NCBI GenBank assembly: GCA_021108275.1
Contig: JAIORD010000033.1
Span: 62,001 to 126,000 of the forward strand
Source: Methanococcoides sp.
Lineage (GTDB): Archaea > Halobacteriota > Methanosarcinia > Methanosarcinales > Methanosarcinaceae
DNA: 64,000 nt
Direction of reading: 5' to 3'
A program made the translations under genes and the position numbers. The notes below the pieces were generated by a model, which saw nothing but the letters and a program-made list of their open reading frames with translations, made no database searches and was not told the origin of the DNA. Shown one piece after another: positions 1 to 64,000 of the stretch; positions within the stretch are counted from its first letter, which is position 1; each line of letters starts with the position of its first letter.

Positions 1-1299
1 ACCCGTGCATACGTTTAATATCCCATTCCTTACAACTATTTCACATGGATTCTTATTTACGTCTTCCCTGCTGATGTGTGAGCAATCCTCGATGTATGAT
101 AATACTGATGATACATACCCTGCATCTGCTTCCTTCAAGTCCTTAGGATCTTCCACATCATCCTGCATTTTTATAAACGTCTCTCTTATGATCTCCTTCA
201 AGTCCAATGCGTTTTTTCTTGTTTTGATATTATTATAGACACCATTTTGATATAGGTAAAATTCTAATGAATCTTCCATTACAATTGTAGGGTGTGTCCT
301 CAATATTTCCCTTGCACATTTTGGTGCTGTTATTATCTTTTTATCTTCCCCTTTGCTGTTGCCTTTGTCCTTCGATTTTGCAATTGGTCTTCCTGTTGCT
401 TTTTCACCTGTTACATAGAATTGTGATAATACTACATCTGCTTTGATCGATTCGGTTTTTGCGGTTGCTTTTTGATTTACATGGCTTATTTCATACATTG
501 ATTGCTTTTCATCATACGAGTTACCAAACATCATCATACATGCAAGTACCAATTCTTCCGTTGTTGCCCCATTTGCTTTAAGCTCTGCGAATAAATACAA
601 TGACCTTTGTCTTCCATCACTATTCCGGAATACGCTTAGATCGTGGTACAGTGGGTTTGGGATGTTCTGTTTGTCCTCATCCTTGTCTAATGTATCCTCA
701 TCAAATATCATCTTCCATAATGTTGAAAATGTTGGCCTGCACCTATTCAAAGACATTTGTAATGCCTTGTATGTATCTTTTGTTTCATTCAATCTACGAA
801 TCACTACACTTGGCATCTCTGGTCTTTTTGCAATGTCACCCGTAAGCATGTAAATATCCCCACTGGCATGGGTTGAAGGTGACATAACAACATTGCCTGC
901 TTCCCCTAACCAATCCATCCCTAACGCTTTAGCATGTGTTAATTTGAATGATTTATCATATTTGAATAACCAATGCCATCGGCCATTTGTACGCTTTTGT
1001 TTGATCCATCCAGAAGTATCAACGCCTAACAGTATGTTTTCCCACATTCCCTTTATGTACCAATCAACGTCAATTACCATTAAATCAGAAGCCTTGCCAC
1101 ATACTGCACCAATATTAAGCCCCTTTTTTTCATAGTATAGTTCAATTTCTTTGTCGGATTGTGGATCTGTTATCTTTGACCATCCCTTTTTAATAGGATT
1201 TTTGCCCGGACTTGTCTTAATGCTTGTTGGTTTGCTTAATGGATGTGTTATGATCCCTGCATCACGATATTTTAATGCAGCTTCCGCTAAGGTGTTCAT
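1..1299 (-). CDS. Primase-polymerase (Prim-Pol/D5-like) of integrated element, 3' part outside window
   Basis: The frame is open from the ATG at 1297-1299 leftward to the window edge (433 codons), so the C-terminal part lies outside. Residues 1-150 resemble a viral/plasmid Prim-Pol domain: a GLNIGAVCG loop at 60-68, the acidic pair D77-x-D79 in VIDVDW, a WHW motif with H109, and PSTHASG at 141-147. Residues about 330-433, ending in NGILNVCTG, resemble the D5-type region that precedes an SF3 helicase; I infer that helicase lies beyond the edge. The start overlaps the upstream stop (ATGA at 1296-1299), so translation is probably coupled. It is probably the replication protein of the integrated element. 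The family assignment is from motifs; the helicase part is inference. Confidence 0.82.
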   Translation of the reverse strand, partial: MNTLAEAALKYRDAGIITHPLSKPTSIKTSPGKNPIKKGWSKITDPQSDKEIELYYEKKGLNIGAVCGKASDLMVIDVDWYIKGMWENILLGVDTSGWIKQKRTNGRWHWLFKYDKSFKLTHAKALGMDWLGEAGNVVMSPSTHASGDIYMLTGDIAKRPEMPSVVIRRLNETKDTYKALQMSLNRCRPTFSTLWKMIFDEDTLDKDEDKQNIPNPLYHDLSVFRNSDGRQRSLYLFAELKANGATTEELVLACMMMFGNSYDEKQSMYEISHVNQKATAKTESIKADVVLSQFYVTGEKATGRPIAKSKDKGNSKGEDKKIITAPKCAREILRTHPTIVMEDSLEFYLYQNGVYNNIKTRKNALDLKEIIRETFIKMQDDVEDPKDLKEADAGYVSSVLSYIEDCSHISREDVNKNPCEIVVRNGILNVCTG

Positions 1300-1490
1300 G
1301 CGATCACCTTTGCATTAAAATTCATCCCACCTATTTTGAATGGTGTATAGAAGGTGCTAATATCAACTTCAACTACTTCGATTTCTTCAAAATCCGTTAA
1401 GTATATAAACGATACTGCGTGTTTCTCATGTGGAGTAGCAATATTTTCTTTGTGGTTGTCCTGATCGGCAACCCCATTCACTTTTAACAT
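1296..1490 (-). CDS. Small element protein, 64 aa, unrecognised
   Basis: I do not recognise this 64-residue protein. It is acidic in the middle (FEEIEVVEVDIS) and hydrophilic, with no Cys pair or membrane segment. Its reality is supported by position: its ATG (1488-1490) overlaps the end of the 28-codon gene upstream, and its TGA overlaps the ATG of the primase gene downstream by 4 bp. Such tight packing is typical of viral or plasmid early operons. Its beta-rich C-terminal half (STFYTPFKIGGMNFNAKVIA) could be a small single-domain accessory to the primase, but nothing in the sequence shows this. Confidence 0.55.
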   Translation of the reverse strand: MLKVNGVADQDNHKENIATPHEKHAVSFIYLTDFEEIEVVEVDISTFYTPFKIGGMNFNAKVIA

Positions 1491-1570
1491 GACTTCAACC
1501 CCTTAGCTTGGGCTGTTTCTCTGCACTGATTGAAGCAAGTACATTCTTCGTAAGGTTCGGGTATATTCAT
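1484..1570 (-). CDS. Cys-rich microprotein, 28 aa
   Basis: A 28-codon frame runs from the ATG at 1568-1570 to the TAA at 1484-1486. The peptide starts MNIPEPYEECTCFNQCRE and ends in SC, so four of its 28 residues are cysteines (C-x-C-x3-C plus a terminal Cys). This could bind zinc or form a small disulfide knot. It shares ATGA with the end of the gene upstream (1567-1570) and overlaps the start of the next gene (1484-1490). Those overlaps on both sides are the main evidence that it is translated. There is no recognised family and it is below usual gene-calling limits. Confidence 0.42.
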   Translation of the reverse strand: MNIPEPYEECTCFNQCRETAQAKGLKSC

Positions 1571-1755
1571 GCTTCGATCCCCCAATCTGCTTTCACTTGC
1601 TCAACCGTTGTATTCCCTGCTTCTATATCTGCAAGGATTGCATTTACTCGCCTGCGTGCTTCCTGTTCGATTTTAAAAAAGTCTTGATAGAGCTTTGGGA
1701 GATGTTCAACTATATCAGGCGATAGTTCTTTAATGCTGGGTGTTGCATTATTCAT
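1567..1755 (-). CDS. Small helical protein of element operon, 62 aa
   Basis: I start this gene at the ATG 1753-1755, giving 62 residues (MNNATPSIKELSPDIVEHL...), because a GGAG lies about eight bases upstream; a longer frame reaches 1818 but would run through most of the AbrB gene's 3' end. The protein looks wholly helical and amphipathic, with KIEQEARRRVNAILADIEAG in the middle. It overlaps the AbrB gene by 8 bp and the microprotein gene by 4 bp. I do not recognise a family. A small antitoxin- or coiled-coil-like partner of the AbrB protein is possible but unproven. Confidence 0.5.
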   Translation of the reverse strand: MNNATPSIKELSPDIVEHLPKLYQDFFKIEQEARRRVNAILADIEAGNTTVEQVKADWGIEA

Positions 1756-1960
1756 TCTGGCACACTCCATAGTGTGTTGGCTCTGCCCCTGTTCTTGTAT
1801 TTGCTTGACCGGCATCAAGTACAGGGGTTAAAATTATCTTATCGTTTCTCATTTCCATTTCTATTACTGTCCCTTTTTCAATTCCTAATAATCGACATGC
1901 TTGTGCTGGTATACCCACAAAATACGTCTCTCTACTCTTTTGTACTTTTCTTGTTAGCAT
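1748..1960 (-). CDS. AbrB/SpoVT-type DNA-binding protein
   Basis: This 70-residue protein has the swapped-hairpin AbrB pattern: a basic N-terminus (MLTRKVQKSRETYFVGIPAQ), then an acidic/hydrophobic strand pair (LLGIEKGTVIEMEMRNDKII). Such proteins bind DNA as dimers, and in archaeal mobile elements they often control their own operon or serve as antitoxins. It is the first gene of a leftward operon that ends with the primase-polymerase. The region upstream holds inverted and direct AT-rich repeats that are good candidate operators. The short acidic C-terminal tail overlaps the next gene. The family call is good; the target is inferred. Confidence 0.78.
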   Translation of the reverse strand: MLTRKVQKSRETYFVGIPAQACRLLGIEKGTVIEMEMRNDKIILTPVLDAGQANTRTGAEPTHYGVCQNE

Positions 1961-1990
1961 TTTATCATCTCATGTGACTTACAAAAAAAA

Positions 1991-2035
1991 CATTGCATAC
2001 ATTTTTGTATCTAAATGTATTTTTGTTTTGCAATG
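1991..2035. promoter_or_regulatory. Inverted-repeat control region between divergent element genes
   Basis: CATTGCA (1991-1997) is mirrored by TGCAATG (2029-2035). Inside lie ATACA-TTT-TGTAT at 1998-2010 and a related AATGTATTTTTG at 2014-2025; a further ATGTATTTTG lies near 2059-2068. The block sits between the leftward AbrB operon and the rightward gene at 2129, so it can control both. Operator function for the AbrB protein is inference. Confidence 0.4.
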
Positions 2036-2128
2036 ATAAATTACATGGCATAATCTATATGTATTTTGAAGTTAATTTGTAGATGTATACAAACACATAT
2101 TTTTAAAAAAATGTATGTAGGTATTTTT

Positions 2129-3016
2129 ATGACAAAGAAAACATTAGAAGAACGTTTACAATCAAATACGGTTGAATCTTTGCTATATATTGCAACAATG
2201 CAACCAAAAACACAAACGGATGCCATTGAGTTAATCTATAACAAAAAAAATATAAACTCATCGCCAGTCAAAAGTGCACGGGACATATTGGTAAGAGAAG
2301 GTGCTCTAAAATACGGTGAGGGGATTAGTAAAGTTCCATTAATCGCACAAGTTGATGTATTCTTAAATCACTTAAAAACAAAAAGTGATAATCGCTATTC
2401 TTCAAATGTTGTAGACAATGGATTAACAAAAAATGATTTGGCATATCTTAAGATGGTGTTAGATTCCGATTATTTCAGAGATATCTTTTATAGTAGGTAT
2501 TTTTTTGAAAATTGTTATGGCGTCCATAGGGGTAGTGTTGTAAGGGAAGATGGAAAATTAGCAATGCGTGGTGGTGCATTTGGATATATGGAATTTGCAT
2601 TAACATCGATACTCCTCTATTCACAATTCTTAAAGTATTCCGGATTATTTAATGATCTATATATCAACGATATAGAAGAAGTAGTATCTAAGTGCCGTGT
2701 TTCTAACAACGTTGTGAATTCGTTCTTAAAAGATGTAAACCCCAACGTATACGATATTTTGTTAGAATACCCACCTCTAAAACAAACCATGGAATATTGC
2801 AAACTTGAATATGAGCCACACCCATATGATAATATCAAACAAAAAAAAGGGTGTGGTTTTGAAAATTTTATAGATAAAGCTGTATTTAGTGGCTTCTTTT
2901 TACTGTTTCCACCGCCTTTAACTGAGAAACTAACTTTATTGAATCTATCATCAGCCGTATCAACATTTACGGGGAGATTTTTGCCGGAAGTTGTAGGTTA
3001 TCAAAAAGAGTTGTGA
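2129..3016 (+). CDS. Unknown protein with N-terminal winged-helix-like segment
   Basis: The frame is open from 2066, but I prefer the ATG at 2129 (MTKKTLEERLQ, 295 residues), since the 21 residues before it are low-complexity and run through the AT-rich control region. Residues about 10-65 read like a winged helix (an SLLYIATM helix, SPVKSARDILVREGALKYGEG as recognition helix and wing). The rest has no motif I know; a hydrophobic, proline-containing stretch near the C-terminus (FSGFFLLFPPPL) may be buried or membrane-touching. It is transcribed away from the AbrB/primase operon, toward the integrase. It could be an element-encoded regulator. Confidence 0.62.
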   Translation: MTKKTLEERLQSNTVESLLYIATMQPKTQTDAIELIYNKKNINSSPVKSARDILVREGALKYGEGISKVPLIAQVDVFLNHLKTKSDNRYSSNVVDNGLTKNDLAYLKMVLDSDYFRDIFYSRYFFENCYGVHRGSVVREDGKLAMRGGAFGYMEFALTSILLYSQFLKYSGLFNDLYINDIEEVVSKCRVSNNVVNSFLKDVNPNVYDILLEYPPLKQTMEYCKLEYEPHPYDNIKQKKGCGFENFIDKAVFSGFFLLFPPPLTEKLTLLNLSSAVSTFTGRFLPEVVGYQKEL

Positions 3017-3045
3017 ATAATCACAACTACCTACCTGAAATAATT

Positions 3046-4191
3046 TTATTCGGTGTGCAATTCTTCTTTAATCATTGTTCGCATCATTTCCTTTAACATT
3101 GCTTGCATGTTTTCCGGTGACATTGCTGTTTTTGCCATTTGTTCGGTTTTCTCTGATGCTTCCTGCATTTCAATAGCTGCCTTTGCATCCAATACTTGAC
3201 CACACTGCACACAAAACTTAGCATCAAAAGCATTCTTGACCTTGCAAGTAGGGCATTCTTTCGGCATCATCTCTAATTGTGGTTTAGGATCTTTCTCTGT
3301 GATGATTCCATGTATTGATAATATCTTACTTTCAACATCTGCACCTGACAAATGCAAATATGTAGCCGGCATATCGGAGTTGGTTTCCCATCCTGCAAAT
3401 TTTCTTAATTCCATTTCATTCACTCCAAGTTTAGCAAGATCGGTTAATCTTCCGTGCCTGAAAGCATGAGGATAAATGTTTTTCTTTGCATTCACCTTTT
3501 TAGCTAACCCTTTGAGCATGTTACCTGCAGTATGCCTATGCAATCGTCTAAATTCGCCCTCATACTTCCTATCGGTTATAAAGACCGGTGCATTAGGGTT
3601 ATCCCTGTCAGGATGATGATTAAGCCATAATCTGAGTTCAGGAACTGACATGATTAAGGGGATTCTTCGCATTCCCGTCTTTCCTGAAACAATGATAGTA
3701 CCACCATATTTGTTAAACTCAATATTCTTCAAGTTCATATCAAGTATTTCGCTGATCCTTGCAGCACTATCCCACAACAAAGAAATTAACGCTCTATCCC
3801 TTTGTTTACTGCATCCGGATAGTAATTGCATAACATCTGATTCTAAAATAAGTTCTTCAACTGGAAGTGTGTTTTTAGGTGTTTTGTGATCCACATTATC
3901 AAATAGATCATTGTCAGGAAGTAACCATTTAAAAAACACTTTCAAAGTCACTATGTTATCATGGACCGTGGACGGTTGGCATGTATCACGCCTATGCAAG
4001 TAAAACGTTTCTATATCGTTCTTTGTGACGGTATGCATGTCCTTGTTATCAATGAACCTTAAAAATGATACCATCTGCCACATTTCACCGGTTATAGTGG
4101 ATTCTTTTTTACTTTTTAGTCTGGCAGACAATACATAATTTTCAAGTATTGTTTTATTCGGTTCTTCGAATATGGGTTGATTTACTTTCAT
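3046..4191 (-). CDS. Tyrosine recombinase/integrase with C-terminal zinc ribbon
   Basis: At 381 residues this is a phage-type integrase. An N-terminal SAM-like core-binding domain covers about 1-105 and the catalytic domain about 115-290. The catalytic set is visible: R145 (DSAARISEI), K171 (SGKTGMRR), the H242-x-x-R245 box, GW at 267-268, and nucleophile Y278 (ATYLHLSG). A C-terminal zinc ribbon (C313, C316, C327, C330) and a Met/Lys-rich helix follow, as in many integrases of euryarchaeal proviruses. Its 5' end lies about 50 bp from the tRNA-Leu fragment, the usual place for an archaeal integrase that uses a tRNA as attachment site. All key residues are present, so it should be active. Confidence 0.92.
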   Translation of the reverse strand: MKVNQPIFEEPNKTILENYVLSARLKSKKESTITGEMWQMVSFLRFIDNKDMHTVTKNDIETFYLHRRDTCQPSTVHDNIVTLKVFFKWLLPDNDLFDNVDHKTPKNTLPVEELILESDVMQLLSGCSKQRDRALISLLWDSAARISEILDMNLKNIEFNKYGGTIIVSGKTGMRRIPLIMSVPELRLWLNHHPDRDNPNAPVFITDRKYEGEFRRLHRHTAGNMLKGLAKKVNAKKNIYPHAFRHGRLTDLAKLGVNEMELRKFAGWETNSDMPATYLHLSGADVESKILSIHGIITEKDPKPQLEMMPKECPTCKVKNAFDAKFCVQCGQVLDAKAAIEMQEASEKTEQMAKTAMSPENMQAMLKEMMRTMIKEELHTE

Positions 4192-4244
4192 AATTAATAA
4201 TTGTTTACATAGTTAATAAGTCTTGCTTCATAATATGGGCTATA

Positions 4245-4298
4245 TTCAGAGCCTAGTCTCGTAGGAGTTCGAGGGTTCGAATCCCTTCTCTCGCACCA
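4245..4298 (+). other. attachment site: 3' fragment of a tRNA-Leu(CAG) gene
   Basis: From the anticodon loop (TTCAGAG, 4245-4251) through the 3' anticodon stem, the long variable arm (TCTCGTAGGAGTTC), the T arm (GAGGG-TTCGAAT-CCCTT) and the acceptor strand to CCA (4296-4298), this matches the 3' half of an archaeal class II tRNA-Leu. The 5' half is absent: the sequence before 4245 cannot complete the anticodon stem. It is therefore the displaced half-site left when the element recombined with a tRNA-Leu(CAG) gene. The complete tRNA should sit at the other end of the element, beyond the left edge. Confidence 0.85.
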
Positions 4299-4523
4299 AA
4301 ACTCTTTTTGATGAATATTGTTAAAGATTGAATGAGGATACTTTTTATAAATTTTGAGTGTTACGGAGTTCGGATTTTCCCCTCTAACAATAGTGTGGGG
4401 ATATAGGTAACAGCAAAAAACGGAACTCCCTAAATATAACATTTAAGTTGGATTGAAGTACTTTTACAAAATAAATTGTTATTAATAGTGTGACAAGAAA
4501 AAGAGATTTCATAAATAAAAAAT

Positions 4524-5093
4524 TTATTTTACTCCATATTTTTTATTCTGTGCTATTAATTCTACAGTTTTTTTAATCCTTCTCTGCCGAGTATCATCTT
4601 TCTTAGCAATATCCACCCAATAAACATAGGATAATTTTGCTGAAGGAGCAAGGTTTTCGAAGTTATTTAGTGCTTTCTTATTCTTTGCCAAAGCTGATTT
4701 AAGATCATCTGGAACAGAAAAATTTTTACTGGATGGAACAATTTCATTATTCTTGAATCCATTCTGAAATATCCTAAGACCCTTTTCTGTCATAAGCCCT
4801 TGCTTAATCATTTTTTTTGCTCTTTCAATATTGATTACAGACCAATGGCTTTTGGATGTTCGAGGACTATAATGCTGCATATATCTATCATCATCAATTT
4901 TCTTTTTCTGACTATCAATCCAGCCAAAACAAATAGCCTCCTCAACAGCATCGCTATAAGTAATTGATATATTTTTCGTGTGCTTCTTATAATAGATCAG
5001 CCAGACACCTTTTTCAGTAAGATGGTTTTTTTGTAACCATGACCGCCAATCTTCACGATTTTTAGAGTATATTGTCTCTAATTTTTCTTTCAT
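4524..5093 (-). CDS. YdeI/OmpD-associated (OmdA) family protein
   Basis: This 189-residue protein has the family's signature blocks: a WLQKNH...GVWLIYYKK N-terminus, AVEEAICFGWIDSQKKKIDD, a conserved QHYSPRTSKSHWS segment, and a C-terminal YVYWVDIAKKDDTRQRRIKK. The length is normal. Members are small cytosolic proteins linked in bacteria to peptide or bacteriocin stress, but their biochemistry is poorly known. The ATG overlaps the stop of the DUF3795 gene by 4 bp (5090-5093), so the two are translated together. It lies directly outside the integration site and is probably native chromosome. Confidence 0.78.
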   Translation of the reverse strand: MKEKLETIYSKNREDWRSWLQKNHLTEKGVWLIYYKKHTKNISITYSDAVEEAICFGWIDSQKKKIDDDRYMQHYSPRTSKSHWSVINIERAKKMIKQGLMTEKGLRIFQNGFKNNEIVPSSKNFSVPDDLKSALAKNKKALNNFENLAPSAKLSYVYWVDIAKKDDTRQRRIKKTVELIAQNKKYGVK

Positions 5094-5425
5094 TTATTTC
5101 CTCTGATCTTATCCAAATTGCTTTCCGCATTTTGATGATTTGGGACTGAAAAGAAGCCTTTTAACATATTGCAGGTTTCATATTCGTCACAACTCGCACA
5201 TGTGCTGAAGCCCCTTCCCTTACAGCATTTCCTTATAGGACAGTTTGAACATCCTATAAAAACACTGCTTTCTGACCAGCAACCTTTACAATTCATATCT
5301 TTTAAAGTCAAATCCTTTCCAAGATATTCAGCATAAAGTTTCGACCATTCTTCCGCAGTTTTTTGTCTCAGCTTGTCATCATTATTAGCTATAGCAATGA
5401 ATACTGGACATTCCTCACAATTCAA
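5090..5425 (-). CDS. DUF3795 Cys-rich protein, 5' end frameshifted in a poly-A run
   Basis: The protein carries the DUF3795 pattern of paired cysteines (NCEECPVF, NCKGCW, GCSNCPIRKCCKGRG, TCASCDEYETC), probably a zinc or Fe-S fold of unknown function. The open frame can only begin at a TTG (5423-5425). A better start lies just upstream: an ATG at 5451-5453 behind GGGAG. It is out of frame by one base because nine As follow it. With eight As it would read MKKNLGCCGLNCEECP, the usual beginning of this family, adding two cysteines. So either the gene is broken, the run slips, or the base is an error. It is coupled to the OmdA gene downstream. Confidence 0.75.
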   Translation of the reverse strand: MNCEECPVFIAIANNDDKLRQKTAEEWSKLYAEYLGKDLTLKDMNCKGCWSESSVFIGCSNCPIRKCCKGRGFSTCASCDEYETCNMLKGFFSVPNHQNAESNLDKIRGNK

Positions 5426-5541
5426 CCCACAGCAACCTAAATTTTTTTTTCATGGTAGCACTCCCTTTTAAAAAAAAGTTTTTTATTGCTTATTAATTCA
5501 CTCACCCTTTAGTGTGTAGAATACAGGCTCTTAAATTAAAA

Positions 5542-5655
5542 TTAACAGAAGCCCTGTTTTCCCCATCTTTCCAACCTCTCCCTCACATGAGCATTCAGGC
5601 TAAACGGCTTATCACTCTTGGCATTCTGCTTCATGTAATACAACGTACCTTAGAG
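5542..5655 (-). repeat. Relic of a dispersed gene tail (copy 1)
   Basis: On the minus strand this reads as a coding tail that includes SDKPFSLNAHVRERLERW before a TAA. The same tail, worn to different degrees and always on the minus strand, recurs near 7729-7772, 37138-37310, 39440-39552 and 41801-41900. No start or body of the gene remains here. I do not recognise the parent family; the spread looks like 3' ends of decayed mobile or multicopy genes. The rest of 5454-5737 holds nothing else I can support. Confidence 0.5.
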
Positions 5656-5737
5656 AAAACCAACCACACCCTTCAAATCCCCAGATTACTTTTGTAAAGA
5701 GAGCATTTATACTTCAGAAATGCCCCCTATATCTTAT

Positions 5738-6226
5738 TCACACGACTGGAATGCATATATCAAGAATATGATGCTTTTCTGGATGTTCTTCAGGGGAGTT
5801 TAAATATATCTCATAACTTGCCCGGGATATGTCAATTTCAAGGTTGTTTTGTATCAGCCATTCAACGATCTTTTCCCATGCAGGACCATATTCTTCCGTT
5901 CCTGTCAGTTCTGCACGCATTACTACATACTTTCCTCCGGGAAGCTTTTGCTTTTTAATGTCTCCATCCACTTCAACATCATCATCAATGGTCATGCACA
6001 CATCCAGCTTAAGTTCTTCCGGAGGGGTAACACCTGGATCATCATAATATGCAGACATGAAAAGAGTATCCGGTCCAAACAATTGTTTCGGACCTGCCCA
6101 GCCACAAAGTTTACCAAATAATTCTTCAAAGACCTTGGCATTTCCAATATAGTTACCAACAAAGGAAACATATGCTACATTTCTTTCTTCTATTTCTGTT
6201 ATCTCTGGCTCTTTTATAATTTCCAT
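5738..6226 (-). CDS. GyrI-like/AraC effector-binding domain protein
   Basis: I start at the ATG 6224-6226 because AGGTGA stands just upstream. The protein (162 residues) is a stand-alone GyrI-like domain: EERNVAYVSFVGNY at the front, then a repeat of the beta-alpha-beta-beta unit with LPGGKYVVMRAELTGTEEYGPAWEKIVEWL, and a YEIYLNSPEEHPEKHHILDI ending. Such domains bind small hydrophobic or cationic ligands, and in bacteria some bind DNA gyrase. There is no DNA-binding domain attached. It is monocistronic here. The ligand cannot be read from sequence. Confidence 0.75.
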   Translation of the reverse strand: MEIIKEPEITEIEERNVAYVSFVGNYIGNAKVFEELFGKLCGWAGPKQLFGPDTLFMSAYYDDPGVTPPEELKLDVCMTIDDDVEVDGDIKKQKLPGGKYVVMRAELTGTEEYGPAWEKIVEWLIQNNLEIDISRASYEIYLNSPEEHPEKHHILDICIPVV

Positions 6227-6324
6227 ACATATCACCTAACTTTAATTTCAAATCTTTCTATGTAAATATCTTTTCAAATATTACTTTTATAGCTTATTCT
6301 GACCTTTTTACAGAATCAGTTGTT

Positions 6325-7437
6325 TCAGATACGTCTCATAACGAAATAGACTGCTATTATTCCTGCTATCGCCATAAAGGTCACGAATCCCGGTGTGTCC
6401 TCACCCTCAGTTTCAACTTCAAGCGGGGCTTCAGCTATCCTGTCAATTGTTTCCTGTGAGAGGAACGAACCACCAGCACCAAGTATCACACCTTCACAAC
6501 CTTCACAGAATATTTCAGTATTCTCGTGGCAGAATACACAATCCTTTGCTTCCGTGGTAGTTGTGTGAGGCACCCATTCAGCAAAAGCCGTATGTGTGGA
6601 ATTGTTGTAAGAGGTGGTCATATTGATGAAAGGTTTGATAGTGCCATCTACAGACCTAGCAAGGTAGAACCTATCCACATCAATTTTATCCAGTTGACCT
6701 GTTTCAAGATGGCAGTTCTCACAAGTGATAGCCCAGCCGGAATGACAGGCTGAACAATCAAGTTTCCCATCATGTATGCTATGTGCAGGAATATCCTGAG
6801 AATACTGTGTAACATCCATACCCTTTACCGACTTTTCCGGATCACTATGACAATCAGCGCAGGTAACTTTTACAGCTTCCATCTGGGATTCGTAAGTAAC
6901 TCCATCACCATGTATCTCTTCTGCTGTATGGCAGTCTGTGCAGTCAAGTCCTTTTTCATAGTGGAGATCTGCATTTGGAGCTACACCCTTATGTGCTGGA
7001 AGCTCTCCTTGGAAATATGATGTCTGCTTTTTAAAGTGGCATTGATCACATGTTTCCAGAGTTAGATCGCTTCCGTGCCCTCCCTCACCTGTATGACATG
7101 ATGTGCAGGAAGTTGCATGACATGCAGAGCACCCCCTTTCCTCATAGAAAACATGCATATCAATTCCAAACTCACCTGCTGCCCCTTTCTCATATTCTCC
7201 TTTCATGCTGCTGCCTGTGTAATGAAGAGATGATGAAAAATTAGCAGTAATATCTGAATGGCAAGGTTCACAGCTTTCAAATTCAGATACTGGTTCTTCG
7301 ATTGCAAAAGCAACATTTGTCGTCAGGATAAAAAAAGCTGAGACCATTACAAGAACGATACTTACGATATAATTTGTGTATAGTTTTTTCCCAGATGTAT
7401 TGCGGAAATTTTGGATAAATTGGAACCTTTGGTTCAT
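6325..7437 (-). CDS. Nine-haem c-type cytochrome with PGF-CTERM-type anchor
   Basis: I start at the ATG 7435-7437, six bases after GGGGGAG; the frame runs a little further up to a GTG. Residues about 20-46 form the signal segment. Nine CxxCH motifs begin at C56, C103, C111, C130, C166, C193, C228, C239 and C300; a tenth site, CEGCE at 311, lacks the axial His. The end (TPGFVTFMAIAGIIAVYFVMRRI-like) has a PGF motif at 349-351, one membrane helix and basic residues, the archaeosortase-type anchor. The protein should face outward and pass electrons across the cell surface, as the seven-haem MmcA does in Methanosarcina. It has more haems than MmcA, so I do not assign that name. No cytochrome maturation genes are nearby. 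Confidence 0.9.
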   Translation of the reverse strand: MNQRFQFIQNFRNTSGKKLYTNYIVSIVLVMVSAFFILTTNVAFAIEEPVSEFESCEPCHSDITANFSSSLHYTGSSMKGEYEKGAAGEFGIDMHVFYEERGCSACHATSCTSCHTGEGGHGSDLTLETCDQCHFKKQTSYFQGELPAHKGVAPNADLHYEKGLDCTDCHTAEEIHGDGVTYESQMEAVKVTCADCHSDPEKSVKGMDVTQYSQDIPAHSIHDGKLDCSACHSGWAITCENCHLETGQLDKIDVDRFYLARSVDGTIKPFINMTTSYNNSTHTAFAEWVPHTTTTEAKDCVFCHENTEIFCEGCEGVILGAGGSFLSQETIDRIAEAPLEVETEGEDTPGFVTFMAIAGIIAVYFVMRRI

Positions 7438-7914
7438 TAGCACTCCCCCTGCTAATATTAGATATGCATTGACATTTATTTAAGAGTGTTGCAATCATTG
7501 GAATCGCATTTTATTGCCACAGGTATAATTTGGCTCACGTTATCGTTTCCGATAAGCAGCATCGCAACCCTCTTCGATCATTTAACCATCTTCATAAAAA
7601 TAATGAACGAAACAAACGTTCCTTTATTTATCAAAAGCAGGTTCAACTGTGGACTGTGAAATGATCAATTCAGTCTATTACCACTGGCCATGATCAATTA
7701 AGGTCTAAAAAGATTACGAAATTAAAAAACTCTCCAATCTCTTCCCTACATGAGCATTGAGAGAAAGATTGGAAGTGTGGCTATAATAACTATGTTCAAT
7801 AGAGGGGGTACTACATGAAAAACGAAATATTGGCCAATCTGAGTAGGGCAAATATTTGAAACTTTGCCCTGTCCAAAGTGTAAAAAGCTCACTCGGAAGG
7901 GAGGATACAACAGC
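7438..7914. other. Gene-free stretch with a relic tail and a zinc-ribbon scrap
   Basis: Near 7729-7772 the minus strand holds a short copy of the dispersed tail (SFSLNAHVGKRLE). From about 7867 the plus strand can be read as LPCPKCKKLTRKGGYNS, a Zn-ribbon-like scrap such as begins many transposases, without a usable start. A 15-codon frame behind AGAGGGGGT at 7815 ends early. The right half looks like eroded mobile DNA; the left half should hold the cytochrome promoter. Confidence 0.35.
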
Positions 7915-8412
7915 TTAACCTTGATTCTTTTTTAAATGATCGATCTGATCGTATATATTTTGAATTAATTCTTCGAACTTATTGATCTCTGAGAGATAAT
8001 TTTCATAAGTATGTAGTTTAATCTTTTGTTCTTGGGTAGTGGCATTGCCTCTGTATTCTTCTATAAGAGGATCAATTTTCGTTTTTGCAATGTCTAATTC
8101 GGTTTCAAAGCTGTTCCTGATCTGGATAGCAAAAGCATCTAACAGATTTTTTTCCATATGCAGATATGTCTTGCGGGATCCGGGCTTATGCAACCTTTTT
8201 ATACTCCAAAAATTCTCAATGTTTTTGATCTTAAGGCTTATAGAAGCAAGACTATACCCTGTCCTCTCTGCCAGTTCCTCCATACTTATTGCATCGGATT
8301 CAAAGTTAAGTATCGATAGGATTTGTGCAGTGGAATTATCAACTCCGTAGCCCTTAAAGATCTCATGACCAATGTCAATTATCTTTTTTTCAATATCATT
8401 CATTTTACTCAT
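7915..8412 (-). CDS. GbsR/MarR-family winged-helix regulator
   Basis: The 165-residue protein matches the GbsR branch of MarR-like regulators: an N-terminal helix, a winged helix at about 25-95 (EELAERTGYSLASISLKIKN as helix-turn-helix, then HKPGSRKTYLHM as wing), and a C-terminal dimerising coiled coil (IKLHTYENYLSEINKFEELI). It lies 46 bp downstream of the SMR exporter gene on the same strand, so the pair is probably one operon in which the regulator senses the exported cation or an osmolyte. The ligand is unknown. Confidence 0.8.
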   Translation of the reverse strand: MSKMNDIEKKIIDIGHEIFKGYGVDNSTAQILSILNFESDAISMEELAERTGYSLASISLKIKNIENFWSIKRLHKPGSRKTYLHMEKNLLDAFAIQIRNSFETELDIAKTKIDPLIEEYRGNATTQEQKIKLHTYENYLSEINKFEELIQNIYDQIDHLKKNQG

Positions 8413-8458
8413 CCACGAATCTGAATGTTTTCTAATAAAATATTGGTGTAATGCATGA

Positions 8459-8776
8459 TCAAGCTGATACCAATTTTAAACCACCGATCCCAACAGCAAT
8501 CAGTCCAATGAAAAATATCCTTGATAAATTCATTGATTCGTTGAAAAGGACTACTCCCAATACTGTTGTCCCAATGATCCCAATACCTGTCCAAACTGCA
8601 TAGGCGGTCCCAACAGGCAACGTTCTCAAAGTTCTTTCCAATAAATACATGCTTAAAATTAAAGTAATTACTGTAAACACTACTGGATAAAACTTGGTTA
8701 AACCATCACTATATTTCAGTCCAACTGCCCATCCAGTTTCAAATATTCCTGCAATTAATAAGTATATCCATTCCAT
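8459..8776 (-). CDS. Small multidrug resistance (SMR/EmrE-like) transporter
   Basis: At 105 residues with four membrane helices this is a full-length SMR protein. It has the conserved helix-1 glutamate in AGIFETGWAVGLKYSDG (E13, proton and substrate binding), the WTGIGIIGT stretch in helix 3, and LFNESMNLSRIFFIGLI in helix 4. SMR proteins work as antiparallel dimers that swap protons for quaternary cations or guanidinium. The GWAVGLKYS type of helix 1 is closer to the SugE/Gdx group than to EmrE, so guanidinium export is possible. An AGGT precedes the ATG. It leads the operon with the GbsR-like regulator. Confidence 0.88.
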   Translation of the reverse strand: MEWIYLLIAGIFETGWAVGLKYSDGLTKFYPVVFTVITLILSMYLLERTLRTLPVGTAYAVWTGIGIIGTTVLGVVLFNESMNLSRIFFIGLIAVGIGGLKLVSA

Positions 8777-9146
8777 GCATATTACCTTTTAGTGTTTTTA
8801 ATAAATATTAAAAGCTAATAATACAGATGTTTTATTTATAGCCTTTGGCAAAATGAAACTGTTTAATTAGACAATTATGTAATGGAAAATAACTTTAGAA
8901 AAGCCCATTTTTCCATTCAACATAAGACATATCAATGATCTTCTTCCACAGAAGATTAGTATCATCTCTTTTACCCACATAGACAGGTCTTGCAAAATAA
9001 CATACAGAACCTCACACAATACCAAGCAAGTTACGCATAGGAAACATTAATTCTAAATGGGTACAACACCCCAGAACTTTGTTCTGATCAATAGGATAAA
9101 CAGTCTTTTATGCGAATACCTTTTATTTTTAATATGGGGGAAATCG
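8777..9146. other. Intergenic region between divergent genes
   Basis: This 370-bp AT-rich stretch separates the leftward SMR operon from the rightward DUF4097 gene and should hold both promoters. I see no coding sequence, hairpin or repeat that I can support. Confidence 0.3.
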
Positions 9147-9974
9147 ATGATGAAAATATATCATATTGCATTTTTGATGTTGGCAGTATTTCTCGTTACT
9201 GCTTTTTCCGGGTGTACAGGGTATGGCCCCGAATACGGGTCCGAAGAGATCGAAGATTTCAATGGCGAGTATGAAGCAGGTAATGATACTGTTTTGATGG
9301 TTATCAATGTAAATGGTCAGGTCAAAATTAATAGCTGGGAAGGCGATACGGTCATATTGGAAGCTACAAAAAGGACCCGATATGGAAAGGACGAGCTTGA
9401 TAAAGTTGAGATTATTGTTACTGAAAGCGATAATGAGATAAAGATCGAAACAACATTGAACGCTTTTGAGGATGCCAGGGTTTCTGTTGATATGGATATA
9501 AACGTTCCAAATAATGTTCCCGTTGATCTTGTGAAAACAACCAATGGAAATATACAAATTTTAGACACAAAAGGGGATACTACAGCAGCAGGTACCAATG
9601 GAGACATAGTGATAAGGAATGTTGATGGATATGTAAAAGCGAGTACAACCAACGGTGGAATAGATATCCGAGGAACAACAGGAATCGATGACTTGGAGAC
9701 AACAAACGGAAAGATCGATGCACAGATATTTGACTTTAAAGATGATGTAGATATAAAATGTACCAATGGTGGTATTACTCTTTCTATAGATCCGTCACTC
9801 AATGCTGATATAGAGGCGAAAACAACTAATGGTGATATTTCAGTGAACGACATAGCATTGGTTTTAACGGGAATAGAAAAAACTCACATGGAAGCGATAT
9901 TAGGAAATGGTGGAAATAAGATATACATAAAAACCACCAATGGAAATGTGAACCTTAACGAACTTGTCGTTTAA
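9147..9974 (+). CDS. DUF4097 lipoprotein with TTNG repeats
   Basis: I start at the double ATG 9147/9150, preceded by GGGGGA, rather than at 9057. The N-terminus is a lipoprotein signal (VFLVTAFSGCTGYG), so the mature protein is probably tethered outside through its Cys. The body is a right-handed beta-helix-like DUF4097 domain built on repeats with TTNG or CTNG turns (TTNGNIQI, STTNGGIDI, TTNGKIDA, CTNGGITL, TTNGDISV, TTNGNVNL) spaced about 20-25 residues apart. Such domains look adhesin-like, but their function is unknown. It stands alone. Confidence 0.85.
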   Translation: MMKIYHIAFLMLAVFLVTAFSGCTGYGPEYGSEEIEDFNGEYEAGNDTVLMVINVNGQVKINSWEGDTVILEATKRTRYGKDELDKVEIIVTESDNEIKIETTLNAFEDARVSVDMDINVPNNVPVDLVKTTNGNIQILDTKGDTTAAGTNGDIVIRNVDGYVKASTTNGGIDIRGTTGIDDLETTNGKIDAQIFDFKDDVDIKCTNGGITLSIDPSLNADIEAKTTNGDISVNDIALVLTGIEKTHMEAILGNGGNKIYIKTTNGNVNLNELVV

Positions 9975-10186
9975 TTAAGGTTCCTTCTTTTTCCATATTT
10001 ACCTTGATCACTTGCTCCAACTCTGAGAGTGAAAGTGGTCGAAATTATGAGGAGCATAAAAAAGAAGAGAAGTTACTGTAAAGGACTTCGATAAACCCAT
10101 GGTTTCAAACGATCACTATATGTGATCTAATGCAATCGCTTAAATTCTGAGTTTCTTCGAGATCCCCCTATAGTCTACGAAACGAT

Positions 10187-10489
10187 TTAGCTTTTTAGCA
10201 ATGTGGACCCTTTGACGGTCTCTTCTATTGTCAGTATAGGAGTGATCTTTGCGGTGTGATGCGTTAACATCGGCGGTTTTAAGAATTCCGAAATTGCCAT
10301 CAAACTGTCTGATTCGAGGATGAAATAGAAAATATGCTCGTTAGGGCAAACATATGCTCCATTTATTTTTACACCCAGTTTCTCTGCTGAGCTTTTCATT
10401 TCCTCAGCCCATTGCTTCATTTCTGCCTTGTATTCGTCTCTTGCAAAACACTGTTCAGGCGTATGCTCAAGACTGATCATAAATAACAT
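10187..10489 (-). CDS. Small ferredoxin-fold protein (DUF3303-like)
   Basis: The 100-residue protein reads as one beta-alpha-beta-beta-alpha-beta domain: MLFMISLEHTPEQC at the front, an amphipathic helix (EMKQWAEEMKSSAEKLGVKI), then VCPNEHIFYFILESDSLMAI and a closing ITPILTIEE strand. The VLESD-type segment followed by a helix resembles DUF3303 and other dimeric alpha-beta barrels. There are no obvious catalytic residues. It is monocistronic and close to the yggS promoter region. The family call is tentative. Confidence 0.6.
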   Translation of the reverse strand: MLFMISLEHTPEQCFARDEYKAEMKQWAEEMKSSAEKLGVKINGAYVCPNEHIFYFILESDSLMAISEFLKPPMLTHHTAKITPILTIEETVKGSTLLKS

Positions 10490-10737
10490 TCTTTATAACC
10501 CCCATAAATATTAAACAAGATTAGTATTTAGTATATTGGTTATGTATCTGTAGAAATATACTTCTGAATTTGGCTTTGTAGAAAGCCTATTTCTAATTTT
10601 TGCAAAAAAAGAACGACAGTAATCTGCTGAAACAAACGAACGTTTTATATGAAACTCATTGCATTTGATTCATATAGACCACAATTGTAATCATTTAAAT
10701 AAATTATATTTTTAATAAAATCGTATTGGGAATATGA

Positions 10738-11388
10738 ATGACAGTCGATGAAAATATAAAAAGGATCTTTAACGAAATTGGAAGAACAACGCTTGTCTGC
10801 GTCACCAAGACTATCGACCCTGAGAGGATAAACGAATCCATCAGAGCCGGAGCAACCATCATAGGGGAGAATAGAGTTCAGGAATTCGAGGATAAATGTG
10901 CTGAGATCCTTCCCTGTGAAAGGCACCTCATAGGAAATCTACAGACGAACAAGGTTAAAAAAGCCGTTCAGCTCTTTGATGTGATCCAGTCAGTTGACTC
11001 CCTGAAATTGATACAGGATATTGATAGAAAAGCCGAAGCCATTGAAAAGGTACAGAAGGTATTCCTTCAGGTCAACATAGGCAACGAGCCACAGAAATTT
11101 GGCTTTGGTTCGGATGAGATCGGAAAGGTGATAACGCAGATCCATTCCCTCAGGAATGTTCAGGTGAAAGGACTAATGTGCATACCTCCTTTTGTGTCCC
11201 CTGAGCAAACACGTTCATATTTCAAGAAGATGAAAGCACTTTTTGATGAGCTGAAGCAGGTAGATCAGGATAACATCGATATCCAGGAACTATCAATGGG
11301 AATGTCCAATGATTACAGGGTTGCCATCGAGGAAGGAGCTACAATGGTACGCGTTGGTTCTGCAATATTCGGGAATAGAAAATCCTGA
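10738..11388 (+). CDS. YggS/PLPBP family pyridoxal-phosphate homeostasis protein
   Basis: The family pattern is clear: LVCVTKTIDPERI with the PLP-binding lysine K24, GENRVQEFEDK, HLIGNLQTNKVKKA, then VNIGNEPQKFGF, GLMCIPPF, ELSMGMSNDYRVAIEEGATMVRVGSAIFG for the phosphate site. The fold is a TIM barrel like alanine racemase's N-terminal half, without catalysis of its own. It buffers PLP and affects amino-acid pools. The length (216 residues) is normal and all PLP contacts are present. The upstream region is AT-rich, with GGGA before the ATG. It stands alone and is convergent with rsgA. Confidence 0.93.
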   Translation: MTVDENIKRIFNEIGRTTLVCVTKTIDPERINESIRAGATIIGENRVQEFEDKCAEILPCERHLIGNLQTNKVKKAVQLFDVIQSVDSLKLIQDIDRKAEAIEKVQKVFLQVNIGNEPQKFGFGSDEIGKVITQIHSLRNVQVKGLMCIPPFVSPEQTRSYFKKMKALFDELKQVDQDNIDIQELSMGMSNDYRVAIEEGATMVRVGSAIFGNRKS

Positions 11389-11465
11389 ATATACTATTAA
11401 TTATCCAATTGGACAATCGTAACTGTATGGCAGATCGGAGTATTTGATGAAAGGATCATCGATAC

Positions 11466-12563
11466 TCACGGCTTCCCGGTAAACTCCCGATATTTTCTCG
11501 CACCTTGTGACATTCCCTTATACTTTATCTTCTCAATTCCTTTCAGGCCAAGCTCAGCTTTCTCTGACTGGAAGGTAAGTTCAGCGGTCAATTTGTGGTA
11601 ACTGTCAAGACGCTCCTGTGGGATAAGCCCTTGATGCACCGCTCTTTGGACAGCGCAATGAGGTTCATCATGATGTGTACAGTCCTTGAACCTGCACCCC
11701 TGGGCCAGATCAGTGATATCCGAGAATGTCCTGTCAATTCCGTCAGAGCTGTCTCCCAGTTGGATCTCACGAATGCCGGGATTGTCAATGAAGATCCCGC
11801 CGTTTGGAAGAAGGAACAGCTGTCTTACTGTGGTAGTATGTTTGCCTTTATCATCATCTTCCCGAACACCAAGGGTCTTCTGTATAACCTCACCAAAAAA
11901 AGCGTTGATAAGTGTGGATTTGCCAACCCCGGATGAACCGATGAGCGCCACCGTTTCAGCAGGGTCTATATAAGGAATCAGCTTGTCCAGCCCGTCCTTT
12001 GAAAGAGCACTTATAGCAATGACCGGGACATCACCTGCAATTTCCTGCGTTTCTCGTATCAGTTGTGCCGGATCATCAACAAGATCGATCTTATTAATAA
12101 GAATAACAGGGTTTGCACCGGATGAGTAAACGATAGTCAGATACCTTTCAAGTCTTCGCAAATTAAGGTCATTTCCAACTGCTGTAACAATGAAAATAGT
12201 ATCGATATTTGCAGCTATCACCTGTTCATCACTGCTATCTCCAGTAGAGCCTCTTGCAAGACAGGTCTTCCGGGGCAGGATATCCACTATAGTGTATGAG
12301 TTGATCTCAGCCTGGTCCAGCAGAACAACAAAATCTCCGACAACCGGCTGCTTGCCAACCCTGCGCATTGCACCTGAGATCGCTGCCTGTACCATAGCAC
12401 CCAGAATGAGAATATCGCAGACCGTCTTATGTTGAGCTGCAACTCTTCCAGCTATGTATGGACCCTTGTAAGCAGAGAATGCCGTTTCAAGCCCATCATT
12501 CCACCCCGGGATCACTTCAAGGTAAGGTTCATCAGGGTTTTCAGATTTTAATCGATCATCCAT
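11466..12563 (-). CDS. rsgA: Ribosome small-subunit GTPase RsgA
   Basis: This 365-residue protein has the circularly permuted GTPase order: NKIDLVDD (G4) and SALS (G5) come before [14 protein letters not shown] (G1) and [10 protein letters not shown] (G3). An N-terminal OB-fold domain ([13 protein letters not shown]...) precedes it, and the C-terminal zinc site is visible in [16 protein letters not shown]. RsgA checks late 30S assembly in bacteria; in archaea it is patchily found, so lateral gain in the lineage is likely, although codon use looks like its neighbours. The gene is monocistronic and convergent with yggS. Confidence 0.92.
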
Positions 12564-12732
12564 AAACAGTAATTCTTTTTTTAACAGGTATAGGTCTTTT
12601 GGGTTGTGCCATCGTTCCTTAACATATAAATAATGTAAAAGATGAATGTTATTGGGGAGTTTAGATCATCTTATTGACATAGACCATATCTTACATATCC
12701 CCACAGCTAAAAATAAATGGAGATGTAAGCCA

Positions 12733-13014
12733 ATGCTATCGAAAATACCTATAGACATATCAAAGGTCAAACCTGAAGACATCAACAAAGAGATCCTTCG
12801 TGCAGCCATAATAGCTGAACTGGATGCGATAAATCTTTATGAGCAGATGGCTGCGCTGACAGATAACAAAGAAGTGAAAGAAGTACTTCTGGACATCGCA
12901 AAGGAAGAGAAGACGCATGTCGGGGAATTCCAGACACTCCTGTTAAGAGAAGATGAACAACAGGTACAGGAAATGGAAAAAGGCAAGCTTGAAGTTGATG
13001 AGATGACAAAGTAA
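12733..13014 (+). CDS. Mini-ferritin (encapsulated-ferritin-like), first paralogue
   Basis: I start at the ATG 12733 with GGAGAT upstream, giving 93 residues. The core (AELDAINLYEQMAAL...AKEEKTHVGEFQTLL) carries one E...E and one EE-x-x-H motif (E29, E37, E58/E59, H62). This is half of a four-helix ferritin and the hallmark of encapsulated ferritin-like (EncFtn) proteins, which make the diiron site across a dimer. A charged tail (DEQQVQEMEKGKLEVDEMTK) follows and could be a docking peptide. No encapsulin shell gene lies in the window. It is 14 bp upstream of its shorter paralogue. Confidence 0.82.
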   Translation: MLSKIPIDISKVKPEDINKEILRAAIIAELDAINLYEQMAALTDNKEVKEVLLDIAKEEKTHVGEFQTLLLREDEQQVQEMEKGKLEVDEMTK

Positions 13015-13028
13015 AGGGGGAAAAGCAA

Positions 13029-13298
13029 ATGATGTCAGAAATGCCGATCATACCCGAAAATCTAAGTAAGGAAGATCTCGACAAGGAACTTATCAGAATT
13101 GGCATGATAGCCGAGCTAGATGCTGTTAATTTCTATGAACAAATGGCCTCCCTTACAAAGGATGAAAACCTGAAGGCAGTGCTTCTGGAAGTGGCCAGAG
13201 AGGAAATGGTACATATCGCCATGTTCGAAACAGTATTAATGGAAGTTGATGACGTGTATCTCAAAGTTCTCGCAGATTACTCACTCGCAAGGAATTAA
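13029..13298 (+). CDS. Mini-ferritin (encapsulated-ferritin-like), second paralogue
   Basis: This 89-residue protein shares the E-x7-E...EE-x-x-H core of its upstream neighbour (AELDAVNFYEQMASL, AREEMVHIAMFETVL; E29, E37, E58/E59, H62), so the pair are tandem duplicates that have diverged. Its C-terminus (DDVYLKVLADYSLARN) is shorter and aromatic rather than charged. The two may form a mixed dimer. A strong GGGGGA ribosome site precedes it. The gene is 18 bp upstream of the FMN protein, so a four-gene run through the carbonic anhydrase homologue is likely transcribed together. Confidence 0.82.
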   Translation: MMSEMPIIPENLSKEDLDKELIRIGMIAELDAVNFYEQMASLTKDENLKAVLLEVAREEMVHIAMFETVLMEVDDVYLKVLADYSLARN

Positions 13299-13316
13299 GT
13301 TTTCAGGAGATCGATC

Positions 13317-13892
13317 ATGAAAGTTGTTGCATTTAATGGAAGTCCAAGAAAAGAAGGAAATACATCACTTTTACTCAAACATGTCCTTACTGAACTTGAA
13401 GACGAAGGTATTGAAACTGAGATCATACAGATAGGTAGCAATACATTGAGTGGATGTACCGCCTGCATGAAATGTTTTGAGAACAAAGACGAGCAATGCG
13501 TCATAAAAAGTGACATCGTAAATGATTGCATTAAAAAAATGAAAGAGGCAGATGGGATAATCATTGCAAGCCCCACATATTTTGCAGATATTAATGCAGA
13601 AACTAAAGCCCTTATAGAAAGAGCAGGATTTGTGGCGAAAGCGAACGATGATCTCTTCAAACGCAAGATAGGTGCTGCTGTTGTCGCTGCCAGACGGGGA
13701 GGTGCAATTCATGCCTTTGACTCGATCAATCATTTATTCACAATATCCCAGATGATAATTCCAGGTTCAAGCTACTGGAATATTGGACTCGGCTTTTTAC
13801 CGGTAGATGTTGAGGGTGATATGGAAGGGATACAGACCATGCAAACCCTCGGTAAGAATATGGCATGGCTTCTGAAAAAGCTCAATGATTAA
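13317..13892 (+). CDS. NADPH-dependent FMN reductase / iron-sulfur flavoprotein-like
   Basis: The N-terminus (VVAFNGSPRKEGNTSLLL) is the FMN phosphate loop of flavodoxin-like reductases, and IIIASPTYFADINAETKALIERAG is the second flavin-binding block. Residues 43-57 hold C-x2-C-x2-C-x7-C (GCTACMKCFENKDEQC). This resembles the compact cluster motif of Methanosarcina iron-sulfur flavoprotein (Isf), although the last spacing is longer. Isf-type proteins reduce oxygen or peroxide, or pass electrons from ferredoxin. Together with the mini-ferritins it suggests an iron/oxidative-stress operon. AGGAGA precedes the ATG. Cluster binding is inference. Confidence 0.85.
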   Translation: MKVVAFNGSPRKEGNTSLLLKHVLTELEDEGIETEIIQIGSNTLSGCTACMKCFENKDEQCVIKSDIVNDCIKKMKEADGIIIASPTYFADINAETKALIERAGFVAKANDDLFKRKIGAAVVAARRGGAIHAFDSINHLFTISQMIIPGSSYWNIGLGFLPVDVEGDMEGIQTMQTLGKNMAWLLKKLND

Positions 13893-13919
13893 GCTGAACA
13901 AGATCATTGCGGGGATATA

Positions 13920-14435
13920 ATGATATTAAAATTCAAAAACAAGGAACCTTCGATATCTGAAAACTCATTTGTTGCAGGGTCCGCAGATATCATAGGTGAT
14001 GTAAAAATTGGAGAAGACTCAAGTGTCTGGTTCAATGCAACCATCAGAGGAGACAAGGATGAGATCATTGTCGGTAAAAAAAGCAGCATTCAGGACAATT
14101 GTGTTATACACACCGACCCTCCCTTTAAAGTAAGGATCGGAGACAATGTTAGCATCGGTCATGGAGCCATTCTCCATGGTTGCACGATAGGTAACAATGT
14201 CTTAGTGGGAATGAACTCAACTGTTCTTGATGGTGCAGAGGTCGGAGAGAATTGTATCATCGGTGCCAACGCCCTTATCCCACCTGGAAAGATAATCCCA
14301 CCTAACAGTGTTGTCACCGGAGTTCCCGGGAAGATCAGAAGGGAAGCAAATGCTGAAGACATACAGATGATAGCTGAAAATGCAGCCGAGTATGTTAGAT
14401 TGGCAACCGAATACAGAACAGCACTGAACGAATGA
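13920..14435 (+). CDS. Gamma-class carbonic anhydrase-like protein
   Basis: The protein (171 residues) is a left-handed beta helix made of hexapeptide repeats (VKIGED, VRIGDN, CTIGNN, AEVGEN) with a C-terminal helix. Zinc ligands fit H64 (CVIHTD), H81 (IGHGA) and H86 (LHGC), with the conserved R43/D45 of IRGDKD. It lacks the acidic loop and signal peptide of Methanosarcina Cam, so it belongs to the cytosolic CamH-type group, which may or may not hydrate CO2. It follows the FMN protein by 27 bp with its own GGGGAT. Acyltransferases share the fold, but the His set favours gamma-CA. Confidence 0.87.
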   Translation: MILKFKNKEPSISENSFVAGSADIIGDVKIGEDSSVWFNATIRGDKDEIIVGKKSSIQDNCVIHTDPPFKVRIGDNVSIGHGAILHGCTIGNNVLVGMNSTVLDGAEVGENCIIGANALIPPGKIIPPNSVVTGVPGKIRREANAEDIQMIAENAAEYVRLATEYRTALNE

Positions 14436-14456
14436 ATTCAGATAGATGGTGCGAAG

Positions 14457-14490
14457 ATGCCTGCTTTTCTCAGGAAAGAAGAGCAGGCAT
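14457..14490 (+). terminator. Hairpin after the gamma-CA gene
   Basis: ATGCCTGCTTTT (14457-14468) pairs with AAGAGCAGGCAT (14479-14490) around a 10-base loop, giving a 12-bp stem with one G-T. It starts 22 bp after the stop of the carbonic anhydrase homologue. No long T run follows, so it could be a processing or stability stem rather than a terminator. Confidence 0.4.
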
Positions 14491-14689
14491 GGATAGACTG
14501 GGTCTTTGCTGAACTACATGCTCACCTGAAAAGATCCCAGTAGATAATTTTTTGATAATTGATGCTAGCTGATATTTTTTGCCATTCGATTTCTCTTCTT
14601 GTTAGCACTAAATAACAAAAACGAATTGAACTGGAAATATCCAATATTTTCATTACACATATTTTGAAGATGAACGTTAAGTTTATCTG

Positions 14690-14713
14690 CATTATGCATT
14701 ATAATGCATAATG
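14690..14713. promoter_or_regulatory. 24-bp perfect palindrome over the DUF134 start
   Basis: CATTATGCATTA followed by TAATGCATAATG is a perfect 24-bp inverted repeat with no spacer. It covers the start codon region of the DUF134 helix-turn-helix gene (ATG 14704 or GTG 14713). Such a site is what a dimeric regulator would use to block its own transcription or translation. Binding by the DUF134 protein itself is inference. Confidence 0.6.
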
Positions 14714-15258
14714 TGGGACGGCCAAGAAAAAGAAGAATGGTTAATTTTGACCACGATGTAAGGCATTTCAAACCCTCAGGCGTTTGCCTGAAAGATCTGG
14801 AAGAGGTCAACATAACCATTGATGAACTGGAAACCCTCAGGCTGAGCACTCTTGAAAAAATGAAACAAGAAAATGCAGCTCAGACGATGCAAATACACCA
14901 GTCCACCTTTCAAAGGACGCTCCAAAGAACATTACAGAAAATTGCAGATGCACTAGTAAATGGAAAATCAATACGAGTAGAAGGAGGAAATTATACAATG
15001 CCAGGAAAAGATGGAACAGGACCTATGGGACAAGGACCAATAGGAGGACAAAATAGAGGACAGAATGGAGGAATGGTCGGGGGACAGAACCAAGGCCGAG
15101 GACAAAGAGGATTCCGCGGTGGAAAAGGAAGTGGGATTGCCGGACCCGGAGGAGAATGCAAATGTCCAAACTGTGGTTATGAACAAACTCATCAGCTAGG
15201 AATCCCCTGCGCTCAGGCAAACTGCCCGGAATGCGGAAAACCTATGATCCGAAAATGA
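14704..15258 (+). CDS. DUF134 helix-turn-helix protein fused to a Gly-rich DUF5320-like tail and zinc ribbon
   Basis: Residues 4-95 are a DUF134 regulator (VGRPRKRRMVNFDHDV, then DELETLRLSTLEKMKQENAA and the IHQSTFQRTLQRTL recognition helix). Homologues start MGRPRKRR, so the GTG at 14713 may be the true start rather than the ATG at 14704. From about residue 99 comes a tail that looks like a separate small protein, with MPGKDGTGPMGQGP then Gly/Gln repeats, the DUF5320 style. The end is a Cys-rich ribbon (CKCPNCGYEQ...CAQANCPECGKP). In other genomes these are separate neighbours, linked to NifX/NifB-like metal-cofactor proteins. Here they are one chain. The start lies inside a 24-bp palindrome. 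Confidence 0.85.
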   Translation: MHNVGRPRKRRMVNFDHDVRHFKPSGVCLKDLEEVNITIDELETLRLSTLEKMKQENAAQTMQIHQSTFQRTLQRTLQKIADALVNGKSIRVEGGNYTMPGKDGTGPMGQGPIGGQNRGQNGGMVGGQNQGRGQRGFRGGKGSGIAGPGGECKCPNCGYEQTHQLGIPCAQANCPECGKPMIRK

Positions 15259-15324
15259 TCATGAGGAACATTTAACTTCAGCCACACAAAAACAAAAGAA
15301 GAAAAATCAACAAATGGGATCAAA

Positions 15325-16305
15325 ATGGGATCAAGGATAATCTACGGACCAATCCTTTCAAGAAGACTTGGAAGGTCACTTGGAATTGATATCATCAAAA
15401 AGAGTGAATTCAGGAAGAACTGTAATTTTGATTGTGTCTACTGCCAGCTTGGACATGTGGACTGGAAAATATCGACACCATCAGACGTTACAGATCTTGT
15501 AACAACTGAAGAAGTTATCGATAGCCTCGCTAACTATCACAAGAAAGTGGATGATCTTGATTATATAACATTTTCAGGTACATGTGAACCTACACTGAAC
15601 CTGGACCTGGGTAACATGATCGAACATATAAGGAAGATAAGCGATGTTCCCATTTGTGTTATTACAAATTCATCACTCGTGAACAGAGAGGACGTCAGAA
15701 ATAGCCTTTCAAAAGCCGATCTTGTAGTTGCTACACTTGTGTCAGGAAATGAAGAGACGTTCCAGTCCATCAACAGACCTGCAGAAGGGATCGAACTTCA
15801 GGATATCATCAAAGGACTAAGAGAACTGCAGAAAATGAAAGGCTCAAGGATTGCCATAGAGGTCATGCTACTTGACTCAAATAATGGCTACCTTACAAAT
15901 TCAAGCGATCAGGAAATAGATAAACTGATCGAAGTTCTCAAGTTCATCGATCCGGATGAGATAGAGATATTGACCATAAGCCGACCGCCTGCTGAAGATC
16001 TTATCATCCCGGTAACTGAAACAAGGCTCAAAGAGATCGCGCAGAAGTTCGATGAGAAACTGGGAAGGGAAAGGGTAAGACTGGTACTCAAAGGTCTGAA
16101 AAGAAAGAGATCGAATATAGAACATGAGAACCTTCCAGACGAGGTATATGATCTCATACTTCGAAGACCCTGTACATTTGATCAGGTCGTGCGATCTCTT
16201 GACATTGATAAAGAAGAACTCTCCCCCATAATTGAAGGAATGGTCGAGGAGCACAAGATCATCGGCATAAGCTCAGAGAATGGAATGTACTACCGAGCAG
16301 TATAA
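15325..16305 (+). CDS. Radical SAM protein, COG0731-like, with C-terminal winged helix
   Basis: The start (YGPILSRRLGRSLGIDII) and the cluster motif C33-x3-C37-x2-C40 (NCNFDCVYCQLG) are those of a COG0731-type radical SAM protein. Next comes the SAM-binding FSGTCEPTLNLDLG segment and ITNSSLV in the barrel. The last 70 residues (DEVYDLILRRPCTFDQVVRSL...) read as a winged helix, suggesting nucleic-acid contact. Length is 326 residues. TYW1 of wyosine synthesis shares the COG, but the flavodoxin part and other marks are missing, so the substrate is open. It is 66 bp downstream of the DUF134 gene. Confidence 0.85.
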   Translation: MGSRIIYGPILSRRLGRSLGIDIIKKSEFRKNCNFDCVYCQLGHVDWKISTPSDVTDLVTTEEVIDSLANYHKKVDDLDYITFSGTCEPTLNLDLGNMIEHIRKISDVPICVITNSSLVNREDVRNSLSKADLVVATLVSGNEETFQSINRPAEGIELQDIIKGLRELQKMKGSRIAIEVMLLDSNNGYLTNSSDQEIDKLIEVLKFIDPDEIEILTISRPPAEDLIIPVTETRLKEIAQKFDEKLGRERVRLVLKGLKRKRSNIEHENLPDEVYDLILRRPCTFDQVVRSLDIDKEELSPIIEGMVEEHKIIGISSENGMYYRAV

Positions 16306-16322
16306 CTGAAAAATAGTAAAAA

Positions 16323-16341
16323 GGGATGTACATTACATCCC
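16323..16341. terminator. Hairpin between convergent genes
   Basis: GGGATGTA-CAT-TACATCCC is a perfect 8-bp stem with a 3-base loop. It starts 18 bp after the radical SAM stop and includes the stop region of the convergent small gene. It could end transcription from both sides. Confidence 0.45.
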
Positions 16342-16583
16342 AAGCTGTTCTTTTTCAGAACCACATGTGCAGTAGTATCCGTGCGTAAGCCCCAATTTTT
16401 CGGTCACAGGGCAACCACCACAAATACAACCTTTTTCCTCGGTTATACAACTACTCTTACCAATTGTAGGGAAACAAAATCCTCCCGTCTCTCCCTATTA
16501 ATCTTTAATACAATCTTTGGATCATTCATAGGAATATCCTCATATTCTGCTACAATACAAAACTGTGGAAAACTGCAACCCAT
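16333..16583 (-). pseudogene. DUF2769-like small Cys-rich protein, single-base frameshift
   Basis: From the ATG at 16581-16583 the frame reads MGCSFPQFCIVAEYEDIPMN to KINRERREDF, then leaves frame and stops. In the next frame, from the same point, it continues CFPTIGKSSC..., CICGGCPVTEKLGL, YYCTCGSEKEQLGM and stops at 16333. One extra T in the TTTT run (16476-16479 on the plus strand) restores one 84-residue protein with about nine cysteines, much like DUF2769 proteins common in Methanosarcina. The frameshift is seen; whether it is real or a sequencing slip is not decidable here. Function is unknown; metal binding is likely from the cysteines. Confidence 0.65.
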
Positions 16584-16881
16584 CCGGTAACAGACCCGCC
16601 ACAATATGCCTTCCCCAATATGACTTTTTAGATCATCATATAAACAGTTAATGGAAATTGAACATTGGGCATCATTCAGGAGGATATGAGGTCAGCATCT
16701 GATGATCATGAAAGAGATGTGAACAGATAGAAAATTGTCTCATAGAGATAAGTTCATATAATATTTCTACAGCGAATTTGCTGCAATTCTAAAAGAGCTA
16801 AAATATTCCATAGATGACACAAAGCAAGGTGAACACCAAATAAAACAATAGTTGTGTATTCATCCATCCAAAAGGTCTGTT
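16584..16881. other. Intergenic region
   Basis: About 300 bp of AT-rich DNA between two leftward genes. It should carry the promoter of the DUF2769-like gene and the end of the membrane-protein transcript. I see no gene, repeat or strong hairpin. Confidence 0.3.
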
Positions 16882-18054
16882 TTAAGATCGTAAACTTAAA
16901 ATCAAACCAAGTGCAGGCACAATTTGTGAAGTCATAAATTTTACCAGAATCTTGATGTTAAAAGGCCACACAGGAGTGTGACGGTTTTGTTGGTATATTT
17001 GTTTCATGAGTTCCAATTTCTTTACCATTTCATCGACTTCCTGAGGTTCCAGCACATCTGATCGATTAAGGATATCATAGTCCAGATGATGGATATAATG
17101 GCTAAGATGGTCCAACTGTCGCTTTACCCCTGCTCGCCAGGTTACCATGATCTTATGCACGCTCAATAAAGGCAAAAAGAAACCGGTAACTGCAAAAGGC
17201 ACAAGTACCAATAGTAGTTTAGAGAATAGTGGTGCATACTCTTTTGCTTGGTAATAGTATTGATCATATAGATCATATGAACCGAGAATGATGCCAAGGA
17301 TGATCCAGCCACCCAAATATATTGCTGGTATGGTAATGATCAGTGCATTCCACAAGCAAAGATTGCCCAATGGTGCAAGTCCTCCACATTTATCGACATG
17401 TCCTAACTGAGGCTCTAAACAGAACTCATTTCCTAACTGCCAGATCTTTATAGACACAATAACCATCCGCCAGACCATCAGTCCGATGATCATAGCTATG
17501 AATAACTCCAGAATTAACTGCAAGATGTGTATATCCCGTATGATCCACCAAGTAAATACGAGAAGACTGAAAAAAAACCCCATTGCCCATTGACCTGGAT
17601 GATTCATTGATCTTTCAAGATCGTTGATATACTTTCTATATTTCTCTTCTAATTGAATGGAAATTGATGGATCGTCTGAAGCATTGATGTCTTCTCTGGC
17701 CATGTCCACATCAACAAAAAACATCGTAGGCTTGTCAACTATGATCTTTCGGGACCAAAGAGCACATAAGGTCTCACGGATACGATCCATGAGTAAATCC
17801 AAAGCGAAGAGGCTCAAAGCAGCAGCTACCATTCCCGTCGTCCACATTACTACCCCAACTGGGATATCTGTGAATCCGTAGATTTGTAGATTGACCACTA
17901 CAATAACTAAAATGAACCAGGGTAGAAACAATAGAAACCTGCGTAGAATTTGGTTTTCGACCCCTTGAAAAGTCTCTAATGCCAAAGTCACCCCATCAGA
18001 CATTTTTGGAGCGCCTTTTGAATGCTTCTTTTTTATTGGTATCCTTGGTAGCAT
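16882..18054 (-). CDS. Polytopic membrane protein of unknown function
   Basis: I start at the ATG 18052-18054 with GGGGGT eight bases upstream, giving 390 residues. Membrane helices are visible around 40-60 (FLLFLPWFILVIVVV), 70-90, 155-175 (GFFFSLLVFTWWII), 180-200, 235-260 and 275-300, with a long soluble loop (about 95-150) containing DVDMAREDINASDD. The C-terminal 90 residues contain basic, His-rich helices (LDHLSHYIHHLDYDIL) and a final hydrophobic segment. I recognise no family or catalytic motif. It stands alone, 180 bp from the metallophosphoesterase gene on the same strand. Confidence 0.7.
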   Translation of the reverse strand: MLPRIPIKKKHSKGAPKMSDGVTLALETFQGVENQILRRFLLFLPWFILVIVVVNLQIYGFTDIPVGVVMWTTGMVAAALSLFALDLLMDRIRETLCALWSRKIIVDKPTMFFVDVDMAREDINASDDPSISIQLEEKYRKYINDLERSMNHPGQWAMGFFFSLLVFTWWIIRDIHILQLILELFIAMIIGLMVWRMVIVSIKIWQLGNEFCLEPQLGHVDKCGGLAPLGNLCLWNALIITIPAIYLGGWIILGIILGSYDLYDQYYYQAKEYAPLFSKLLLVLVPFAVTGFFLPLLSVHKIMVTWRAGVKRQLDHLSHYIHHLDYDILNRSDVLEPQEVDEMVKKLELMKQIYQQNRHTPVWPFNIKILVKFMTSQIVPALGLILSLRS

Positions 18055-18245
18055 TTTCAGCAACCCCCTATGAATTTATTTTCTATGCCGCATAAATAAT
18101 ATTTCCGATTTAATGCTATTCTAGAGACATCAAGGCTCTATACTTTATCTATAAATAAAAGTGCAAAAAGTATTCGAATTGAATTTATCGATCACTGATA
18201 ATCAAAATCACTCCCAACACATCATAAATGTTTCTGAAGATTTGT

Positions 18246-19058
18246 TCAATCAAATTCCTTTAGATCGACTTTATCGTCAACTATTTCCATGTAAAAAAAT
18301 TTATTATCATCACCAAATCCCCAGCTGCCTGTGTTTGCAACCTTTTTATCATTATTTATGTATGGATAGTGGGTATGACCATATATCAAAAAATGTTCAG
18401 GTCGTATATCAAGCAGAAAATGTTTGGTTTCTGCCCCTGCAAGTTCTTCAATAGGTTCAATAATATTATGCTTGTGACTGTTCCTTATCCTTGTCTCAGG
18501 AGGTTCCATCATTGATTTAAGCGCTTCATAAGGGTTATCTGGAATTCTTTTAAGTGCGTCCCATAGTGACTTATTCGATTGATGAAGTTTCCACAAGGCT
18601 TCAGCTGCATTGCCAGTATCATCCCCTGTAAGGCACATGTGTTCGCTGAAAGTTTCGTAGGTTTTCATTGATTTGTAGTATGGATTACACAATACTTCTA
18701 ATTGATAACCGTGCATGAAATAAAATTCTTGAGATCTACTTTTAATTATGGTTGATTTTTTGACTTCAAAAGGAAAATTATTCCCAAAAAGTTCGCTAAG
18801 ACGTAGTAAATAATAGTCATGATTCCCAACTACATAATGGACTTTGGTTTCACTTGCCAGATCATTTAGTAGTGTCAGTGATCTGGAACATTCAATGACC
18901 GCCTTTGTGAAATCACGCCTCCAGATATCAATGATATCTCCAAGAAGAATAAAATGTTCGATCTTTCCAAAATCCAATCCTTTTAGAAAATCAATGAACT
19001 TTTCCTCATTGGCTTCATCCATACCAAGATGCACATCAGATACGACAACAATTGACAT
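18246..19058 (-). CDS. Calcineurin-like metallophosphoesterase
   Basis: All metal-binding blocks are present in order: SDVHLG (6-11), LLGDIIDIWRRDF (38-50), VVGNHDYYLL (75-84), FMHGYQLE, and the closing GHTHYPY. The GDIIDIWRRDF block resembles the LpxH/UshA-type group that cleaves pyrophosphate bonds of lipid or nucleotide substrates. Archaea lack lipid A, so another substrate is meant. The 270-residue length is typical for archaeal members. GGGGGT precedes the ATG. It is divergent from the M23-like gene. Confidence 0.87.
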   Translation of the reverse strand: MSIVVVSDVHLGMDEANEEKFIDFLKGLDFGKIEHFILLGDIIDIWRRDFTKAVIECSRSLTLLNDLASETKVHYVVGNHDYYLLRLSELFGNNFPFEVKKSTIIKSRSQEFYFMHGYQLEVLCNPYYKSMKTYETFSEHMCLTGDDTGNAAEALWKLHQSNKSLWDALKRIPDNPYEALKSMMEPPETRIRNSHKHNIIEPIEELAGAETKHFLLDIRPEHFLIYGHTHYPYINNDKKVANTGSWGFGDDNKFFYMEIVDDKVDLKEFD

Positions 19059-19250
19059 CGGAATACCCCCTTACAAGATAATATTGGCAATTAATACCAC
19101 TCCCATATAAAGAGGAGATTGCAACATATTTAAATTTATTTAATGCTAAATAAGTAATAAAAATGAGTTGCATTTGAAGAAAAATGGAAAGCAAAGTCCA
19201 GCCAGAAATTGATAGGAGCATACATAAATTTGTTCATCATAAACAAAGAT

Positions 19251-19790
19251 ATGAAAAAGTATCCCTTACCTAACAGAAAGGACAAGGTTCTCCAGAAAAA
19301 CGGGGATAGCGGAGCTTTCTGGGAAGACAGGAAAGACCGCCGACATTGCGGAATCGACCTTTATGCACCTGAAGGTGACCCTGTTATTGCCATTGAGAAC
19401 GGAGAAGTCACCGACGTTGGGATCATGACATCACCTGAAATGGTCCCTTACTGGAATATAACCTATTATATAGTCATTCGGAACCATTCAGGACCTTTCT
19501 GCAAATACGGTGAGCTTGGTTCCTCAAACGTAAAAGTCGGAGACACTGTTGAAGCCGGTCAATTGATCGGTCACGTCGGAGCTGTGCTGAACAGCAAGAA
19601 GATAGACAAGAATGCTCCCGAGTATATACAAAAACTAAAAGATAAGAATCCCAGCATGCTACACTTTGAGCTGTGGGAAGAGGCTCCTGTTGTTGAAGAC
19701 AACGATTATCTTGGCGGTAACTGGTTTGGAGATAAAGGACCTCGGAAGCTCCTTGACCCTACTGAATACCTTAGCTCCATTGAAAGTTAA
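19251..19790 (+). CDS. M23/LytM-type metallopeptidase-fold protein
   Basis: I use the ATG at 19251; the frame is open from a TTG at 19209 with AGGAG between. The domain is M23: RRHCGIDLYAPEGDPVIAIENGEV supplies H and D ligands, VKVGDTVEAGQLIGHVG follows, and LHFELWEE carries the last His. There is no signal peptide, so the protein is probably cytosolic. Methanosarcinales have no murein, so the target could be a pseudo-substrate or an intracellular peptide. The second catalytic His of H-x-H is replaced (LHFEL), which hints at reduced or altered catalysis. Confidence 0.8.
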   Translation: MKKYPLPNRKDKVLQKNGDSGAFWEDRKDRRHCGIDLYAPEGDPVIAIENGEVTDVGIMTSPEMVPYWNITYYIVIRNHSGPFCKYGELGSSNVKVGDTVEAGQLIGHVGAVLNSKKIDKNAPEYIQKLKDKNPSMLHFELWEEAPVVEDNDYLGGNWFGDKGPRKLLDPTEYLSSIES

Positions 19791-19799
19791 CTAAAAATA

Positions 19800-21335
19800 T
19801 CAAAGGACCCTGACCGTAAGGTCAAAGGTCTGTTCATATCCTGTAAGGTTAACCTCAGGCTGCATGTTTATGGCAGAGATATTCTGTTCACCAGCCGCAA
19901 TTGCCTCGATCTTCCACTCATGCTTTCCATAAAGGGAGCCCTCTGATTGCGGAGTGAAATTATCCCTTTCAACCTGGAGACCTTCCGTCAATGTAATGTT
20001 CCAGACATATGTATCCGCTGTGGATTCGTGCAGTCTGATAAGCATCCACTCGCCTTGTTCAAGCTCGATCGCATCACCATAATAGTAGCCATCCACAATA
20101 AAGGAGGGATACAGTTCATTATCCCCTTCCACTATCAGGGTCATCTCGAAGTCGCTTGGAACAGAAGACTGACCATTCCATGAATTGTATTCCACCATAA
20201 TGGACTTCTCACCAATGGACGGGGTCTCAAAGGTCCATCCATACACAGAATCATCTTCTACAGAACTGTAGGATGATGAATATCCATAACCTTCTTCTTT
20301 AACTGACAGATCATCCTTTCCTGAAAGATGCCAGTACCCTTCCGAAGGTGCATCAAGATCGATACGCACAATACTTCCGGCTTGAACCGATACTGTACTG
20401 CCATTATCCTCTTCAGTGAAAATATGGTCAGCTGGTATTTTCTCGATCTCAGGGAAAATTACCCGATCATCTTCTGTCGGGACCATTCCCACAGAAAGTG
20501 CAGCTATAACCACACCAACAAGCATCAACGGCAGAAGATAGCGTTTTACGGACCTTTTTGTGGAACTACTGGCATTGTCATAATAACGTCCTTTTAACAT
20601 CATCAACATAACCGCAAAAAGGCATCCCAGGAAGAACCAGAGCCCTATGTTATCTGAAAGGTTCGAAAAGAATGTCTGTATGCTGTCCATTATCTGAGGA
20701 CCAGCTGCTTCAGGAACTGCCTTTGCGACCTCTTCCACTACCTCATCAGCAGCAAGTGAAGGGGCCATATCCATGGGTGCATCGCGGAGAACTTCAGACT
20801 CCATAGCAACATCCATCATTAAAGGTTCGAAGGCACCTCCATTCTCTATTGGAACAGGTCTTGACAGGTACTGAAGTCCTGCAGCACCAAGGAATGCAGC
20901 ACCTATGACACCGATATACTGTTGCAACATACTGATTATGGAAGCCCTGCTGACATTCATATTTCCCGGAGCTACAATGATAAGTTTCTGTACAGGCTCA
21001 TAGAGTTTGACCTCACGGCCTTTGGCACTCCATTTGATCCTGTGTACCTTGATAAGATCGGATTCCAGCAAACTGTCAATGTTGTACTTGATAGTAGTGA
21101 TGGAAAGACCGAGCTTTTTCGAGATATCCGTTGCAGACATAGGTTCTTCGGATAGAAGGTCCAGTATCTTCAGGGACTTCTCATTGGAGAGCGTCTGGGT
21201 GATCTTCTTTGAATCTTCGTTGAGCGGAAGTACAACTACATTTTCCGAACTGTCCAGATCTGCATCTTCAGGTTCATCCTTGTTCTTATTTTCAACGTCT
21301 TTAGTGACCATATTTGCACCAGGGGTTGATCTCAT
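19800..21335 (-). CDS. Winged-helix regulator fused to membrane helices and chagasin-like domains
   Basis: Residues about 45-120 form an ArsR-type winged helix (SLKILDLLSEEPMSATDISKK... then a KLYEPVQKLIIVAPG wing). A hydrophobic segment near 140-160 and two clear membrane helices near 232-250 (LWFFLGCLFAVMLMML) and 268-290 follow. The outer part holds two beta domains. One starts TVSVQAGSIVRIDLDAPSEG; the other reads EQGEWMLIRLHESTADTYVW, then LYGKHEWKIEAIAAGEQNI, resembling the chagasin/I42 peptidase-inhibitor fold. So a DNA-binding head is tied to an external sensor. The start overlaps the stop of the upstream small regulator by 4 bp. The I42 assignment is by pattern and moderate. Confidence 0.8.
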   Translation of the reverse strand: MRSTPGANMVTKDVENKNKDEPEDADLDSSENVVVLPLNEDSKKITQTLSNEKSLKILDLLSEEPMSATDISKKLGLSITTIKYNIDSLLESDLIKVHRIKWSAKGREVKLYEPVQKLIIVAPGNMNVSRASIISMLQQYIGVIGAAFLGAAGLQYLSRPVPIENGGAFEPLMMDVAMESEVLRDAPMDMAPSLAADEVVEEVAKAVPEAAGPQIMDSIQTFFSNLSDNIGLWFFLGCLFAVMLMMLKGRYYDNASSSTKRSVKRYLLPLMLVGVVIAALSVGMVPTEDDRVIFPEIEKIPADHIFTEEDNGSTVSVQAGSIVRIDLDAPSEGYWHLSGKDDLSVKEEGYGYSSSYSSVEDDSVYGWTFETPSIGEKSIMVEYNSWNGQSSVPSDFEMTLIVEGDNELYPSFIVDGYYYGDAIELEQGEWMLIRLHESTADTYVWNITLTEGLQVERDNFTPQSEGSLYGKHEWKIEAIAAGEQNISAINMQPEVNLTGYEQTFDLTVRVL

Positions 21336-21661
21336 ACAACCGTATTATTGTCTTCAGAAGAGAATACAACGAACCTGTTGGATGGTCCGTAGATATTCTC
21401 TTCCCCCTCCAGACCGGAGGGTCGGCTCTTTATCTCTACAAGATCGGACTCCATCAGGGCCATGATCTTATCTTCAACATCCACAAAGGGAAGACCGGTC
21501 TTCTGGGAAATTTCCCGGATGGGAAGGGGCTCTTCCGAAAGCACTTCCAGTATCTTGAAAGAACCTTCTTTTGAAAGTACTTCAGTCACAGTCCTTGACC
21601 CTTCAGCAATAGGCAGGATCAGGAATTTATCAATGTTCACGGGATTTGCTGCACATTCCAT
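21332..21661 (-). CDS. Small ArsR-like winged-helix protein
   Basis: The 109-residue protein is one winged helix (TVTEVLSKEGSFKILEVLSE, REISQKTGLPFVDVEDKIMA, then a VEIKSRPSGLEGEENIYGP wing). It closely parallels the head of the membrane-bound regulator encoded directly downstream: both have an I/VLPL-type lead, LS(K/N)E, and (E/D)LLSEEP-like helices. The two genes overlap by ATGA and probably arose by duplication. It may compete or heterodimerise with the membrane protein's DNA-binding head. It lies 35 bp downstream of the lipoprotein gene. Confidence 0.8.
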   Translation of the reverse strand: MECAANPVNIDKFLILPIAEGSRTVTEVLSKEGSFKILEVLSEEPLPIREISQKTGLPFVDVEDKIMALMESDLVEIKSRPSGLEGEENIYGPSNRFVVFSSEDNNTVV

Positions 21662-21695
21662 AAATATAGTCCCCTTTTTTCTTTAGATGTAATTA

Positions 21696-22187
21696 TCAGA
21701 TCATTTCCACATGAACATCAAGGTCATGTACCCCTGGTTCTGTAGGTACAGGGTTGTGCCAGGTACTGTAATAATCGCCATTTGAAAGTCTTCCATCACC
21801 ATCAACATCCACATGGACTGAAAGGGAATATGTCATTCTTTCTTCGAGTTCAGGGTGGTTGATCAGATATGGCACTGGCTGAACATTATCTGTATCCATG
21901 GATACGCCAGCAATGGAATTTTCGGACATGGTCACAGAAGCTACGTCCTGAAGACTTACATCCTCAACTTTCAGATAGATGGTGGCATTAGAGAAGGATT
22001 CCACAGGTTCGTCAAAGATGATATTTCCCTGAACACCATCACCTTCTAATGCAGGTTCACCAGCATCCACTCCATCGTCCACCCCGTCAGTAACGGATTC
22101 AGAAGTGTTGTCCGTACAACCCATTGCAAAAGCGGATGCAATGAGAATCAATAATGTCAATCCTAATGTGAGAGATTTGTTTTTCAT
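21696..22187 (-). CDS. YbaY-family lipoprotein
   Basis: A lipoprotein signal peptide ends at AFAMGC (Cys about residue 24), followed by an acidic Ser/Asp linker. The folded part (VQGNIIFDEPVESFSNATIYLKVEDVSLQD... to the end) is the immunoglobulin-like YbaY/YscW domain. A DVDGDGRLSNGDY loop near residue 130 looks like a calcium-binding EF-type loop. It should sit on the outer face of the membrane and would be first in a leftward run with the two winged-helix genes, so it could be part of the same surface-sensing unit. Function of the family is unclear. Confidence 0.8.
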   Translation of the reverse strand: MKNKSLTLGLTLLILIASAFAMGCTDNTSESVTDGVDDGVDAGEPALEGDGVQGNIIFDEPVESFSNATIYLKVEDVSLQDVASVTMSENSIAGVSMDTDNVQPVPYLINHPELEERMTYSLSVHVDVDGDGRLSNGDYYSTWHNPVPTEPGVHDLDVHVEMI

Positions 22188-22336
22188 GATGATCGGTTCC
22201 TTAATGTGTCGATTTTATGAAGGTATAATATAACAAATAGCTCGTGGATATAAAGCCTTTATTTAAGCTACAAAGTAATTCGTAGTCTTAAGAAGCAAGA
22301 AATTCAACAAAAAAAGAAAAGATAAATAATGGATTT

Positions 22337-23134
22337 TCAGTCAATTGTTGACTTGAATATGTCTTCTTTAAGGATACCATAATCGTCAAAACTTGAGCGG
22401 ATAGTCATGAATATACCGATGGTCACCGTCATCACAGTGGAAACATATATCCCGACCATTATGGCCATCTGGTACTTGATAGCAAGGATAGGACTGGAAC
22501 CTGCAATTATCTGACCGGTCATCATTCCCGGCAATGAGACTATACCTATCGTGGACATGCTTGCTATCGAAGGTTTCAATGCAAGATTGATACTTTTTCG
22601 GGCATAGGGTAGAATAGCCTCATACTTCTTCGCACCCAGTGACAAACTGTATAGATAACGATTCTCGTTCCTCTTGATAGTATCATAAAAGTTGCTTATA
22701 CTTACAATATTACCACGAAGAGAATTTCCAAGGAACATTCCGAATATGGGTATCAAATATCGAGCATCAAAAAGGTTCTCAAGATTCACCACGAATCTAT
22801 TGAAGTAGAGAAGTAACAGAAAATTTCCTACTACAAATGAAACTACTGTCGGCAATAGCAACTTCTTCATATCAAGCCCAATATCGTTTATCGTAGCATG
22901 TGTCGCCATGAGGACCATTACCGAGATCCACAAAAGGTTCACAATGGAATTGTTCAGATCAAATAGCACTGTCAGGAAAAATCCCACGAAAATAAGTTGC
23001 AAGATCATCCTTGAAGCCGAAACAACGGTTTCGCGTATGATCCCAAGTTTAAGGTAGTGACTCACTAAAAGCGGAATTGCAAGCAAAAGAAAACATGCTA
23101 CCAAGGCCAGATAGCTAATATCATAGGCTACCAT
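22337..23134 (-). CDS. fetB: FetB-type ABC transporter permease
   Basis: This 265-residue protein has about seven membrane helices and the UPF0014/FetB marks: SRMILQLIFVGFFLTVLF, then PIFGMFLGNSLRG, LSLGAKKYEAILPYARKSINLALKPSI (the coupling helix) and GIVSLPGMMTGQIIAGSSP. FetAB exports iron and eases oxidative stress in E. coli. It begins directly after the fetA stop with no gap, so the pair is one operon. All conserved blocks are present. Confidence 0.9.
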   Translation of the reverse strand: MVAYDISYLALVACFLLLAIPLLVSHYLKLGIIRETVVSASRMILQLIFVGFFLTVLFDLNNSIVNLLWISVMVLMATHATINDIGLDMKKLLLPTVVSFVVGNFLLLLYFNRFVVNLENLFDARYLIPIFGMFLGNSLRGNIVSISNFYDTIKRNENRYLYSLSLGAKKYEAILPYARKSINLALKPSIASMSTIGIVSLPGMMTGQIIAGSSPILAIKYQMAIMVGIYVSTVMTVTIGIFMTIRSSFDDYGILKEDIFKSTID

Positions 23135-23764
23135 TCAAACACCCACCGGTACGACTCTGACATTTTCCTTTTCCCACACATCATCATGGGAAATTATCAC
23201 CAGGGTCCAATCCTTGCGTTCCAGAAAATAATTAGCGACCTTTTCCTTCAGTGCACTGTCAAGAGATGAAGTGATCTCATCAAGCAAGTAAATATCCTTT
23301 CCTATGAGCACTGACATGATTATCCCTATCCTCTGTTTTTCTCCACCGGACAGGTCTTCGAAATCCATATCAAGGACGTCTTTTTCAAACCCCAGATAAA
23401 CAAGAAGTCTTCTGAGCTTGGTCCTGTCAAGTTTTCCTTCATTGAACGAATAGGAAAAAACCTCCTCGATAAATTCATTGACAGACCCTTCATAGATATC
23501 AAGGTCCTGAGATACATAAGCGATCCTTTTTCTTGCATCCCATACAGTATTGGCATCAAGGAGATTGTTATTAAAATAGAGACTGCCACTTGTTTGGTGG
23601 GCAAAACCCATTGGCATCTTCAAAAGTGTGGATTTGCCTGCACCTGATCTGCCTTTCAATAATATACGATCTCCTTTGTTAATATCAAGGTTGAAGTGCG
23701 ACAAAACTTCCTTCTCGCCATACCGGAGAGAGATATCATTATATTTTAAAAGTTCCGAATTCAT
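23135..23764 (-). CDS. fetA: FetA-type ABC transporter ATP-binding protein
   Basis: A complete ABC ATPase of 209 residues: Walker A GRSGAGKST (38-46), Q-loop AYVSQDLDIYEGSV, signature LSGGEKQR, Walker B DIYLLDEITSSLD and the H-loop IISHDD. The KMPMGFAHQTSG after Walker A and the short length match FetA. It works with the fetB permease directly downstream to export iron. Upstream of its ATG (to about 23795) the sequence can be read as the last residues of a queG-like protein (KPIPQRKEVNS, stop), matching the decayed copy at 24596. The ancestral order was therefore probably queG-like, fetA, fetB. Confidence 0.92.
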   Translation of the reverse strand: MNSELLKYNDISLRYGEKEVLSHFNLDINKGDRILLKGRSGAGKSTLLKMPMGFAHQTSGSLYFNNNLLDANTVWDARKRIAYVSQDLDIYEGSVNEFIEEVFSYSFNEGKLDRTKLRRLLVYLGFEKDVLDMDFEDLSGGEKQRIGIIMSVLIGKDIYLLDEITSSLDSALKEKVANYFLERKDWTLVIISHDDVWEKENVRVVPVGV

Positions 23765-24431
23765 TAGCTATTGACTTCCTTCCGTTGTGGAATAGGTTTA
23801 TGAGAATATATTTATAGGAATAACATTATTACCCCGAAAGATAATATGAAACTCCCTTTTAGTAAAGGATTTTGAATACTATTCCACACAAATATTATAT
23901 GAAAGTATTTATTTAAAAATTATATTTTTTACATATTAATTAATACATATTTCTTATTTTGTGTTATTTAAGATAAGTCAAAATAACACGAATTGTTCCA
24001 AATTACACAACATATATCCGACATAAATGAAGGATAATAAGATCAAATTAGGCTTACTGAATGATAAATTTGGGATGTTTCTACTTGAAGACAATAGCTC
24101 AATACCCTCTTGTGTAGAAAAAAAGGATCTAATTATATCACAACAAAAGTAAAGGAACTATCTATATTCTGCCCACAGGAAAATATTGCTTCAGATATTA
24201 TATGTGAAAAGGTTTGGAAATGTCTAAAGTATAAGGCAAAATTGATTTCTTGCTCAGAGGAAGACTGACATGAATAAGTGGTCTGCTTGCAGAAAAGAGA
24301 AATAGCAGCATTTAATTTCCACTTCCGACACTGACTGAATTCTTATTAAAATAGATTAACTGGAAAGAGCAATTGAAAAACTGGGATGTGAAGAATACAA
24401 AGTATTAAGGTCAAATAATTCCTGACGTTAT
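23765..24431. other. Long gene-poor stretch
   Basis: About 665 bp of very AT-rich DNA. The right end of fetA's lead contains the worn tail of a queG-like gene. A 41-codon plus-strand frame at 24027-24152 (MKDNKIKLGLLNDK...) has no ribosome site and is weakly supported. Nothing else stands out apart from the direct-repeat copy at 24418-24438. Confidence 0.3.
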
Positions 24432-24438
24432 CTATATA
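24418..24438 (+). repeat. 21-bp direct repeat, left copy
   Basis: ATTCCTGACGTTATCTATATA occurs here and, identically, at 26304-26324. The two copies bracket the fetA relic, the queG-like relic and the tnpB gene. The right copy lies in the leader of the TfoX-like gene. Such a pair could come from insertion or from a duplication-deletion event. Confidence 0.7.
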
Positions 24439-24599
24439 TCATATCTTCCTGAATCGAGATCAAGGTCTTGAGCTACATAAGCGATCCTTTTTCTTGCATC
24501 CCATACAGTATTGGCATCAAGGAGCTTGTTATTAAAATAGAGACTACAACTTGTTTGGTGGGCAAAGCCCATTGGCATCTTCAAAAGTTCCGAATTCAT
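24432..24599 (-). pseudogene. fetA fragment with internal deletion
   Basis: The frame starts MNSELLK like fetA, then jumps straight to KMPMGFAHQTS, LLDANTVWDARKRIAY and stops at a TAG (24432-24434). Everything between residue 7 and the end of Walker A is missing, and the protein after the Q-loop is gone. The junction falls at a short shared ACTTTT-type sequence, as in microhomology deletion. It cannot bind ATP. It is a second, decayed copy of the queG-like/fetA junction seen at 23764. Confidence 0.85.
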
Positions 24600-25030
24600 G
24601 AGCTGTTAGATTCCTTCTGATGTGGAGATATGTTCTTATCCCCAGTTTTTCCATAAGGACAGACAAGGTTGCATATAGTACATGACATGAAACCACGATT
24701 GGAAATTCGCCGAATGTGTTTTTCCCATTTATCATCGAGATCTTTGTCAAATTTATGAGCCACAACACATTTGTCGTGGATAACCTTCTCCCCTGATGGC
24801 ACTCCTTGAGAAGGACCTGGAATTATAGCCTGATATGGACAGCTTTTGACACATAGGGACTTCTTTTGACACATAGGGACTTCTTTTGGCAGAGGGGCTG
24901 TTCTGCACAAAGATCACGTGTAAATGGTTCATCAGGCTTGATCTCTGCATCGGTCAGCACTGATATCCAGCGCACTCTTGGACCATATTCAGGAGTTATT
25001 ACTTGAGTATTGTGTCCGGTGAACTACCAC
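24596..25030 (-). pseudogene. C-terminal part of a queG-like 4Fe-4S protein
   Basis: The minus strand reads VITPEYGPRVRWISVLTDAE and FTRDLC, then, after a frame jump, SCPYQAIIPGPSQGV, HDKCVVAHKF, and SCTICNLVCPYGKTG. This is the ferredoxin-type end of an epoxyqueuosine-reductase-like protein. A 20-bp tandem duplication at 24844-24883 (TTTTGACACATAGGGACTTC twice) shifts the frame inside the cluster motif, and the N-terminal half is replaced by the tnpB element. Its stop overlaps the ATG of the fetA relic (24596-24599), preserving the ancestral coupling. Confidence 0.8.
24844..24883 (+). repeat. 20-bp tandem duplication
   Basis: TTTTGACACATAGGGACTTC is present twice in a row. Because 20 is not a multiple of three it breaks the frame of the queG-like relic within its Fe-S motif. 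Confidence 0.85.
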
Positions 25031-25033
25031 CCA

Positions 25034-26173
25034 TTAAAATGACTGGCTTCCTGCTTCATAGCCCAGACCAACGTCCGTGACTCCACAGGCCCTTCCCGTA
25101 GTCCCTACGGTGCATCGATTAAGAATATTGATTGCAGCATTAACATCTCTGTCAAGTTCAAGTCCACATTCAGGACATTTGTGAATCCTGACCGATAGAG
25201 CTTTCCTGACGATGTTTCCACAACTGCTGCATTCCTGTGATGTGTTGAATGGGTTAACCAATTCGACATACTTGCCAGCCTCTTCCGCTTTGCTTTTTGC
25301 CATCTGGATCAGTTGACCCCATGCAACATCATGTATTGATTTTGCGAGATGATGATCCTTAACCATGTCCTTGATATTCAAATCTTCGAACACTATTCTG
25401 TCAAACTTGTTGACAAGGACCCTGCTCAACTTATGGTTAAAATCAAGTCTCTGGTTACGTATCTTTCTGTGAACCTTAGCAACTTTGAGTTTTTGCTTAA
25501 GGCGGTTTGAGGATCTCATTTTCTTCTTGCTCAGTCTCTTTTGCTGGACTGCAAGGGATCTCTCCGACTTGCGGCAATATATAGGGGAATCGTACTGTTC
25601 CCCATTACTCAACGTGACACATGAGTTAAGCCCGACATCAATTCCTATGGATGTGGACGGTCTGATCTTTTCAGGACTTGCACCCATGTCAACAGAAAAA
25701 ACTGCATACCACTGATCCCCTTCACGTTTGATGGAACATGTTTTGAGCTTGCCTTCTATCTCTCGGTGCTGTTTTATCTTGATACTCCCTATCTTGGAAA
25801 GTTTCAGTTTAGTCCCTTCTATCCTGAAACCAGATTGAGGATATGTGAAACTGTTGTACCTGTCCTTTCCCTTGAACCTTGGATACCCTGGTGTTTCACC
25901 TGTTTTGCACCTTCTGAAAAAAGCATCAAATGATTTTCCAAGTCTTCGCAAAACATCCTGTTTGATCTGTGAGAATACTTCGGTATTGAACTCAATATAT
26001 TTGACCTGAGTAATCTGGTCAAATGTCGTTAATCCCTGGTTACATCGGTCATACGCATTCTTTCTGTCCGCAAGAAACTCGTTATAGATGTATCTGCATA
26101 CGTCCAGAGTTTTGACCAGAACAATCTCCTGTTCTTTGGCCGGGTACAGACGGAATTTGTAGGATTTCCGCAT
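25034..26173 (-). CDS. tnpB: TnpB (IS200/IS605-family RNA-guided nuclease)
   Basis: At 379 residues this is full length. The N-terminal helix-turn-helix/WED part begins MRKSYKFRLYP; the RuvC residues are D179 (GIDVGLNS), E263 (VFEDLNI) and D341/D343 (LDRDVNAAIN). The zinc finger is C315/C318 and C333/C336. TnpB is an omega-RNA-guided DNA nuclease that helps IS605-type elements persist. No tnpA is near, so this is an IS1341-style solo element. The omega RNA should overlap the 3' end and run to about 25020. A hairpin at 26245-26264 and CCACCCATT at 25026-25034 mark the likely ends. Confidence 0.93.
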   Translation of the reverse strand: MRKSYKFRLYPAKEQEIVLVKTLDVCRYIYNEFLADRKNAYDRCNQGLTTFDQITQVKYIEFNTEVFSQIKQDVLRRLGKSFDAFFRRCKTGETPGYPRFKGKDRYNSFTYPQSGFRIEGTKLKLSKIGSIKIKQHREIEGKLKTCSIKREGDQWYAVFSVDMGASPEKIRPSTSIGIDVGLNSCVTLSNGEQYDSPIYCRKSERSLAVQQKRLSKKKMRSSNRLKQKLKVAKVHRKIRNQRLDFNHKLSRVLVNKFDRIVFEDLNIKDMVKDHHLAKSIHDVAWGQLIQMAKSKAEEAGKYVELVNPFNTSQECSSCGNIVRKALSVRIHKCPECGLELDRDVNAAINILNRCTVGTTGRACGVTDVGLGYEAGSQSF

Positions 26174-26244
26174 ATTGTAATATACGCTTTGATACTACTA
26201 ATATATATCAGAAACAAGAACAAACAACTATTTACGCAATTCAT

Positions 26245-26264
26245 CCACTCATTGAAATGGGTGG
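26245..26264 (+). repeat. Subterminal hairpin at the tnpB element's 5' end
   Basis: CCACTCATT pairs with AATGGGTGG around a GA loop (one G-T pair). A related but weaker CCACCCATT/AATGACTGG pair lies at the other end (25026-25045). Such short palindromes are the single-strand hairpins recognised by IS200/IS605 transposases, so these mark the left and right ends. Confidence 0.55.
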
Positions 26265-26303
26265 TATTCTTGCTTATTTAACTATAAAAAGGATCAAAGG
26301 TAC

Positions 26304-26324
26304 ATTCCTGACGTTATCTATATA
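26304..26324 (+). repeat. 21-bp direct repeat, right copy
   Basis: This is identical to 24418-24438. It lies 26 bp before the start of the TfoX-like gene, so the left copy may derive from a duplicated leader of this gene. Confidence 0.7.
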
Positions 26325-26349
26325 ACGAATCTCCCTGATAGTTTTTAGT

Positions 26350-26748
26350 ATGACAAAATGGAAAAAAGCTTCTGAAGAACTTGGGGAACTTGTCGGGGAA
26401 TATGTGGCCGAATACGATGCTGAGTTCAGGAAAATGTTCGGCAGTCCCGTTCATTTTGTGAAGGGGAACATGTTCGTAGGCGTTCATGGCGATGGCATAA
26501 TGCTACGCCTTAACGAAGATGACCAGCAAAAATTGTATGCTGAACACGATGAAGCAGCACCTTTTACACCAAATGGCAGGCGAATGAGAGAATATGCAAT
26601 GCTTCCGCCATCTGTGTACGATGATGAGATGGAGTTAAGGAAATGGCTGGATATATCCTATGCTTATGTGAGTTCCCTTCCAAAGAAGGAGAAAAAGGAG
26701 AAAAAGGAGAAAGTAGCTTCAAAGAAAACAAAAAAGGCAGAAGATTGA
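26350..26748 (+). CDS. TfoX N-terminal-domain-like protein
   Basis: The first 105 residues match the TfoX/Sxy N-terminal domain pattern: FRKMFGSPVHFVKGNMFVGVHGDGIMLRL, then PFTPNGRRMREYAMLPPSVYDDEMELRKWL. The last 25 residues are almost pure Lys/Glu/Ala (three KKEK units), probably a disordered nucleic-acid-binding or solubility tail. In bacteria TfoX regulates competence, but stand-alone N-terminal domains occur widely with unknown roles. The gene is monocistronic; its leader contains the 21-bp repeat. Confidence 0.8.
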   Translation: MTKWKKASEELGELVGEYVAEYDAEFRKMFGSPVHFVKGNMFVGVHGDGIMLRLNEDDQQKLYAEHDEAAPFTPNGRRMREYAMLPPSVYDDEMELRKWLDISYAYVSSLPKKEKKEKKEKVASKKTKKAED

Positions 26749-26759
26749 TGCGATCTGCA

Positions 26760-27872
26760 TCATCCCCATCCTTTTTTAATATCTTTTACAATAAGAGTTG
26801 CAAAATCTCTATTTTTTTCATCTAAGGTTATAGGATTGAATGATGAAGTATGCCTTTTTCGATAAAATCTCGGCATATCATCGATTTTGAAACGTATTGT
26901 TCCTTGAATCCACTTTTGTATCCTTGTGCCATTATCGTTTGGTTCAATTATTCCACACCCATAATGACCTCTTTTTATCCATTCAGCAAGTATTGTTACT
27001 TTTTGTTCATCATATTCTCTGAAAAATTGTTCATCAGGATTTCGATTAGATTCTCTTAATTGTACATCATTCCACAACTTCTTCATACTATGTGGTTTCG
27101 GAACACTTGATTTTGGATTTTCTTTTGTTTGGTTATTATTATGCACGTCTTTAATATGCTGCTCCAAACCATTTGCTGATTTGAACTTTTTATGACAATA
27201 TTTGCATATGAGATGGCCGTCTTTAATGTGCTTCTTCAAATTATTTATTGATTGGAACTCTTTCTCACAAAATTTGCATATGATGTGGGTATCTTTAATA
27301 TGTATATTCAAGAGAATTTCTGATTGGAAATATTCTCCACAGTATTTGCAGATGCTATGTTTGTCTTTAATGTGCTGCTTCAAAAGAATTTCTGACTGGA
27401 AATTCTTATCACAATATTTACAATTGTAATGCACATTTTTAAGATGCTGTTGCAAAATATCTTTTGATTGGAAGTATTCTCCACAGTATTTGCATGTGGC
27501 ATGCACGTCTTTAATATGCTGTTTCAAGAGAATTTTTGATTGGAAGTATTCATGACAATATTTGCATATGACATGGTCGTCTTCAATATGCCGTTGCAAA
27601 ATATCTTTTGATTGAAATTTTTCATCACAATATTTGCAAAAATAAGTATTCAGGATATTAGAAGAATATGCTAGGTGCTTCCCTTCATCCTCTACATGAA
27701 TTGTTGGTAGTGGAGGTTTCACAATTGATGATGATACTGTCTTTGCTAGACCAAGTTCATCTTCATCTTTTACGTTTTTAACGTTTGAATAGGTCATACA
27801 ATTGCTACAAAAACCATTTGATGCAACCTGCTGCCCACAACTTCTACACATTAACATATTATGACCTAGCAC
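26760..27872 (-). CDS. Seven-finger C2H2 zinc-finger protein
   Basis: After an N-terminal zinc ribbon (C9, C12, C22, C25) and an acidic linker, seven C2H2 fingers of the form C-x2-C-x12-H-x4-H begin at C79, C103, C127, C151, C175, C199 and C223, an exact 24-residue period. Linkers are only two residues, unlike the seven-residue TGEKP type. The C-terminal 120 residues (KKLWNDVQLRESNRNPDEQF... EWIKRGHYGCGIIEPND...) form an unrecognised domain that may be catalytic or binding. Tandem C2H2 arrays are rare in archaea. The gene lies next to a membrane Mrr nuclease and a DUF4393 gene, which suggests nucleic-acid recognition in a defence setting; that is inference. Confidence 0.85.
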   Translation of the reverse strand: MLGHNMLMCRSCGQQVASNGFCSNCMTYSNVKNVKDEDELGLAKTVSSSIVKPPLPTIHVEDEGKHLAYSSNILNTYFCKYCDEKFQSKDILQRHIEDDHVICKYCHEYFQSKILLKQHIKDVHATCKYCGEYFQSKDILQQHLKNVHYNCKYCDKNFQSEILLKQHIKDKHSICKYCGEYFQSEILLNIHIKDTHIICKFCEKEFQSINNLKKHIKDGHLICKYCHKKFKSANGLEQHIKDVHNNNQTKENPKSSVPKPHSMKKLWNDVQLRESNRNPDEQFFREYDEQKVTILAEWIKRGHYGCGIIEPNDNGTRIQKWIQGTIRFKIDDMPRFYRKRHTSSFNPITLDEKNRDFATLIVKDIKKGWG

Positions 27873-28247
27873 ATAAAATTATATAATGGTACCTAAAAAT
27901 TACCAATGTGTCATGATTGGATAAATATCTTTAAATTCGATTGTTGACCCTTTTTTTGTAGCAAAACCTTCATGGATCAAAATTGAATCCACATATGAAG
28001 CAAAGAGGAGTTTTCGGAATACTTTGTAATAGGATGTAGGATTATCATGCATTTAATAATGCATTCTCGAAATATATTTTGTATTAGTATTTGTAGATAA
28101 ACAACGTTTCTACATTTCTCTCAAATACCACATATTTAATTTTTAGGAAGGCTTAAATAAATAAAAGAAATAGATGCGGTCAATAACATAGGCGGTGATT
28201 TCAATTCCAGAAGATTTTTATTGTTGATTATTTGACGAGGTGTTAAA
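27873..28247. other. Intergenic region between divergent genes
   Basis: These 375 bp separate the leftward zinc-finger gene and the rightward Mrr-like gene. They are AT-rich and probably contain both promoters; I see no coding frame, tandem repeat or good hairpin. Confidence 0.3.
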
Positions 28248-29207
28248 GTGGAAATATCCGTATTATCCAAAAATGTATATGATTCATTCATTTATGCTAT
28301 TTTAAATAAAGGAAACAATATAAAAAAAGTGCCATTGCAAATATATACTATTTTTTGGACTATTTACTTGATTATATGTCTTGCAGCATGTACCGATTTA
28401 GCAATAGATGAAATAAATGAGATCGGTATTTTTGGAGGGTTATTTGTATCTTTAGTAGCATCTATTATTTGTGTTTCTATATTCGTTCTACCTCCCTATA
28501 CCCCAATTTATTATTTATGGTCTCGATACGTGAAAAATGATAATTTATCAGGTGAATCGAAGATTCAAGAACAAAATACAATCATGGCAGGCAGAAGCTC
28601 TCTATTTTATGCTTATGGAGCTATAATTATTTTGAGTTTGGCAGTAATTTTTATGATCTGGGTAACATCTATTTGGATAGGGATTGTTTTCTTATTTGGT
28701 GCATTGTTAATAATTAGTTCAGGACTATCCCCTACATTATACAATTATTTAGTCAATGTTGTCAAATACATTTCGAAATTGGATAAATATATATCGATCC
28801 TCTCTAAACATATATCGTCTTCTATTGATAAATTCTCAAAAACTAATGAAATTCATTCAACAATGCAAGAAATTGATATGATGAGTGGATATGATTTTGA
28901 AAACTATATGTATATGGTTTATAAGAATTTAGGATATTTAGTTGAACAAACGCCATTTTCTGGAGACCAAGGTGCAGACTTAATAATTCATACCGAAGAT
29001 GGAAAAGTTGCAATGCAGGTCAAGAGATATTCTAGAAACATAGGGAACAGAGCAATACAAGAAGTTGTAGCATCAAAGAATTATTATGGCTGTACTAAAT
29101 GTGCAGTTATCACGAACAGCTATTTCACTCAACATGCAATCGACCTTGCAAATTGCAATGGTGTAGCTCTTATAGATAGGGATGGACTAATGAAAATGGT
29201 TAGTTAA
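28248..29207 (+). CDS. Membrane-anchored Mrr-type restriction endonuclease
   Basis: A GTG start follows GAGGTG. Four membrane helices are visible in the first 165 residues (about 32-50, 62-82, 120-140, 143-162). Residues 205-319 are an Mrr/PD-(D/E)xK nuclease: MSGYDFENYMYMVYKNLGY, then D244 in DQGADLII and Q257-x-K259 in VAMQVKRY, with the family's AIQEVVASKNYYGCTKCAVITNS and a closing LIDRDGLMKM. All catalytic residues are present. Mrr-like nucleases cut foreign or modified DNA; tethering to the membrane suggests action on entering DNA. It sits between a zinc-finger gene and a DUF4393 gene. Confidence 0.88.
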   Translation: MEISVLSKNVYDSFIYAILNKGNNIKKVPLQIYTIFWTIYLIICLAACTDLAIDEINEIGIFGGLFVSLVASIICVSIFVLPPYTPIYYLWSRYVKNDNLSGESKIQEQNTIMAGRSSLFYAYGAIIILSLAVIFMIWVTSIWIGIVFLFGALLIISSGLSPTLYNYLVNVVKYISKLDKYISILSKHISSSIDKFSKTNEIHSTMQEIDMMSGYDFENYMYMVYKNLGYLVEQTPFSGDQGADLIIHTEDGKVAMQVKRYSRNIGNRAIQEVVASKNYYGCTKCAVITNSYFTQHAIDLANCNGVALIDRDGLMKMVS

Positions 29208-29343
29208 AACTATAGTTTACTTTAGATTCCAAAAGATTATATTATATTTCCTTACAAAGTGATACATCAGAAAATATCAAATGATTTGTTATTATGCATT
29301 AATAGAATAAAGGATATTATATTTCTTTTAAGGAGTGATACTT

Positions 29344-30069
29344 ATGGATGAATATATTAAGCCAATGATAGCAACTGGACTAAATTTATCAGAGATAGCG
29401 AAAGTTCCGTTCCACACCTTTGAACTACTAACCAATCCTGCTGCCGAAGAACTTGGATACTGGGCTCGAGATATTATTCATCACCGAAGGGAGAATTGTT
29501 CCAAAATTGCAACTGAAGCAATAACAATTCGAAAGTCGAATGGAAATATAGATGGGCTGTCAGCCCCACTACGTCTTGTATCTAAGATTATGGAAGAAGG
29601 TTCATTAATTGATGATAAGGACGTCCAAAAAATGTGGGCAGGTCTTCTAGCTTCAAGCTGCACACTGGATGGAAAGGATGAAAGCAATTTAGTATATATC
29701 GATTTATTATCGAAATTAACCTCTTCCGAAGTTGCCTTAGTTAATCATTTATGCAATCGCACAACGAAATCTGTAGAACTTTATTTTTTGATTACTGCAA
29801 GTTATCTTGACCTTGATATGAATATTTTACAAACTATTTTTGGGTTAAAAGATGTGCATATAATAGACCATACAATAAAACATTTGGAATCGCTTGGGTT
29901 GGTGGAATTTATTGGCATAAATGATACTTCTATAGCTGCTATTAGTAATAATGATTCTTTTTCTGTTACGTTGAAACCTACTACGTTATGTTTGAACATG
30001 TATGTAAAATGCCAAGGCTCATCAGATTCTCCAGCTAAATATTGGTCTGAATGTTTACATGAGCAATAA
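29344..30069 (+). CDS. DUF4393 (Abi-alpha-like) protein
   Basis: I start at the ATG 29344, nine bases after GGAG. The protein (241 residues) has the DUF4393/Abi-alpha layout: ELLTNPAAEELGYWARDIIHHRRENC, a central PLRLVSKIMEEGSLIDDKDVQKMWAGLLASS, and EVALVNHLC with a later winged-helix-like LQTIFGLKDVHIIDHTIKHLESLGLVEF. The family is linked to abortive infection but its mechanism is unknown. It lies 136 bp after the Mrr-like nuclease on the same strand. The family call is fairly good; defence function is from association. Confidence 0.78.
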   Translation: MDEYIKPMIATGLNLSEIAKVPFHTFELLTNPAAEELGYWARDIIHHRRENCSKIATEAITIRKSNGNIDGLSAPLRLVSKIMEEGSLIDDKDVQKMWAGLLASSCTLDGKDESNLVYIDLLSKLTSSEVALVNHLCNRTTKSVELYFLITASYLDLDMNILQTIFGLKDVHIIDHTIKHLESLGLVEFIGINDTSIAAISNNDSFSVTLKPTTLCLNMYVKCQGSSDSPAKYWSECLHEQ

Positions 30070-30250
30070 GTTGTTATTTTTTGTGAGTTCGGGATGTGTG
30101 ACTACAAAAAAACAAATTATTAAATGAATAATGGACTGAATCAGTCGATTCATGTTACTAATTTTTACTTTTATGATACGATTCAAAGGATAAAAAGAAA
30201 AGTTTATGACATGATAAACATGCCATAAATAAGTAAAATGCCTAAAAATA

Positions 30251-33200
30251 TCAATATTCCTCTTTAATATACTTGATCATCTTAGGCGTCAGCAGTGGAA
30301 CGATCTGTGGAAGCATGTTAGGCATAAGGTTCCCCATAGCCTCTGGCATAAGATCAGGCATCTGTTCTCTCAGATCATCGGACATCTGAACACGCCTTCC
30401 CACAGCTTCGAGCATTTCCGGCATGACCTTTGGCATTATGCCTGGCAGAAGCATTGGCATCATGATAGGCATCATTGGCTTCATCATGAGGTCCATGCCT
30501 GGTACATACTTTACCATCTTCATCATACCACGCAGCGGAGCAGGCATTGCAGCCATCATTTCTGGAAGCAGCTCTACCATAAGATCGGTCATGTTCTCAG
30601 GTCTTAGCAGATGGATCATCTGGTCGAAAGTTACCCAGGCTGTGAGTGCAGCATTTGTGGTGTCAGGTATATCATACCCAAGACTGCGGGCAACCGTTGC
30701 CGAAAGGTCCTGAACGTTCACAGAACTGCCACTGTTCTTGGCAGCTATCCTCAACTGTACCTGACAGCACGGACAGGCTGCGACCATGATCTCGGCACCG
30801 ATATCCTCGGCTTCCTTCAGTCTCATGTTACCAATAACATTCGCAACTTCCGGATCAGCGACCAGTGTGAGTACTGAGCCACAGCAATGACCGTTCGCCC
30901 TGTTATGTTCCATTTCACGGAAATCAACGCCAGGCACTGACTTGATAAGGTTCCTTGGTGGCTCGTATATGCCGCCTGCACGACCCATGTGGCAAGCGTC
31001 GTGTATGGTTACTACCTTGTCGAGCGGCTTGACGAATTTCTCAGAAAGCACATCGAGCTTGTCCTCCAGCACCTGTGAATAGTGTTTGGCCTCGAAATCG
31101 TATTCGATACCGAGCTTCTCCGCCCACTGGCGATAGAAAGTATCCCACACCAACCAGCATGCCGGACAGGAGGTGATAACGGTCTTAACACCCTTCTTCT
31201 TCATGTTCTCGATGTTCATCCTCATGATCTTCTCGAAAACATCCCACTTTCCGGCTGCAAGCATCGGGATACCACAACAGGACTCTTCCTTTCCGAGATA
31301 TGTTATCTCCAGACCTGCATCTGTGAGTAGACGGACTGAAGCCTCAGCAATGTCCTTCTCGACAAAGGATGCAGTACATCCTGCGAAGTAAGCGTATTCG
31401 GCCTTGTCCTTGATCTTTGGCTTAAGGTCCTCAGGGATCCATTCTTCCCTGTTCTTGAGATATTCTCCCCAGATGTTACGCTCTTTGAGCAGGCTGGAAG
31501 CCATTATCTCGAACGGTGGGATGGTCATCATGCCACGGTTCACCACAAGTTCGTTCCTCAATGTCATCCAGGAATCATTTATTGGAAGATCGAGCTGGCA
31601 TCTGTGGTCACAAAGCTCACAGGTAGTACAAGCAAGGAACGTGTCCACCTGTTCCTGTGTCATCTTGTCCCTGCCGGCAATATATTCCTTGATGAAGAAC
31701 CACTTGCCTCTTGGGGACTGGGATTCCCAGCCACGACCGTAGTACTGGTCACATTCCTCGACACAGTAACCACATTGAGCACAGGTGTATGCGTGAGATA
31801 CAACGTCTGCCTCAATATCCTTCTGTTTAGTGAATTTCTCGACCTCGATGCCGCTGCGATTACCTACGAACCTCATCATTGGCTCGAATGCTTTTGAAAG
31901 TGAAATTCCGGTCTTGAGAATACCTTTACCTGAAATCGTCTCAGGGTTCATTATGTCTTCAGGATCGACCTGTTGCTTAAGGTCAAGCATCTTCTCAAGA
32001 CGGCTACCATAGACCTTCTCTGCCTCTTTTGCAAAATAAAGACCTGAAGCATATATCCTTCCGCCGTTCTCTTCAGCGATCTTGACGATGCTGATACCCA
32101 ATGTGAAGGCGAGGTTGAACTTGAACGACCTTTCGGAGTGAGGTATGAAACAGAGCAGTATGGCATTGCCATCCTTTGCAACCATACCTTCCATGAGCAC
32201 AGGAAGAGAGATCTTCTGCTTGATCTCGCTGACAACTTTGTCCACCTTGTCCAGAGGTACGATTATCTCTGCAGGAATGAAGGAAGGACCAAGCCTTTTC
32301 ACCTTCATGGAGCGGAACCATTCTCCAGCTTCGTGTTTGGAGATCTCTTCAGAAAGGACTTTGCCACCACTGCTGGTAATAATATTTTCAAGGGCACTAA
32401 CATCCCTTGACTCAGGATAAATGAAGTTACAAATATATGACTTCGGCAATTCCGGTCTGTCCTCGACAACCGGTTCGCCATGATGGGTAGAGAATGGCAT
32501 TTCATTCTTCATGCCTGCCCAATCGGGATTTATAAATGAGATAGACCACAGTGGCACTTTTGCTTCTTTTACCGCCTGGAGAGCTTTCTGCATGGAGGCC
32601 GGGTCTGCAAATTCCGCAGAGATTATAGCGGTGTCTTCTTTGTTTCTTATATTAAGGGTGATCTGTGTGATGGTGCCTATAGTACCCATACTTCCGATGA
32701 GGGCGTCCATTTCATCGCCTGAGAAATCCCTGATCTCGCCGTTTGGCAATACTGCCCTTGCGGAGACCATTGTGTCCTGGGACCAGCCATATTCATAGCT
32801 GCCATAACCGATACCGTTCTGAGCAAGCCAGCCACCGACAGTTGCTGCCGGAGCACTTGAAGGCATGGCACATACAGAGAGATCCTCTTTGTTGAGCTTT
32901 CTTTCAAGGCGTTCCCAAACGATGCCTGCTCCAACGGTCACTGTCATGTTCTCAGTATCGATGGATATGATCTTGTTCAGCAGATTGACGTCTGCAACGA
33001 TACCGCCTTTTGTAGGAATGACACCACCATAACCGGATGATGCACCTGCACGGGGGACAATAGGAATAGAATATTTTCGTGCGAACTCCATCAGTTTGAC
33101 AATATCATCCTCGGTACGCAATTTTACAATCGCGGCAGGATCGGTATTGCCCAACATCATCTTTGCCATTGAAGGAAGTGCTCCGACATCATGACAATAG

Positions 33201-33298
33201 AAGTGTCTTTCTCTTTTGCTTAAGTTCACACGGTCGCCAAATATGGCGGTAATTTCTTCCTGCTGAGAGGAATTCAGATCTGCTGTGTTTCTTGCCAT
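30251..33298 (-). CDS. FAD-linked oxidase fused to Fe-S/CCG-domain reductase with Met-rich tail
   Basis: The 1015 residues contain an FAD_binding_4 domain (about 45-215; VPRAGASSGYGGVIPTKGG), an FAD-oxidase C-terminal domain (to about 455, ending VDPEDIMNPETISG), two 4Fe-4S motifs (CAQCGYCVEECDQ, CTTCELCDHRCQ) and two CCG domains (GKEESCCGIPMLAAG; NRANGHCCGSVLTL) as in HdrD/GlpC. This is the layout of D-lactate or glycolate-type dehydrogenases that pass electrons to a quinone-like carrier or ferredoxin. The last 110 residues are extraordinarily Met/Pro-rich (MMKPMMPIMMPMLLPGIMP). It follows the polyferredoxin gene by about 100 bp with its own GGGGGAG. The substrate is unknown. Confidence 0.88.
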   Translation of the reverse strand: MARNTADLNSSQQEEITAIFGDRVNLSKRERHFYCHDVGALPSMAKMMLGNTDPAAIVKLRTEDDIVKLMEFARKYSIPIVPRAGASSGYGGVIPTKGGIVADVNLLNKIISIDTENMTVTVGAGIVWERLERKLNKEDLSVCAMPSSAPAATVGGWLAQNGIGYGSYEYGWSQDTMVSARAVLPNGEIRDFSGDEMDALIGSMGTIGTITQITLNIRNKEDTAIISAEFADPASMQKALQAVKEAKVPLWSISFINPDWAGMKNEMPFSTHHGEPVVEDRPELPKSYICNFIYPESRDVSALENIITSSGGKVLSEEISKHEAGEWFRSMKVKRLGPSFIPAEIIVPLDKVDKVVSEIKQKISLPVLMEGMVAKDGNAILLCFIPHSERSFKFNLAFTLGISIVKIAEENGGRIYASGLYFAKEAEKVYGSRLEKMLDLKQQVDPEDIMNPETISGKGILKTGISLSKAFEPMMRFVGNRSGIEVEKFTKQKDIEADVVSHAYTCAQCGYCVEECDQYYGRGWESQSPRGKWFFIKEYIAGRDKMTQEQVDTFLACTTCELCDHRCQLDLPINDSWMTLRNELVVNRGMMTIPPFEIMASSLLKERNIWGEYLKNREEWIPEDLKPKIKDKAEYAYFAGCTASFVEKDIAEASVRLLTDAGLEITYLGKEESCCGIPMLAAGKWDVFEKIMRMNIENMKKKGVKTVITSCPACWLVWDTFYRQWAEKLGIEYDFEAKHYSQVLEDKLDVLSEKFVKPLDKVVTIHDACHMGRAGGIYEPPRNLIKSVPGVDFREMEHNRANGHCCGSVLTLVADPEVANVIGNMRLKEAEDIGAEIMVAACPCCQVQLRIAAKNSGSSVNVQDLSATVARSLGYDIPDTTNAALTAWVTFDQMIHLLRPENMTDLMVELLPEMMAAMPAPLRGMMKMVKYVPGMDLMMKPMMPIMMPMLLPGIMPKVMPEMLEAVGRRVQMSDDLREQMPDLMPEAMGNLMPNMLPQIVPLLTPKMIKYIKEEY

Positions 33299-33401
33299 AT
33301 GCTCTCCCCCTTATAGGTTGGGTATCATTCAATATAAACTTTATAAGTATGATATGGAGATCTTGTCCAACTTTAAAAAAAGAAATTGGACAAATATCCA
33401 A

Positions 33402-34019
33402 TTAAAATGTCAGTGAATCCTTGGGACAAATGTCAACACACCGACCACATTTGATGCAATCCGGGTTGTTACCGATATCACGGACCTCAAGTTCCATCGG
33501 GCAGACCTTCTCACATTTTTTACAATCAACGCATGACTCAGGATCCATCTTAAGCTGATATTTCTTACCGCCGATGAACCTCTGCATTGTTCCCATTGGA
33601 CAGGCATTACACCAGGACCTGGCATTGAAGTAGCCTCCAAGTATTGTACCAATGAGGGTCGTCACAAGACACATTGACACAAAGATCATACCAATAAGTT
33701 CAATGGTATTCTGTGCTGCAAGCGTTACTGAGATACGGTACAACATGAAAGCCATCATGACCGCGAATGCCGGGATCCTGACCCACATGCTTGACAGGAT
33801 CTTGGGGATCTTCTTTTTTTTTGAGATCTTGATTATTCCGTAATCGAAATAACTTCCACGTGGACAGAGATTGCCACAGAACCAACGTCCTCTGAACATA
33901 CTTGTTATGAGCAATGTTCCCATGACAAGGAGCAGGAAATAACCAAGCATAGGATACCAAAGTCCACCGATCGAAACTATAAGTACCGATGGACCAAGAT
34001 ATGGGGTTATCTTAAGCAT
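33402..34019 (-). CDS. Membrane polyferredoxin (NapH/CcoG-like)
   Basis: Four to five membrane helices carry the cysteine motifs FCGNLCPRGSYFDYG (residues 48-62) and WCNACPMGTMQRF typical of NapH/MauN-like proteins. Two classic 4Fe-4S clusters follow at the end (CVDCKKCEKVCPMEL, CIKCGRCVDICPKD). Such proteins carry electrons between membrane carriers and soluble Fe-S enzymes. It lies between the winged-helix regulator (its ATG directly follows that stop) and the FAD/Fe-S oxidoreductase, which is its probable redox partner. Confidence 0.87.
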   Translation of the reverse strand: MLKITPYLGPSVLIVSIGGLWYPMLGYFLLLVMGTLLITSMFRGRWFCGNLCPRGSYFDYGIIKISKKKKIPKILSSMWVRIPAFAVMMAFMLYRISVTLAAQNTIELIGMIFVSMCLVTTLIGTILGGYFNARSWCNACPMGTMQRFIGGKKYQLKMDPESCVDCKKCEKVCPMELEVRDIGNNPDCIKCGRCVDICPKDSLTF

Positions 34020-34367
34020 TTACCATTCCTCCAGTTCCTGTTCTACTTTTGCTGCCCATTTGCTGACAATTCCCATAATCAGTTCTTTGATCTCTTTCTT
34101 GTTGTTTATTTTGTAGATGAATGAATAACCGCCTCCGTCGAGATTATTCTGTGATCGTGTGAGTATACCTTTTTCATGCAACTTCTTGACAGACCTCTGT
34201 ACCGTTGAAAGGTCGAGTTCCACAAGGATTGCTATCTGTTCCGTTTTGCTCCAATTATCGGGTTCTTCAAAGAAGTACTCCAACACTTTCATGTCAGCCC
34301 GTGTCAGGTTCAGAGCACATTTTATCACATCTTTAATTTTGAATTCTTTACATGCGAAGTCTATCAT
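34020..34367 (-). CDS. Winged-helix transcriptional regulator (TrmB/MarR-like)
   Basis: The 115-residue protein is a single winged helix: LTRADMKVLEYFFEEPDNWSK, then EQIAILVELDLSTVQRSVKKL as recognition helix and a YSFIYKI wing, with a C-terminal dimerising helix. It is the first gene of the redox operon and probably controls it. A TATATATAC-like box lies about 45-55 bp upstream (34412-34422) and two exact TTTGGCAGTA repeats lie beyond it. GGTGA precedes the ATG. Confidence 0.82.
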   Translation of the reverse strand: MIDFACKEFKIKDVIKCALNLTRADMKVLEYFFEEPDNWSKTEQIAILVELDLSTVQRSVKKLHEKGILTRSQNNLDGGGYSFIYKINNKKEIKELIMGIVSKWAAKVEQELEEW

Positions 34368-34388
34368 TGAATCACCGCCATTAATTGT

Positions 34389-34491
34389 CAGTACTGCTAC
34401 ATTGCCACAGCCGTATATATACGTGGTTAAGTACTGAGAAAAGAAGGATGGTTTTGGCAGTACCGTGAATAACTGTGAGGATTTGGCAGTA
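34389..34491 (-). promoter_or_regulatory. Promoter and putative operator of the redox operon
   Basis: A CAGTACTG palindrome stands at 34389-34396, a TATA-like box at 34412-34422, and an exact 10-bp direct repeat TTTGGCAGTA at 34453-34462 and 34482-34491 (29 bp apart). The repeats lie upstream of the TATA box for the leftward operon, a position suited to activation. Binding by the winged-helix protein is inference. Confidence 0.5.
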
Positions 34492-34643
34492 TGACAGCAA
34501 AAAACTCAAAATTCAATGAAAAAATGAAAATCTAAATAAAAAATTCATTGAAACCAAATATGTGTCAACAATGAAGCTATAATCATCAAGGACAAATGAC
34601 ATGAATCTCAATTCCTAAGAAACTTCGGTGTCAGAAATGCTAA

Positions 34644-35072
34644 TTAAGTATTCATCTTAACAAAAATATGATAAACATCAACAAAGCTACCGTTTCTTTC
34701 ATGTTTAGCTAAAGCGACTTTAATATCAGTACATTCACTATGTTGTTCCGAAACATCCTTTATTCCTTCAACCAACTGATAATCAAAACTAATGTCTGGT
34801 ATGTATTCTAAGTATTTTGTCCATAAATTAATAAAATCCTGAGATTCAGCATAGACAAGTATAAAATTAGGAGTTAAACCATTTGAATCATACCCGAATA
34901 TTTTAGTTACGTGAAGGTCAATCACAGTTCTATTGAGTGACTTTAAAATGAAAGCTTCACAAATTGAAATGGCATTTCCCTTTCCATCCTCAATTTTAAT
35001 ATCCACTTCTCCAGCAGATTTACCAGTCGCTGAAATTCCATAATAATGAGTATAATGACATCCTAAAAACAT
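34644..35072 (-). CDS. Unknown protein, probably the C-terminal part of a longer gene
   Basis: The 142 residues begin abruptly (MFLGCHYTHYYGISATGKSAGEVDIKIE) with no ribosome site, only about 30 bp from the edge of repeat copy A. The GEVDIKIE...CEAFIL region could be an acidic active-site pair as in PD-(D/E)xK folds, but the signal is weak. The rest (NFILVYAESQDFINLWTKYL) is a mixed alpha/beta domain. Similar tails belong to larger nuclease or NTPase proteins in defence loci, as far as I can recall. I suspect 5' truncation by the repeat. No function is assigned. Confidence 0.5.
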   Translation of the reverse strand: MFLGCHYTHYYGISATGKSAGEVDIKIEDGKGNAISICEAFILKSLNRTVIDLHVTKIFGYDSNGLTPNFILVYAESQDFINLWTKYLEYIPDISFDYQLVEGIKDVSEQHSECTDIKVALAKHERNGSFVDVYHIFVKMNT

Positions 35073-35100
35073 TCGAAGAGTTTATATGGTATTATTGTAA

Positions 35101-35262
35101 TATTATATATTACGAACTATGTGTGATTCACAACTCCGGTGGTACGGTGTGAAACACGAATACTGTGGTGGTGGTGGTTCTACTTCATAACTATGGGAGT
35201 GGGGATGTCATTCCCCCTTCATCCCCTCTGTTTTTGAGAACTTCAATTTCAATCATAGATAA
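35101..35262. repeat. Structured repeat, copy A
   Basis: This 162-bp unit runs from TATTATATATTACGAAC to CATAGATAA and recurs at 37403-37566 and 41995-42159. It includes an ACGGTGT...ACACTGT-type stem (here changed to ATACTGT), a GGTGGTGGTGG run and a GGGGATG...CATCCCC hairpin. Copy A differs from B by about ten positions and small indels. The remaining 35263-35451 before the kinase gene shows no gene. Confidence 0.85.
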
Positions 35263-35451
35263 GTTTTTGACATTCCCGGAAACTTTCCAATGATATAATA
35301 TGATATGTTTGTGTATCCTTGTATATCATTCCAATTTTTATTAGTATGGGCGTAAAAGATATAAACTAATAATAACGGTGTACAACAAATTGTTGAGATA
35401 CATTCTTTAAAATGTTCAACAGTTCTGCATGAAATATGAAGTGAGTAAAAT

Positions 35452-37089
35452 ATGGCTAGAAGTGAAAAAATTCTGAATGACATCAAGGTCGATGAATCTT
35501 GTGAAATTCCAGCTGAATCTCTTATGGATCCTAACATCTTAAATTCTATTTTTGATCATATCCCATTAACTATGATTCTTGTCAATACGGGCGGGAAAAT
35601 TGAAAACATCAATCGTGCTGCTTCTATTAAATTAGGAAAAGAAAAAAAAGATTGTGTTGATCTCCTTGGTGGCGAATTGTTTGGATGTATGAATTCGTTA
35701 AAAGAAGAAGGGTGTGGAAAAAACAGAGAATGCTCAGAATGTACTGTGCGAAACTCTGTAATGCACACTTTTGAGACCGGTGAGAACATTTACAAAAAGG
35801 AAAGCGAATTAGAAATAATGATCAATGACCGGTCTGCAACACTTCATCTTTTGATTTCAACGATCTCGATAAAACAAGACAATGAATCAATGGTTTTGCT
35901 CATTGCAGATGATATTACAGAACAGAAGCTTGCTGAAAAAAAAGTGCTAGAAGCTTCTGTAAAAGCGGAAAAGGCCATTCAACAGTATGCAGACATCTTC
36001 GAGAATGTGCGAATAGGGCTTTATGTATATTATTTAGAGAACTTAGATGATGATAGAACTCTCAGGCTGATAGCTGCAAATCCAGCAGCTTCTGATTTTA
36101 CAGGTGTTCCCAATGAAGTTATCTTTGGAAAGACTTTAGATGAGATTTATCCCGGTCTCAGAGAGAAGGATATTCCACAGACTTATGCCGAAGTTGTTCG
36201 GACTGGTCAGTCCAGGGTCTTGGAAGATATTTACTATGGCGATGAACGAGTTCTTGAGAATACATTTTCAGTCAAGGTATTTCCCTTACCAAATAATTGT
36301 GTAGGGATAGCATTCGATAATATTACCGAGCGCAAGAAAGCAGAAGAAGCAATGCTACAAGCAAAACTTACTGCCGAAGATGCAAATCGTACCAAGAGCG
36401 AATTCATCTCAAATATGAGCCATGAACTTCGAACTCCTCTTACTTCGATCATTGGTTTCTCGGATCTACTTATTAGTGAGAACTTTGGTACCTTAAATGA
36501 ATCTCAGAAGAAATACACATCTAATGTTCCTAAAAGTGGAAAGCATCTTTTGGAACTGATCAATGATCTTTTGGATTTCTCAAAGATCGAAGCTGGTAAG
36601 ATGGAGCTTATCCTTGAAGAGTTTGCTATTCAAGATGCCATCAATGAAATAAAAGAGACAATGATGCCTCTTGCAATGAAGAAAGAGATTGAACTAAACT
36701 ATAGCATTAATGTTAAAGATCCTATTATTGTGGCAGATTCAGTAAAATTCAAACAGATACTTTACAACCTCGTGAGCAATGCCATTAAATTCACTGATCA
36801 AGGAGGATCTGTGACAATGGGAATTAATACAACTGATGAGATAATTTCTGTTTTAGTGAAGGACAGTGGTATCGGTATTTCATCAGAGAATCAGGATAAA
36901 CTGTTCAACCCGTTCTATCAGGTGGATTCTTCAAATGCTAGAGAGTATGAGGGCACCGGTCTTGGCCTTGCACTTGTCGAGAAGTTTGTTGAAATGCACG
37001 GTGGGAAAATCAGGGTTGATAGTGAAGTTGGAAAAGGAAGTACGTTCACATTTAGAATTCCAATAGCTTTTGAAAACAAATCCTTTTGA
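35452..37089 (+). CDS. PAS-domain sensor histidine kinase (soluble)
   Basis: No membrane helix is present. Two PAS domains occupy about 28-155 and 178-295; the first carries a C79/C88/C94/C97 cluster (FGCMN...GCGKNRECSEC) that could bind a metal or act as a redox switch. HisKA follows with H324 in SNMSHELRTPLTS, and a full HATPase domain with N box LVSNAIKFT, DSGIGIS and GTGLGLALV. The output partner is not adjacent; such kinases in methanogens often pass signals to distant regulators. Repeat copies A and B flank it. Confidence 0.92.
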   Translation: MARSEKILNDIKVDESCEIPAESLMDPNILNSIFDHIPLTMILVNTGGKIENINRAASIKLGKEKKDCVDLLGGELFGCMNSLKEEGCGKNRECSECTVRNSVMHTFETGENIYKKESELEIMINDRSATLHLLISTISIKQDNESMVLLIADDITEQKLAEKKVLEASVKAEKAIQQYADIFENVRIGLYVYYLENLDDDRTLRLIAANPAASDFTGVPNEVIFGKTLDEIYPGLREKDIPQTYAEVVRTGQSRVLEDIYYGDERVLENTFSVKVFPLPNNCVGIAFDNITERKKAEEAMLQAKLTAEDANRTKSEFISNMSHELRTPLTSIIGFSDLLISENFGTLNESQKKYTSNVPKSGKHLLELINDLLDFSKIEAGKMELILEEFAIQDAINEIKETMMPLAMKKEIELNYSINVKDPIIVADSVKFKQILYNLVSNAIKFTDQGGSVTMGINTTDEIISVLVKDSGIGISSENQDKLFNPFYQVDSSNAREYEGTGLGLALVEKFVEMHGGKIRVDSEVGKGSTFTFRIPIAFENKSF

Positions 37090-37137
37090 TTTATTTTATC
37101 TCGAATGTAACTGCTTTAGTAGACAGCATTTGTATTT

Positions 37138-37310
37138 TGTTAGTCCCTAATCAAAGGGACTCCCTCCTTTTCATTCTCCCAACCAATGCTGCATCAACTG
37201 CCTTGGCAATACCATCATCAATGAGAGTCTCCAGCACACGATTATTGAAAGTAAATAGCTTATCACTCTTGGCAATACCAGCTATCTTGCATCTTCCAGA
37301 CCCCTAGTTA
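37138..37310 (-). repeat. Relic of the dispersed gene tail (copy 3)
   Basis: The minus strand reads AGIAKSDKLFTFNNRVLETL, then DDGIAKAVDAALVGRMKRRE, SL and a stop. The first part aligns with the other tails (SDKPFSLNAHVRER). This copy continues further than the rest. It directly abuts the duplicated block that contains structured repeat copy B. Confidence 0.45.
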
Positions 37311-37775
37311 AGTAGACAACACCGAATCTGATTCCTATTTCATAATGATGATTATTATAACATTTGAAGTATATTCGATAAGTTAATATGCTATTAATCT
37401 ATTATTATATATTACGAACTATGTGTGATTCACAACTCCGGTGGTACGGTGTGAAACACGAACACTGTGGTGGTGGTGGTTCTACTTCATAACTAATTGG
37501 GAGTGGGGATGTCATTCCTCCTTCATCCCCTCTGTTTTTGAGAACTTCAATTTCAGTCATAGATAAATTATGGACGCTTCTTCAGGCATTAATATTTCTA
37601 TTTCATATCAATTTTAGAGAAAGCTATCAATTACTTTCCTTATCCCTTAGTATTTAAGCTAAAATTCCCCTTCTCTAACTCTGTCCTTCAGTTGTTTCAA
37701 CGTACTCCTGTGTTCAATCCCCATTTCCCAAACATCATCAAGAGTCAGACAAAGCAACCATTCATTAAATTTCTC
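37311..37775. repeat. Long duplicated block B (contains structured repeat copy B at 37403-37566)
   Basis: From AGTAGACAACACCG to TTCATTAAATTTCTC this ~465-bp block matches 41903-42368 at the great majority of positions. It covers intergenic DNA, the structured repeat and the last ~38 codons of the 129-residue gene. The hairpin GGGGATG/CATCCCC is at 37505-37530. Confidence 0.85.
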
Positions 37776-38048
37776 AATATTCAAGTATGATTCAACCCTA
37801 TTCCCTTCAAGCTCCTGCATATCAATATTGTTTGCTTCCTTGCCAATGCAAACAATTGAATCAGCATGAACATGCTTCCTGTCAAGAATTCCAATATCGC
37901 TATCGAACTTATGCTCAAGATGATCCACATACTGTATTATTGTCCTACCTAATGGTTTGAAATAATGAGATCCTTGTTTAATCTCACCTGTTGCATAATC
38001 AATAAATAGTTCATAAACAACCGTTTGAGGCTTATTTGAAAAAGGCAT
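37659..38048 (-). CDS. Unknown 129-aa protein, second gene of a coupled pair
   Basis: I do not recognise this protein. It starts MPFSNKPQTVVYELFIDYAT, has a central KHVHADSIVCIGKEANNIDM, and ends in a helical LTLDDVWEMGIEHRSTLKQL. It is the only apparently intact gene in the window ending in TAG (37659-37661). Its ATG shares its A with the TAA of an upstream frame (38048-38050), so the two were translated together, an arrangement common in toxin-antitoxin pairs. A decayed copy of its last 38 codons lies in block C (about 42260-42370). Confidence 0.5.
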   Translation of the reverse strand: MPFSNKPQTVVYELFIDYATGEIKQGSHYFKPLGRTIIQYVDHLEHKFDSDIGILDRKHVHADSIVCIGKEANNIDMQELEGNRVESYLNIEKFNEWLLCLTLDDVWEMGIEHRSTLKQLKDRVREGEF

Positions 38049-38208
38049 TAGAGATTGATTGCTTTACCAAACTCCTCATGGGTCATAACACCCTTATCCA
38101 CCAATATATCAACCAAAGCGGTTAATGTATCATCAAGAATGTCAAGGTGTTTCTTTGATACTCTTTCACCTTCCTGAGTAGAAGGTCATTACCTTTCACC
38201 TCAAGCAA
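38048..38208 (-). pseudogene. Broken small partner gene upstream of the 129-aa gene
   Basis: The end of this gene is clearly coding: VSKKHLDILDDTLTALVDIL, then DKGVMTHEEFGKAINL and TAA. Upstream the matching lead (LLEVKGNDLLLRKV, from a TTG at 38208) is in another frame, so one indel near 38165-38185 breaks it. The whole would be a ~50-55-residue helical protein, the right size for an antitoxin to the 129-residue product. The pairing as toxin-antitoxin is a guess from size, order and overlap only. Confidence 0.4.
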
Positions 38209-38261
38209 TAGTAAGTTATTTATAAAGTGTAATGATAATTTAAAAGGGGGTTTATCTATGA

Positions 38262-38687
38262 AGCGGAGTTGCTATCGCAGTGGGTTCCTTGTTCGATGGT
38301 ATTCCTGAGGCGATAATTGTGGGTGTTAGCTTACTAGGCGGTATCACAATAAACTGGGTTATGATCCTGGGATTTTTTATCTCCAATATTCCCCAGGGCC
38401 TTTCAAGTGCAGAAGGGATGAAAGGGGCTGGACGATCCACAGCCTATATTTTGATGGTTTGGTCTGGGATTGTACTATTATCAGGTCTTGCTGCTCTATT
38501 CGGTTATTCAGTTCTAGGCCTCTTCTCTCCTAAGGTCGTAGCAATTGTAACTGCTATGGCCGCAGGCGGGGTTTTATCCATGCTTTCAGAGACAATGATC
38601 CCGGAGGCATTTGAAAAAGCCCAGAACTTCATAGGTCTCATCGCTGTTGCCGGTTTTCTTGCCTTTTTCATACTCGTGAACTATTAA
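38262..38687 (+). pseudogene. ZIP-family metal transporter, C-terminal half only
   Basis: The sequence begins GVAIAVGSLFDGIPEAIIVG and continues through NIPQGLSSAEGMKGAGRSTA to FLAFFILVNY. These are the last five helices of a ZIP transporter (about 140 of ~260 residues), with the DGIPEA and SNIPQG metal-site blocks. An in-frame TGA (38259-38261) stands just before. A well-placed GGGGG plus ATG (38258) is one base out of frame, so a fragment seems joined to another gene's start. A GTG at 38280 could still start it, but without the first helices transport is unlikely. Confidence 0.75.
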
Positions 38688-38942
38688 TGTATCTATCCCA
38701 ATCTAAGTGAGAACTACTGGGCAAACACAGATGATGCAGGTCTTAGCCAGACCTGCACAGATATTTCCAGAAAACATGATCGAGTTATAGAATCTGATAC
38801 AAATCCAGATTTAGTAATGATATATAACTATAAAGACCGAAATGAGAATTTTTGTATAGAATGTAAATATAGATCAGACTTATATCAAGACAAAATCAGG
38901 GTCCTTAAGCCACTAATATTTACATTTCATTCAATATTATAA
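38688..38942 (+). pseudogene. Relic of a PD-(D/E)xK nuclease-like gene
   Basis: Directly after the ZIP stop a frame reads YPNLSENYWANTDDAGLSQ, RKHDRVIESDTNPDLVMIYN and ENFCIECKYRSDLYQDK to a TAA at 38940-38942. PDLVMIY followed by IECKYR is the PD...(D/E)-x-K core of a restriction-type nuclease. There is no start codon or ribosome site, and both ends of the domain are missing. Confidence 0.5.
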
Positions 38943-38991
38943 ATTAGAAATTGGCATAAGTGTTGATAAATACTCAAATATTTCACAAATT

Positions 38992-39393
38992 TCACTCTTT
39001 CTTCTTACCACAACTATGGCAATATCCTCTATGCACACAAATAGTGCCTCCACATTCAGGACATTTCCATTTTACCTTTTCACTTGCCACAAATTCTTTT
39101 AAACCAAATTTTTTGATATTTTCGAGATTTTCGATCATGCTCATATTGTATTTGGTTTGATACCTTTCATCTAAGTGTTTCAATCTACTGCAAGGGAACT
39201 TTTCACACTCAAAACAGAATTGTGCCCTGCCATTTTCAAAAGTAGGACAGTGCTTTATCTGTTTGCATTTGGATCTAGTAACATCTAATCCTCTACAACC
39301 AGGGCACTTATTTTTATCTCTCAGGTAAGCTATACAAATGCCACAGTTCATCCCACACGGAGCAATAAGTGAGAGATCATTCGAGTTTTCCAT
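38992..39393 (-). CDS. DUF3795 Cys-rich protein with C-terminal zinc ribbon
   Basis: The DUF3795 core is intact: LIAPCGMNCGICIAYLRDKN, KCPGCRG, KCKQIKHCPTFEN and FCFECEKFPCSRLKHLD. Unlike the protein at 5090, a second zinc ribbon is added at the end (WKCPECGGTICVHRGYCHSCGKKK). The conserved YQTKYNMSMIENLENIKK helix pair lies between. Members are small and widespread in methanogens, with unknown function. It is monocistronic. Confidence 0.85.
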   Translation of the reverse strand: MENSNDLSLIAPCGMNCGICIAYLRDKNKCPGCRGLDVTRSKCKQIKHCPTFENGRAQFCFECEKFPCSRLKHLDERYQTKYNMSMIENLENIKKFGLKEFVASEKVKWKCPECGGTICVHRGYCHSCGKKKE

Positions 39394-39803
39394 AGCATAT
39401 AATCTCTTATTTCTTATTATTTAAAGCAATTCATTTTGGTATAAACTCCACTCCACATCTCTAACCTCGTCTTCATATGAGCATTGAGAGTAAATGGCCT
39501 ATCACTCCTGACATTCTGCTCCATCTAATGCAAAGTGCCCTTAGAGAAACCCATTCTTTTCATTTCGATCCAGAGACCACAACAGGCATATGCATCCTCC
39601 ATTATTATTCATGATGGATGGGAACTATTAACCTATGGTTTCATTATCTCTTCCTTATTTGGTTCCATGAACATCCATATCAATAGGCTTAATTTTTGCC
39701 TGGTAGAGTTTATTCTATGGTTCCAGAGCTGAGTTCAATTGATCTGAAACTAGGTCAGGTCATGTAAAATATATAATGGATAATAGTTAGGAATGAATAG
39801 AAC
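39394..39803. other. Intergenic region with relic tail (copy 4) and acs leader
   Basis: At 39440-39552 the minus strand holds another worn tail (SDRPFTLNAHMKTRLEMW). The part from 39553 to 39803 is the acs leader; a TATA-like AAAATATATAATGG stands at 39767-39780, about 25 bp before the start. The short leader fits a strong archaeal promoter. Confidence 0.45.
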
Positions 39804-41693
39804 ATGTCTGATAAATTTGACGTTAAGCTGGACAGTAAAAGTTATTTACCCGATCCATCGGTAAAGGAAAATTCCTGGATGCAGGATTATGAAAAGGTTT
39901 ATAGTGAATCTCTCAAGGATCCTGAAAAACACTGGGAAAATGTTGCAGAGGAACTTGAATGGTTCGAAAAGTGGGACAAGGTGATGGAATGGGACCATCC
40001 CTATGCAAAATGGTTCACCAATGCCAAAATGAACATCACCCACAACTGCCTTGACCGCCATGTCTTCAACGGGAAAAGGAACAAAGTTGCAATGATCTGG
40101 GTAGGTGATAATGGAGAAGAACAGGTTATCACATATCGTCAGCTTTACCGCGATGTCATGAGATTTTCCAATGGTCTCAAATCTTTGGGCGTTGGGAAAG
40201 GTGACACGGTATGCATATACATGCCCCAGGTTCCTGAACAGATCGTGGCCATGCTGGCATGTGCACGTATCGGTGCGATCCATAGTGTCGTATTCGGAGG
40301 TTTTGGTGCCAAAGCATTGCATTCCAGGATAAAGGATGCACAGGCAAAGATCGTCATTACTGCAGATGCAAGCATTCGGCGTGGTAAGCGCATTGACCTG
40401 AAGTCCCTCGTGGATGACGCTGTGGTCAATGCCTCATGCGTTGAGAAGATAGTGGTCCTGAGAAGGATGACCCCTCAAATGGAACTCTTTTCTGAGATAG
40501 AGGTGGACTTCTATGAGATAATGAAAGATGTGGAAAAGGAGTGTGAACCCGAGATAATGGATTCCGAGGACCCACTGTTCATTCTCTACACCAGTGGAAC
40601 AACCGGTCCGGCCAAGGGGATAGTTCATACTTGCGGTGGCTACATGGTAGGCACATACTACACCACAAAGAACGTTTTAGACCTCAAGGAAAATGATGTC
40701 ATGTGGTGTACTGCAGACCCCGGATGGATCACGGGTCACAGCTACATTGTCTATGGTCCTCTTTCCATGGGTGCAACGATCCTCATTTCTGAGACAACGC
40801 CTGATTACCCTGATCCGGGGGTCTGGTGGAGTATGATAGAGGAGTTCGATGTGAGCGTCTTCTATACGGCACCAACAGCGATACGCATGTTCATGAGAAT
40901 GGGAGAGGAATGGCCCGGGAAATACAATCTGAATTCCCTGAGGATCCTGGGTTCGGTTGGTGAGCCACTGAACCCTGAAGCGTTCAAGTGGTACTATCGT
41001 GTGATCGGTAAGGATAAATGTCCTGTTCTGGATACCTGGTGGCAGACTGAAACGGGAATGCACATGCTCACCACAGCGGTTGGAGAGCCCATGAAACCGG
41101 GATTCACGGGAAGACCCGTGCCAGGTGTGGTTGTTGATGTTGTAGATGAGAATGGTGACCCGGTGCCTGCGGGAACAGGTGGTTTCCTTGTAATAAAACA
41201 ACCCTGGCCTTCCATGATGAGGACCGTTTATGGTAATGATGAAAGATATCGCCAGTATTGGACAACGATCAAGAATTACTACAGTGCAGGTGATCTTGCC
41301 ATAAAGGATGAAGATGGTTATATCATGATACAGGGACGTGCCGACGATGTCCTTATCGTTGCCGGTCACAATATTGGAAGTGCAGAGGTAGAAAGTGCAC
41401 TTGTATCCCATGAGGCTGTGGCTGAAGCTGCCGTAATAGGAAAACCTGACCCTCTTAAAGGGGATTCCATCAAAGCTTTCGTCATACTTCGCATGGGCTT
41501 CAACTCTTCCGATAAACTGAAGCTTGATCTTCTGTATCATGTAAGGATGAACCTGGGTCCAATTGCAATGCCTTCTGAGATCGAATTTGTTGACTCACTG
41601 CCAAAGACCCGCAGCGGGAAGATCATGAGAAGGTTGCTTAAAGCACAGGAGCTTGGAATGGATCCCGGAGATGTGTCCTCATTGGAGGATTGA
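39804..41693 (+). CDS. acs: Acetyl-CoA synthetase (AMP-forming)
   Basis: At 629 residues this is a full-length acyl-adenylate-forming enzyme. It shows the Acs lead (WFTNAKMNITHNCLDRH), the P-loop YTSGTTGPAKGIVHT, the acetyl-CoA pocket GDVMWCTADPGWITGHSY-like stretch, WWQTETGMHM, YSAGDLAIKDEDGYIMIQGR and the catalytic lysine block KTRSGKIMRR. It activates acetate (or another short acid) to the CoA ester with ATP. In a methylotroph it would serve assimilation. It stands alone with a clear TATA box. Short-chain specificity is inferred from overall similarity. Confidence 0.95.
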   Translation: MSDKFDVKLDSKSYLPDPSVKENSWMQDYEKVYSESLKDPEKHWENVAEELEWFEKWDKVMEWDHPYAKWFTNAKMNITHNCLDRHVFNGKRNKVAMIWVGDNGEEQVITYRQLYRDVMRFSNGLKSLGVGKGDTVCIYMPQVPEQIVAMLACARIGAIHSVVFGGFGAKALHSRIKDAQAKIVITADASIRRGKRIDLKSLVDDAVVNASCVEKIVVLRRMTPQMELFSEIEVDFYEIMKDVEKECEPEIMDSEDPLFILYTSGTTGPAKGIVHTCGGYMVGTYYTTKNVLDLKENDVMWCTADPGWITGHSYIVYGPLSMGATILISETTPDYPDPGVWWSMIEEFDVSVFYTAPTAIRMFMRMGEEWPGKYNLNSLRILGSVGEPLNPEAFKWYYRVIGKDKCPVLDTWWQTETGMHMLTTAVGEPMKPGFTGRPVPGVVVDVVDENGDPVPAGTGGFLVIKQPWPSMMRTVYGNDERYRQYWTTIKNYYSAGDLAIKDEDGYIMIQGRADDVLIVAGHNIGSAEVESALVSHEAVAEAAVIGKPDPLKGDSIKAFVILRMGFNSSDKLKLDLLYHVRMNLGPIAMPSEIEFVDSLPKTRSGKIMRRLLKAQELGMDPGDVSSLED

Positions 41694-41800
41694 GTTCCTG
41701 CAGCCTGATCTTGCTTATGGAGTGCGAAAAGAGGTGATGAGTGTAGCTCATCACCTCACTTACAGCAGATCTACACAAAAATTGATCATTTGAGACAAGC

Positions 41801-41900
41801 TTTTCCTATTTCTCAAACCCCTCCCTAACATGAGCATTGAGAGTAAACTGCTTATAACTCTCAGCAGTACCAGCTGTCTTGCTTCGTTCAGGCTTCTGGG
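41801..41900 (-). repeat. Relic of the dispersed gene tail (copy 5)
   Basis: The minus strand reads KTAGTAESYKQFTLNAHVRE, GFEK and TAG. It joins duplicated block C exactly as copy 3 joins block B, so tail and block moved or were duplicated together. Confidence 0.5.
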
Positions 41901-41902
41901 AA

Positions 41903-42368
41903 AGTAGACAACACCGAATAAGAGTCCTATTTCATAATGATGATTATTATAACATTCTGAGTATATTCGATAAGTTAATATGCTATTAATCTATTATTAT
42001 ATATTAGGAACCATGTGTCATTCACGACTCCGGTGGTACGGTCTGAAAACACGAACACTGTGGTGGTGGTGGTTCTACTTCATAACTAATTGGGAGTGGG
42101 GATGTCATTCCTCCTTCATCCCCTCTGTTTTTGAGAACTTCAATTTCAGTCATAGATAAATTATGGACGCTTCTTCAGGCATTAATATTTCTATTTCATA
42201 TCAATTTTAGAGAAAGCTATCAATTACTTTCCTTATCCCTTAGTATTTAGACTAAAATCCCCCTTCTCTAACTCTGTCCTTCGGTTGTTGGAACGTACTC
42301 CTGTTTTCAATCCCCATTTTCCGAACATCATCGAGAGTCAGACAAAGCACTCATTCATTAAATTTCTC
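41903..42368. repeat. Long duplicated block C (structured repeat copy C at 41995-42159)
   Basis: This ~466-bp block is the partner of 37311-37775. The end (42240-42368) is a decayed copy of the last 38 codons of the 129-residue gene, now with a TGA. The structured unit keeps the GGGGATG/CATCCCC hairpin. The rest of 41694-42526 shows nothing else. Confidence 0.85.
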
Positions 42369-42526
42369 GTCCAAATATTGAGGATTTCTACAGAACCTAA
42401 CATGTATACTAGCACTACTGGGAAAGACACATGCCTTTGGAAACTACCAATCATTTAAGTACAGATAAAGAAAGAGAGTAAATTTCTTATTTGTAAAATT
42501 GTATTAAAGCAAGTGGATTTGGTATA

Positions 42527-42985
42527 ATGGGTAAAAAAATAAGAGATAACAAAGCACTTGAAGCCATACTTTTAGATGCACAATACCTAAGGTTGGGACT
42601 TTGTAGTAATGAAAAGCCTTACATCGTACCAATCTCATTCGGATACAAGGATAATACCATATATTTACATAGTTCCCGAAAAGGTACTAAGATCAACCTT
42701 ATAAAACAAAATAAAAATGTTTGTTTTGAAGTGGATACTTTTTATGAAACTCTTCCATCAGATGAACCCTGTTCATATTATATGAAATACCAAAGCGTTG
42801 TAGGCTACGGAACTGCAACAATTCTGGAAGATGAAAAAGAAATAAAAGAAGGTCTTAAGATCATAATTGATCGCTACCACAATAAAGAATACAGTATTGA
42901 TGATCTAGACCTCAAGAGAGTGGCAGTCATCCGTATTGACATAGATGATTTGCATGGCAGACAATATGGAATGAATGATGAATGA
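42527..42985 (+). CDS. Pyridoxamine 5'-phosphate oxidase-like (NimA-type) flavoprotein
   Basis: The split-barrel FMN fold is visible: LRLGLCSNEKPYIVPISFGYK, then TIYLHSSRKGTKINLIKQN and VCFEVDTFYE, with YQSVVGYGTATILEDEKE and a short C-terminal strand (RVAVIRIDIDDLHGRQ). It belongs to the archaeal NimA-like group of putative FMN reductases or oxidases. The length (152) is typical. It is monocistronic, followed by a remnant gene and iorAB. Confidence 0.85.
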   Translation: MGKKIRDNKALEAILLDAQYLRLGLCSNEKPYIVPISFGYKDNTIYLHSSRKGTKINLIKQNKNVCFEVDTFYETLPSDEPCSYYMKYQSVVGYGTATILEDEKEIKEGLKIIIDRYHNKEYSIDDLDLKRVAVIRIDIDDLHGRQYGMNDE

Positions 42986-43032
42986 TCAGATTAAACCAAT
43001 TGTTTTGATGAAGAAGGAATGGGGGGGACATT

Positions 43033-43113
43033 ATGAAGTACGGACTTGGAATTGATGCCGGTGGCACATACAACAACGTACAACAACCAACATTCCAAAA
43101 AACAAGCTCCTGA
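43033..43113 (+). pseudogene. 5' remnant of a hydantoinase/oxoprolinase-type gene
   Basis: A strong GGGGGGG ribosome site precedes an ATG whose frame reads MKYGLGIDAGGTYNNVQQ and stops after 26 codons. The first 13 residues are the phosphate-1 loop (GIDAGGTYT) of the ASKHA-fold hydantoinase/oxoprolinase family found in methanogens. The body of the gene has been deleted. The stop lies 60 bp before the iorA start. Confidence 0.55.
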
Positions 43114-43173
43114 ACGATCTCACCCACATATTTATTAATAATGCCTATTTATGAGAATGGCAGGAGATAAAAT

Positions 43174-44979
43174 ATGAGCACACGCGAGTATATGCTTGGG
43201 AACGTAGCGATCGCACGCGGTATCGTGGAAGGAGGAGGACGTGTCATTTCCGGATATCCGGGTACACCTTCGTCTGAGATCGTCGATACGTTGTCCAAAA
43301 TGAAGGAACGCGACTTTTATGTCGAATGGTCCGTTAATGAAAAAGTTGCAATGGAAGTTGCTGCAGGGGCTGCCATGACTGGTGTGCGATCTGTGGTCAC
43401 CATGAAACACGTAGGTCTGAACGTTGCAGCAGACCCTCTTATGACACTGTCCTATATGGGAGTCAAGGGCGGAATGGTCATTATTGTGGCTGACGATCCG
43501 GGATGTCACTCATCCCAGAATGAACAGGACACACGTATATATTCAGAGTTCTCACTCATGCCATGTCTTGACCCTTCCACTCCACAGGAAGCAAAGGACA
43601 TGTTACCTTATGCCTTTGAGCTTTCCGAGAAGTTCGAGCTTCCGGTCATATTCAGACCGACAACCAGGATCTCACACGGCAAGGCAGATATCGAACTTGG
43701 AGAGATCACTGAACACAGAGTGCAAGCCAAGTTCGAAAAAGACACATCCCGCTGGGTAATGGTCCCAAGCAATGCAGTTGTAAGGCATCCACACCTTCTT
43801 TCAATACAGGATGGCATCCGGGAAGAGCTTGAGACTTCCCCGTGGAACGAACTTACAATCAAGGAGGACTCCAAGATAGGAGTCATCGCAGCAGGTATTG
43901 CTTCAGTTTATGCAAAAGAAGCAATTGAGAACCTGGGCGTATCCGCATCATACTTGAAGATCGGTGCATACCCAGTCCCTGAAGGTCTTATCAAAAAGAT
44001 GTACGAGCAGGTCGATACAGTTCTCGTCATTGAAGAGCTTGAGCCTATTGTGGAAGACCGTTGCAAGATCATTGCAAAGGACATGGAAAGCAGCGTCAAG
44101 ATCATCGGAAAGACAGATGGCACTGTTCCAAGAGTCGGCGAACTTAATGTTGACCATTGCGTGAAAGCGCTCGCAGATGTTTTCAAAATCGGATCAGGTC
44201 TGCCTGAGATCAAGGAGATCGAGATGGAACTGCCACCAAGGCCACCTGCAATGTGTGCAGGTTGTTCCCACAGGGCTACCTACTATGCCATGAAAAAGGT
44301 ATTTGGCAAGAACGCGGTCTTCCCAAGTGATATTGGATGTTACACACTGGGCATACAGAACGGGACCGTGGACACCACCTTGTGCATGGGAGGAAGTATC
44401 ACCGTTGCATCAGGCATCTATCACTCTGGCGAAAAGCAGCCTATCTGCTGTTCCATTGGAGATTCAACGTTCTTCCATACCGGAATGAACGGATTGCTCA
44501 ATGCAGTATATAATAAGGCGAACATCACAGTTGCAATTCTGGACAACCGCATAACCGCAATGACCGGTCACCAGCCAAACCCCGGAATGGGACTTACATC
44601 CACAGGCGAGGTCACAAAGGAGATCGACCTTGAGCAGCTCTGTCGCGGACTTGGTGCCGATTTCGTCGAAGTTGTCGATTCTTTCGATGTGAAAGCAACA
44701 GTCGAAGCGTTCAAACGTGCAAAGGATTACGAAGGTACATCCGTTATCATATCAAAACAACCCTGCATCATCTACGCACGCAGAACCGGCGTCAAGCTGA
44801 CACCATTCAAAGTAGACCATGACAAGTGTGTAGGCTGTAGGATGTGTGTGAACCTTGGTTGCCCTGCAATTGAATTTGACAAGGAGACCAAAAAGTCTAC
44901 GATCAATGCAATGTGCACAGGATGTGGACTGTGTGCAGAAGTATGTAAATTCGATGCGATAAAGGAGGTTCAGAAATGA
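43174..44979 (+). CDS. iorA: Indolepyruvate:ferredoxin oxidoreductase alpha subunit
   Basis: The 601 residues match IorA. An N-terminal pyrimidine-binding domain (YPGTPSSEIVDTL, WSVNEKVAMEVAAGAAMTG) is followed by the TPP domain with MCAGCSHRATYYAM and GDSTFFHTGMNGLLNAVYNK. Two 4Fe-4S clusters close it (CVGCRMCVNLGCPAIEF, CTGCGLCAEVCKFDA). With IorB it oxidises aryl-pyruvates to aryl-acetyl-CoA and reduces ferredoxin; run backward it makes aromatic amino acids. GGCAGGAG precedes the ATG, and it overlaps iorB by 4 bp. All cluster cysteines are present. Confidence 0.95.
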   Translation: MSTREYMLGNVAIARGIVEGGGRVISGYPGTPSSEIVDTLSKMKERDFYVEWSVNEKVAMEVAAGAAMTGVRSVVTMKHVGLNVAADPLMTLSYMGVKGGMVIIVADDPGCHSSQNEQDTRIYSEFSLMPCLDPSTPQEAKDMLPYAFELSEKFELPVIFRPTTRISHGKADIELGEITEHRVQAKFEKDTSRWVMVPSNAVVRHPHLLSIQDGIREELETSPWNELTIKEDSKIGVIAAGIASVYAKEAIENLGVSASYLKIGAYPVPEGLIKKMYEQVDTVLVIEELEPIVEDRCKIIAKDMESSVKIIGKTDGTVPRVGELNVDHCVKALADVFKIGSGLPEIKEIEMELPPRPPAMCAGCSHRATYYAMKKVFGKNAVFPSDIGCYTLGIQNGTVDTTLCMGGSITVASGIYHSGEKQPICCSIGDSTFFHTGMNGLLNAVYNKANITVAILDNRITAMTGHQPNPGMGLTSTGEVTKEIDLEQLCRGLGADFVEVVDSFDVKATVEAFKRAKDYEGTSVIISKQPCIIYARRTGVKLTPFKVDHDKCVGCRMCVNLGCPAIEFDKETKKSTINAMCTGCGLCAEVCKFDAIKEVQK

Positions 44980-45566
44980 GCAGTAAGGCATCCAAGTTCG
45001 ATCTTGTAATATCAGGTGTCGGTGGACAGGGAGCGATCCTCGCTTCAGACATCATCGGAAGGTCCGCAGTTATTGAGAACTACGGAGTTCGTGCAGCGGA
45101 AACTCATGGAATGGCACAGCGTGGCGGTTCAGTGGTTAACCATGTACGTATCGGCTGTGACCTTGGTTCCATGATACCTCTCAAAGGTGCAGACTGTCTT
45201 CTTGCACTTGAACCGGTAGAAGCACTGCGCTATATCGATTCCCTTGCAGACGATGGTGTTGTCATCATGAACACCGAAGCAGTTCATCCGGTAACAGTTA
45301 CCACTGGAAAGGCAGAGTATCCTGATGTGGAAAGCATCGTAGCAGAACTCAAAAAGACCCACAGGGTAATCGCATTCAACGCAACCGAGAAGGCGGCTGA
45401 GGCCGGAAGCAGACAGGCTATGAACGTGGTCCTTGTAGGAGCAGTCTCCAACTTCCTGCCGATCAAGACCGAAACACTGCTGGAACGTGTAAAGGAGATG
45501 GTACCTCCAAAGACCATCGATACCAACGTGAAGGCCTTTGAGATGGGAAGGAGTATGGTCGAATAA
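44976..45566 (+). CDS. iorB: Indolepyruvate:ferredoxin oxidoreductase beta subunit
   Basis: The 196 residues form the gamma-type domain of ketoacid oxidoreductases: VISGVGGQGAILASDIIGRSA, then ETHGMAQRGGSVVNHVRIG and a PLKGADCLLALEPVEALRYI stretch. It pairs with IorA to make the CoA-binding half. Its ATG overlaps the iorA stop (ATGA at 44976-44979), so the two chains are made in equal amounts. Confidence 0.95.
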   Translation: MSSKASKFDLVISGVGGQGAILASDIIGRSAVIENYGVRAAETHGMAQRGGSVVNHVRIGCDLGSMIPLKGADCLLALEPVEALRYIDSLADDGVVIMNTEAVHPVTVTTGKAEYPDVESIVAELKKTHRVIAFNATEKAAEAGSRQAMNVVLVGAVSNFLPIKTETLLERVKEMVPPKTIDTNVKAFEMGRSMVE

Positions 45567-45628
45567 GACCATAACTTCACATTTTATTTTCACATATATT
45601 CACCATAACAAGTGGCAGTTGTTTACAA

Positions 45629-46468
45629 ATGTACACCATCAAAACAGAAGATCTCAACCTTGAATATACACTGGACTGCGGTCAGGTATTCCGCTGGGAC
45701 AGGGACGGAGACTGGTGGACAGGCGTTGTCAACGGTGCTGTTGCACGCATAAGCCAGGACTCTGAGACAGGTGACCTTCTGGTAGATTCCTCTCTTGATG
45801 AGGACTTCTTTTATAGTTATTTCAGACTGGATGATGACCTGACGGCAATATTCAAACAGATAAACAAGGACGAGCATATGGATGTCGCAATCAACAAGTA
45901 CAGAGGATTGCGACTTATACGCCAGGACCCCTGGGAATGTCTGATCTCCTACATGCTAGCAACCGCTTCGAACATCCCCCGTATAAAGAAGAATATATAC
46001 ATGCTTTCAGCACTCTTCGGGGAAGAAATTGAGAACGGTCATTACAGTTTCCCGAAAGTTGAAGCTCTCGCAGCAGCCAGTTGTGAGGAACTTTTTGAAT
46101 GCAAGATGGGATTTCGCACAGCAAGGATAATCAAAGCCGCAAACGCTGTCGCCAATGGCGATATTGTGCTCGATGAACTGTTCAGTCTCGACTATAGTGA
46201 AGCTCAGAAAAAACTGATGAAGCTGGAGGGTATCGGGGAAAAGGTGGCTGATTGCATCCTGCTCTTCGCTTTTGAGAAAATGGAAGGATTCCCTGTGGAT
46301 ACCCATGTCGAAAAAATAGTCAAGGCCTATTACGGAAACGACCCCTATTTTGAAGGCAATCCCACAAAATCAAAAATAGGAAAATGGGGAAGACACTATT
46401 TTGGAGAGTACTGCGGTTATGCCCAACAGTACCTGTTCTACCAGAAACGGCTTGAAGGCCTAGTCTAA
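45629..46468 (+). CDS. ogg: 8-oxoguanine DNA glycosylase (OGG1-type)
   Basis: This HhH-GPD glycosylase/lyase has the N-terminal OGG1 domain (LEYTLDCGQVFRWDRDGD), the helix-hairpin-helix LEGIGEKVADCILLFAF with the catalytic lysine in GEKVADC, and the Asp in FPVDTHV that activates it. NKYRGLRLIRQDPWECLISYM is the family's core helix. It removes oxidised guanine and nicks the strand. The 279-residue length is usual for archaeal OGG1-type proteins. It lies 62 bp after iorB, possibly read through, and is convergent with cca. Confidence 0.92.
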   Translation: MYTIKTEDLNLEYTLDCGQVFRWDRDGDWWTGVVNGAVARISQDSETGDLLVDSSLDEDFFYSYFRLDDDLTAIFKQINKDEHMDVAINKYRGLRLIRQDPWECLISYMLATASNIPRIKKNIYMLSALFGEEIENGHYSFPKVEALAAASCEELFECKMGFRTARIIKAANAVANGDIVLDELFSLDYSEAQKKLMKLEGIGEKVADCILLFAFEKMEGFPVDTHVEKIVKAYYGNDPYFEGNPTKSKIGKWGRHYFGEYCGYAQQYLFYQKRLEGLV

Positions 46469-46493
46469 TTCCAGATCTCTGTTTTGTTCCAGC

Positions 46494-47834
46494 TCACAAC
46501 CATCCATTGAGGAAGCTTCTAAAATCATCATCTTTCAGTTCAAGGACCTGCTTTCCTTCGAGAATTTCAAAGCCAGCCTTTACACTTTTGGAGATGTGCT
46601 TTCCAAGGGAACAGTTCGCAAGTTCTTTTTCAAGAAGCTCTACTGCTGAGATATGTTTTCGTGGAATTTCAGCCACATAGAAACCGTCCTTGATGGTAAA
46701 TGAGTAAGCATCCTCATTGTCAACATATTTGTCCCTGAACTTCTCGGCATGATCACGTACCCATACCGGAGGACCTCTGTGCATTTTGACATTAGGCAAA
46801 GTGCCTGACATAAGTTCCAGCATCACAACAGAATCCTCGCCACTCCATTTTCCAGCCTTGAGTACGGTAAATTCGTTCTTATCGAGCATTGGGACCACCG
46901 AGTTCTCCATTTTAGCAAACTGTGGATAGAATATATCATCAACCACATCCGGTGTTTTGAAGACGATGGCCAGCAGTGAAGAACCTTTCTTTTCCAGCCG
47001 TTCAACTATCTCAATGTCAGATATAGGAGGCATCAAGGATGAGAAGAAAATGCTTTCGTTCGGACTGACAAGGAAACTGCGAGCCACATCGACAAATGTG
47101 CAGAACTTGTCCAGAGAGAGTGCAGCCGCCACATTCCTTTTAGGGTCTGTGGGGTCTATGACTACCAGAGGGTCCTCAAACTTCAACTTCCCATGTTCCA
47201 GAATATCGAGAAGCAGACCGGGCCTCCAATTAGATGTTGCTTCCAGTACCTTTTCGAATGAGCCATAATTGATGACCAGAAGCTCGGTCAGATAGCCCGA
47301 AAATCCTTCGGTCTTAAGCTCTGAGCCATAAACTCCAGTCCCTCTCATGAACTGCTTGAGAAGCAGAACATCATCCTCAAGCCCGTTCAGATTGGCCTTG
47401 ATGAACTCATTGTGGAAAGGTGTCCTGTCAACTGCAGAGATAATGGAACTGGCACTGGAAACCCGATAGCACGGAACCAGATCAACATCGAAACCCTTGT
47501 ATCGCATCTTCACGTAAGGATGTTCAGCATAATGCTCATCCCAGTGTTCCGCCTCTTTTGCCACCTGCCTGCCAACTGACAGCCCATAGCTTTCAAGGTC
47601 TTCACGGCTAGTGTCATCCGGAAATGTGATGAATATGTCAAGGTCATGTGTACCGGAGATCCACGTACCTCTGGCAGCAGAACCTACAAGCTGTGTTTTT
47701 ACACCTACCAGACCGACCTTGAAGGTAAGGCAATCTATCTTGTACATCAGCTCATCGGCCACTTTGGTCAGGTGTTCCCTTTCCTTTTCAGTTGGCTTTA
47801 TCTTTTCCAGAATGTTTTTTTTGAGGGATTCCAT
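46494..47834 (-). CDS. cca: CCA-adding enzyme (archaeal class I)
   Basis: I start at the ATG 47832-47834; the frame reaches 47879 but those 15 residues are not typical. The nucleotidyltransferase head has GSAARGTWISGTHDLDIFITF with the catalytic D-x-D, and the third carboxylate in the GFDVDLVPCY stretch. The central and tail domains (DLLKQFMRGTGVYGSELKTEGFSGYL-like, KRNVAAALSLDKF, MHRGPPVWVRDHAEKF) are those of archaeal CCA enzymes. It builds and repairs the 3' CCA of tRNAs, needed where genes lack it. It is convergent with ogg. Confidence 0.94.
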   Translation of the reverse strand: MESLKKNILEKIKPTEKEREHLTKVADELMYKIDCLTFKVGLVGVKTQLVGSAARGTWISGTHDLDIFITFPDDTSREDLESYGLSVGRQVAKEAEHWDEHYAEHPYVKMRYKGFDVDLVPCYRVSSASSIISAVDRTPFHNEFIKANLNGLEDDVLLLKQFMRGTGVYGSELKTEGFSGYLTELLVINYGSFEKVLEATSNWRPGLLLDILEHGKLKFEDPLVVIDPTDPKRNVAAALSLDKFCTFVDVARSFLVSPNESIFFSSLMPPISDIEIVERLEKKGSSLLAIVFKTPDVVDDIFYPQFAKMENSVVPMLDKNEFTVLKAGKWSGEDSVVMLELMSGTLPNVKMHRGPPVWVRDHAEKFRDKYVDNEDAYSFTIKDGFYVAEIPRKHISAVELLEKELANCSLGKHISKSVKAGFEILEGKQVLELKDDDFRSFLNGWL

Positions 47835-48095
47835 GTTAATTCTCTCGATAATCGTGTTCTTAGGGGTAATATCGTTCAAAGGTATAAACCATTTGAGATT
47901 CGAGATTAATTTTCAAAAAAAACACCCCGCATTTCCTCACAGATAACCATTTATACAGACGATAACTAATATTCTACTGTTAGCCACAAAGCTAAAAACA
48001 ACTATCCACAGGCTTTTATGGGGAATTAACCACATTAATTGTGGAGTCTGTTTATCAGATAGTAATTCTATTTCCATAACAAAGGAGTGAATCAC

Positions 48096-48626
48096 ATGAT
48101 CAGTGAAAGAATGGTTAAAGCATTGAATGGTCAGATCAACAAGGAGATGTATTCAGCTCATCTTTACATGGCAATGTCAGCCTACAGTTCGAATATCGGG
48201 CTTAGCGGATTTGCGAACTGGTTCATGGTACAGTATCAGGAAGAGATGTTGCATGCCATGAAATTTTACAACTACATTGTTGATCAGGGAGCAAAGGTAG
48301 AACTTCAGGCAATTGAAAAGCCGGCACAGGAATTCGGCACCACCCTTGACATGCTCAATGCGACCCTTGGACACGAGAAGTTCATCACCCGTTCCATCAA
48401 CGACCTGGTAGACCTTGCCATTGAAGAAAAGGACCATGCAACCAACTTCTTCCTCCAGTGGTACATTACCGAGCAGATAGAAGAGGAAGGAAATGACAAT
48501 GAGATCATTGACAAACTTAAACTTGCAGGCAAGGAAGGCAACGGGCTTTTCATGATCGACAAGGACCTTGCTGCAAGAGTGTTCAACCCTCCGGTAAACG
48601 TACCAAACTGGACACAGATCAGGTGA
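48096..48626 (+). CDS. Ferritin (non-haem, bacterial type)
   Basis: I start at the ATG 48096 with GGAG nine bases upstream. The 176 residues hold the ferroxidase ligands in NKEMYSAHLYMAMSAY, QYQEEMLHAMKFYNY and LAIEEKDHATNFFLQWYITEQIEEE. The C-terminus (PPVNVPNWTQIR) resembles FtnA-type archaeal ferritins. It should form a 24-mer iron store in the cytosol. It is 7 bp upstream of the CMD protein and probably shares its transcript. A TATA-like region lies within the AT-rich leader. Confidence 0.93.
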   Translation: MISERMVKALNGQINKEMYSAHLYMAMSAYSSNIGLSGFANWFMVQYQEEMLHAMKFYNYIVDQGAKVELQAIEKPAQEFGTTLDMLNATLGHEKFITRSINDLVDLAIEEKDHATNFFLQWYITEQIEEEGNDNEIIDKLKLAGKEGNGLFMIDKDLAARVFNPPVNVPNWTQIR

Positions 48627-48632
48627 TAATAA

Positions 48633-48992
48633 ATGACAGAAAATATAGAAAGCGTTAAGCAAGTAAAGGGAACCATGCCAAAGGCCATCAAAATGGCCAA
48701 AAAGATGGATGATGACTTCGGGCAGGGAGTTGCAGGTTTCTACAAGGCCATCTGGAAGGACAGGGAAGAAGGGCTTTCAATGAAGAACAAACACCTGATG
48801 GTCTTTGCCATAGCATGTTCAAAGAACAATACCAACAGTGCAAAGAAGATCCTTGTGAAACTCAAAAATCACGGTGCAACAAGGGCAGAGGTATTGGATG
48901 CAATGATGATGGCAGCATGGACCGGTGGAATACAGAACTTTACCGACATCAGCAGTGATGTACTGCCGGAAATGGAACAGCTTGGATTCTAA
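48633..48992 (+). CDS. Carboxymuconolactone decarboxylase-like (CMD) protein
   Basis: The 119 residues match the CMD/AhpD fold (FGQGVAGFYKAIWKDREEGLS, KNKHLMVFAIACSKNN, AEVLDAMMMAAWTGG). The catalytic C-x2-C of AhpD is not present: only one Cys remains in the usual place (IACSKNNTNSAKK). So peroxidase-type disulfide chemistry is doubtful. It is downstream of ferritin in the same transcript, which suggests an oxidative-stress or iron-handling role by context only. A hairpin and T run follow. Confidence 0.87.
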   Translation: MTENIESVKQVKGTMPKAIKMAKKMDDDFGQGVAGFYKAIWKDREEGLSMKNKHLMVFAIACSKNNTNSAKKILVKLKNHGATRAEVLDAMMMAAWTGGIQNFTDISSDVLPEMEQLGF

Positions 48993-49027
48993 GGCTTGAA
49001 TTAAGCCTTTGCCATTTTCTTTTTTTA
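48991..49027 (+). terminator. Terminator after the ferritin/CMD pair
   Basis: AAGGCTT-GAATT-AAGCCTT is a perfect 7-bp stem starting at the CMD stop, followed after nine bases by a TTTTCTTTTTTT run. It fits an intrinsic-like archaeal terminator. Confidence 0.7.
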
Positions 49028-49054
49028 AAAGAACAAGAATAGAAGAGTGATAAC

Positions 49055-50257
49055 TCACTCTTCTTCATCATAACCTATCTCTTCTTTTGTCAGATAACAT
49101 GCAGGGTCATCTGCCCAGACATTGCCATACACGGCTTCAGCCCGTACACGGAAATTAGCGTTGCAGACATCGAACCACTTGCACTTTGCACATCTGTCAG
49201 CGTTCGCTTTAATAAGGGGTTTCCTATCCTTGAGACCTGCCATGAGCTCATCGCTCAGGTCGGTCCAGATCTCACTGAACTTCCTGTCCTTCACATTACC
49301 GAAGGTGTAATGCCTCCAGAACTGGTCAGGATGGACTGAGCCGTCCCATGAGATACAACCAAATCCGATTCCAGTGGAATTACCGCGGTTCATCTTGAGA
49401 AGTTCATAGACCTCTTCTGCACGTTCGGGGTTCTCCTCTACAAGTCTCATGTAAATGTATGGGCCGTCACAATGATTGTCCACGGTCAGAACCTCCACAG
49501 GCATTCCCTTCTCATGAAGCTGCTTTGTGCGGTCCATGATAAGGTCAACGGTCTTGCGGCTTTCCTCATGGGAGAGGTCCTCCTCCACAAGTTTGGTCCC
49601 GCGTCCGGCATAGACCAGATGGTAGAAGCAGATACGTGGAATATCCTCTTCCTCGATCATGTCGAAGATAGCAGGAATATCAGCTACGTTCTGTTTATTG
49701 ATAGTAAATCGAAGTCCGACCTTGATGCCTTCTTCCCTGCAATTACGGAGCCCTTCCATTGCAGCATCGAAAGCTCCTTCGACAGCCCGGAATTTATCGT
49801 TGGTCTCTCGCAGACCATCGATTGAAATGCCCACATAGGACAGACCGATCTCCTTGAGCTTCTTTGCCATTGGTTTATCGATAAGTGTACCATTGGTGGA
49901 TATCACCGCACGCATACCCTTGGAAATCGCATACTCAGCAAGTTCCGGCAGGTCCTTGCGCATCAGCGGTTCACCGCCGGAGAACAGCATCACAGGAGAA
50001 CCGAACTCTGCAAGGTCATCTATCAGTTCCTTGCCCTCATCTGTTGTCAGCTCATTCTCGAATTCCATATCCTTTGCATGTGCATAGCAGTGAACACATT
50101 TTAGATTGCAACGGCGGGTCACATTCCAGACGACTACCGGTTTCTTGTCTTTGGAGAATTGAAGCAAATGTGACGGAAGTTTACTTGAATCACGCTCATA
50201 TCGAAGAGCATCTGACGGTTCAACAGTTCCGCAATAGAGTTTAGATATTCCTATCAT
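49055..50257 (-). CDS. ahbC: AhbC-type radical SAM haem-synthesis enzyme
   Basis: The 400 residues have the radical SAM cluster motif RRCNLKCVHCYAHA, the LFSGGEPLMR and ISTNGTL blocks, ISIDGLRETNDKFR, and a C-terminal SPASM-like set (FGCISWDGSVHPDQFWRHY, RCAKCKWFDVCNANFRVRAEAVYG). AhbC removes the acetate groups of 12,18-didecarboxysiroheme to yield Fe-coproporphyrin III in the siroheme route. The neighbouring cobA and hemD genes on the same strand support this over the related AhbD or PqqE types. AGGAGG precedes the ATG. The nine-haem cytochrome in the window would need its product. Confidence 0.9.
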   Translation of the reverse strand: MIGISKLYCGTVEPSDALRYERDSSKLPSHLLQFSKDKKPVVVWNVTRRCNLKCVHCYAHAKDMEFENELTTDEGKELIDDLAEFGSPVMLFSGGEPLMRKDLPELAEYAISKGMRAVISTNGTLIDKPMAKKLKEIGLSYVGISIDGLRETNDKFRAVEGAFDAAMEGLRNCREEGIKVGLRFTINKQNVADIPAIFDMIEEEDIPRICFYHLVYAGRGTKLVEEDLSHEESRKTVDLIMDRTKQLHEKGMPVEVLTVDNHCDGPYIYMRLVEENPERAEEVYELLKMNRGNSTGIGFGCISWDGSVHPDQFWRHYTFGNVKDRKFSEIWTDLSDELMAGLKDRKPLIKANADRCAKCKWFDVCNANFRVRAEAVYGNVWADDPACYLTKEEIGYDEEE

Positions 50258-50294
50258 AGTTAGCCTCCTGAAATTAATTCGTTTTTAGATCAAT

Positions 50295-51095
50295 TTAGTT
50301 CTCAAGAGCTTCTTTTGCAACCCTCAAGATTTCCCGGAAAGTGTACTCATCCGGAGTAACGTTCACTTCCACATCAAATTCCTTCAATGTATTGGCAGTT
50401 GGGATACCAATAGCAGCAACAAGACTGTTAGCAAGAACTTCCTTAATAGACTCGCCTACATCCAAAGCTTCAGCACGGTCGAAAAAGCTCCTGACCATCA
50501 TGGAACTGGTAAATGCAAATACATCGATCTCACCGTTGACACTTTTAGTAATAAGCTCATTCTGCAATGCCCCTTTTGGCAGTGTCAGAGTGTAGACCTT
50601 GGTCTCAAGCACGTTGGCACCACAATCTCTTAAACCTGAGATCAGAAGAGAAGAACCGTAAGCACTCCTTGCAGTATCTATCTGTTTACCTTTAACATCA
50701 GGACAGAGATATTCCACAAGCCCTTCTGAGCTGTAAACGCCAGGCATACCCATTACACCAATTCCAATACCTTCAAGCTGCTTGCGTGTAGTCGGACCGA
50801 TGGCTACCACATTTGTCTTGTTAAGAGCATCGATGAACTCGCTGTGCCTGTCCTCAGGTATCTTGGAAAGAGTGTGATCGATTCCATTGGCACTGGTGAA
50901 TATAGCATAATCAGATCTTCCGGAAAATATGTTCTCTGCAAATGCATCGAAATATTCATCCTTCATACCTTCAATTACTATCATTGGGATAGCCACAACT
51001 TCAAAACCAAATGATTCCGCAAGTTCACATGATTTAACCACATAACCCTCAGGCCTCATTATAGCTATTACAGGCTTCTTTCCGTTTTGGTCCAT
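50295..51095 (-). CDS. hemD: Uroporphyrinogen-III synthase
   Basis: The sequence reads as two Rossmann-like halves: IAIMRPEGYVVKSCELAESF, then DYAIFTSANGIDHTL and NVVAIGPTTRKQLEGIGI, followed by the second half with VFAFTSSMMVRSFFDRAEAL and LVAAIGIPTANTLKEF. This is the loose but typical pattern of HemD, which closes hydroxymethylbilane to uroporphyrinogen III. GGTGA lies before the ATG. It is 30 bp after cobA (SUMT) and 37 bp before ahbC, so the three form a tetrapyrrole operon. hemB, hemC and hemL are not in the window. Confidence 0.88.
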   Translation of the reverse strand: MDQNGKKPVIAIMRPEGYVVKSCELAESFGFEVVAIPMIVIEGMKDEYFDAFAENIFSGRSDYAIFTSANGIDHTLSKIPEDRHSEFIDALNKTNVVAIGPTTRKQLEGIGIGVMGMPGVYSSEGLVEYLCPDVKGKQIDTARSAYGSSLLISGLRDCGANVLETKVYTLTLPKGALQNELITKSVNGEIDVFAFTSSMMVRSFFDRAEALDVGESIKEVLANSLVAAIGIPTANTLKEFDVEVNVTPDEYTFREILRVAKEALEN

Positions 51096-51125
51096 CTTAT
51101 CACCATCAATAAAATAGCAAATTCA

Positions 51126-51878
51126 TCATATCTGGGAACCCAGTATCTCATGAAGCTTGACAACATCGCCGATAACAGTAAGTGCCGGAGCCTTTACCCC
51201 TGCATCCTTTGATATCTGTGCGATGGTCCCGACAGTACCGATGGTCACACGCTGATCCGGACGTGTTCCCCTCTCCACCATTGCAACCGGGGTTTCGGGG
51301 TCCTTTCCGTTCCTTATCAGCTCTCCCATGTTACGTTCGAGCATCTTGACACCCATGAAGATAACTATGGTACCTCCAAAAGCAGCAAGTGTTTTCCAAT
51401 CAAGAGCAGTTTCCTCTTTTGTAGGGTCCTCATGGCCGGTTATGAAAGTGACCATTGAAGCATGGTCCCTGTGTGTAACAGGAATACCAGCATAAGCTGT
51501 AGCCGCAAGAGCAGATGTGATGCCGGGAACTATCTCGAACTCGATACCCGCTTCCACCAGTTCTTCAGCTTCTTCGCCACCACGTCCGAACATGTAAGGA
51601 TCTCCGCCTTTGAGACGGACCACCATCTTACCTTCCTTTGCTTTTTCCACGATAGCATCGTTGATCTCACTCTGAGTCAGAGTGTGGTCCCCTGCATGTT
51701 TACCTGCATCGATCTTCTCTGCAGCTTCGGGTATAGAAGCCAGTATTTTCTCCCCAGGAAGCTGGTCGAAGACGATAACATCAGCAGTGTCAAGAAGCCT
51801 GCGTGCTTTCAAGGTCATCAGTTCAGGGTCTCCGGGACCGGAGCCTACAAGATATACTTTTCCGTATTGTTGAGCCAT
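51126..51878 (-). CDS. cobA: Uroporphyrinogen-III C-methyltransferase
   Basis: I use the ATG 51876-51878; a TTG 18 bp upstream is also open. The family blocks are all there: VYLVGSGPGDPELMTLKARRLL, ADVIVFDQLPG, VRLKGGDPYMFGRGGEEAEEL, VPGITSALAATAYAGIPVTH and the MGVKMLERN end of the SAM pocket. It methylates C2 and C7 to make precorrin-2 (SUMT), the branch point to siroheme, haem, cobamides and F430. It is the single SUMT domain type without the CysG dehydrogenase. It leads the operon with hemD and ahbC. Confidence 0.93.
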   Translation of the reverse strand: MAQQYGKVYLVGSGPGDPELMTLKARRLLDTADVIVFDQLPGEKILASIPEAAEKIDAGKHAGDHTLTQSEINDAIVEKAKEGKMVVRLKGGDPYMFGRGGEEAEELVEAGIEFEIVPGITSALAATAYAGIPVTHRDHASMVTFITGHEDPTKEETALDWKTLAAFGGTIVIFMGVKMLERNMGELIRNGKDPETPVAMVERGTRPDQRVTIGTVGTIAQISKDAGVKAPALTVIGDVVKLHEILGSQI

Positions 51879-52085
51879 ATTACCAGATATCCTCAATTAG
51901 TGTTTTGGAGATGTAATTACCTGATACAATAAATAGGTTGATATATGTGATTTTTGCCATCTCAAAAATGTCCATAAAGAAGCAGCCAAAGAAAATGAAC
52001 CACTGTTAGATAAGACATCGAAATAAGATATATAATGAATAAAATGAGAAATGTTGCCCCATCATAGGCAACAACTGTGATATGA

Positions 52086-52484
52086 TCAGCCCTGGCTCAG
52101 AATATAAAATAGCATTTCCTTGTTCAACTTTCCTTCACGTGAAAGTTTTTCAGCTATAATATCATCTGATATACCTTCAGATCTCAGAGCATTGATCCTT
52201 TCAACAATAGCCGGAGATACAGTATAGTATTCATTGATATCCTTTCTGTGACCCCAGACATCCCCTTCAATAAGCTTGATGTTTTGCATATCCATGAACA
52301 TTTCAATTGACTTGGATACAGTACGCCTATATGAAGTAGGTATCTGAATTACCTCAACATCTTTACATCTCTTTACAAGGTTAAAGATATCTTCATTGGA
52401 GGGTCTGAATGCAAGATGGATGATCTTTTCGCCCGTATCAAGTTTTTCAATTTCTTCCCTTTTGCTTACGACTCTAATTTTCAT
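52086..52484 (-). CDS. DUF1699 family protein
   Basis: The 132-residue protein fits DUF1699, a family I know only from methanogens: MKIRVVSKREEIEKLDTGEK, then IIHLAFRPSNEDIFNLVKRC, IQIPTSYRRTVSKSIEMFM and a C-terminal YTVSPAIVERINALRSEGI. No cysteine pair or catalytic motif is visible. A GAGGTG lies before the ATG. It is separated by about 200 bp from cobA and so is probably its own transcript. The conserved VIQIPTSYRRT stretch may be a ligand loop. Confidence 0.82.
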   Translation of the reverse strand: MKIRVVSKREEIEKLDTGEKIIHLAFRPSNEDIFNLVKRCKDVEVIQIPTSYRRTVSKSIEMFMDMQNIKLIEGDVWGHRKDINEYYTVSPAIVERINALRSEGISDDIIAEKLSREGKLNKEMLFYILSQG

Positions 52485-52643
52485 AGGAGCACCTCATTAT
52501 ATTCAAACAGTCCCACTGAACTTAGTAAATTAATTGATACTAAGTAACCTATTAAATAATTAACGACTGGAAAGTTCTTTAGGGGACAAGATATTAAATT
52601 TGCTCCTATAAACGTTCTAATTTGACTCCACTTATATTAAATT

Positions 52644-52855
52644 TCAGAGTATGAATAAAAGGTCATTAACACCACCAACGATAGCGGCGACCAATGTTTC
52701 AGCATAATTCGATCTGTTGAAAGTACCCCTGCGCATAATAACGTAATTCACATTTGGAACCAGAGATTCCAGATCATAAACACCAATGATATCGACTAAA
52801 TAAACGCTTCCATTTGCCTTTTTGAATATCGTTAAAAGAGGCGGAATTTCTTTTT
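52644..52855 (-). pseudogene. 3' relic of an unrecognised gene
   Basis: The minus strand holds an open tail reading KKANGSVYLVDIIGVYDLES, VPNVNYVIMRRGTFNRSNYA, ETLVAAIVGGVNDLLFIL and TGA. The composition is that of real protein, but there is no start codon, and the frame begins after a stop at about 52855 inside the end of the next gene. I do not recognise the family. The remaining bases to 52485 hold nothing clear. Confidence 0.4.
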
Positions 52856-53572
52856 AGCGATCAGCATTGACCCCGTTAATATCAATAACAATAATCCAAA
52901 TTTATTGTATGTCCGTTTTTTGTCATTGTCATTAATAATAAGATCATCATATATGCCTCCAAGACATGTTTCCTTTGATGCAGGTCCATCGAATGGTATC
53001 AATTCGTATTTATCAGCAGGATCAGTTATGTTGAGTACTGTATCATCGTTGTGACTCTTGTGAATTAACCCTTCAGATGATGGCAATCCTTCAAGCATAA
53101 AATATATCTTGAATGAAAGTTCATCCCCTTGAGCCTCGTTTTGAGATGTATTTGTCATCTGGAATTCCCAGTCAAAGTCAAGACTGATCACTTCACCTGA
53201 GCCAATATGAGTTATATTGATATATTTCAAATCAGAAGCATTCTGAGGGAAACCATCGATGTTGGATGGCAAAGACATGTTCGTTTCCATGCGTTCACCT
53301 GAAATGTTCAACAGAAGGTATTTACCAAGGCTTGCACCGTCACCTCCATGATCGACCTCATTAATCTCGCCGATCCAGATGTTGACAAAACCATCACTGC
53401 TACCACTATTGTTAAGCTCTATCGTCTTTGTGCCACTGTCCCCTGGCTTGATATTGCTGATTTCCCAACTAATTGCCCCTTCACCGCCAAGGTCCAGATC
53501 AACAACATAACCCTGAGCCTGTGTAGGCAGGAGCAATAATACAAGCAAGATCGAAAAGAGGATAGATCTCAA
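52832..53572 (-). CDS. Secreted/anchored protein of the fibre locus (camelysin/TasA-like beta domain)
   Basis: A TTG start is likely: the frame is closed by a TAG just upstream and no ATG is near. Residues 1-20 are a signal peptide (LLVLLLLPTQAQG). The mature part begins YVVDLDLGGEGAISWEISNI and KPGDSGTKTIELNNSGSSDG, a TasA/CalY-type strand pattern in which the KPGD loop and N-x-G-S-x-D-G are repeated themes of the locus. The C-terminus is a membrane helix and basic tail (FGLLLLILTGSMLIAKKKF), so the protein may anchor the fibres. It is the last gene of the leftward locus. Confidence 0.75.
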   Translation of the reverse strand: MRSILFSILLVLLLLPTQAQGYVVDLDLGGEGAISWEISNIKPGDSGTKTIELNNSGSSDGFVNIWIGEINEVDHGGDGASLGKYLLLNISGERMETNMSLPSNIDGFPQNASDLKYINITHIGSGEVISLDFDWEFQMTNTSQNEAQGDELSFKIYFMLEGLPSSEGLIHKSHNDDTVLNITDPADKYELIPFDGPASKETCLGGIYDDLIINDNDKKRTYNKFGLLLLILTGSMLIAKKKFRLF

Positions 53573-53635
53573 ATGAAGTATCTATCTTTGCTTGATCATG
53601 TTCTTTAATGACATATTTCTCAGCTTCATTTTTCT

Positions 53636-56089
53636 TTATTCAGAGTAATAAAGTCTTACCTCATGCAGCATAGGAGTATTCCCTTCTGCACTGGTCAGAG
53701 TTGCACGCCACTGAACATATTTCCCGGAAGGTAAACCTGAAGTGACAGGTGATGTTGACCCAATTGATGTCCAGGAAGGTGCTTCATCACCTTTGAGGAA
53801 TAAAGTATCTGATGCCCTTATCTCAAAGCTTATGTCAGTTCCGGATGCAAGAGTTTCATCCCAGAACAATCCGTCTATTTTGACCGGAGAGTTCTCCTGA
53901 CCAACGCTATAAAAGGTCGAAGGAGAGAACTGATTATTATAAGAGGTCTTGACCCAGCTTTCACTTCTCACTGTATTCGAGACCCTTGCCTCGTCAACGG
54001 TATTCCTTCCATACCAGCCAACTCCACTCCTGCCAATATAAAATTCACTATTTGCCATGGAAAAACTGAAAGCATGTGTGGTGGGTAACAACACACCGTC
54101 CTGATAGAACCTGACAATCCCATTTTCCCTCTGGACCACCAGATGGTACCATGTATTTAAGGAAAGAACATTTCCAGCTAGTCTGTAGCTCCCATAGTAT
54201 GTACCCCACTGAGTGTTCTGGTATGTCTTAGTATATATCGCAGGGGCATAGTTCCCGTTAGTCATTATTGGATTTATGTCATTATATACATCCGGAGTTT
54301 TTGCCCATACTGACCACGTATAATTACCATAGCCAATGTTGTGATCCATTACTCCAACATTTACGTGGTCATTAGAACCATCAAAATACTGTGCATTTCC
54401 AACCATCCCATCAACCTCAAGGGGCTCATCGATAGCTGTCTTGATACCATCATAATTGTTAGAGGTACTATCTTCCGTGGCAGTTGAGTTCAGGTTGTTC
54501 AAATGCTGAACCATCAGGAAATTGCTGTCCCAGACACCCGTGACGTCTTCCTGACTTCCACAACTTTGATCCCCATATTGCATGTAAATAGCCGTGTCCG
54601 TAGTATTGGACAGGCTTGGGATCTTTACCCAGGCGACCAGTTCTCCGGTGGAACTATTGTATTCCTCGATCTCATGGCTAAGTCTTGTATCATCCGCTGC
54701 GGTAAAGAATATATCATCACCATCGTTCTGCGTATGAGCAGCCAGATCAGCATCTGTTGATAGACTTATCAATACAGGGAAATCTGTAAGTTCCCCCTCC
54801 ACCTTAGTGTGATCGATAGTAATTTTCTTATTACGATGCTCATGGCTGGATTCAAGAACCTGGGATGCAATAGTGCCCGTAGTTGTAGTGCAGCCACTTC
54901 CTTCCACACCTATATCATAAAAGGTTGAAGAGGAATACTGGCTGTTATAAGAAGTATTGATCCAGCTTTGGCTTCTTGCCTTATTAGAAATACGCAGTTC
55001 GTCAATGATCCCGTCAAATTGTTCACCCGAATCAGGATTACCATCACCTATCACCAGAGAGTCGCTATTTGTTGTTAATGAGTTTGATTCAGTATCATTA
55101 TATTTTTCATCACCATCAACATATACACGCAAACTGTCCGCAGTATCATTGTACACTGCGACCACATGGTACCATGTATCATTTGAAATAATGTTAGATG
55201 TAGCACTTTCATGCCACCCTCCACTATAAAAACCATAATTCATTGTACCATTGTTGACAGAAAAATAATAATTGGTCGCAAGATTGGTTGTTGTTTTGTC
55301 AAGCATGACTTTGTAACTACTCAATTGATGCGGATATATCCAGGCTTCAATTATCATCTCATCAGTCATATTCAAACTGTCGTCATGGGCAACTTCGATA
55401 AAGTCATTTATCCCATCAAAATCATCAGCACCTGAGATCAAACCTGTAGCATTTTGAGTCACATTATTTTGAGGACTCCCATCATTGCTGTACGAGCTTG
55501 AATCATAATGGGTTCCTGATTCTTCATTGAGGTGCTGGACCATCACAAAGTTGTTGTCCCAGACATCGCTGGCATTTGCTTGGCTTTCACAGCTTGGATT
55601 GCCATAGTGCATGTAGATATCGGTGTCTACAGTGCTAGATAGTTCTGGAACTTTTACCCATGATACCAGTTTGCCAGTGCTAACATTGAATTCTTCGAGC
55701 TCATGACTGAGTTTGTTATTATCAGAGTCTGTGAACAGAATATCATCACCATCTGCCTGTGCATGAGCAACAAGGTCAGAGTCTGATAAAATGTTGATCA
55801 GAACAGGGAAATCCGTCAGATCCCCTTCAACCATTGTGTGGTTTATGGTTATCTTCTTTTTATAACCTGAAATCTCATACCAGCATTCTTTGGAACCCAT
55901 AACAGTCATGGGTTCAGGAAAAGCATATCTGCGAACGATATGTTCGTCCCTGTAGCCTTCTTCACCATACTGGCTCCAAAAACCAGTTTTTCCAGAGGTA
56001 GGTGCATCGGGATCCAGTGTCGAATTGCCGACATATACGTCATCGAGGTAGAAATCTACCGTATTATCCAATACCCTCAGCTCTTGCAT
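53636..56089 (-). CDS. DUF2341/LamG surface protein, part after an in-frame TAG
   Basis: This 817-residue frame is in the same phase as the gene upstream and separated from it only by one TAG and 15 sense codons (56090-56137), so I regard both as one 1626-codon gene. It holds two DUF2341 domains (YKKKITINHTMVEGDLTDFP...; NKKITIDHTKVEGELTDFP...) each followed by a LamG/concanavalin-like domain (DDFDGINDFIEVAHDDSLNM...; AQYFDGSNDHVNVGVMD...), a tandem duplication, and a short C-terminal beta domain. No ribosome site precedes the first ATG. These domains bind sugars or surfaces outside the cell. Confidence 0.85.
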   Translation of the reverse strand: MQELRVLDNTVDFYLDDVYVGNSTLDPDAPTSGKTGFWSQYGEEGYRDEHIVRRYAFPEPMTVMGSKECWYEISGYKKKITINHTMVEGDLTDFPVLINILSDSDLVAHAQADGDDILFTDSDNNKLSHELEEFNVSTGKLVSWVKVPELSSTVDTDIYMHYGNPSCESQANASDVWDNNFVMVQHLNEESGTHYDSSSYSNDGSPQNNVTQNATGLISGADDFDGINDFIEVAHDDSLNMTDEMIIEAWIYPHQLSSYKVMLDKTTTNLATNYYFSVNNGTMNYGFYSGGWHESATSNIISNDTWYHVVAVYNDTADSLRVYVDGDEKYNDTESNSLTTNSDSLVIGDGNPDSGEQFDGIIDELRISNKARSQSWINTSYNSQYSSSTFYDIGVEGSGCTTTTGTIASQVLESSHEHRNKKITIDHTKVEGELTDFPVLISLSTDADLAAHTQNDGDDIFFTAADDTRLSHEIEEYNSSTGELVAWVKIPSLSNTTDTAIYMQYGDQSCGSQEDVTGVWDSNFLMVQHLNNLNSTATEDSTSNNYDGIKTAIDEPLEVDGMVGNAQYFDGSNDHVNVGVMDHNIGYGNYTWSVWAKTPDVYNDINPIMTNGNYAPAIYTKTYQNTQWGTYYGSYRLAGNVLSLNTWYHLVVQRENGIVRFYQDGVLLPTTHAFSFSMANSEFYIGRSGVGWYGRNTVDEARVSNTVRSESWVKTSYNNQFSPSTFYSVGQENSPVKIDGLFWDETLASGTDISFEIRASDTLFLKGDEAPSWTSIGSTSPVTSGLPSGKYVQWRATLTSAEGNTPMLHEVRLYYSE

Positions 56090-56134
56090 ATGCCAACTGG
56101 CACCAACATCGGAAATATTCCAGTTCCCACCAAT

Positions 56135-58516
56135 CTAATTCCATCCACTAGCATCGGCCCATGAAGCAGATTCATTTCTTTCCCACAGTTGTGTTGTTGT
56201 GTTATTTATGATCCCACCGTATACTTCACGTGTCTCGTTTGTATAATGAACAACAAGCCCTGCATTAGATATGTTCCCATCAATTGATCTGAACATCTGT
56301 CTGCAGGCAATGTCTGTCCAGGAAGAGTTCCCAGCGACAACATTTCCGCCCACTCCATTGCCATCATACAATACCTTGTTTCCGGCATCCGACCGGACTT
56401 CTACAGTGGATTTTGAGATCATTATTTCATCGAGCTGGACCTGCTGGGTCCCATCGCTAGACAAGAAGGCTTTGAAATAGAAAATACCCGGACCAATATC
56501 ATCCTCTAGGCTGCCTACACTAGACTCAACATCTTCTACGCTGTTGGTTTGGGCAAATCCTGAAGAAACCACCCAGTCTGTTCCATCATGATAATACCAG
56601 CTAATGTTATCATTACTTATCTGATATCTTATTTCACCCTGATTGTCAGGTCCCTGAATGGAACTGAAATTGCATATTGCATCATAGGAATATCCAGTAA
56701 CCGGCTGAATGCTTGGAGCATCAGTGGAGTATGAGGGATTTGAAACCGCTCCCAGGGTAACGTTCACAGGCGTGATCACCTCTTCTATTATGGGTTGCGC
56801 CTCTACCTGTGTATCTACATCAGGTTCCTTGTAAATGAAATACCATTCAACATCCTGTTGGTTTAATGTACTCATGTACTTAGATGGATTGTCATGCCAG
56901 CTACTATCGTCAAGTACCTCAGAATGCCATGCTCCACTAATATTTACATTGTAAATTATGGAAGATAGATCTCCTGCCATGACAGCACTCTGATAATCGG
57001 GACTATCCCAGGCAACAAGGTTGGTATTAGTTCCCACCTCCGAAACTGATTCGATCTCCCAGAGATTACCATGCCAGTTAGTATAATAATGATAGATGAC
57101 CTTCATCCAGGGCTGGTCCTTGTAGTAAATAGTCTCCACATAGGAACCATCACTGTAATGCTGATAGAATTTGAGTTTTATAGGACCTACTTCTGGAGCA
57201 TCAGTTGTCATACTTCCAAAAGAGGGTTGCATGTGTTCCTGGTCAGGGGCTGGGCGCATATTGGTGCCAAATTCCCAATAGGCAGTAGTGCTATAGGTAT
57301 AGCTGGAATTGTCCCAGCTAATATCATTGTACAACCCTCCTTTGATCTCATGGAGTTTCCAGTGAAGTTTTTCACTTATCTCATACCATACTCCATTTTG
57401 ACCTGCATAATCTGTGTCTGAATTTATGGAAATATTGGTATATCCAGCCGCATTCTTGGGGTTTGTAGTTGTATCGAAGTAAGCGTAATAGTACCTTGAA
57501 GTATTGGACAGTGTGGAGCCATTAAGGATCCATATTACATCCCCCACAGCGTTATTGGAAGCATCATAACTGTTTTCTTTTATCAATTGTGATGTTCTTT
57601 CCCCAAGGATATTTCCAATAGAATCATACTCAATTACCCTTATTGAGTTATCATCAAATGTCTGATCGGGGTTATTTAAGAGGGATGTGAAATTGGCATT
57701 CCATGTGACTACAGGATCGGTCCTGTTATAGCTACTTGTGTTCACATCAAGGTATACACGGTATCTCCAATCTCCATCCCACCATTCTGGATTTGACGTG
57801 CCAATAAGCTGGGCATAGCCGTCTTCAAATTCTATCTTTGAGCTATTATAGATGTAATCAGAACTATCTGTATGATTCCATGTATTGCTGTTAGAATCCT
57901 TTATTTCCCAGTTCTGCGGGACATCGCCTTCACCATATCCCTCAAAGTCATCATAGAATAGAAATGTCTGAGATCCATTGCTGACACTAACAGCGTCATC
58001 ATTACCATAATAGGTGTAGATGGTTTTGTCACCTGAAGGGATATCAGGGACTCTAACCCAGAAAGTGGCAGATATTGAATCATTATAGTCATCAAGCCAG
58101 CAAAAAAGCTGTGTAATTCCATCAGAATCTACAAACCTTATGTCATCAAAATCAGGCTGCATCTGGTCATCATAGGCCAGATCGACCTTGACCTGATAGT
58201 CTGAAAGTGCAGAGCCGGAATTATTCAGAACAATTTCTTTCCTGTAAAGCCATGCCCCTTCATACCAGATCCCGGAATCGCCATAACCTTCCATGATCAC
58301 ATCCCCTGAATTTGATGAAACATCAACATCAGTGAGATCCCCTGCACTAAAATCTGCTTCAGTTGTCTGTTTCCAGAGCAGGGAAGTCCAGGCTCCAAAG
58401 CTATTGCCACTGGAACTCTCAACATCTACATATAAGCAGTTTGTAAAACCACTATTCATTGCCAGCAGCAATATAATACCAATTGATAAAATTGAAAGGA
58501 TAGGCTTAAACTCCAT
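56135..58516 (-). CDS. DUF2341 surface protein, N-terminal part ending at TAG
   Basis: The 793 residues begin with a signal peptide (SILSIGIILLLAMNSG) and a TasA/CalY-like lead (VDVESSSGNSFGAWTS, TTEADFSAGDLTDVD). A DUF2341 domain follows (YRKEIVLNNSGSALSDYQVK... IYTYYGND), then a long beta region (WRYRVYLDVNTSSYN..., VTLGAVSNPSYSTDAPSIQ) and a domain that continues smoothly across the TAG at 56135-56137 (ASWADASGWN, TAG, IGGNWNISDVGASWH). GGGAAC lies near the ATG; the upstream signal-peptidase gene ends one base before it. UAG here may be read as pyrrolysine or be a nonsense mutation. Confidence 0.85.
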   Translation of the reverse strand: MEFKPILSILSIGIILLLAMNSGFTNCLYVDVESSSGNSFGAWTSLLWKQTTEADFSAGDLTDVDVSSNSGDVIMEGYGDSGIWYEGAWLYRKEIVLNNSGSALSDYQVKVDLAYDDQMQPDFDDIRFVDSDGITQLFCWLDDYNDSISATFWVRVPDIPSGDKTIYTYYGNDDAVSVSNGSQTFLFYDDFEGYGEGDVPQNWEIKDSNSNTWNHTDSSDYIYNSSKIEFEDGYAQLIGTSNPEWWDGDWRYRVYLDVNTSSYNRTDPVVTWNANFTSLLNNPDQTFDDNSIRVIEYDSIGNILGERTSQLIKENSYDASNNAVGDVIWILNGSTLSNTSRYYYAYFDTTTNPKNAAGYTNISINSDTDYAGQNGVWYEISEKLHWKLHEIKGGLYNDISWDNSSYTYSTTAYWEFGTNMRPAPDQEHMQPSFGSMTTDAPEVGPIKLKFYQHYSDGSYVETIYYKDQPWMKVIYHYYTNWHGNLWEIESVSEVGTNTNLVAWDSPDYQSAVMAGDLSSIIYNVNISGAWHSEVLDDSSWHDNPSKYMSTLNQQDVEWYFIYKEPDVDTQVEAQPIIEEVITPVNVTLGAVSNPSYSTDAPSIQPVTGYSYDAICNFSSIQGPDNQGEIRYQISNDNISWYYHDGTDWVVSSGFAQTNSVEDVESSVGSLEDDIGPGIFYFKAFLSSDGTQQVQLDEIMISKSTVEVRSDAGNKVLYDGNGVGGNVVAGNSSWTDIACRQMFRSIDGNISNAGLVVHYTNETREVYGGIINNTTTQLWERNESASWADASGWN

Positions 58517-58517
58517 A

Positions 58518-59030
58518 TTATGTTCCCTTCTCCATATCTTTGTTATTATCCCGCGCTTGCCAGAGCTTTCTTACCTCCAGAAGGATGATCATGATACCGG
58601 GTATGCAAAAGGTCAGCACAAAGCCAATTGGAGTTTTGATGAACTGGCTGACATAACCAAAATAGGGTATTTTGAGACAAACCTTTCCAACCACATTCTT
58701 TGCAGGAACCATGTAAGGGTCGGCATCTTCATTTGCATCACCCTTGGTCTGGAATTGTAGCGGGGATGTCTTTTCTACGGCCATAACTCTGTGGGTTGTG
58801 ATCCTTTTGTTGGATGGGGAAGAGAAAGTGATGATGTCGCCAACTTTTATTTCGTCTGTACTGACCGGCTTTGTTACAACAAGGTCCCCAGTCGAGATTT
58901 CTGGTTCCATGCTGCCGGATCTGACGGCATCTAAGCTCCATCCAAAATTTGGCGCCATAAATGTGAACAAAGCTATCACTAGAAGTAGTACAAGTAAAAA
59001 TGTGCCGATAGACTCTAAAAGTTTCCCCAT
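58518..59030 (-). CDS. Signal peptidase I, archaeal/SipW type
   Basis: I start at the ATG 59028-59030 (170 residues). The nucleophile is in VRSGSMEPEISTGDLVV and the partner is a histidine (ITTHRVMAVE), the Ser-His form of archaeal and SipW-type peptidases rather than Ser-Lys. A TM helix leads (FLLVLLLVIALFTFMA) and another ends the protein. In Bacillus SipW processes TasA and related fibre proteins; the same order here (fibre gene, peptidase, large surface genes) supports a dedicated role. Confidence 0.92.
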   Translation of the reverse strand: MGKLLESIGTFLLVLLLVIALFTFMAPNFGWSLDAVRSGSMEPEISTGDLVVTKPVSTDEIKVGDIITFSSPSNKRITTHRVMAVEKTSPLQFQTKGDANEDADPYMVPAKNVVGKVCLKIPYFGYVSQFIKTPIGFVLTFCIPGIMIILLEVRKLWQARDNNKDMEKGT

Positions 59031-59111
59031 ATTTGAATGATACAATATGAATGAAATTAATGGAGTTGATGGGTTTACTGCCCATCAACATGTTCTCAGC
59101 TTTTTAAGCCA

Positions 59112-59768
59112 TCAAACCGTACTCTGTTCAAGAGTAAAAGTCATGTTAAAGACGCAACTGTCGCTCTGGACCTCATTGATGTCGGCACCATCAGGAAGTT
59201 CGTATTCTATTTTTAAGGTTCCAATATTCCCCAGACCAAGGTTGGTCTGAACATCTGTCCATGAAACAGATGTATAATCATCCATAATGTTGTATGCTTC
59301 ATCTGGTAAGGCACCTGATACATAATCTACTGTGTTTCCATCATCTTCCAGGTAGTAATCTCCGTCATTCCAAGTACCGCTGGTATCTTTATCCATCCAG
59401 ATAGCAACCTTGAGGTGATCTTCGAGTTCACCCCCAACATCACTGAGATCTCCAGCATCGATCTCCATTTCATAGCGAGTATTTTCGTTACTTGTTATTG
59501 CAGAGATCGATATGTTGAAGTCACCATCAACTGAACCAACGTTTTGTATTAACCAGGAAGTACTGCCAGAATTCCCAGGTGCTAAGTTTAAAAAAGATAT
59601 TGATTCTGTACATGGATCCTCATCACCGACTTTCAAGTTCAGTGATCATGCTGTAAATGTATTATTCTCTGCGATCTCAGTATCACTGAAATATGCATAG
59701 GTCCCTCCTCCGATAAAAAGAGCCACCACTGAGATTAACATAATACCAAATAAGATTTTCCTTTCCAA
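59112..59768 (-). pseudogene. TasA/CalY-like fibre protein interrupted by an in-frame TGA
   Basis: From a TTG at 59766-59768 behind GGAGGT the frame reads MERKILFGIMLISVVALFIG, GGGTYAYFSDTEIAENNTFTA, then TGA (59646-59648), then SLNLKVGDEDPCTESISF to the end at 59112. TYAYFSDTE...TFTAGSL is the classic start of SipW-processed TasA/camelysin proteins; the Gly codon GGA is here TGA, a single-base change. The rest has the usual LAPGNSGSTSWLIQNVGSVDG and an Asp-rich DKDTSGTWNDGDYY loop. Methanosarcinaceae are not known to use UGA for selenocysteine. So it is likely a nonsense mutation; a downstream TTG (59636) gives a headless product. Confidence 0.75.
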
Positions 59769-60472
59769 ATTTATTACCTCCATTTATGCATTTTAATTTA
59801 TTAGGGGAGACTCAATCAGATATTATTAACATTGAAAGATACAAATTGATTAATGATACAGTGTGTAAAATATGCCTCTGATCATATACCCCAATATCCT
59901 TGTGCAAATGTAATTTATCATTATGAGGGAATTGTTTATCATAATGACTATTATGATTATAAAATATATCCCCCATTTAGTATATATAAATAACTATAGT
60001 GCCGTTGTAAAGTTATCATGACGATCCATACACACACAAATGCCATCAGACCACCCGATGCCGATTAAAATTGAATATGACGATTGCCCGAAGCATGCTA
60101 GTATTGGAAAATGGGGAATGGCACCATAGTTGAAAAAATTCATTTAAAATATTAGTATCAGAACCATTAACAAAGCGAGATCATGTCAAAACATTATGCT
60201 GATAACAATTATAATTTCACATTGATGAGTAAATTGAAGGATATCACCAATATTAAGAAAATATAAAAAAACGCCAGATCGAGAAGTTATCTTTGTCAAC
60301 ACGAAATATAAAGGAGTTCCCCATACACAAAATGAATAGCTACTATAGTATTAGCCCAATATGATTCATTTCAAAAAGGCAACAATGGACAGGAGTTCTT
60401 AGTAAACACAGGTCATTAAAAAAATAGGAAATATATGAAAGTAGCATTCAAATTTGCTACCTTCGGAACAGA
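59769..60472. other. Long intergenic region upstream of the fibre locus
   Basis: About 700 bp, AT-rich. The right part of the fibre-gene leader has GGAGGT at 59774-59779. A plus-strand 29-codon frame (60040-60129: MPSDHPMPIKIEYDDCPKHA, SIGKWGMAP) ends in TAG, then five further codons (LKKFI) and TAA; it looks protein-like but has no ribosome site. A TATATAAATA box lies at about 59984-59993 ahead of it. I see no other structure. Confidence 0.35.
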
Positions 60473-61753
60473 TCAATCATTGAGGCGAAGTTTTACAGAA
60501 TCAGCATGTGCCTGCAACCCTTCTTTTTCAGCAAGGGCTATTATCGTATCCCCGATGGAGCTTAGGCCTTCCTTCGTTATCTTCTGTATGGTGGAATATT
60601 TCAGGAAATGGTGAATATTCAGACCGGAATATATCCTGGGATAACCGGCTGTGGGGAGGACGTGGTTCGTACCCGATGCATAGTCACCTGCTGCAACCGG
60701 AGCATAATTACCAATAAAGATAGAACCTGCATTCTCGATCCTATCGAGAACTGCATCGTCATCTGCAACCATGATCTCAAGGTGTTCCGGTGCAAAATCA
60801 TTGGATATTCCTATACATTCATCCATGGAATCCGCAACGAGGATAGCTGCATTCTCAAGAGATTTGTCAACGATCTCCCTACGTACAGCAATGGCAGCCT
60901 GCTTTTTGACCTCGGTGTTAGTCTGTTCTGCAAGTTCAGATGATGTCGTCACAAGCACAGAAACAGATTTAGGATCATGTTCTGCCTGTGCGAGAATATC
61001 AGATGCTATCATAGCAGCATCTGCAGAATCATCTGCAATGATAAGCACTTCACTCGGACCTGCCGGGAAATCGATCTCCGCTTTATCCCGCACCATCATC
61101 TTGGCAACGGTCACGAACACATTTCCAGGTCCCACAATCTTGTCAACGCTTAATACCGTCTCAGTACCATAGGCCATTGCAGCGATCGCCTGAACTCCAC
61201 CGACCTTATAGATATGATCTGCACCAGCCACCTTGCCTGCCACGATAGTAAGCGGATTTACCTTCCCATCAGAACCCGGGGGAGTACACATAACGACATT
61301 CTTTACTCCTGCAACCTTTGCAGGGATTATGGTCATGAGTGCAGTTGAAGGATAAGAAGCACGTCCACCTGGAACATAGGCACCTACCGATGCTATCGGA
61401 GTGGCCATCTGACCAAGTTTGATCCCGGGAGACGGTTCGATGTACCAGACCTTCTGTGGAAGCTGTGCTGTATGGAAGTTTTTGATGTTCTCTGCTGCGA
61501 TCTTAAGATGTCTGAGAAGTTCTGCATCGACCTCTTCCATTGCCTGCTCGATCTCTTCGGAACTGACCTCAATATCATGAATGTCAGCCCTGTCGAACTT
61601 CTTAGTATATTCACGCAGGCCTTCATCGCCTTTCTCCTGCACATCCTTTAGAATTGATGAAACAGTATCAGCAACGTCCATCATATCTCCAGTGCGGCAG
61701 AGAAGCTTCTCCATCTCTTCGTCAGTGACTTCCGATAGGTGTTTATACAGCAT
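60473..61753 (-). CDS. hisD: Histidinol dehydrogenase
   Basis: The 426-residue chain has all HisD blocks: [73 protein letters not shown], the zinc/histidine block [17 protein letters not shown], and [12 protein letters not shown] followed by [19 protein letters not shown]. It oxidises histidinol to histidine with two NAD+, the last step of the pathway. GAGATGATC precedes the ATG. No other his gene is in the window, as is usual in archaea. It may follow hel308 on the same strand (82 bp). Confidence 0.96.
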
Positions 61754-61835
61754 ATGATCATCTCGTTTTAACCAGTGACAAAAAACAATAACAATTAGTA
61801 TTTACGAACAGAAACCAAAAATGGATAGTTCAACA

Positions 61836-64000
61836 TCACTGGAAATCATTGAATGTCTTTTGGTTTTTGTCCAGTATTGTATCTAGAGTATTTGAACTTA
61901 TAGGTATGCTTTCAAAGTGCTTGCCCTTGACCCGAACACCGATACCGGACAGTATATTGTAAGCGACCTTAGGCCCGACAAGTTTTGATAATATCGACAT
62001 GTCAGCACCCTTAAGTTTTGCAACCGAAACAAAGCCCGCATTGTACAATTTACGTGCCCGCACACGTCCCACACCCTTTATGCCCACAAGTTCCATAAGA
62101 TCAAGCCCTGACCCATAACGTATCCTTTTCTCAAGGCTGTACGCATGCGAAGAATGTTCCACACCCAGCAACTCTGCCAGTTTTGCAGCAGCATGCATCA
62201 GCCATTCCGAAGTATCAGCAAGGGCATGGAGATCCCCTTCCCCCACATTGAAATGCCGGGTGATATCCTCAGCAGATACCTCGGTGACCCACTCTTCAAG
62301 AAGCATGGCGGTCTTCACCTCACCCATGAACCATTCATAATCGATCTCCTTGAACTGATTAGGAATATCATGGAATTCATCACTGTGAACCATAATATAG
62401 TCGTTCACTATAGTATAGTCGGCATTACGAAGGTAGAGCTGCCTCATGTCCGGAGTACTACAAACAAGATGCAGAAGGGTCATGTCTGTCACTTTGACAG
62501 CATCCTTACCCGCATTTTTTAAGCCATCAACGATATTTGCACCTGAAAGCGGGTCTATATAGAGCATGGAGATCAGACCGCCAAGACGGGTACCTCTTAA
62601 GATCAGCTTACTTACATCTTCAATATCCTCGGTTTCACTCACCATGACATTATCGATGAGGAATTCCAGACAGTCATTGATGACCTCCTCCAGCATCCAT
62701 GCATCCTGCTGGTAAGCAAAAAAAGTAGCTCCAAAGAAATCGAACAACTCATGCCTTGTGGAAGCAAAACCATTCACTATCGTGGACAGCACATGTGTTC
62801 GCAGTGCGTTCTCAGTCCCGAGCTTCGACCATATATCTTCCGCATCAGCTTCAACATAGTTCTCCATGAGCTGTGCAAACTCGTCATAGGTCTTCGCGAT
62901 CAGAACAGATTCCCCATACGGATCAAGATGAGGACGACCTGCCCTCCCTGCCATCTGTTTATATTCGAGCACCGGGATCGGCTGCATACCAAAATTGGAA
63001 TCAAACCTGCGATAGCTCCTGATGATGACACGTCTTGCAGGCAGGTTCAGACCCGCTGCCAATGTGGGTGTACTGGAAATAAGCTTGATGAGATTTTGCC
63101 TGAAACCATTTTCCACAAGCTTCCTGTGGTTCGAGTTCAAGCCTGCATGATGAAAAGCAACACCCTTGCGTATGCAGTTGGCAAGTACGATGGCAGTGTC
63201 GGTCTCACCTGTGGACTCCACTTCCTCAGCTATCCCTGCCAGCTTAATCTTTGCATCATTATCAAGGATCTTCGCAACCTTTGAAGATGCGGTCTTTGCA
63301 AACCCCGCACAATTTCGCCTGCTGCTTTCAAAAACAAGACACTGCCCTTCTGACCTGATAGTATCCAGAACAAGGTTCACAGCATCGTCCTTATCAAGCC
63401 GATCTATTTTCTTCTGGCTTCCGGGGAAATTAATGGCTTCCCCAAAAAGCACACCTTCATGAAGGTCAGTGGGCCGCCACTGACTAAGCACAAGACCCGC
63501 ACCGAGCCAGTCTGCCATCTCCCGTGCATTCCCCACGGTGGCAGAGAGTGCCAGTACCTGTGCATCCGGATTTAGTCGCATCAGCTTGGTGATAGTGACC
63601 TCCAGTGTGGGTCCGCGGTTCTTAGAATCCAACAAGTGTACCTCATCAACAACAACAGTGGTTATCTCGTCCATCCAGGAAGTGCCGTTGCGTAGAAGGG
63701 AATCGGTCTTTTCGGATGTGGCAACGATAATATCGTTAACTCCGAGCCAGTCGGCCCTTGAATCCAGATCCCCCGTGGAGATCCCCACCTTGATACCAAA
63801 GGGTGCAAGTTCCCTGAAACGCTCGAACTTTTCAGAGGCCAATGCACGAAGGGGAACTATATAGAGAGCTTTGCCACCTTCACGAATGGACTTTATCATT
63901 GCAAGTTCCGCAAGGAGCGTCTTACCTGAAGCTGTGGGTATGGCTGCAAGGAGATTCTTCTTTTCAAGCAGACCCATCTCTATTGCTTCAGCCTGAGGAG
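61836..64000 (-). CDS. hel308: Hel308-type ATP-dependent DNA helicase, 5' end outside window
   Basis: The frame is open to the right edge ([16 protein letters not shown]...), so only about 20-25 N-terminal residues are missing. SF2 motifs are visible: I ([15 protein letters not shown]), Ia, II (VVVDEVHLL), III ([10 protein letters not shown]), V/VI ([34 protein letters not shown]). The ratchet/winged-helix part and a C-terminal HhH-like domain ([36 protein letters not shown]) follow. Hel308 unwinds lagging strands at stalled forks in archaea. hisD lies 82 bp downstream on the same strand. Confidence 0.94.

Follow-up and report, generated by a model that had tools for sequence, protein, structure and literature searches.

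A probable patchwork of defence-type genes, including a short-linker C2H2 zinc-finger array, at an insertion hotspot in Methanococcoides

The window analyzed here, i.e., the whole stretch of 64,000 nucleotides from Methanococcoides sp., carries an insert between a TfoX-like gene and a FAD/Fe-S oxidoreductase gene, and this insert holds the three ORFs that an earlier reading made from the letters alone (the sequence-only reading) had placed there: a C2H2 zinc-finger (ZF) gene, an Mrr-type nuclease gene and an Abi-alpha gene. When compared by blastn to the empty site of the congener G091 (L068), homology stops at 26778 and restarts at 30254, leaving positions 26778 to 30253 (no strand assigned) as inserted DNA. 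The TfoX-like and oxidoreductase genes are kept in all 11 genomes of the genus; the gap between them is approx. 3.5 kb in the window and 42 to 64 bp (i.e., empty; approx. 64 bp in G091) in 3 of the 10 congeners, shorter inserts of 0.77 to 2.0 kb are present in 6, and the gap was not measurable in 1. Inspection by eye of the four occupied relatives with listed ORFs found no ZF, Mrr or Abi-alpha gene. The TfoX-oxidoreductase site is an insertion hotspot.

The GC content is 28 to 36% over most of the insert as compared to 46 to 51% in the oxidoreductase gene on the right and approx. 39 to 46% over the TnpB and TfoX-like genes on the left, in agreement with the higher AT content claimed before. 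The supposed tnpB scar, on the other hand, is a full-length ORF of 379 aa (25034 to 26173) with HTH, OrfB and TNB domains, separated from the ZF gene by the TfoX-like gene (26350 to 26748). At the left junction, the 3' end of the ZF gene (AAAAAAGGATGGG; 26760 to 26778, reverse strand) matches flank sequence of G091 and G097, both of which lack ZF, i.e., the junction shows microhomology to the flank. Homology of the ZF gene DNA with that of the congener G090 stops approx. 28 to 43 bp upstream of the ZF start. Scanning the window for Rfam families and tRNAs gave no matches.

The Mrr gene (28248 to 29207, forward strand) encodes a predicted membrane-anchored PD-(D/E)xK nuclease, as judged from its Mrr_cat profile (E = 8.4e-26; 90.8 bits against a Pfam cut-off of 21), its motif (D244 ... 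Q257-V-K259, in accordance with D...(E/Q)xK) and its hydrophobic segments. Both the nuclease identity and the residues D244 and K259 proposed by the sequence-only reading hold; of the four membrane helices that it had counted, hydrophobic segments are indeed present at about residues 35 to 165, their number being three to four. Among the PADLOC models, ZorD1 and PDC-S02 recognize this domain. It has Mrr_cat with D...QxK in common with Mrr-type restriction endonucleases (PDC-S02 and the ZorD1 nuclease domain), but the window protein adds the N-terminal hydrophobic segments and has no adjoining Zorya operon.

The Abi-alpha gene (Abi_alpha, PF14337/DUF4393; 29344 to 30069, forward strand; listed ORF from 29335) likely starts at the ATG at 29344, which is preceded by AAGGAG, and its match (E = 7.1e-17; 62.5 bits against a curated Pfam cut-off of 29) bears out the earlier assignment. 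Abi-alpha ef2833, a DUF4393 protein of prophage 6, was shown to confer abortive infection in Enterococcus faecalis (PMC6356687). The window copy shares with it an Abi_alpha match above cut-off and the nature of a single accessory gene; it differs in being archaeal, with 244 aa and profile positions 22 to 147 of 196 matched, and the bacterial host and phage-lysis context described there are missing at the window locus. By sequence, neither the Mrr nor the Abi-alpha protein has solved relatives.

We also considered the three genes as candidate viral genes and rejected this, as none has relatives in viral contigs and ZF has none among 50,697 phage records. In plasmid records, the Mrr domain alone was found 225 times, Abi-alpha was not found, and ZF matched 4 records at <60% identity; of the two ZF records opened, the one from Methanohalobium evestigatum has a ribbon and fingers and the one from Salmonella has eukaryote-like linkers.

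The sequence-only reading had proposed that the three genes form one system, a putative membrane-based sensor of incoming DNA, and had named their co-occurrence in other genomes as the check. Among 185 genomes of the order, matches were found for the Mrr domain in 79, for Abi-alpha in 6 and for ZF in 9, and only the window's own genome has all three. Tblastn searches found neither Mrr nor ZF in 8 other Abi-alpha loci, neither Abi-alpha nor ZF around 18 Mrr loci (representing 14 separate places, of which 10 were covered with only ±1.5 kb), and neither Mrr nor Abi-alpha in 12 other ZF loci; no two of the trio are neighbors in the 34 other places compared. While the closeness of the genes and their defence-type content would fit a true new defence module, there is no recurrence in the 184 other genomes of the order or in the compared loci, and because co-occurrence is absent, an outcome that the sequence-only reading had itself named as refuting, we regard this module as largely refuted and highly improbable. 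Moreover, ZF points in the opposite direction to Mrr and Abi-alpha, and the trio therefore is not a single operon. This negative result stops the pursuit of a false three-gene system. As the Mrr and Abi-alpha genes are co-directional and approx. 130 bp apart, with similar GC, a two-gene operon is conceivable; with Mrr near 0 of 8 other Abi-alpha loci and Abi-alpha near 0 of 18 Mrr loci, and with Abi-alpha acting alone in Enterococcus (PMC6356687), we consider it very unlikely.

The ZF gene runs from 27857 to 26760 (reverse strand) when begun at the ATG common to its homologues (the listed ORF extends to 27872), and its protein is 82 to 85% identical to the G090 copy. As claimed, it encodes a C2H2 array: Pfam gives 7 C2H2 stretches, and the finger parse resolves 7 fingers, each 22 residues long, with the C-x2-C-x12-H-x4-H pattern, spaced by 2 residues, i.e., a 24-aa (72-bp) unit (27141 to 27638, reverse strand). 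The same interval is a 72-bp tandem repeat of 6.9 copies with 72% match, and model pLDDT is 73 to 86 across most of the array. The first 66 aa (27660 to 27857, reverse strand) form an N-terminal region that contains a CxxC...CxxC ribbon and is conserved among 5 copies of the genus; the C-terminal region (26763 to 27140, reverse strand), modelled at pLDDT <50, is conserved in the family. A TATA-like TTATATAATT (27877 to 27886, reverse strand), a putative promoter element, lies 19 bp before the start codon, and a similar element is found in L072 and L074. Among the contact residues of the fingers, positions 1, 2, 3, 5 and 6 vary, but Ser occupies position -1 in 29 of 33 and Leu or Ile occupies position 3 in 18 of 33.

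Tandem C2H2 fingers are shared with eukaryotic poly-C2H2 proteins (TFIIIA, CTCF, ZFP568 and PRDM9 among the Foldseek hits), from which ZF differs by its 24-aa unit with 2-residue linkers (theirs being 28 aa, with TGEKP-type linkers of 7 residues), by its atypical contact residues and by a TM-score on query of at most 0.17 among the hits listed. Linkers of 7 residues are found in L172 and L173. ZF is a member of a patchily distributed family of Methanosarcinaceae C2H2 arrays whose linkers are mostly 1 to 4 residues long, as opposed to the eukaryotic TGEKP type; in samples of 392 genomes of the phylum, matches outside the order were short, with one or a few fingers, and included no short-linker arrays.

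Within the genus, the arrays have 7, 7, 11, 3 and 12 fingers. Nearly identical fingers occur inside single arrays, i.e., fingers 5 and 8 (100%) and 6 and 9 (95%) in L075, and fingers 2 and 5 as well as 7 and 9 (97%) in L073, which suggests internal duplication and recombination. Between the window and G090 copies, dS is 0.038 in the array as compared to 0.166 on one side of it and 0.262 on the other, and this contrast points to a mosaic. The arrays of PRDM9 and KRAB proteins likewise change by repeat recombination. According to a survey quoted in PMC3541406, approx. 74% of archaeal C2H2 proteins have one finger and approx. 20% have two, so that the methanogen arrays of 7 to 12 fingers, which have their own linker rule and turn over rapidly, are unusual.

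Genes near the ZF relatives include BREX, DUF1156/PLD-helicase, ShosTA, PifA/KAP, Lamassu-like and restriction genes; at L077, two ZF genes begin 30 nt behind a DUF1156/PLD-helicase operon. PADLOC matches at E ≤ 1e-40 were obtained for 9 of 72 ZF-neighbor proteins and for 4 to 6 of 79 control proteins (9 regions, L175-L183, of the 12 fetched; L184-L186 were left out of the scan), a modest enrichment that is clear only if the HerA, mad2 and bSEFIR hits are housekeeping look-alikes. Possibly, although we hold this to be less than probable, ZF instead regulates mobile elements or neighboring toxic genes or serves as an antidote to them, its presence in islands being due to joint transfer. Consistent with such a role are, by eye, a primase-like ORF in L075, a wHTH-like ORF that recurs in several ZF loci, a Doc-like ORF adjoining L080 and an MNT/HEPN-like pair adjoining L081, together with the homologue on the M. 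evestigatum plasmid and the archaeal C2H2 protein AFV1p06, a viral DNA-binding protein (PMC3541406). A plain regulator, however, would not be expected to vary from 3 to 12 fingers within a genus, and the position of the L077 pair behind its operon as well as the lack of ZF matches in the phage records and viral contigs searched also argue against this role.

Overall, the defence-type genes at this hotspot are probably a patchwork, independently mobile and each likely acting separately or with partners elsewhere, and not a three-gene system. Under the patchwork explanation, the membrane Mrr protein would act alone as a restriction-type nuclease, Abi-alpha would be an abortive-infection factor made up of a single gene, and ZF would be a nucleic-acid or protein recognition adaptor from a family that resides among defence genes, its array probably growing and shrinking by recombination between 72-bp repeats. 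The defence-type character attributed to the genes at the outset is upheld by the Enterococcus phenotype (PMC6356687), the ZorD1 and PDC-S02 matches and the neighbors of the ZF relatives. If the arrays are defence recognition parts, they would provide archaea with a protein-based variable recognizer and would offer compact zinc-finger scaffolds with short linkers. As a separate observation, and a counterpoint to the patchwork, the presence of three defence-type genes together could mean selection for joint action.

In three congeners (L072, L073 and L074), a BglII-like gene lies beside ZF, upstream on the same strand, at 82 bp (two loci, measured to the shared ZF start) or approx. 1.5 kb. The gene is present in 3 of the 11 genus genomes, all within the 4 with ZF (4/165 = 0.024, calculated by hand). 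The encoded protein matches PF09195 (36 bits against a cut-off of 26), and its D-x8-E-x-Q motif aligns with BstYI (E = 0.039). It shares this match and motif with BglII/BstYI, but at 167 aa it is about 36 shorter than BstYI (203 aa), and it is seen alongside ZF or a cas1-like gene instead of a methyltransferase; in L072-L074, no ORF of at least 150 aa carries the methyltransferase motif [DNS]PP[YFW], a search not aimed at C5-methyltransferases. The nuclease is 93 to 96% identical between loci (omega 0.03 to 0.05), while the ZF ends of L072-L074 show omega of 0.14 to 0.45 and the arrays have 7, 11 and 3 fingers.

These features would fit a split natural zinc-finger nuclease, with the ZF array as the exchangeable specificity part and the short BglII/BstYI-type nuclease as the constant part; the window copy would have lost the nuclease and might use the neighboring Mrr. 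We consider this unlikely, as the window's genome has no BglII-like gene and the window ZF copy is not linked to one; a fourth BglII-like gene (G137; 1 of 49 genomes) lies behind a Cas1-like ORF without ZF, leaving 3 of the 4 genes found ZF-linked. L072 and L074, moreover, share 1.4 kb of DNA around the locus, such that a single transfer may account for the linked copies; ZF has its own TATA-like box, so that the two genes are not strictly an operon; and the residues at finger positions -1 and 3 are unlike usual base contacts. The fuller form of this reading, also unlikely in our view, is a Methanosarcinaceae split nuclease in which a near-invariant BglII/BstYI-type enzyme would be recruited by a hypervariable short-linker array, with fingers gained, lost and exchanged by recombination, other islands pairing arrays with different defence enzymes, and the membrane Mrr now adjoining the window copy. 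HsdS, the specificity subunit of Type I restriction-modification systems, is a variable recognition protein beside a near-invariant enzyme; the ZF and BglII-like pair likewise joins a variable putative recognizer to a near-invariant enzyme, by analogy and with no sequence relation. A split zinc-finger nuclease, if true, would offer a protein-coded parallel to the variation of HsdS or of spacers.

The three genes that the sequence-only reading had grouped as a candidate defence module, i.e., a C2H2-array gene (ZF, 26760-27872, minus strand), an Mrr nuclease gene (28248-29207, plus strand) and an Abi-alpha gene (29335-30069, plus strand), were recovered with their domains by the ORF listing and domain search of the window, as were their AT-rich composition and the Mrr residues D244 and K259; the ZF gene is divergent from the other two. 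As a co-occurring set the trio did not stand, and its genes have independent histories. Among the 185 genomes of the order (own genome counted in each case), Mrr had matches in 79, ZF in 9 and Abi-alpha in 6, and all three occurred together only in the window's own genome (a 2.67-Mb assembly of 60 contigs). The best foreign Mrr matches span only residues from approx. 106 onward, and a Pfam search for Abi_alpha matched 6 of 392 phylum genomes, 5 of them over the cut-off. Comparison of loci by tblastn (8 for Abi-alpha, two of which rest on weak matches, 18 for Mrr, representing 14 distinct places, and 12 for ZF) revealed no mixed neighbourhoods. This is the outcome that the sequence-only reading had named as refuting its trio.

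The trio lies between a TfoX-like gene (26350-26748) and an oxidoreductase gene, both of which are kept in all 11 genomes of the genus, on separate contigs in G096. The gap between them measures 42-64 bp in three congeners (G091, G098 and G099), approx. 770 bp in G092, G093 and G095, 1.6 kb in G094, 1.8 kb in G090, 2.0 kb in G097 and 3.5 kb in the window. ORFs at the site were listed in four occupied relatives; G097 carries a 418-aa ORF, G090 a membrane-protein-like ORF, and G094 and G092 a common 234-aa ORF, with no look-alikes of the trio seen by eye in these four. Given these gap sizes and differing contents, the site is therefore an insertion hotspot with exchangeable cargo. The 3' end of the ZF gene matches a flank stretch, AAAAAAGGATGGG, also found in relatives without ZF, and this overlap is likely to represent a microhomology junction. 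The supposed tnpB scar beside the trio is a complete ORF (25034-26173) in which domain searches found HTH, OrfB and TNB domains, and the TfoX-like gene separates it from ZF. TnpB sits within DNA missing from G091 (homology breaks at approx. 24452 and 26289) and is adjoined by broken ferredoxin/Fe-S-like ORF fragments (24544-24950).

In the ZF protein, a CxxC ribbon at the N-terminus precedes seven C2H2 fingers spaced by linkers of two residues, and the C-terminal region that follows is of unknown fold. Its array turns over: five copies from four genomes of the genus have 7, 7, 11, 3 and 12 canonical fingers, and some fingers within a single gene are 95-100% identical in DNA. Between the window and G090, dS is 0.038 in the array as compared to 0.166 and 0.262 on its two sides; parts of the gene therefore differ in history. 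A second array type with similarly short linkers is present at three loci of Methanolobus bombayensis (four genes), and further in a MAG from the Methanosarcinaceae and in one uncultured archaeon. In contrast, arrays with TGEKP linkers on a Salmonella enterica plasmid (L173:5992-6774) and a Babeliales contig (L172:5700-6390) are of a distinct, eukaryote-like kind. Two ZF homologues carry an in-frame TAG at the same position (L073:6032-6110 and L074:5955-6024), followed by a conserved tail ending in GWV and a stop; in Methanosarcinaceae this might reflect pyrrolysine read-through.

Defence genes lie near ZF relatives. PADLOC was run on 72 neighbour ORFs of nine ZF loci and 79 ORFs of nine control regions, placed arbitrarily in some of the ZF genomes (none from G067 or G076). 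At E<=1e-40 and within 5 kb, among the 25 families listed per tally, at least nine distinct matched proteins occurred in six of nine ZF loci, and the controls yielded a type I methyltransferase (an HsdM-like match lies in L183) together with HerA, bSEFIR and between one and three mad2 proteins, these last three tallied across the control regions as a whole. Specific systems alone gave 6/9 ZF loci against 1/9 control regions (one-sided Fisher's test by hand, P = 0.025), whereas the difference was weak when all matches were counted. In L077, a DUF1156 methyltransferase (1.8e-288) and a PLD-helicase (4.8e-235) are followed 30 nt downstream by two ZF genes, then by an MkoA-like helicase and an McrBC component. 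L076 has BrxA (3.3e-107) and, slightly outside the 5-kb limit, PglZ (4.3e-138); L078 has ShosA (2e-82), ShosT (2.8e-17) and a NERD-UvrD helicase (2.2e-84); L075 has a PDDEXK_4 nuclease (8.9e-9; PDC-S26 1.7e-12); and L080 and L081 have, by eye, toxin-antitoxin-like ORFs only. A BglII-like nuclease accompanies a PifA/KAP ATPase (9.7e-85) in L072, an LmuB-like ATPase (5.5e-111) in L073 and PDC-S11 (5.5e-110) in L074. By eye, L072 also holds an HsdR-like ORF and two further C2H2 proteins; these small ribbon-plus-C2H2 proteins immediately adjoin that ORF (L072:13777-14847). In the window's own genome, a 35-residue ZF remnant (C4) lies just upstream of a type I R-M operon (identified by eye).

Of the 11 genus genomes, three encode the BglII-like protein, and each of these also has ZF, linked to the nuclease gene. 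Its copies are 93-96% identical (omega 0.03-0.05), as compared to an omega of 0.14-0.45 for the N- and C-terminal parts of ZF at the same loci. It matches PF09195 and, marginally, BstYI (E=0.039) with an aligned D-x8-E-x-Q motif, whose residues we take to be catalytic; no solved chain matched a profile built from its three copies at E<=0.01. A strict pair of constant nuclease and variable array would be one reading, but the ZF gene has its own TATA-like box, the window's genome is without the nuclease, and a further copy, in G137 (one of 49 genomes; region L194:5448-7166), has no ZF and follows, at a distance of 18 bp, an ORF judged Cas1-like by eye. Among the matches listed from the open-access literature searched, no report of short-linker arrays or of the ZF-BglII pair was found.

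Functionally, ZF may be an adaptor for recognition, Mrr may act in restriction as a nuclease tethered to the membrane, and Abi-alpha may cause abortive infection, as does its relative in Enterococcus (PMC6356687). The short linkers, near-invariant Ser at position -1 and hydrophobic residues at position 3 argue against classical major-groove reading by the fingers, so that these may instead bind protein or RNA. The C2H2 set of PMC6344855 is drawn from the human genome. A 140-aa ORF of unknown family also recurs with a CxxC/C2H2 protein in two islands (L075:5190-7282 and L082:8332-9950); a ZF paralogue is present in one of these islands and an interrupted Abi-alpha gene in the other.

Follow-up and report, generated by a model that had tools for sequence, protein, structure and literature searches.

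A UAG codon probably read as pyrrolysine in an adhesin-like gene of a TasA-type operon in Methanococcoides

Two adjacent open reading frames (ORFs) of a Methanococcoides genome, 793 and 817 codons long, are the two parts of a single gene for a large secreted, adhesin-like protein, and the one TAG between them is probably translated. The window, by which we mean the whole 64,000-nucleotide stretch of DNA that was analysed, comes from a draft genome of 2.67 Mb in 60 contigs. The reading that we consider likely is that UAG at codon 794 is read through with pyrrolysine (Pyl), giving the full-length protein, and that Pyl is tolerated, not selected for, at this former tryptophan position.

The adhesin-like gene and its orthologues

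The gene, its TAG and the surrounding domain lie at these window positions:

53636..58516, minus strand: single gene encoding a large, secreted, adhesin-like protein (1626 codons if the TAG is counted as sense)
56135..56137, minus strand: in-frame TAG, codon 794 of 1626
55922..56404, minus strand: TAG-spanning domain, residues 705-865, uninterrupted in four relatives

The TAG at 56137..56135 is the sole interruption of the 1626-codon frame (58516..53636, minus strand), which holds no frameshift, no TAA and no TGA. Fifteen sense codons (IGGNWNISDVGASWH) separate it from ATG 56089, at which the mechanically called 817-aa ORF begins. This frame confirms the preliminary description, in which the two ORFs had been placed in the same phase with one TAG and 15 sense codons between them. 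Downstream of the TAG the frame stays open for 832 codons. For comparison, the first 364 kb of the sample contain 191 ORFs of at least 200 aa that end in TAA or TGA; past their stops the frame stays open for a median of 10-14 codons and at most 473. Codon-usage scores are equal on either side of the TAG (0.05-0.06), and the G+C content by codon position is 0.46/0.40/0.40 before it and 0.47/0.40/0.40 after it. The protein has three DUF2341 matches and two LamG-like domains, with one further domain across the TAG, and no methyltransferase domain. The sequence pattern suggests that the TAG-spanning domain is concanavalin A-like; the AlphaFold2 model of this split domain is poor (pLDDT 47), and the PDB gave no match. 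A search for a PYLIS-like structure after the TAG gave no excess folding (z -0.8), and there are no Rfam matches within 52-61 kb of the window. Competition between Pyl-tRNA and the release factor is the presumed mechanism at UAG in archaea that use Pyl, and a special RNA element is not required (PMC9499178).

Of 393 genomes of the phylum searched, three from one other genus carry the TAG-surrounding domain uninterrupted, as does a fourth genome of that genus. The first three share the gene order of the window, with a TasA-like fibre gene, the signal peptidase, the large protein and then another TasA-like gene, and the large protein of each of these orthologous operons is a single ORF of 672-697 codons. 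Because the orthologue in the same operon is thus uninterrupted in these three archaea, the comparison shows that the 793- and 817-codon frames are a single gene, which bears out the earlier view that the domain continues across the stop. The full comparison was made with the 672-codon orthologue (L173), which is matched in order by window residues 7-75, 89-203 and 705-743 before the TAG and 808-865 and 1546-1625 after it. Relative to the orthologues, the window gene carries additional DUF2341 and LamG units. Within the family to which the window belongs, another genus has a related operon whose large protein is shorter and corresponds to the N- and C-terminal parts only. The viral and plasmid collections gave no relative covering the TAG, and the genome-contig scan returned one distant relative, without a match to the TAG-spanning region.

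In an L-INS-i alignment of the full orthologues, the TAG column is a conserved Trp (TGG) in three orthologues; some MAFFT alignments shift the TAG by one or two residues from this Trp or place it in a gap. The ancestral codon was therefore probably, not certainly, TGG, and the simplest origin of the TAG is probably a single G-to-A change in that Trp codon. The preliminary description had held that close relatives with TGG at this codon, together with other stops in the gene, would refute a Pyl reading. Close orthologues were not found; distant ones do have TGG, but the gene has no other stop.

Pyrrolysine genes and UAG usage in the genome and genus

A search for pylTSBCD elsewhere in the genome had been proposed as a check, and the host genome has a complete cluster, pylT(CUA)-S-B-C-D, in which tRNA-Pyl bears the anticodon CUA. 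The pylS match scores 434 bits (cut-off 178) and that of pylB 583 bits (cut-off 348), while pylC and pylD are the ORFs after pylB, assigned by sequence and order alone. The stop of the pylB gene (L121:2291-3481, plus strand) is itself a TAG; the frame stays open for another 42 codons, which overlap the pylC start in a different frame. Each of the 11 species of the genus has one TAG in this stretch (loci L185-L195), at an identical position in the five checked, and an extension of PylB that depends on Pyl could act as a feedback.

UAG hardly ever ends a long ORF in this genome. We sampled 752 kb (28% of the genome) for mechanical ORFs of at least 150 aa, which are not curated genes; of 515 such ORFs, 279 end in TGA, 227 in TAA and nine in TAG, yet TAG makes up 18% of stop trinucleotides. 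At least six of the nine run on into coding-like sequence: the dimethylamine methyltransferase MtbB (TIGR02368), which has an in-frame TAG in this genome, three histidine kinases, a HyuA/HyuB-like gene and the adhesin-like gene. Within the window, the adhesin frame is the only TAG-ended ORF of at least 150 aa chosen as a gene. The preliminary description had stated that TAG rarely terminates genes in the window, and our count comes close to its own; its reading of this as the UAG-decoding pattern of Methanosarcinaceae agrees with the pyl cluster and with the avoidance of TAG as a terminator.

Two further sets of genes, given by locus, carry a TAG within coding sequence:

L061:10946-12883, plus strand (also G000:C7:17236, C2:76818 and C25:275; loci L101-L118): sensor histidine kinase clade with in-frame TAG
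L066:6730-10347, plus strand (loci L089-L099): HyuA/HyuB-like gene, 1205 codons, TAG at codon 696

In the kinases the TAG falls in the ATPase domain. All 18 aligned sequences, which together cover the 11 species of the genus, have it at one invariant codon, whereas the codons around it vary. Most of these sequences are 69-85% identical to the query, several paralogues occur in some species, and the median dN/dS of the clade is 0.109 after the TAG as compared with 0.183 before it. Among the matches listed, the kinase TAG is absent outside the genus. At the TAG of the HyuA/HyuB-like gene, other species have AAG, GAG, GAT or AAT, one sister species has a TAG of its own at codon 742 instead, and purifying selection is retained downstream of the TAG. 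Translation of UAG in ordinary genes of this genus is thus shown by the kinase clade and the HyuA/HyuB-like gene. The identity of the inserted residue as Pyl would follow from the pyl genes and from established knowledge. The adhesin-like gene then appears as one among several sense-UAG genes of the genome, and the earlier statement that Pyl is known almost only from methyltransferases, so that its occurrence here would be new, was too strong.

Some archaea reportedly use UAG for Pyl throughout, according to a 2025 report on a 'Pyl code'. A 2024 review still restricts Pyl to a small number of methyltransferases (PMC11363022), and a computational survey of 2013 listed candidate UAG genes outside the methyltransferases, a histidine kinase included (PMC3639795). 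The adhesin-like gene adds a new case to these already known non-methyltransferase UAG genes. With the wide decoding of UAG as Pyl in methylotrophic archaea (candidate gene lists in PMC3639795) it shares a genome with pylTSBCD, the avoidance of TAG, and an in-frame TAG in an ordinary gene whose orthologues have a sense codon; it differs in that the protein is a secreted adhesin of a filament operon, with decoding proposed from sequence. MtmB, MtbB and MttB likewise have an in-frame TAG in a pyl-bearing genome, but their Pyl is a conserved catalytic residue, whereas the window protein is unrelated to them and its orthologues have Trp at the position.

The filament operon and its insertion

The remaining genes of the operon, and the insertion that bears it, are as follows:

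58518..59045, minus strand: archaeal signal peptidase I, SipW-like (TIGR02228, 127 bits, cut-off 51.85)
59112..59768, minus strand: tasA1, TasA/camelysin-like fibre gene, with an in-frame TGA at 59646-59648
52832..53572, minus strand: tasA2, second TasA-like gene (Peptidase_M73, 26.8 bits; orthologues L171, L173-L175)
52626..60446, no strand: operon-bearing insertion of about 7.8 kb, absent at the site in five sister species

The frames of the signal peptidase and of tasA2 are intact. In tasA1, the signal-peptide region is closely followed by a TGA where four orthologues have a sense codon; the part after this TGA matches Peptidase_M73 at 22.2 bits, just under the cut-off of 22.5. This TGA had been reported in the preliminary description and is present in the sequence (59648..59646, minus strand). 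Since UGA is not read by tRNA-Pyl, the tasA1 fibre subunit would not be made from the gene as assembled. Like the Bacillus TasA/SipW filament operons and their archaeal relatives, the operon places TasA/camelysin-like subunits beside a dedicated signal peptidase; it differs in having a large DUF2341/LamG protein and a TGA in tasA1, and its filaments are predicted.

A further TAG (53582-53584, minus strand) occurs in frame a short way before the tasA2 start codon, TTG. Were translation to begin at ATG 53629, which closely follows the stop of the adhesin gene, this TAG would also be sense. We discarded it as evidence for sense UAG, as the orthologues fit the downstream TTG start equally well.

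In five sister species, the flanks of the insertion site adjoin without the operon. The insertion of about 7.8 kb has no obvious terminal repeats, and tasA1 has no match in the other species of the genus.

Explanations for the TAG at codon 794

The interrupted tasA1 gives the strongest argument for an operon in decay, in which the TAG would be among several nonsense mutations that recently arose in an acquired filament locus and the protein would be functionless whether or not UAG is Pyl. The TGA stands where four orthologues have sense, the operon is a species-specific insertion, and every other species of the genus lacks a tasA1 match. Against decay stand the 1626 codons without frameshift, TAA or TGA, the intact frames of the signal peptidase and of tasA2, and the use of TAG as a sense codon elsewhere in the genus; we regard decay as unlikely. 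The caution in the preliminary description that the locus may be dying holds in part, as the TGA of tasA1 marks a broken gene elsewhere in the operon, but the adhesin gene itself has no further stop. Two single-codon interruptions in one operon of a draft assembly of 60 contigs, where a second copy for comparison is lacking, could also suggest that the TAG and the tasA1 TGA are sequence or assembly errors. However, neither site lies in a homopolymer, and the kinase-clade TAGs of this genome recur in independent genomes, which makes such errors very improbable.

It is hardly credible that the two frames encode separate proteins, a secreted one of 793 residues ending at the TAG and an independent one of 817. 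Both frames are long, and ATG 56089 is preceded at a distance of 8 bases by a weak GGTG, a 4-base match only. The orthologues, however, are one ORF and align with the 15 codons after the TAG, and the second frame would start within a domain. Because this half lacks its own signal peptide and its ATG lies inside a domain, it would as a separate protein presumably be neither folded nor exported. The earlier remark that no ribosome site precedes the second part thus mostly stands, given the start inside a domain, with the weak GGTG as a reservation.

We therefore favor read-through of UAG at codon 794, for which we envision the following course. The two frames are one gene, coding for a secreted adhesin with several domains in a TasA-type filament operon, and the TGG (Trp) codon of this gene would have become TAG by one G-to-A change. 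As tRNA-Pyl(CUA), pyrrolysyl-tRNA synthetase and PylBCD are present and UAG hardly ever ends genes, Pyl-tRNA would out-compete the release factor at this UAG and pyrrolysine would enter at residue 794. The product would be the full 1626-residue protein, perhaps with a minor truncated form of 793 residues. Two observations count against read-through: the TAG seems to replace a conserved Trp, a change that is not obviously harmless, and tasA1 of the same operon holds a TGA, which tRNA-Pyl does not read. We infer that Pyl is tolerated rather than needed at residue 794, and there is no indication of a special function for it in the adhesin-like protein. A regulatory role, in which the Pyl supply would set adhesin length (a 1626-residue form exported with Pyl, a 793-residue form without) and adhesion would depend on methylamine growth, is distinctly improbable.

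Sense-UAG genes will be split, or labeled as pseudogenes, by gene callers that use the standard code. The genus-wide kinase clade with its invariant UAG is a more interesting lead than the adhesin. If confirmed, read-through at codon 794 would place pyrrolysine in a secreted filament adhesin and would support the view of UAG in this genus as a sense codon that is ordinary though rare, rather than a signal peculiar to methyltransferases.
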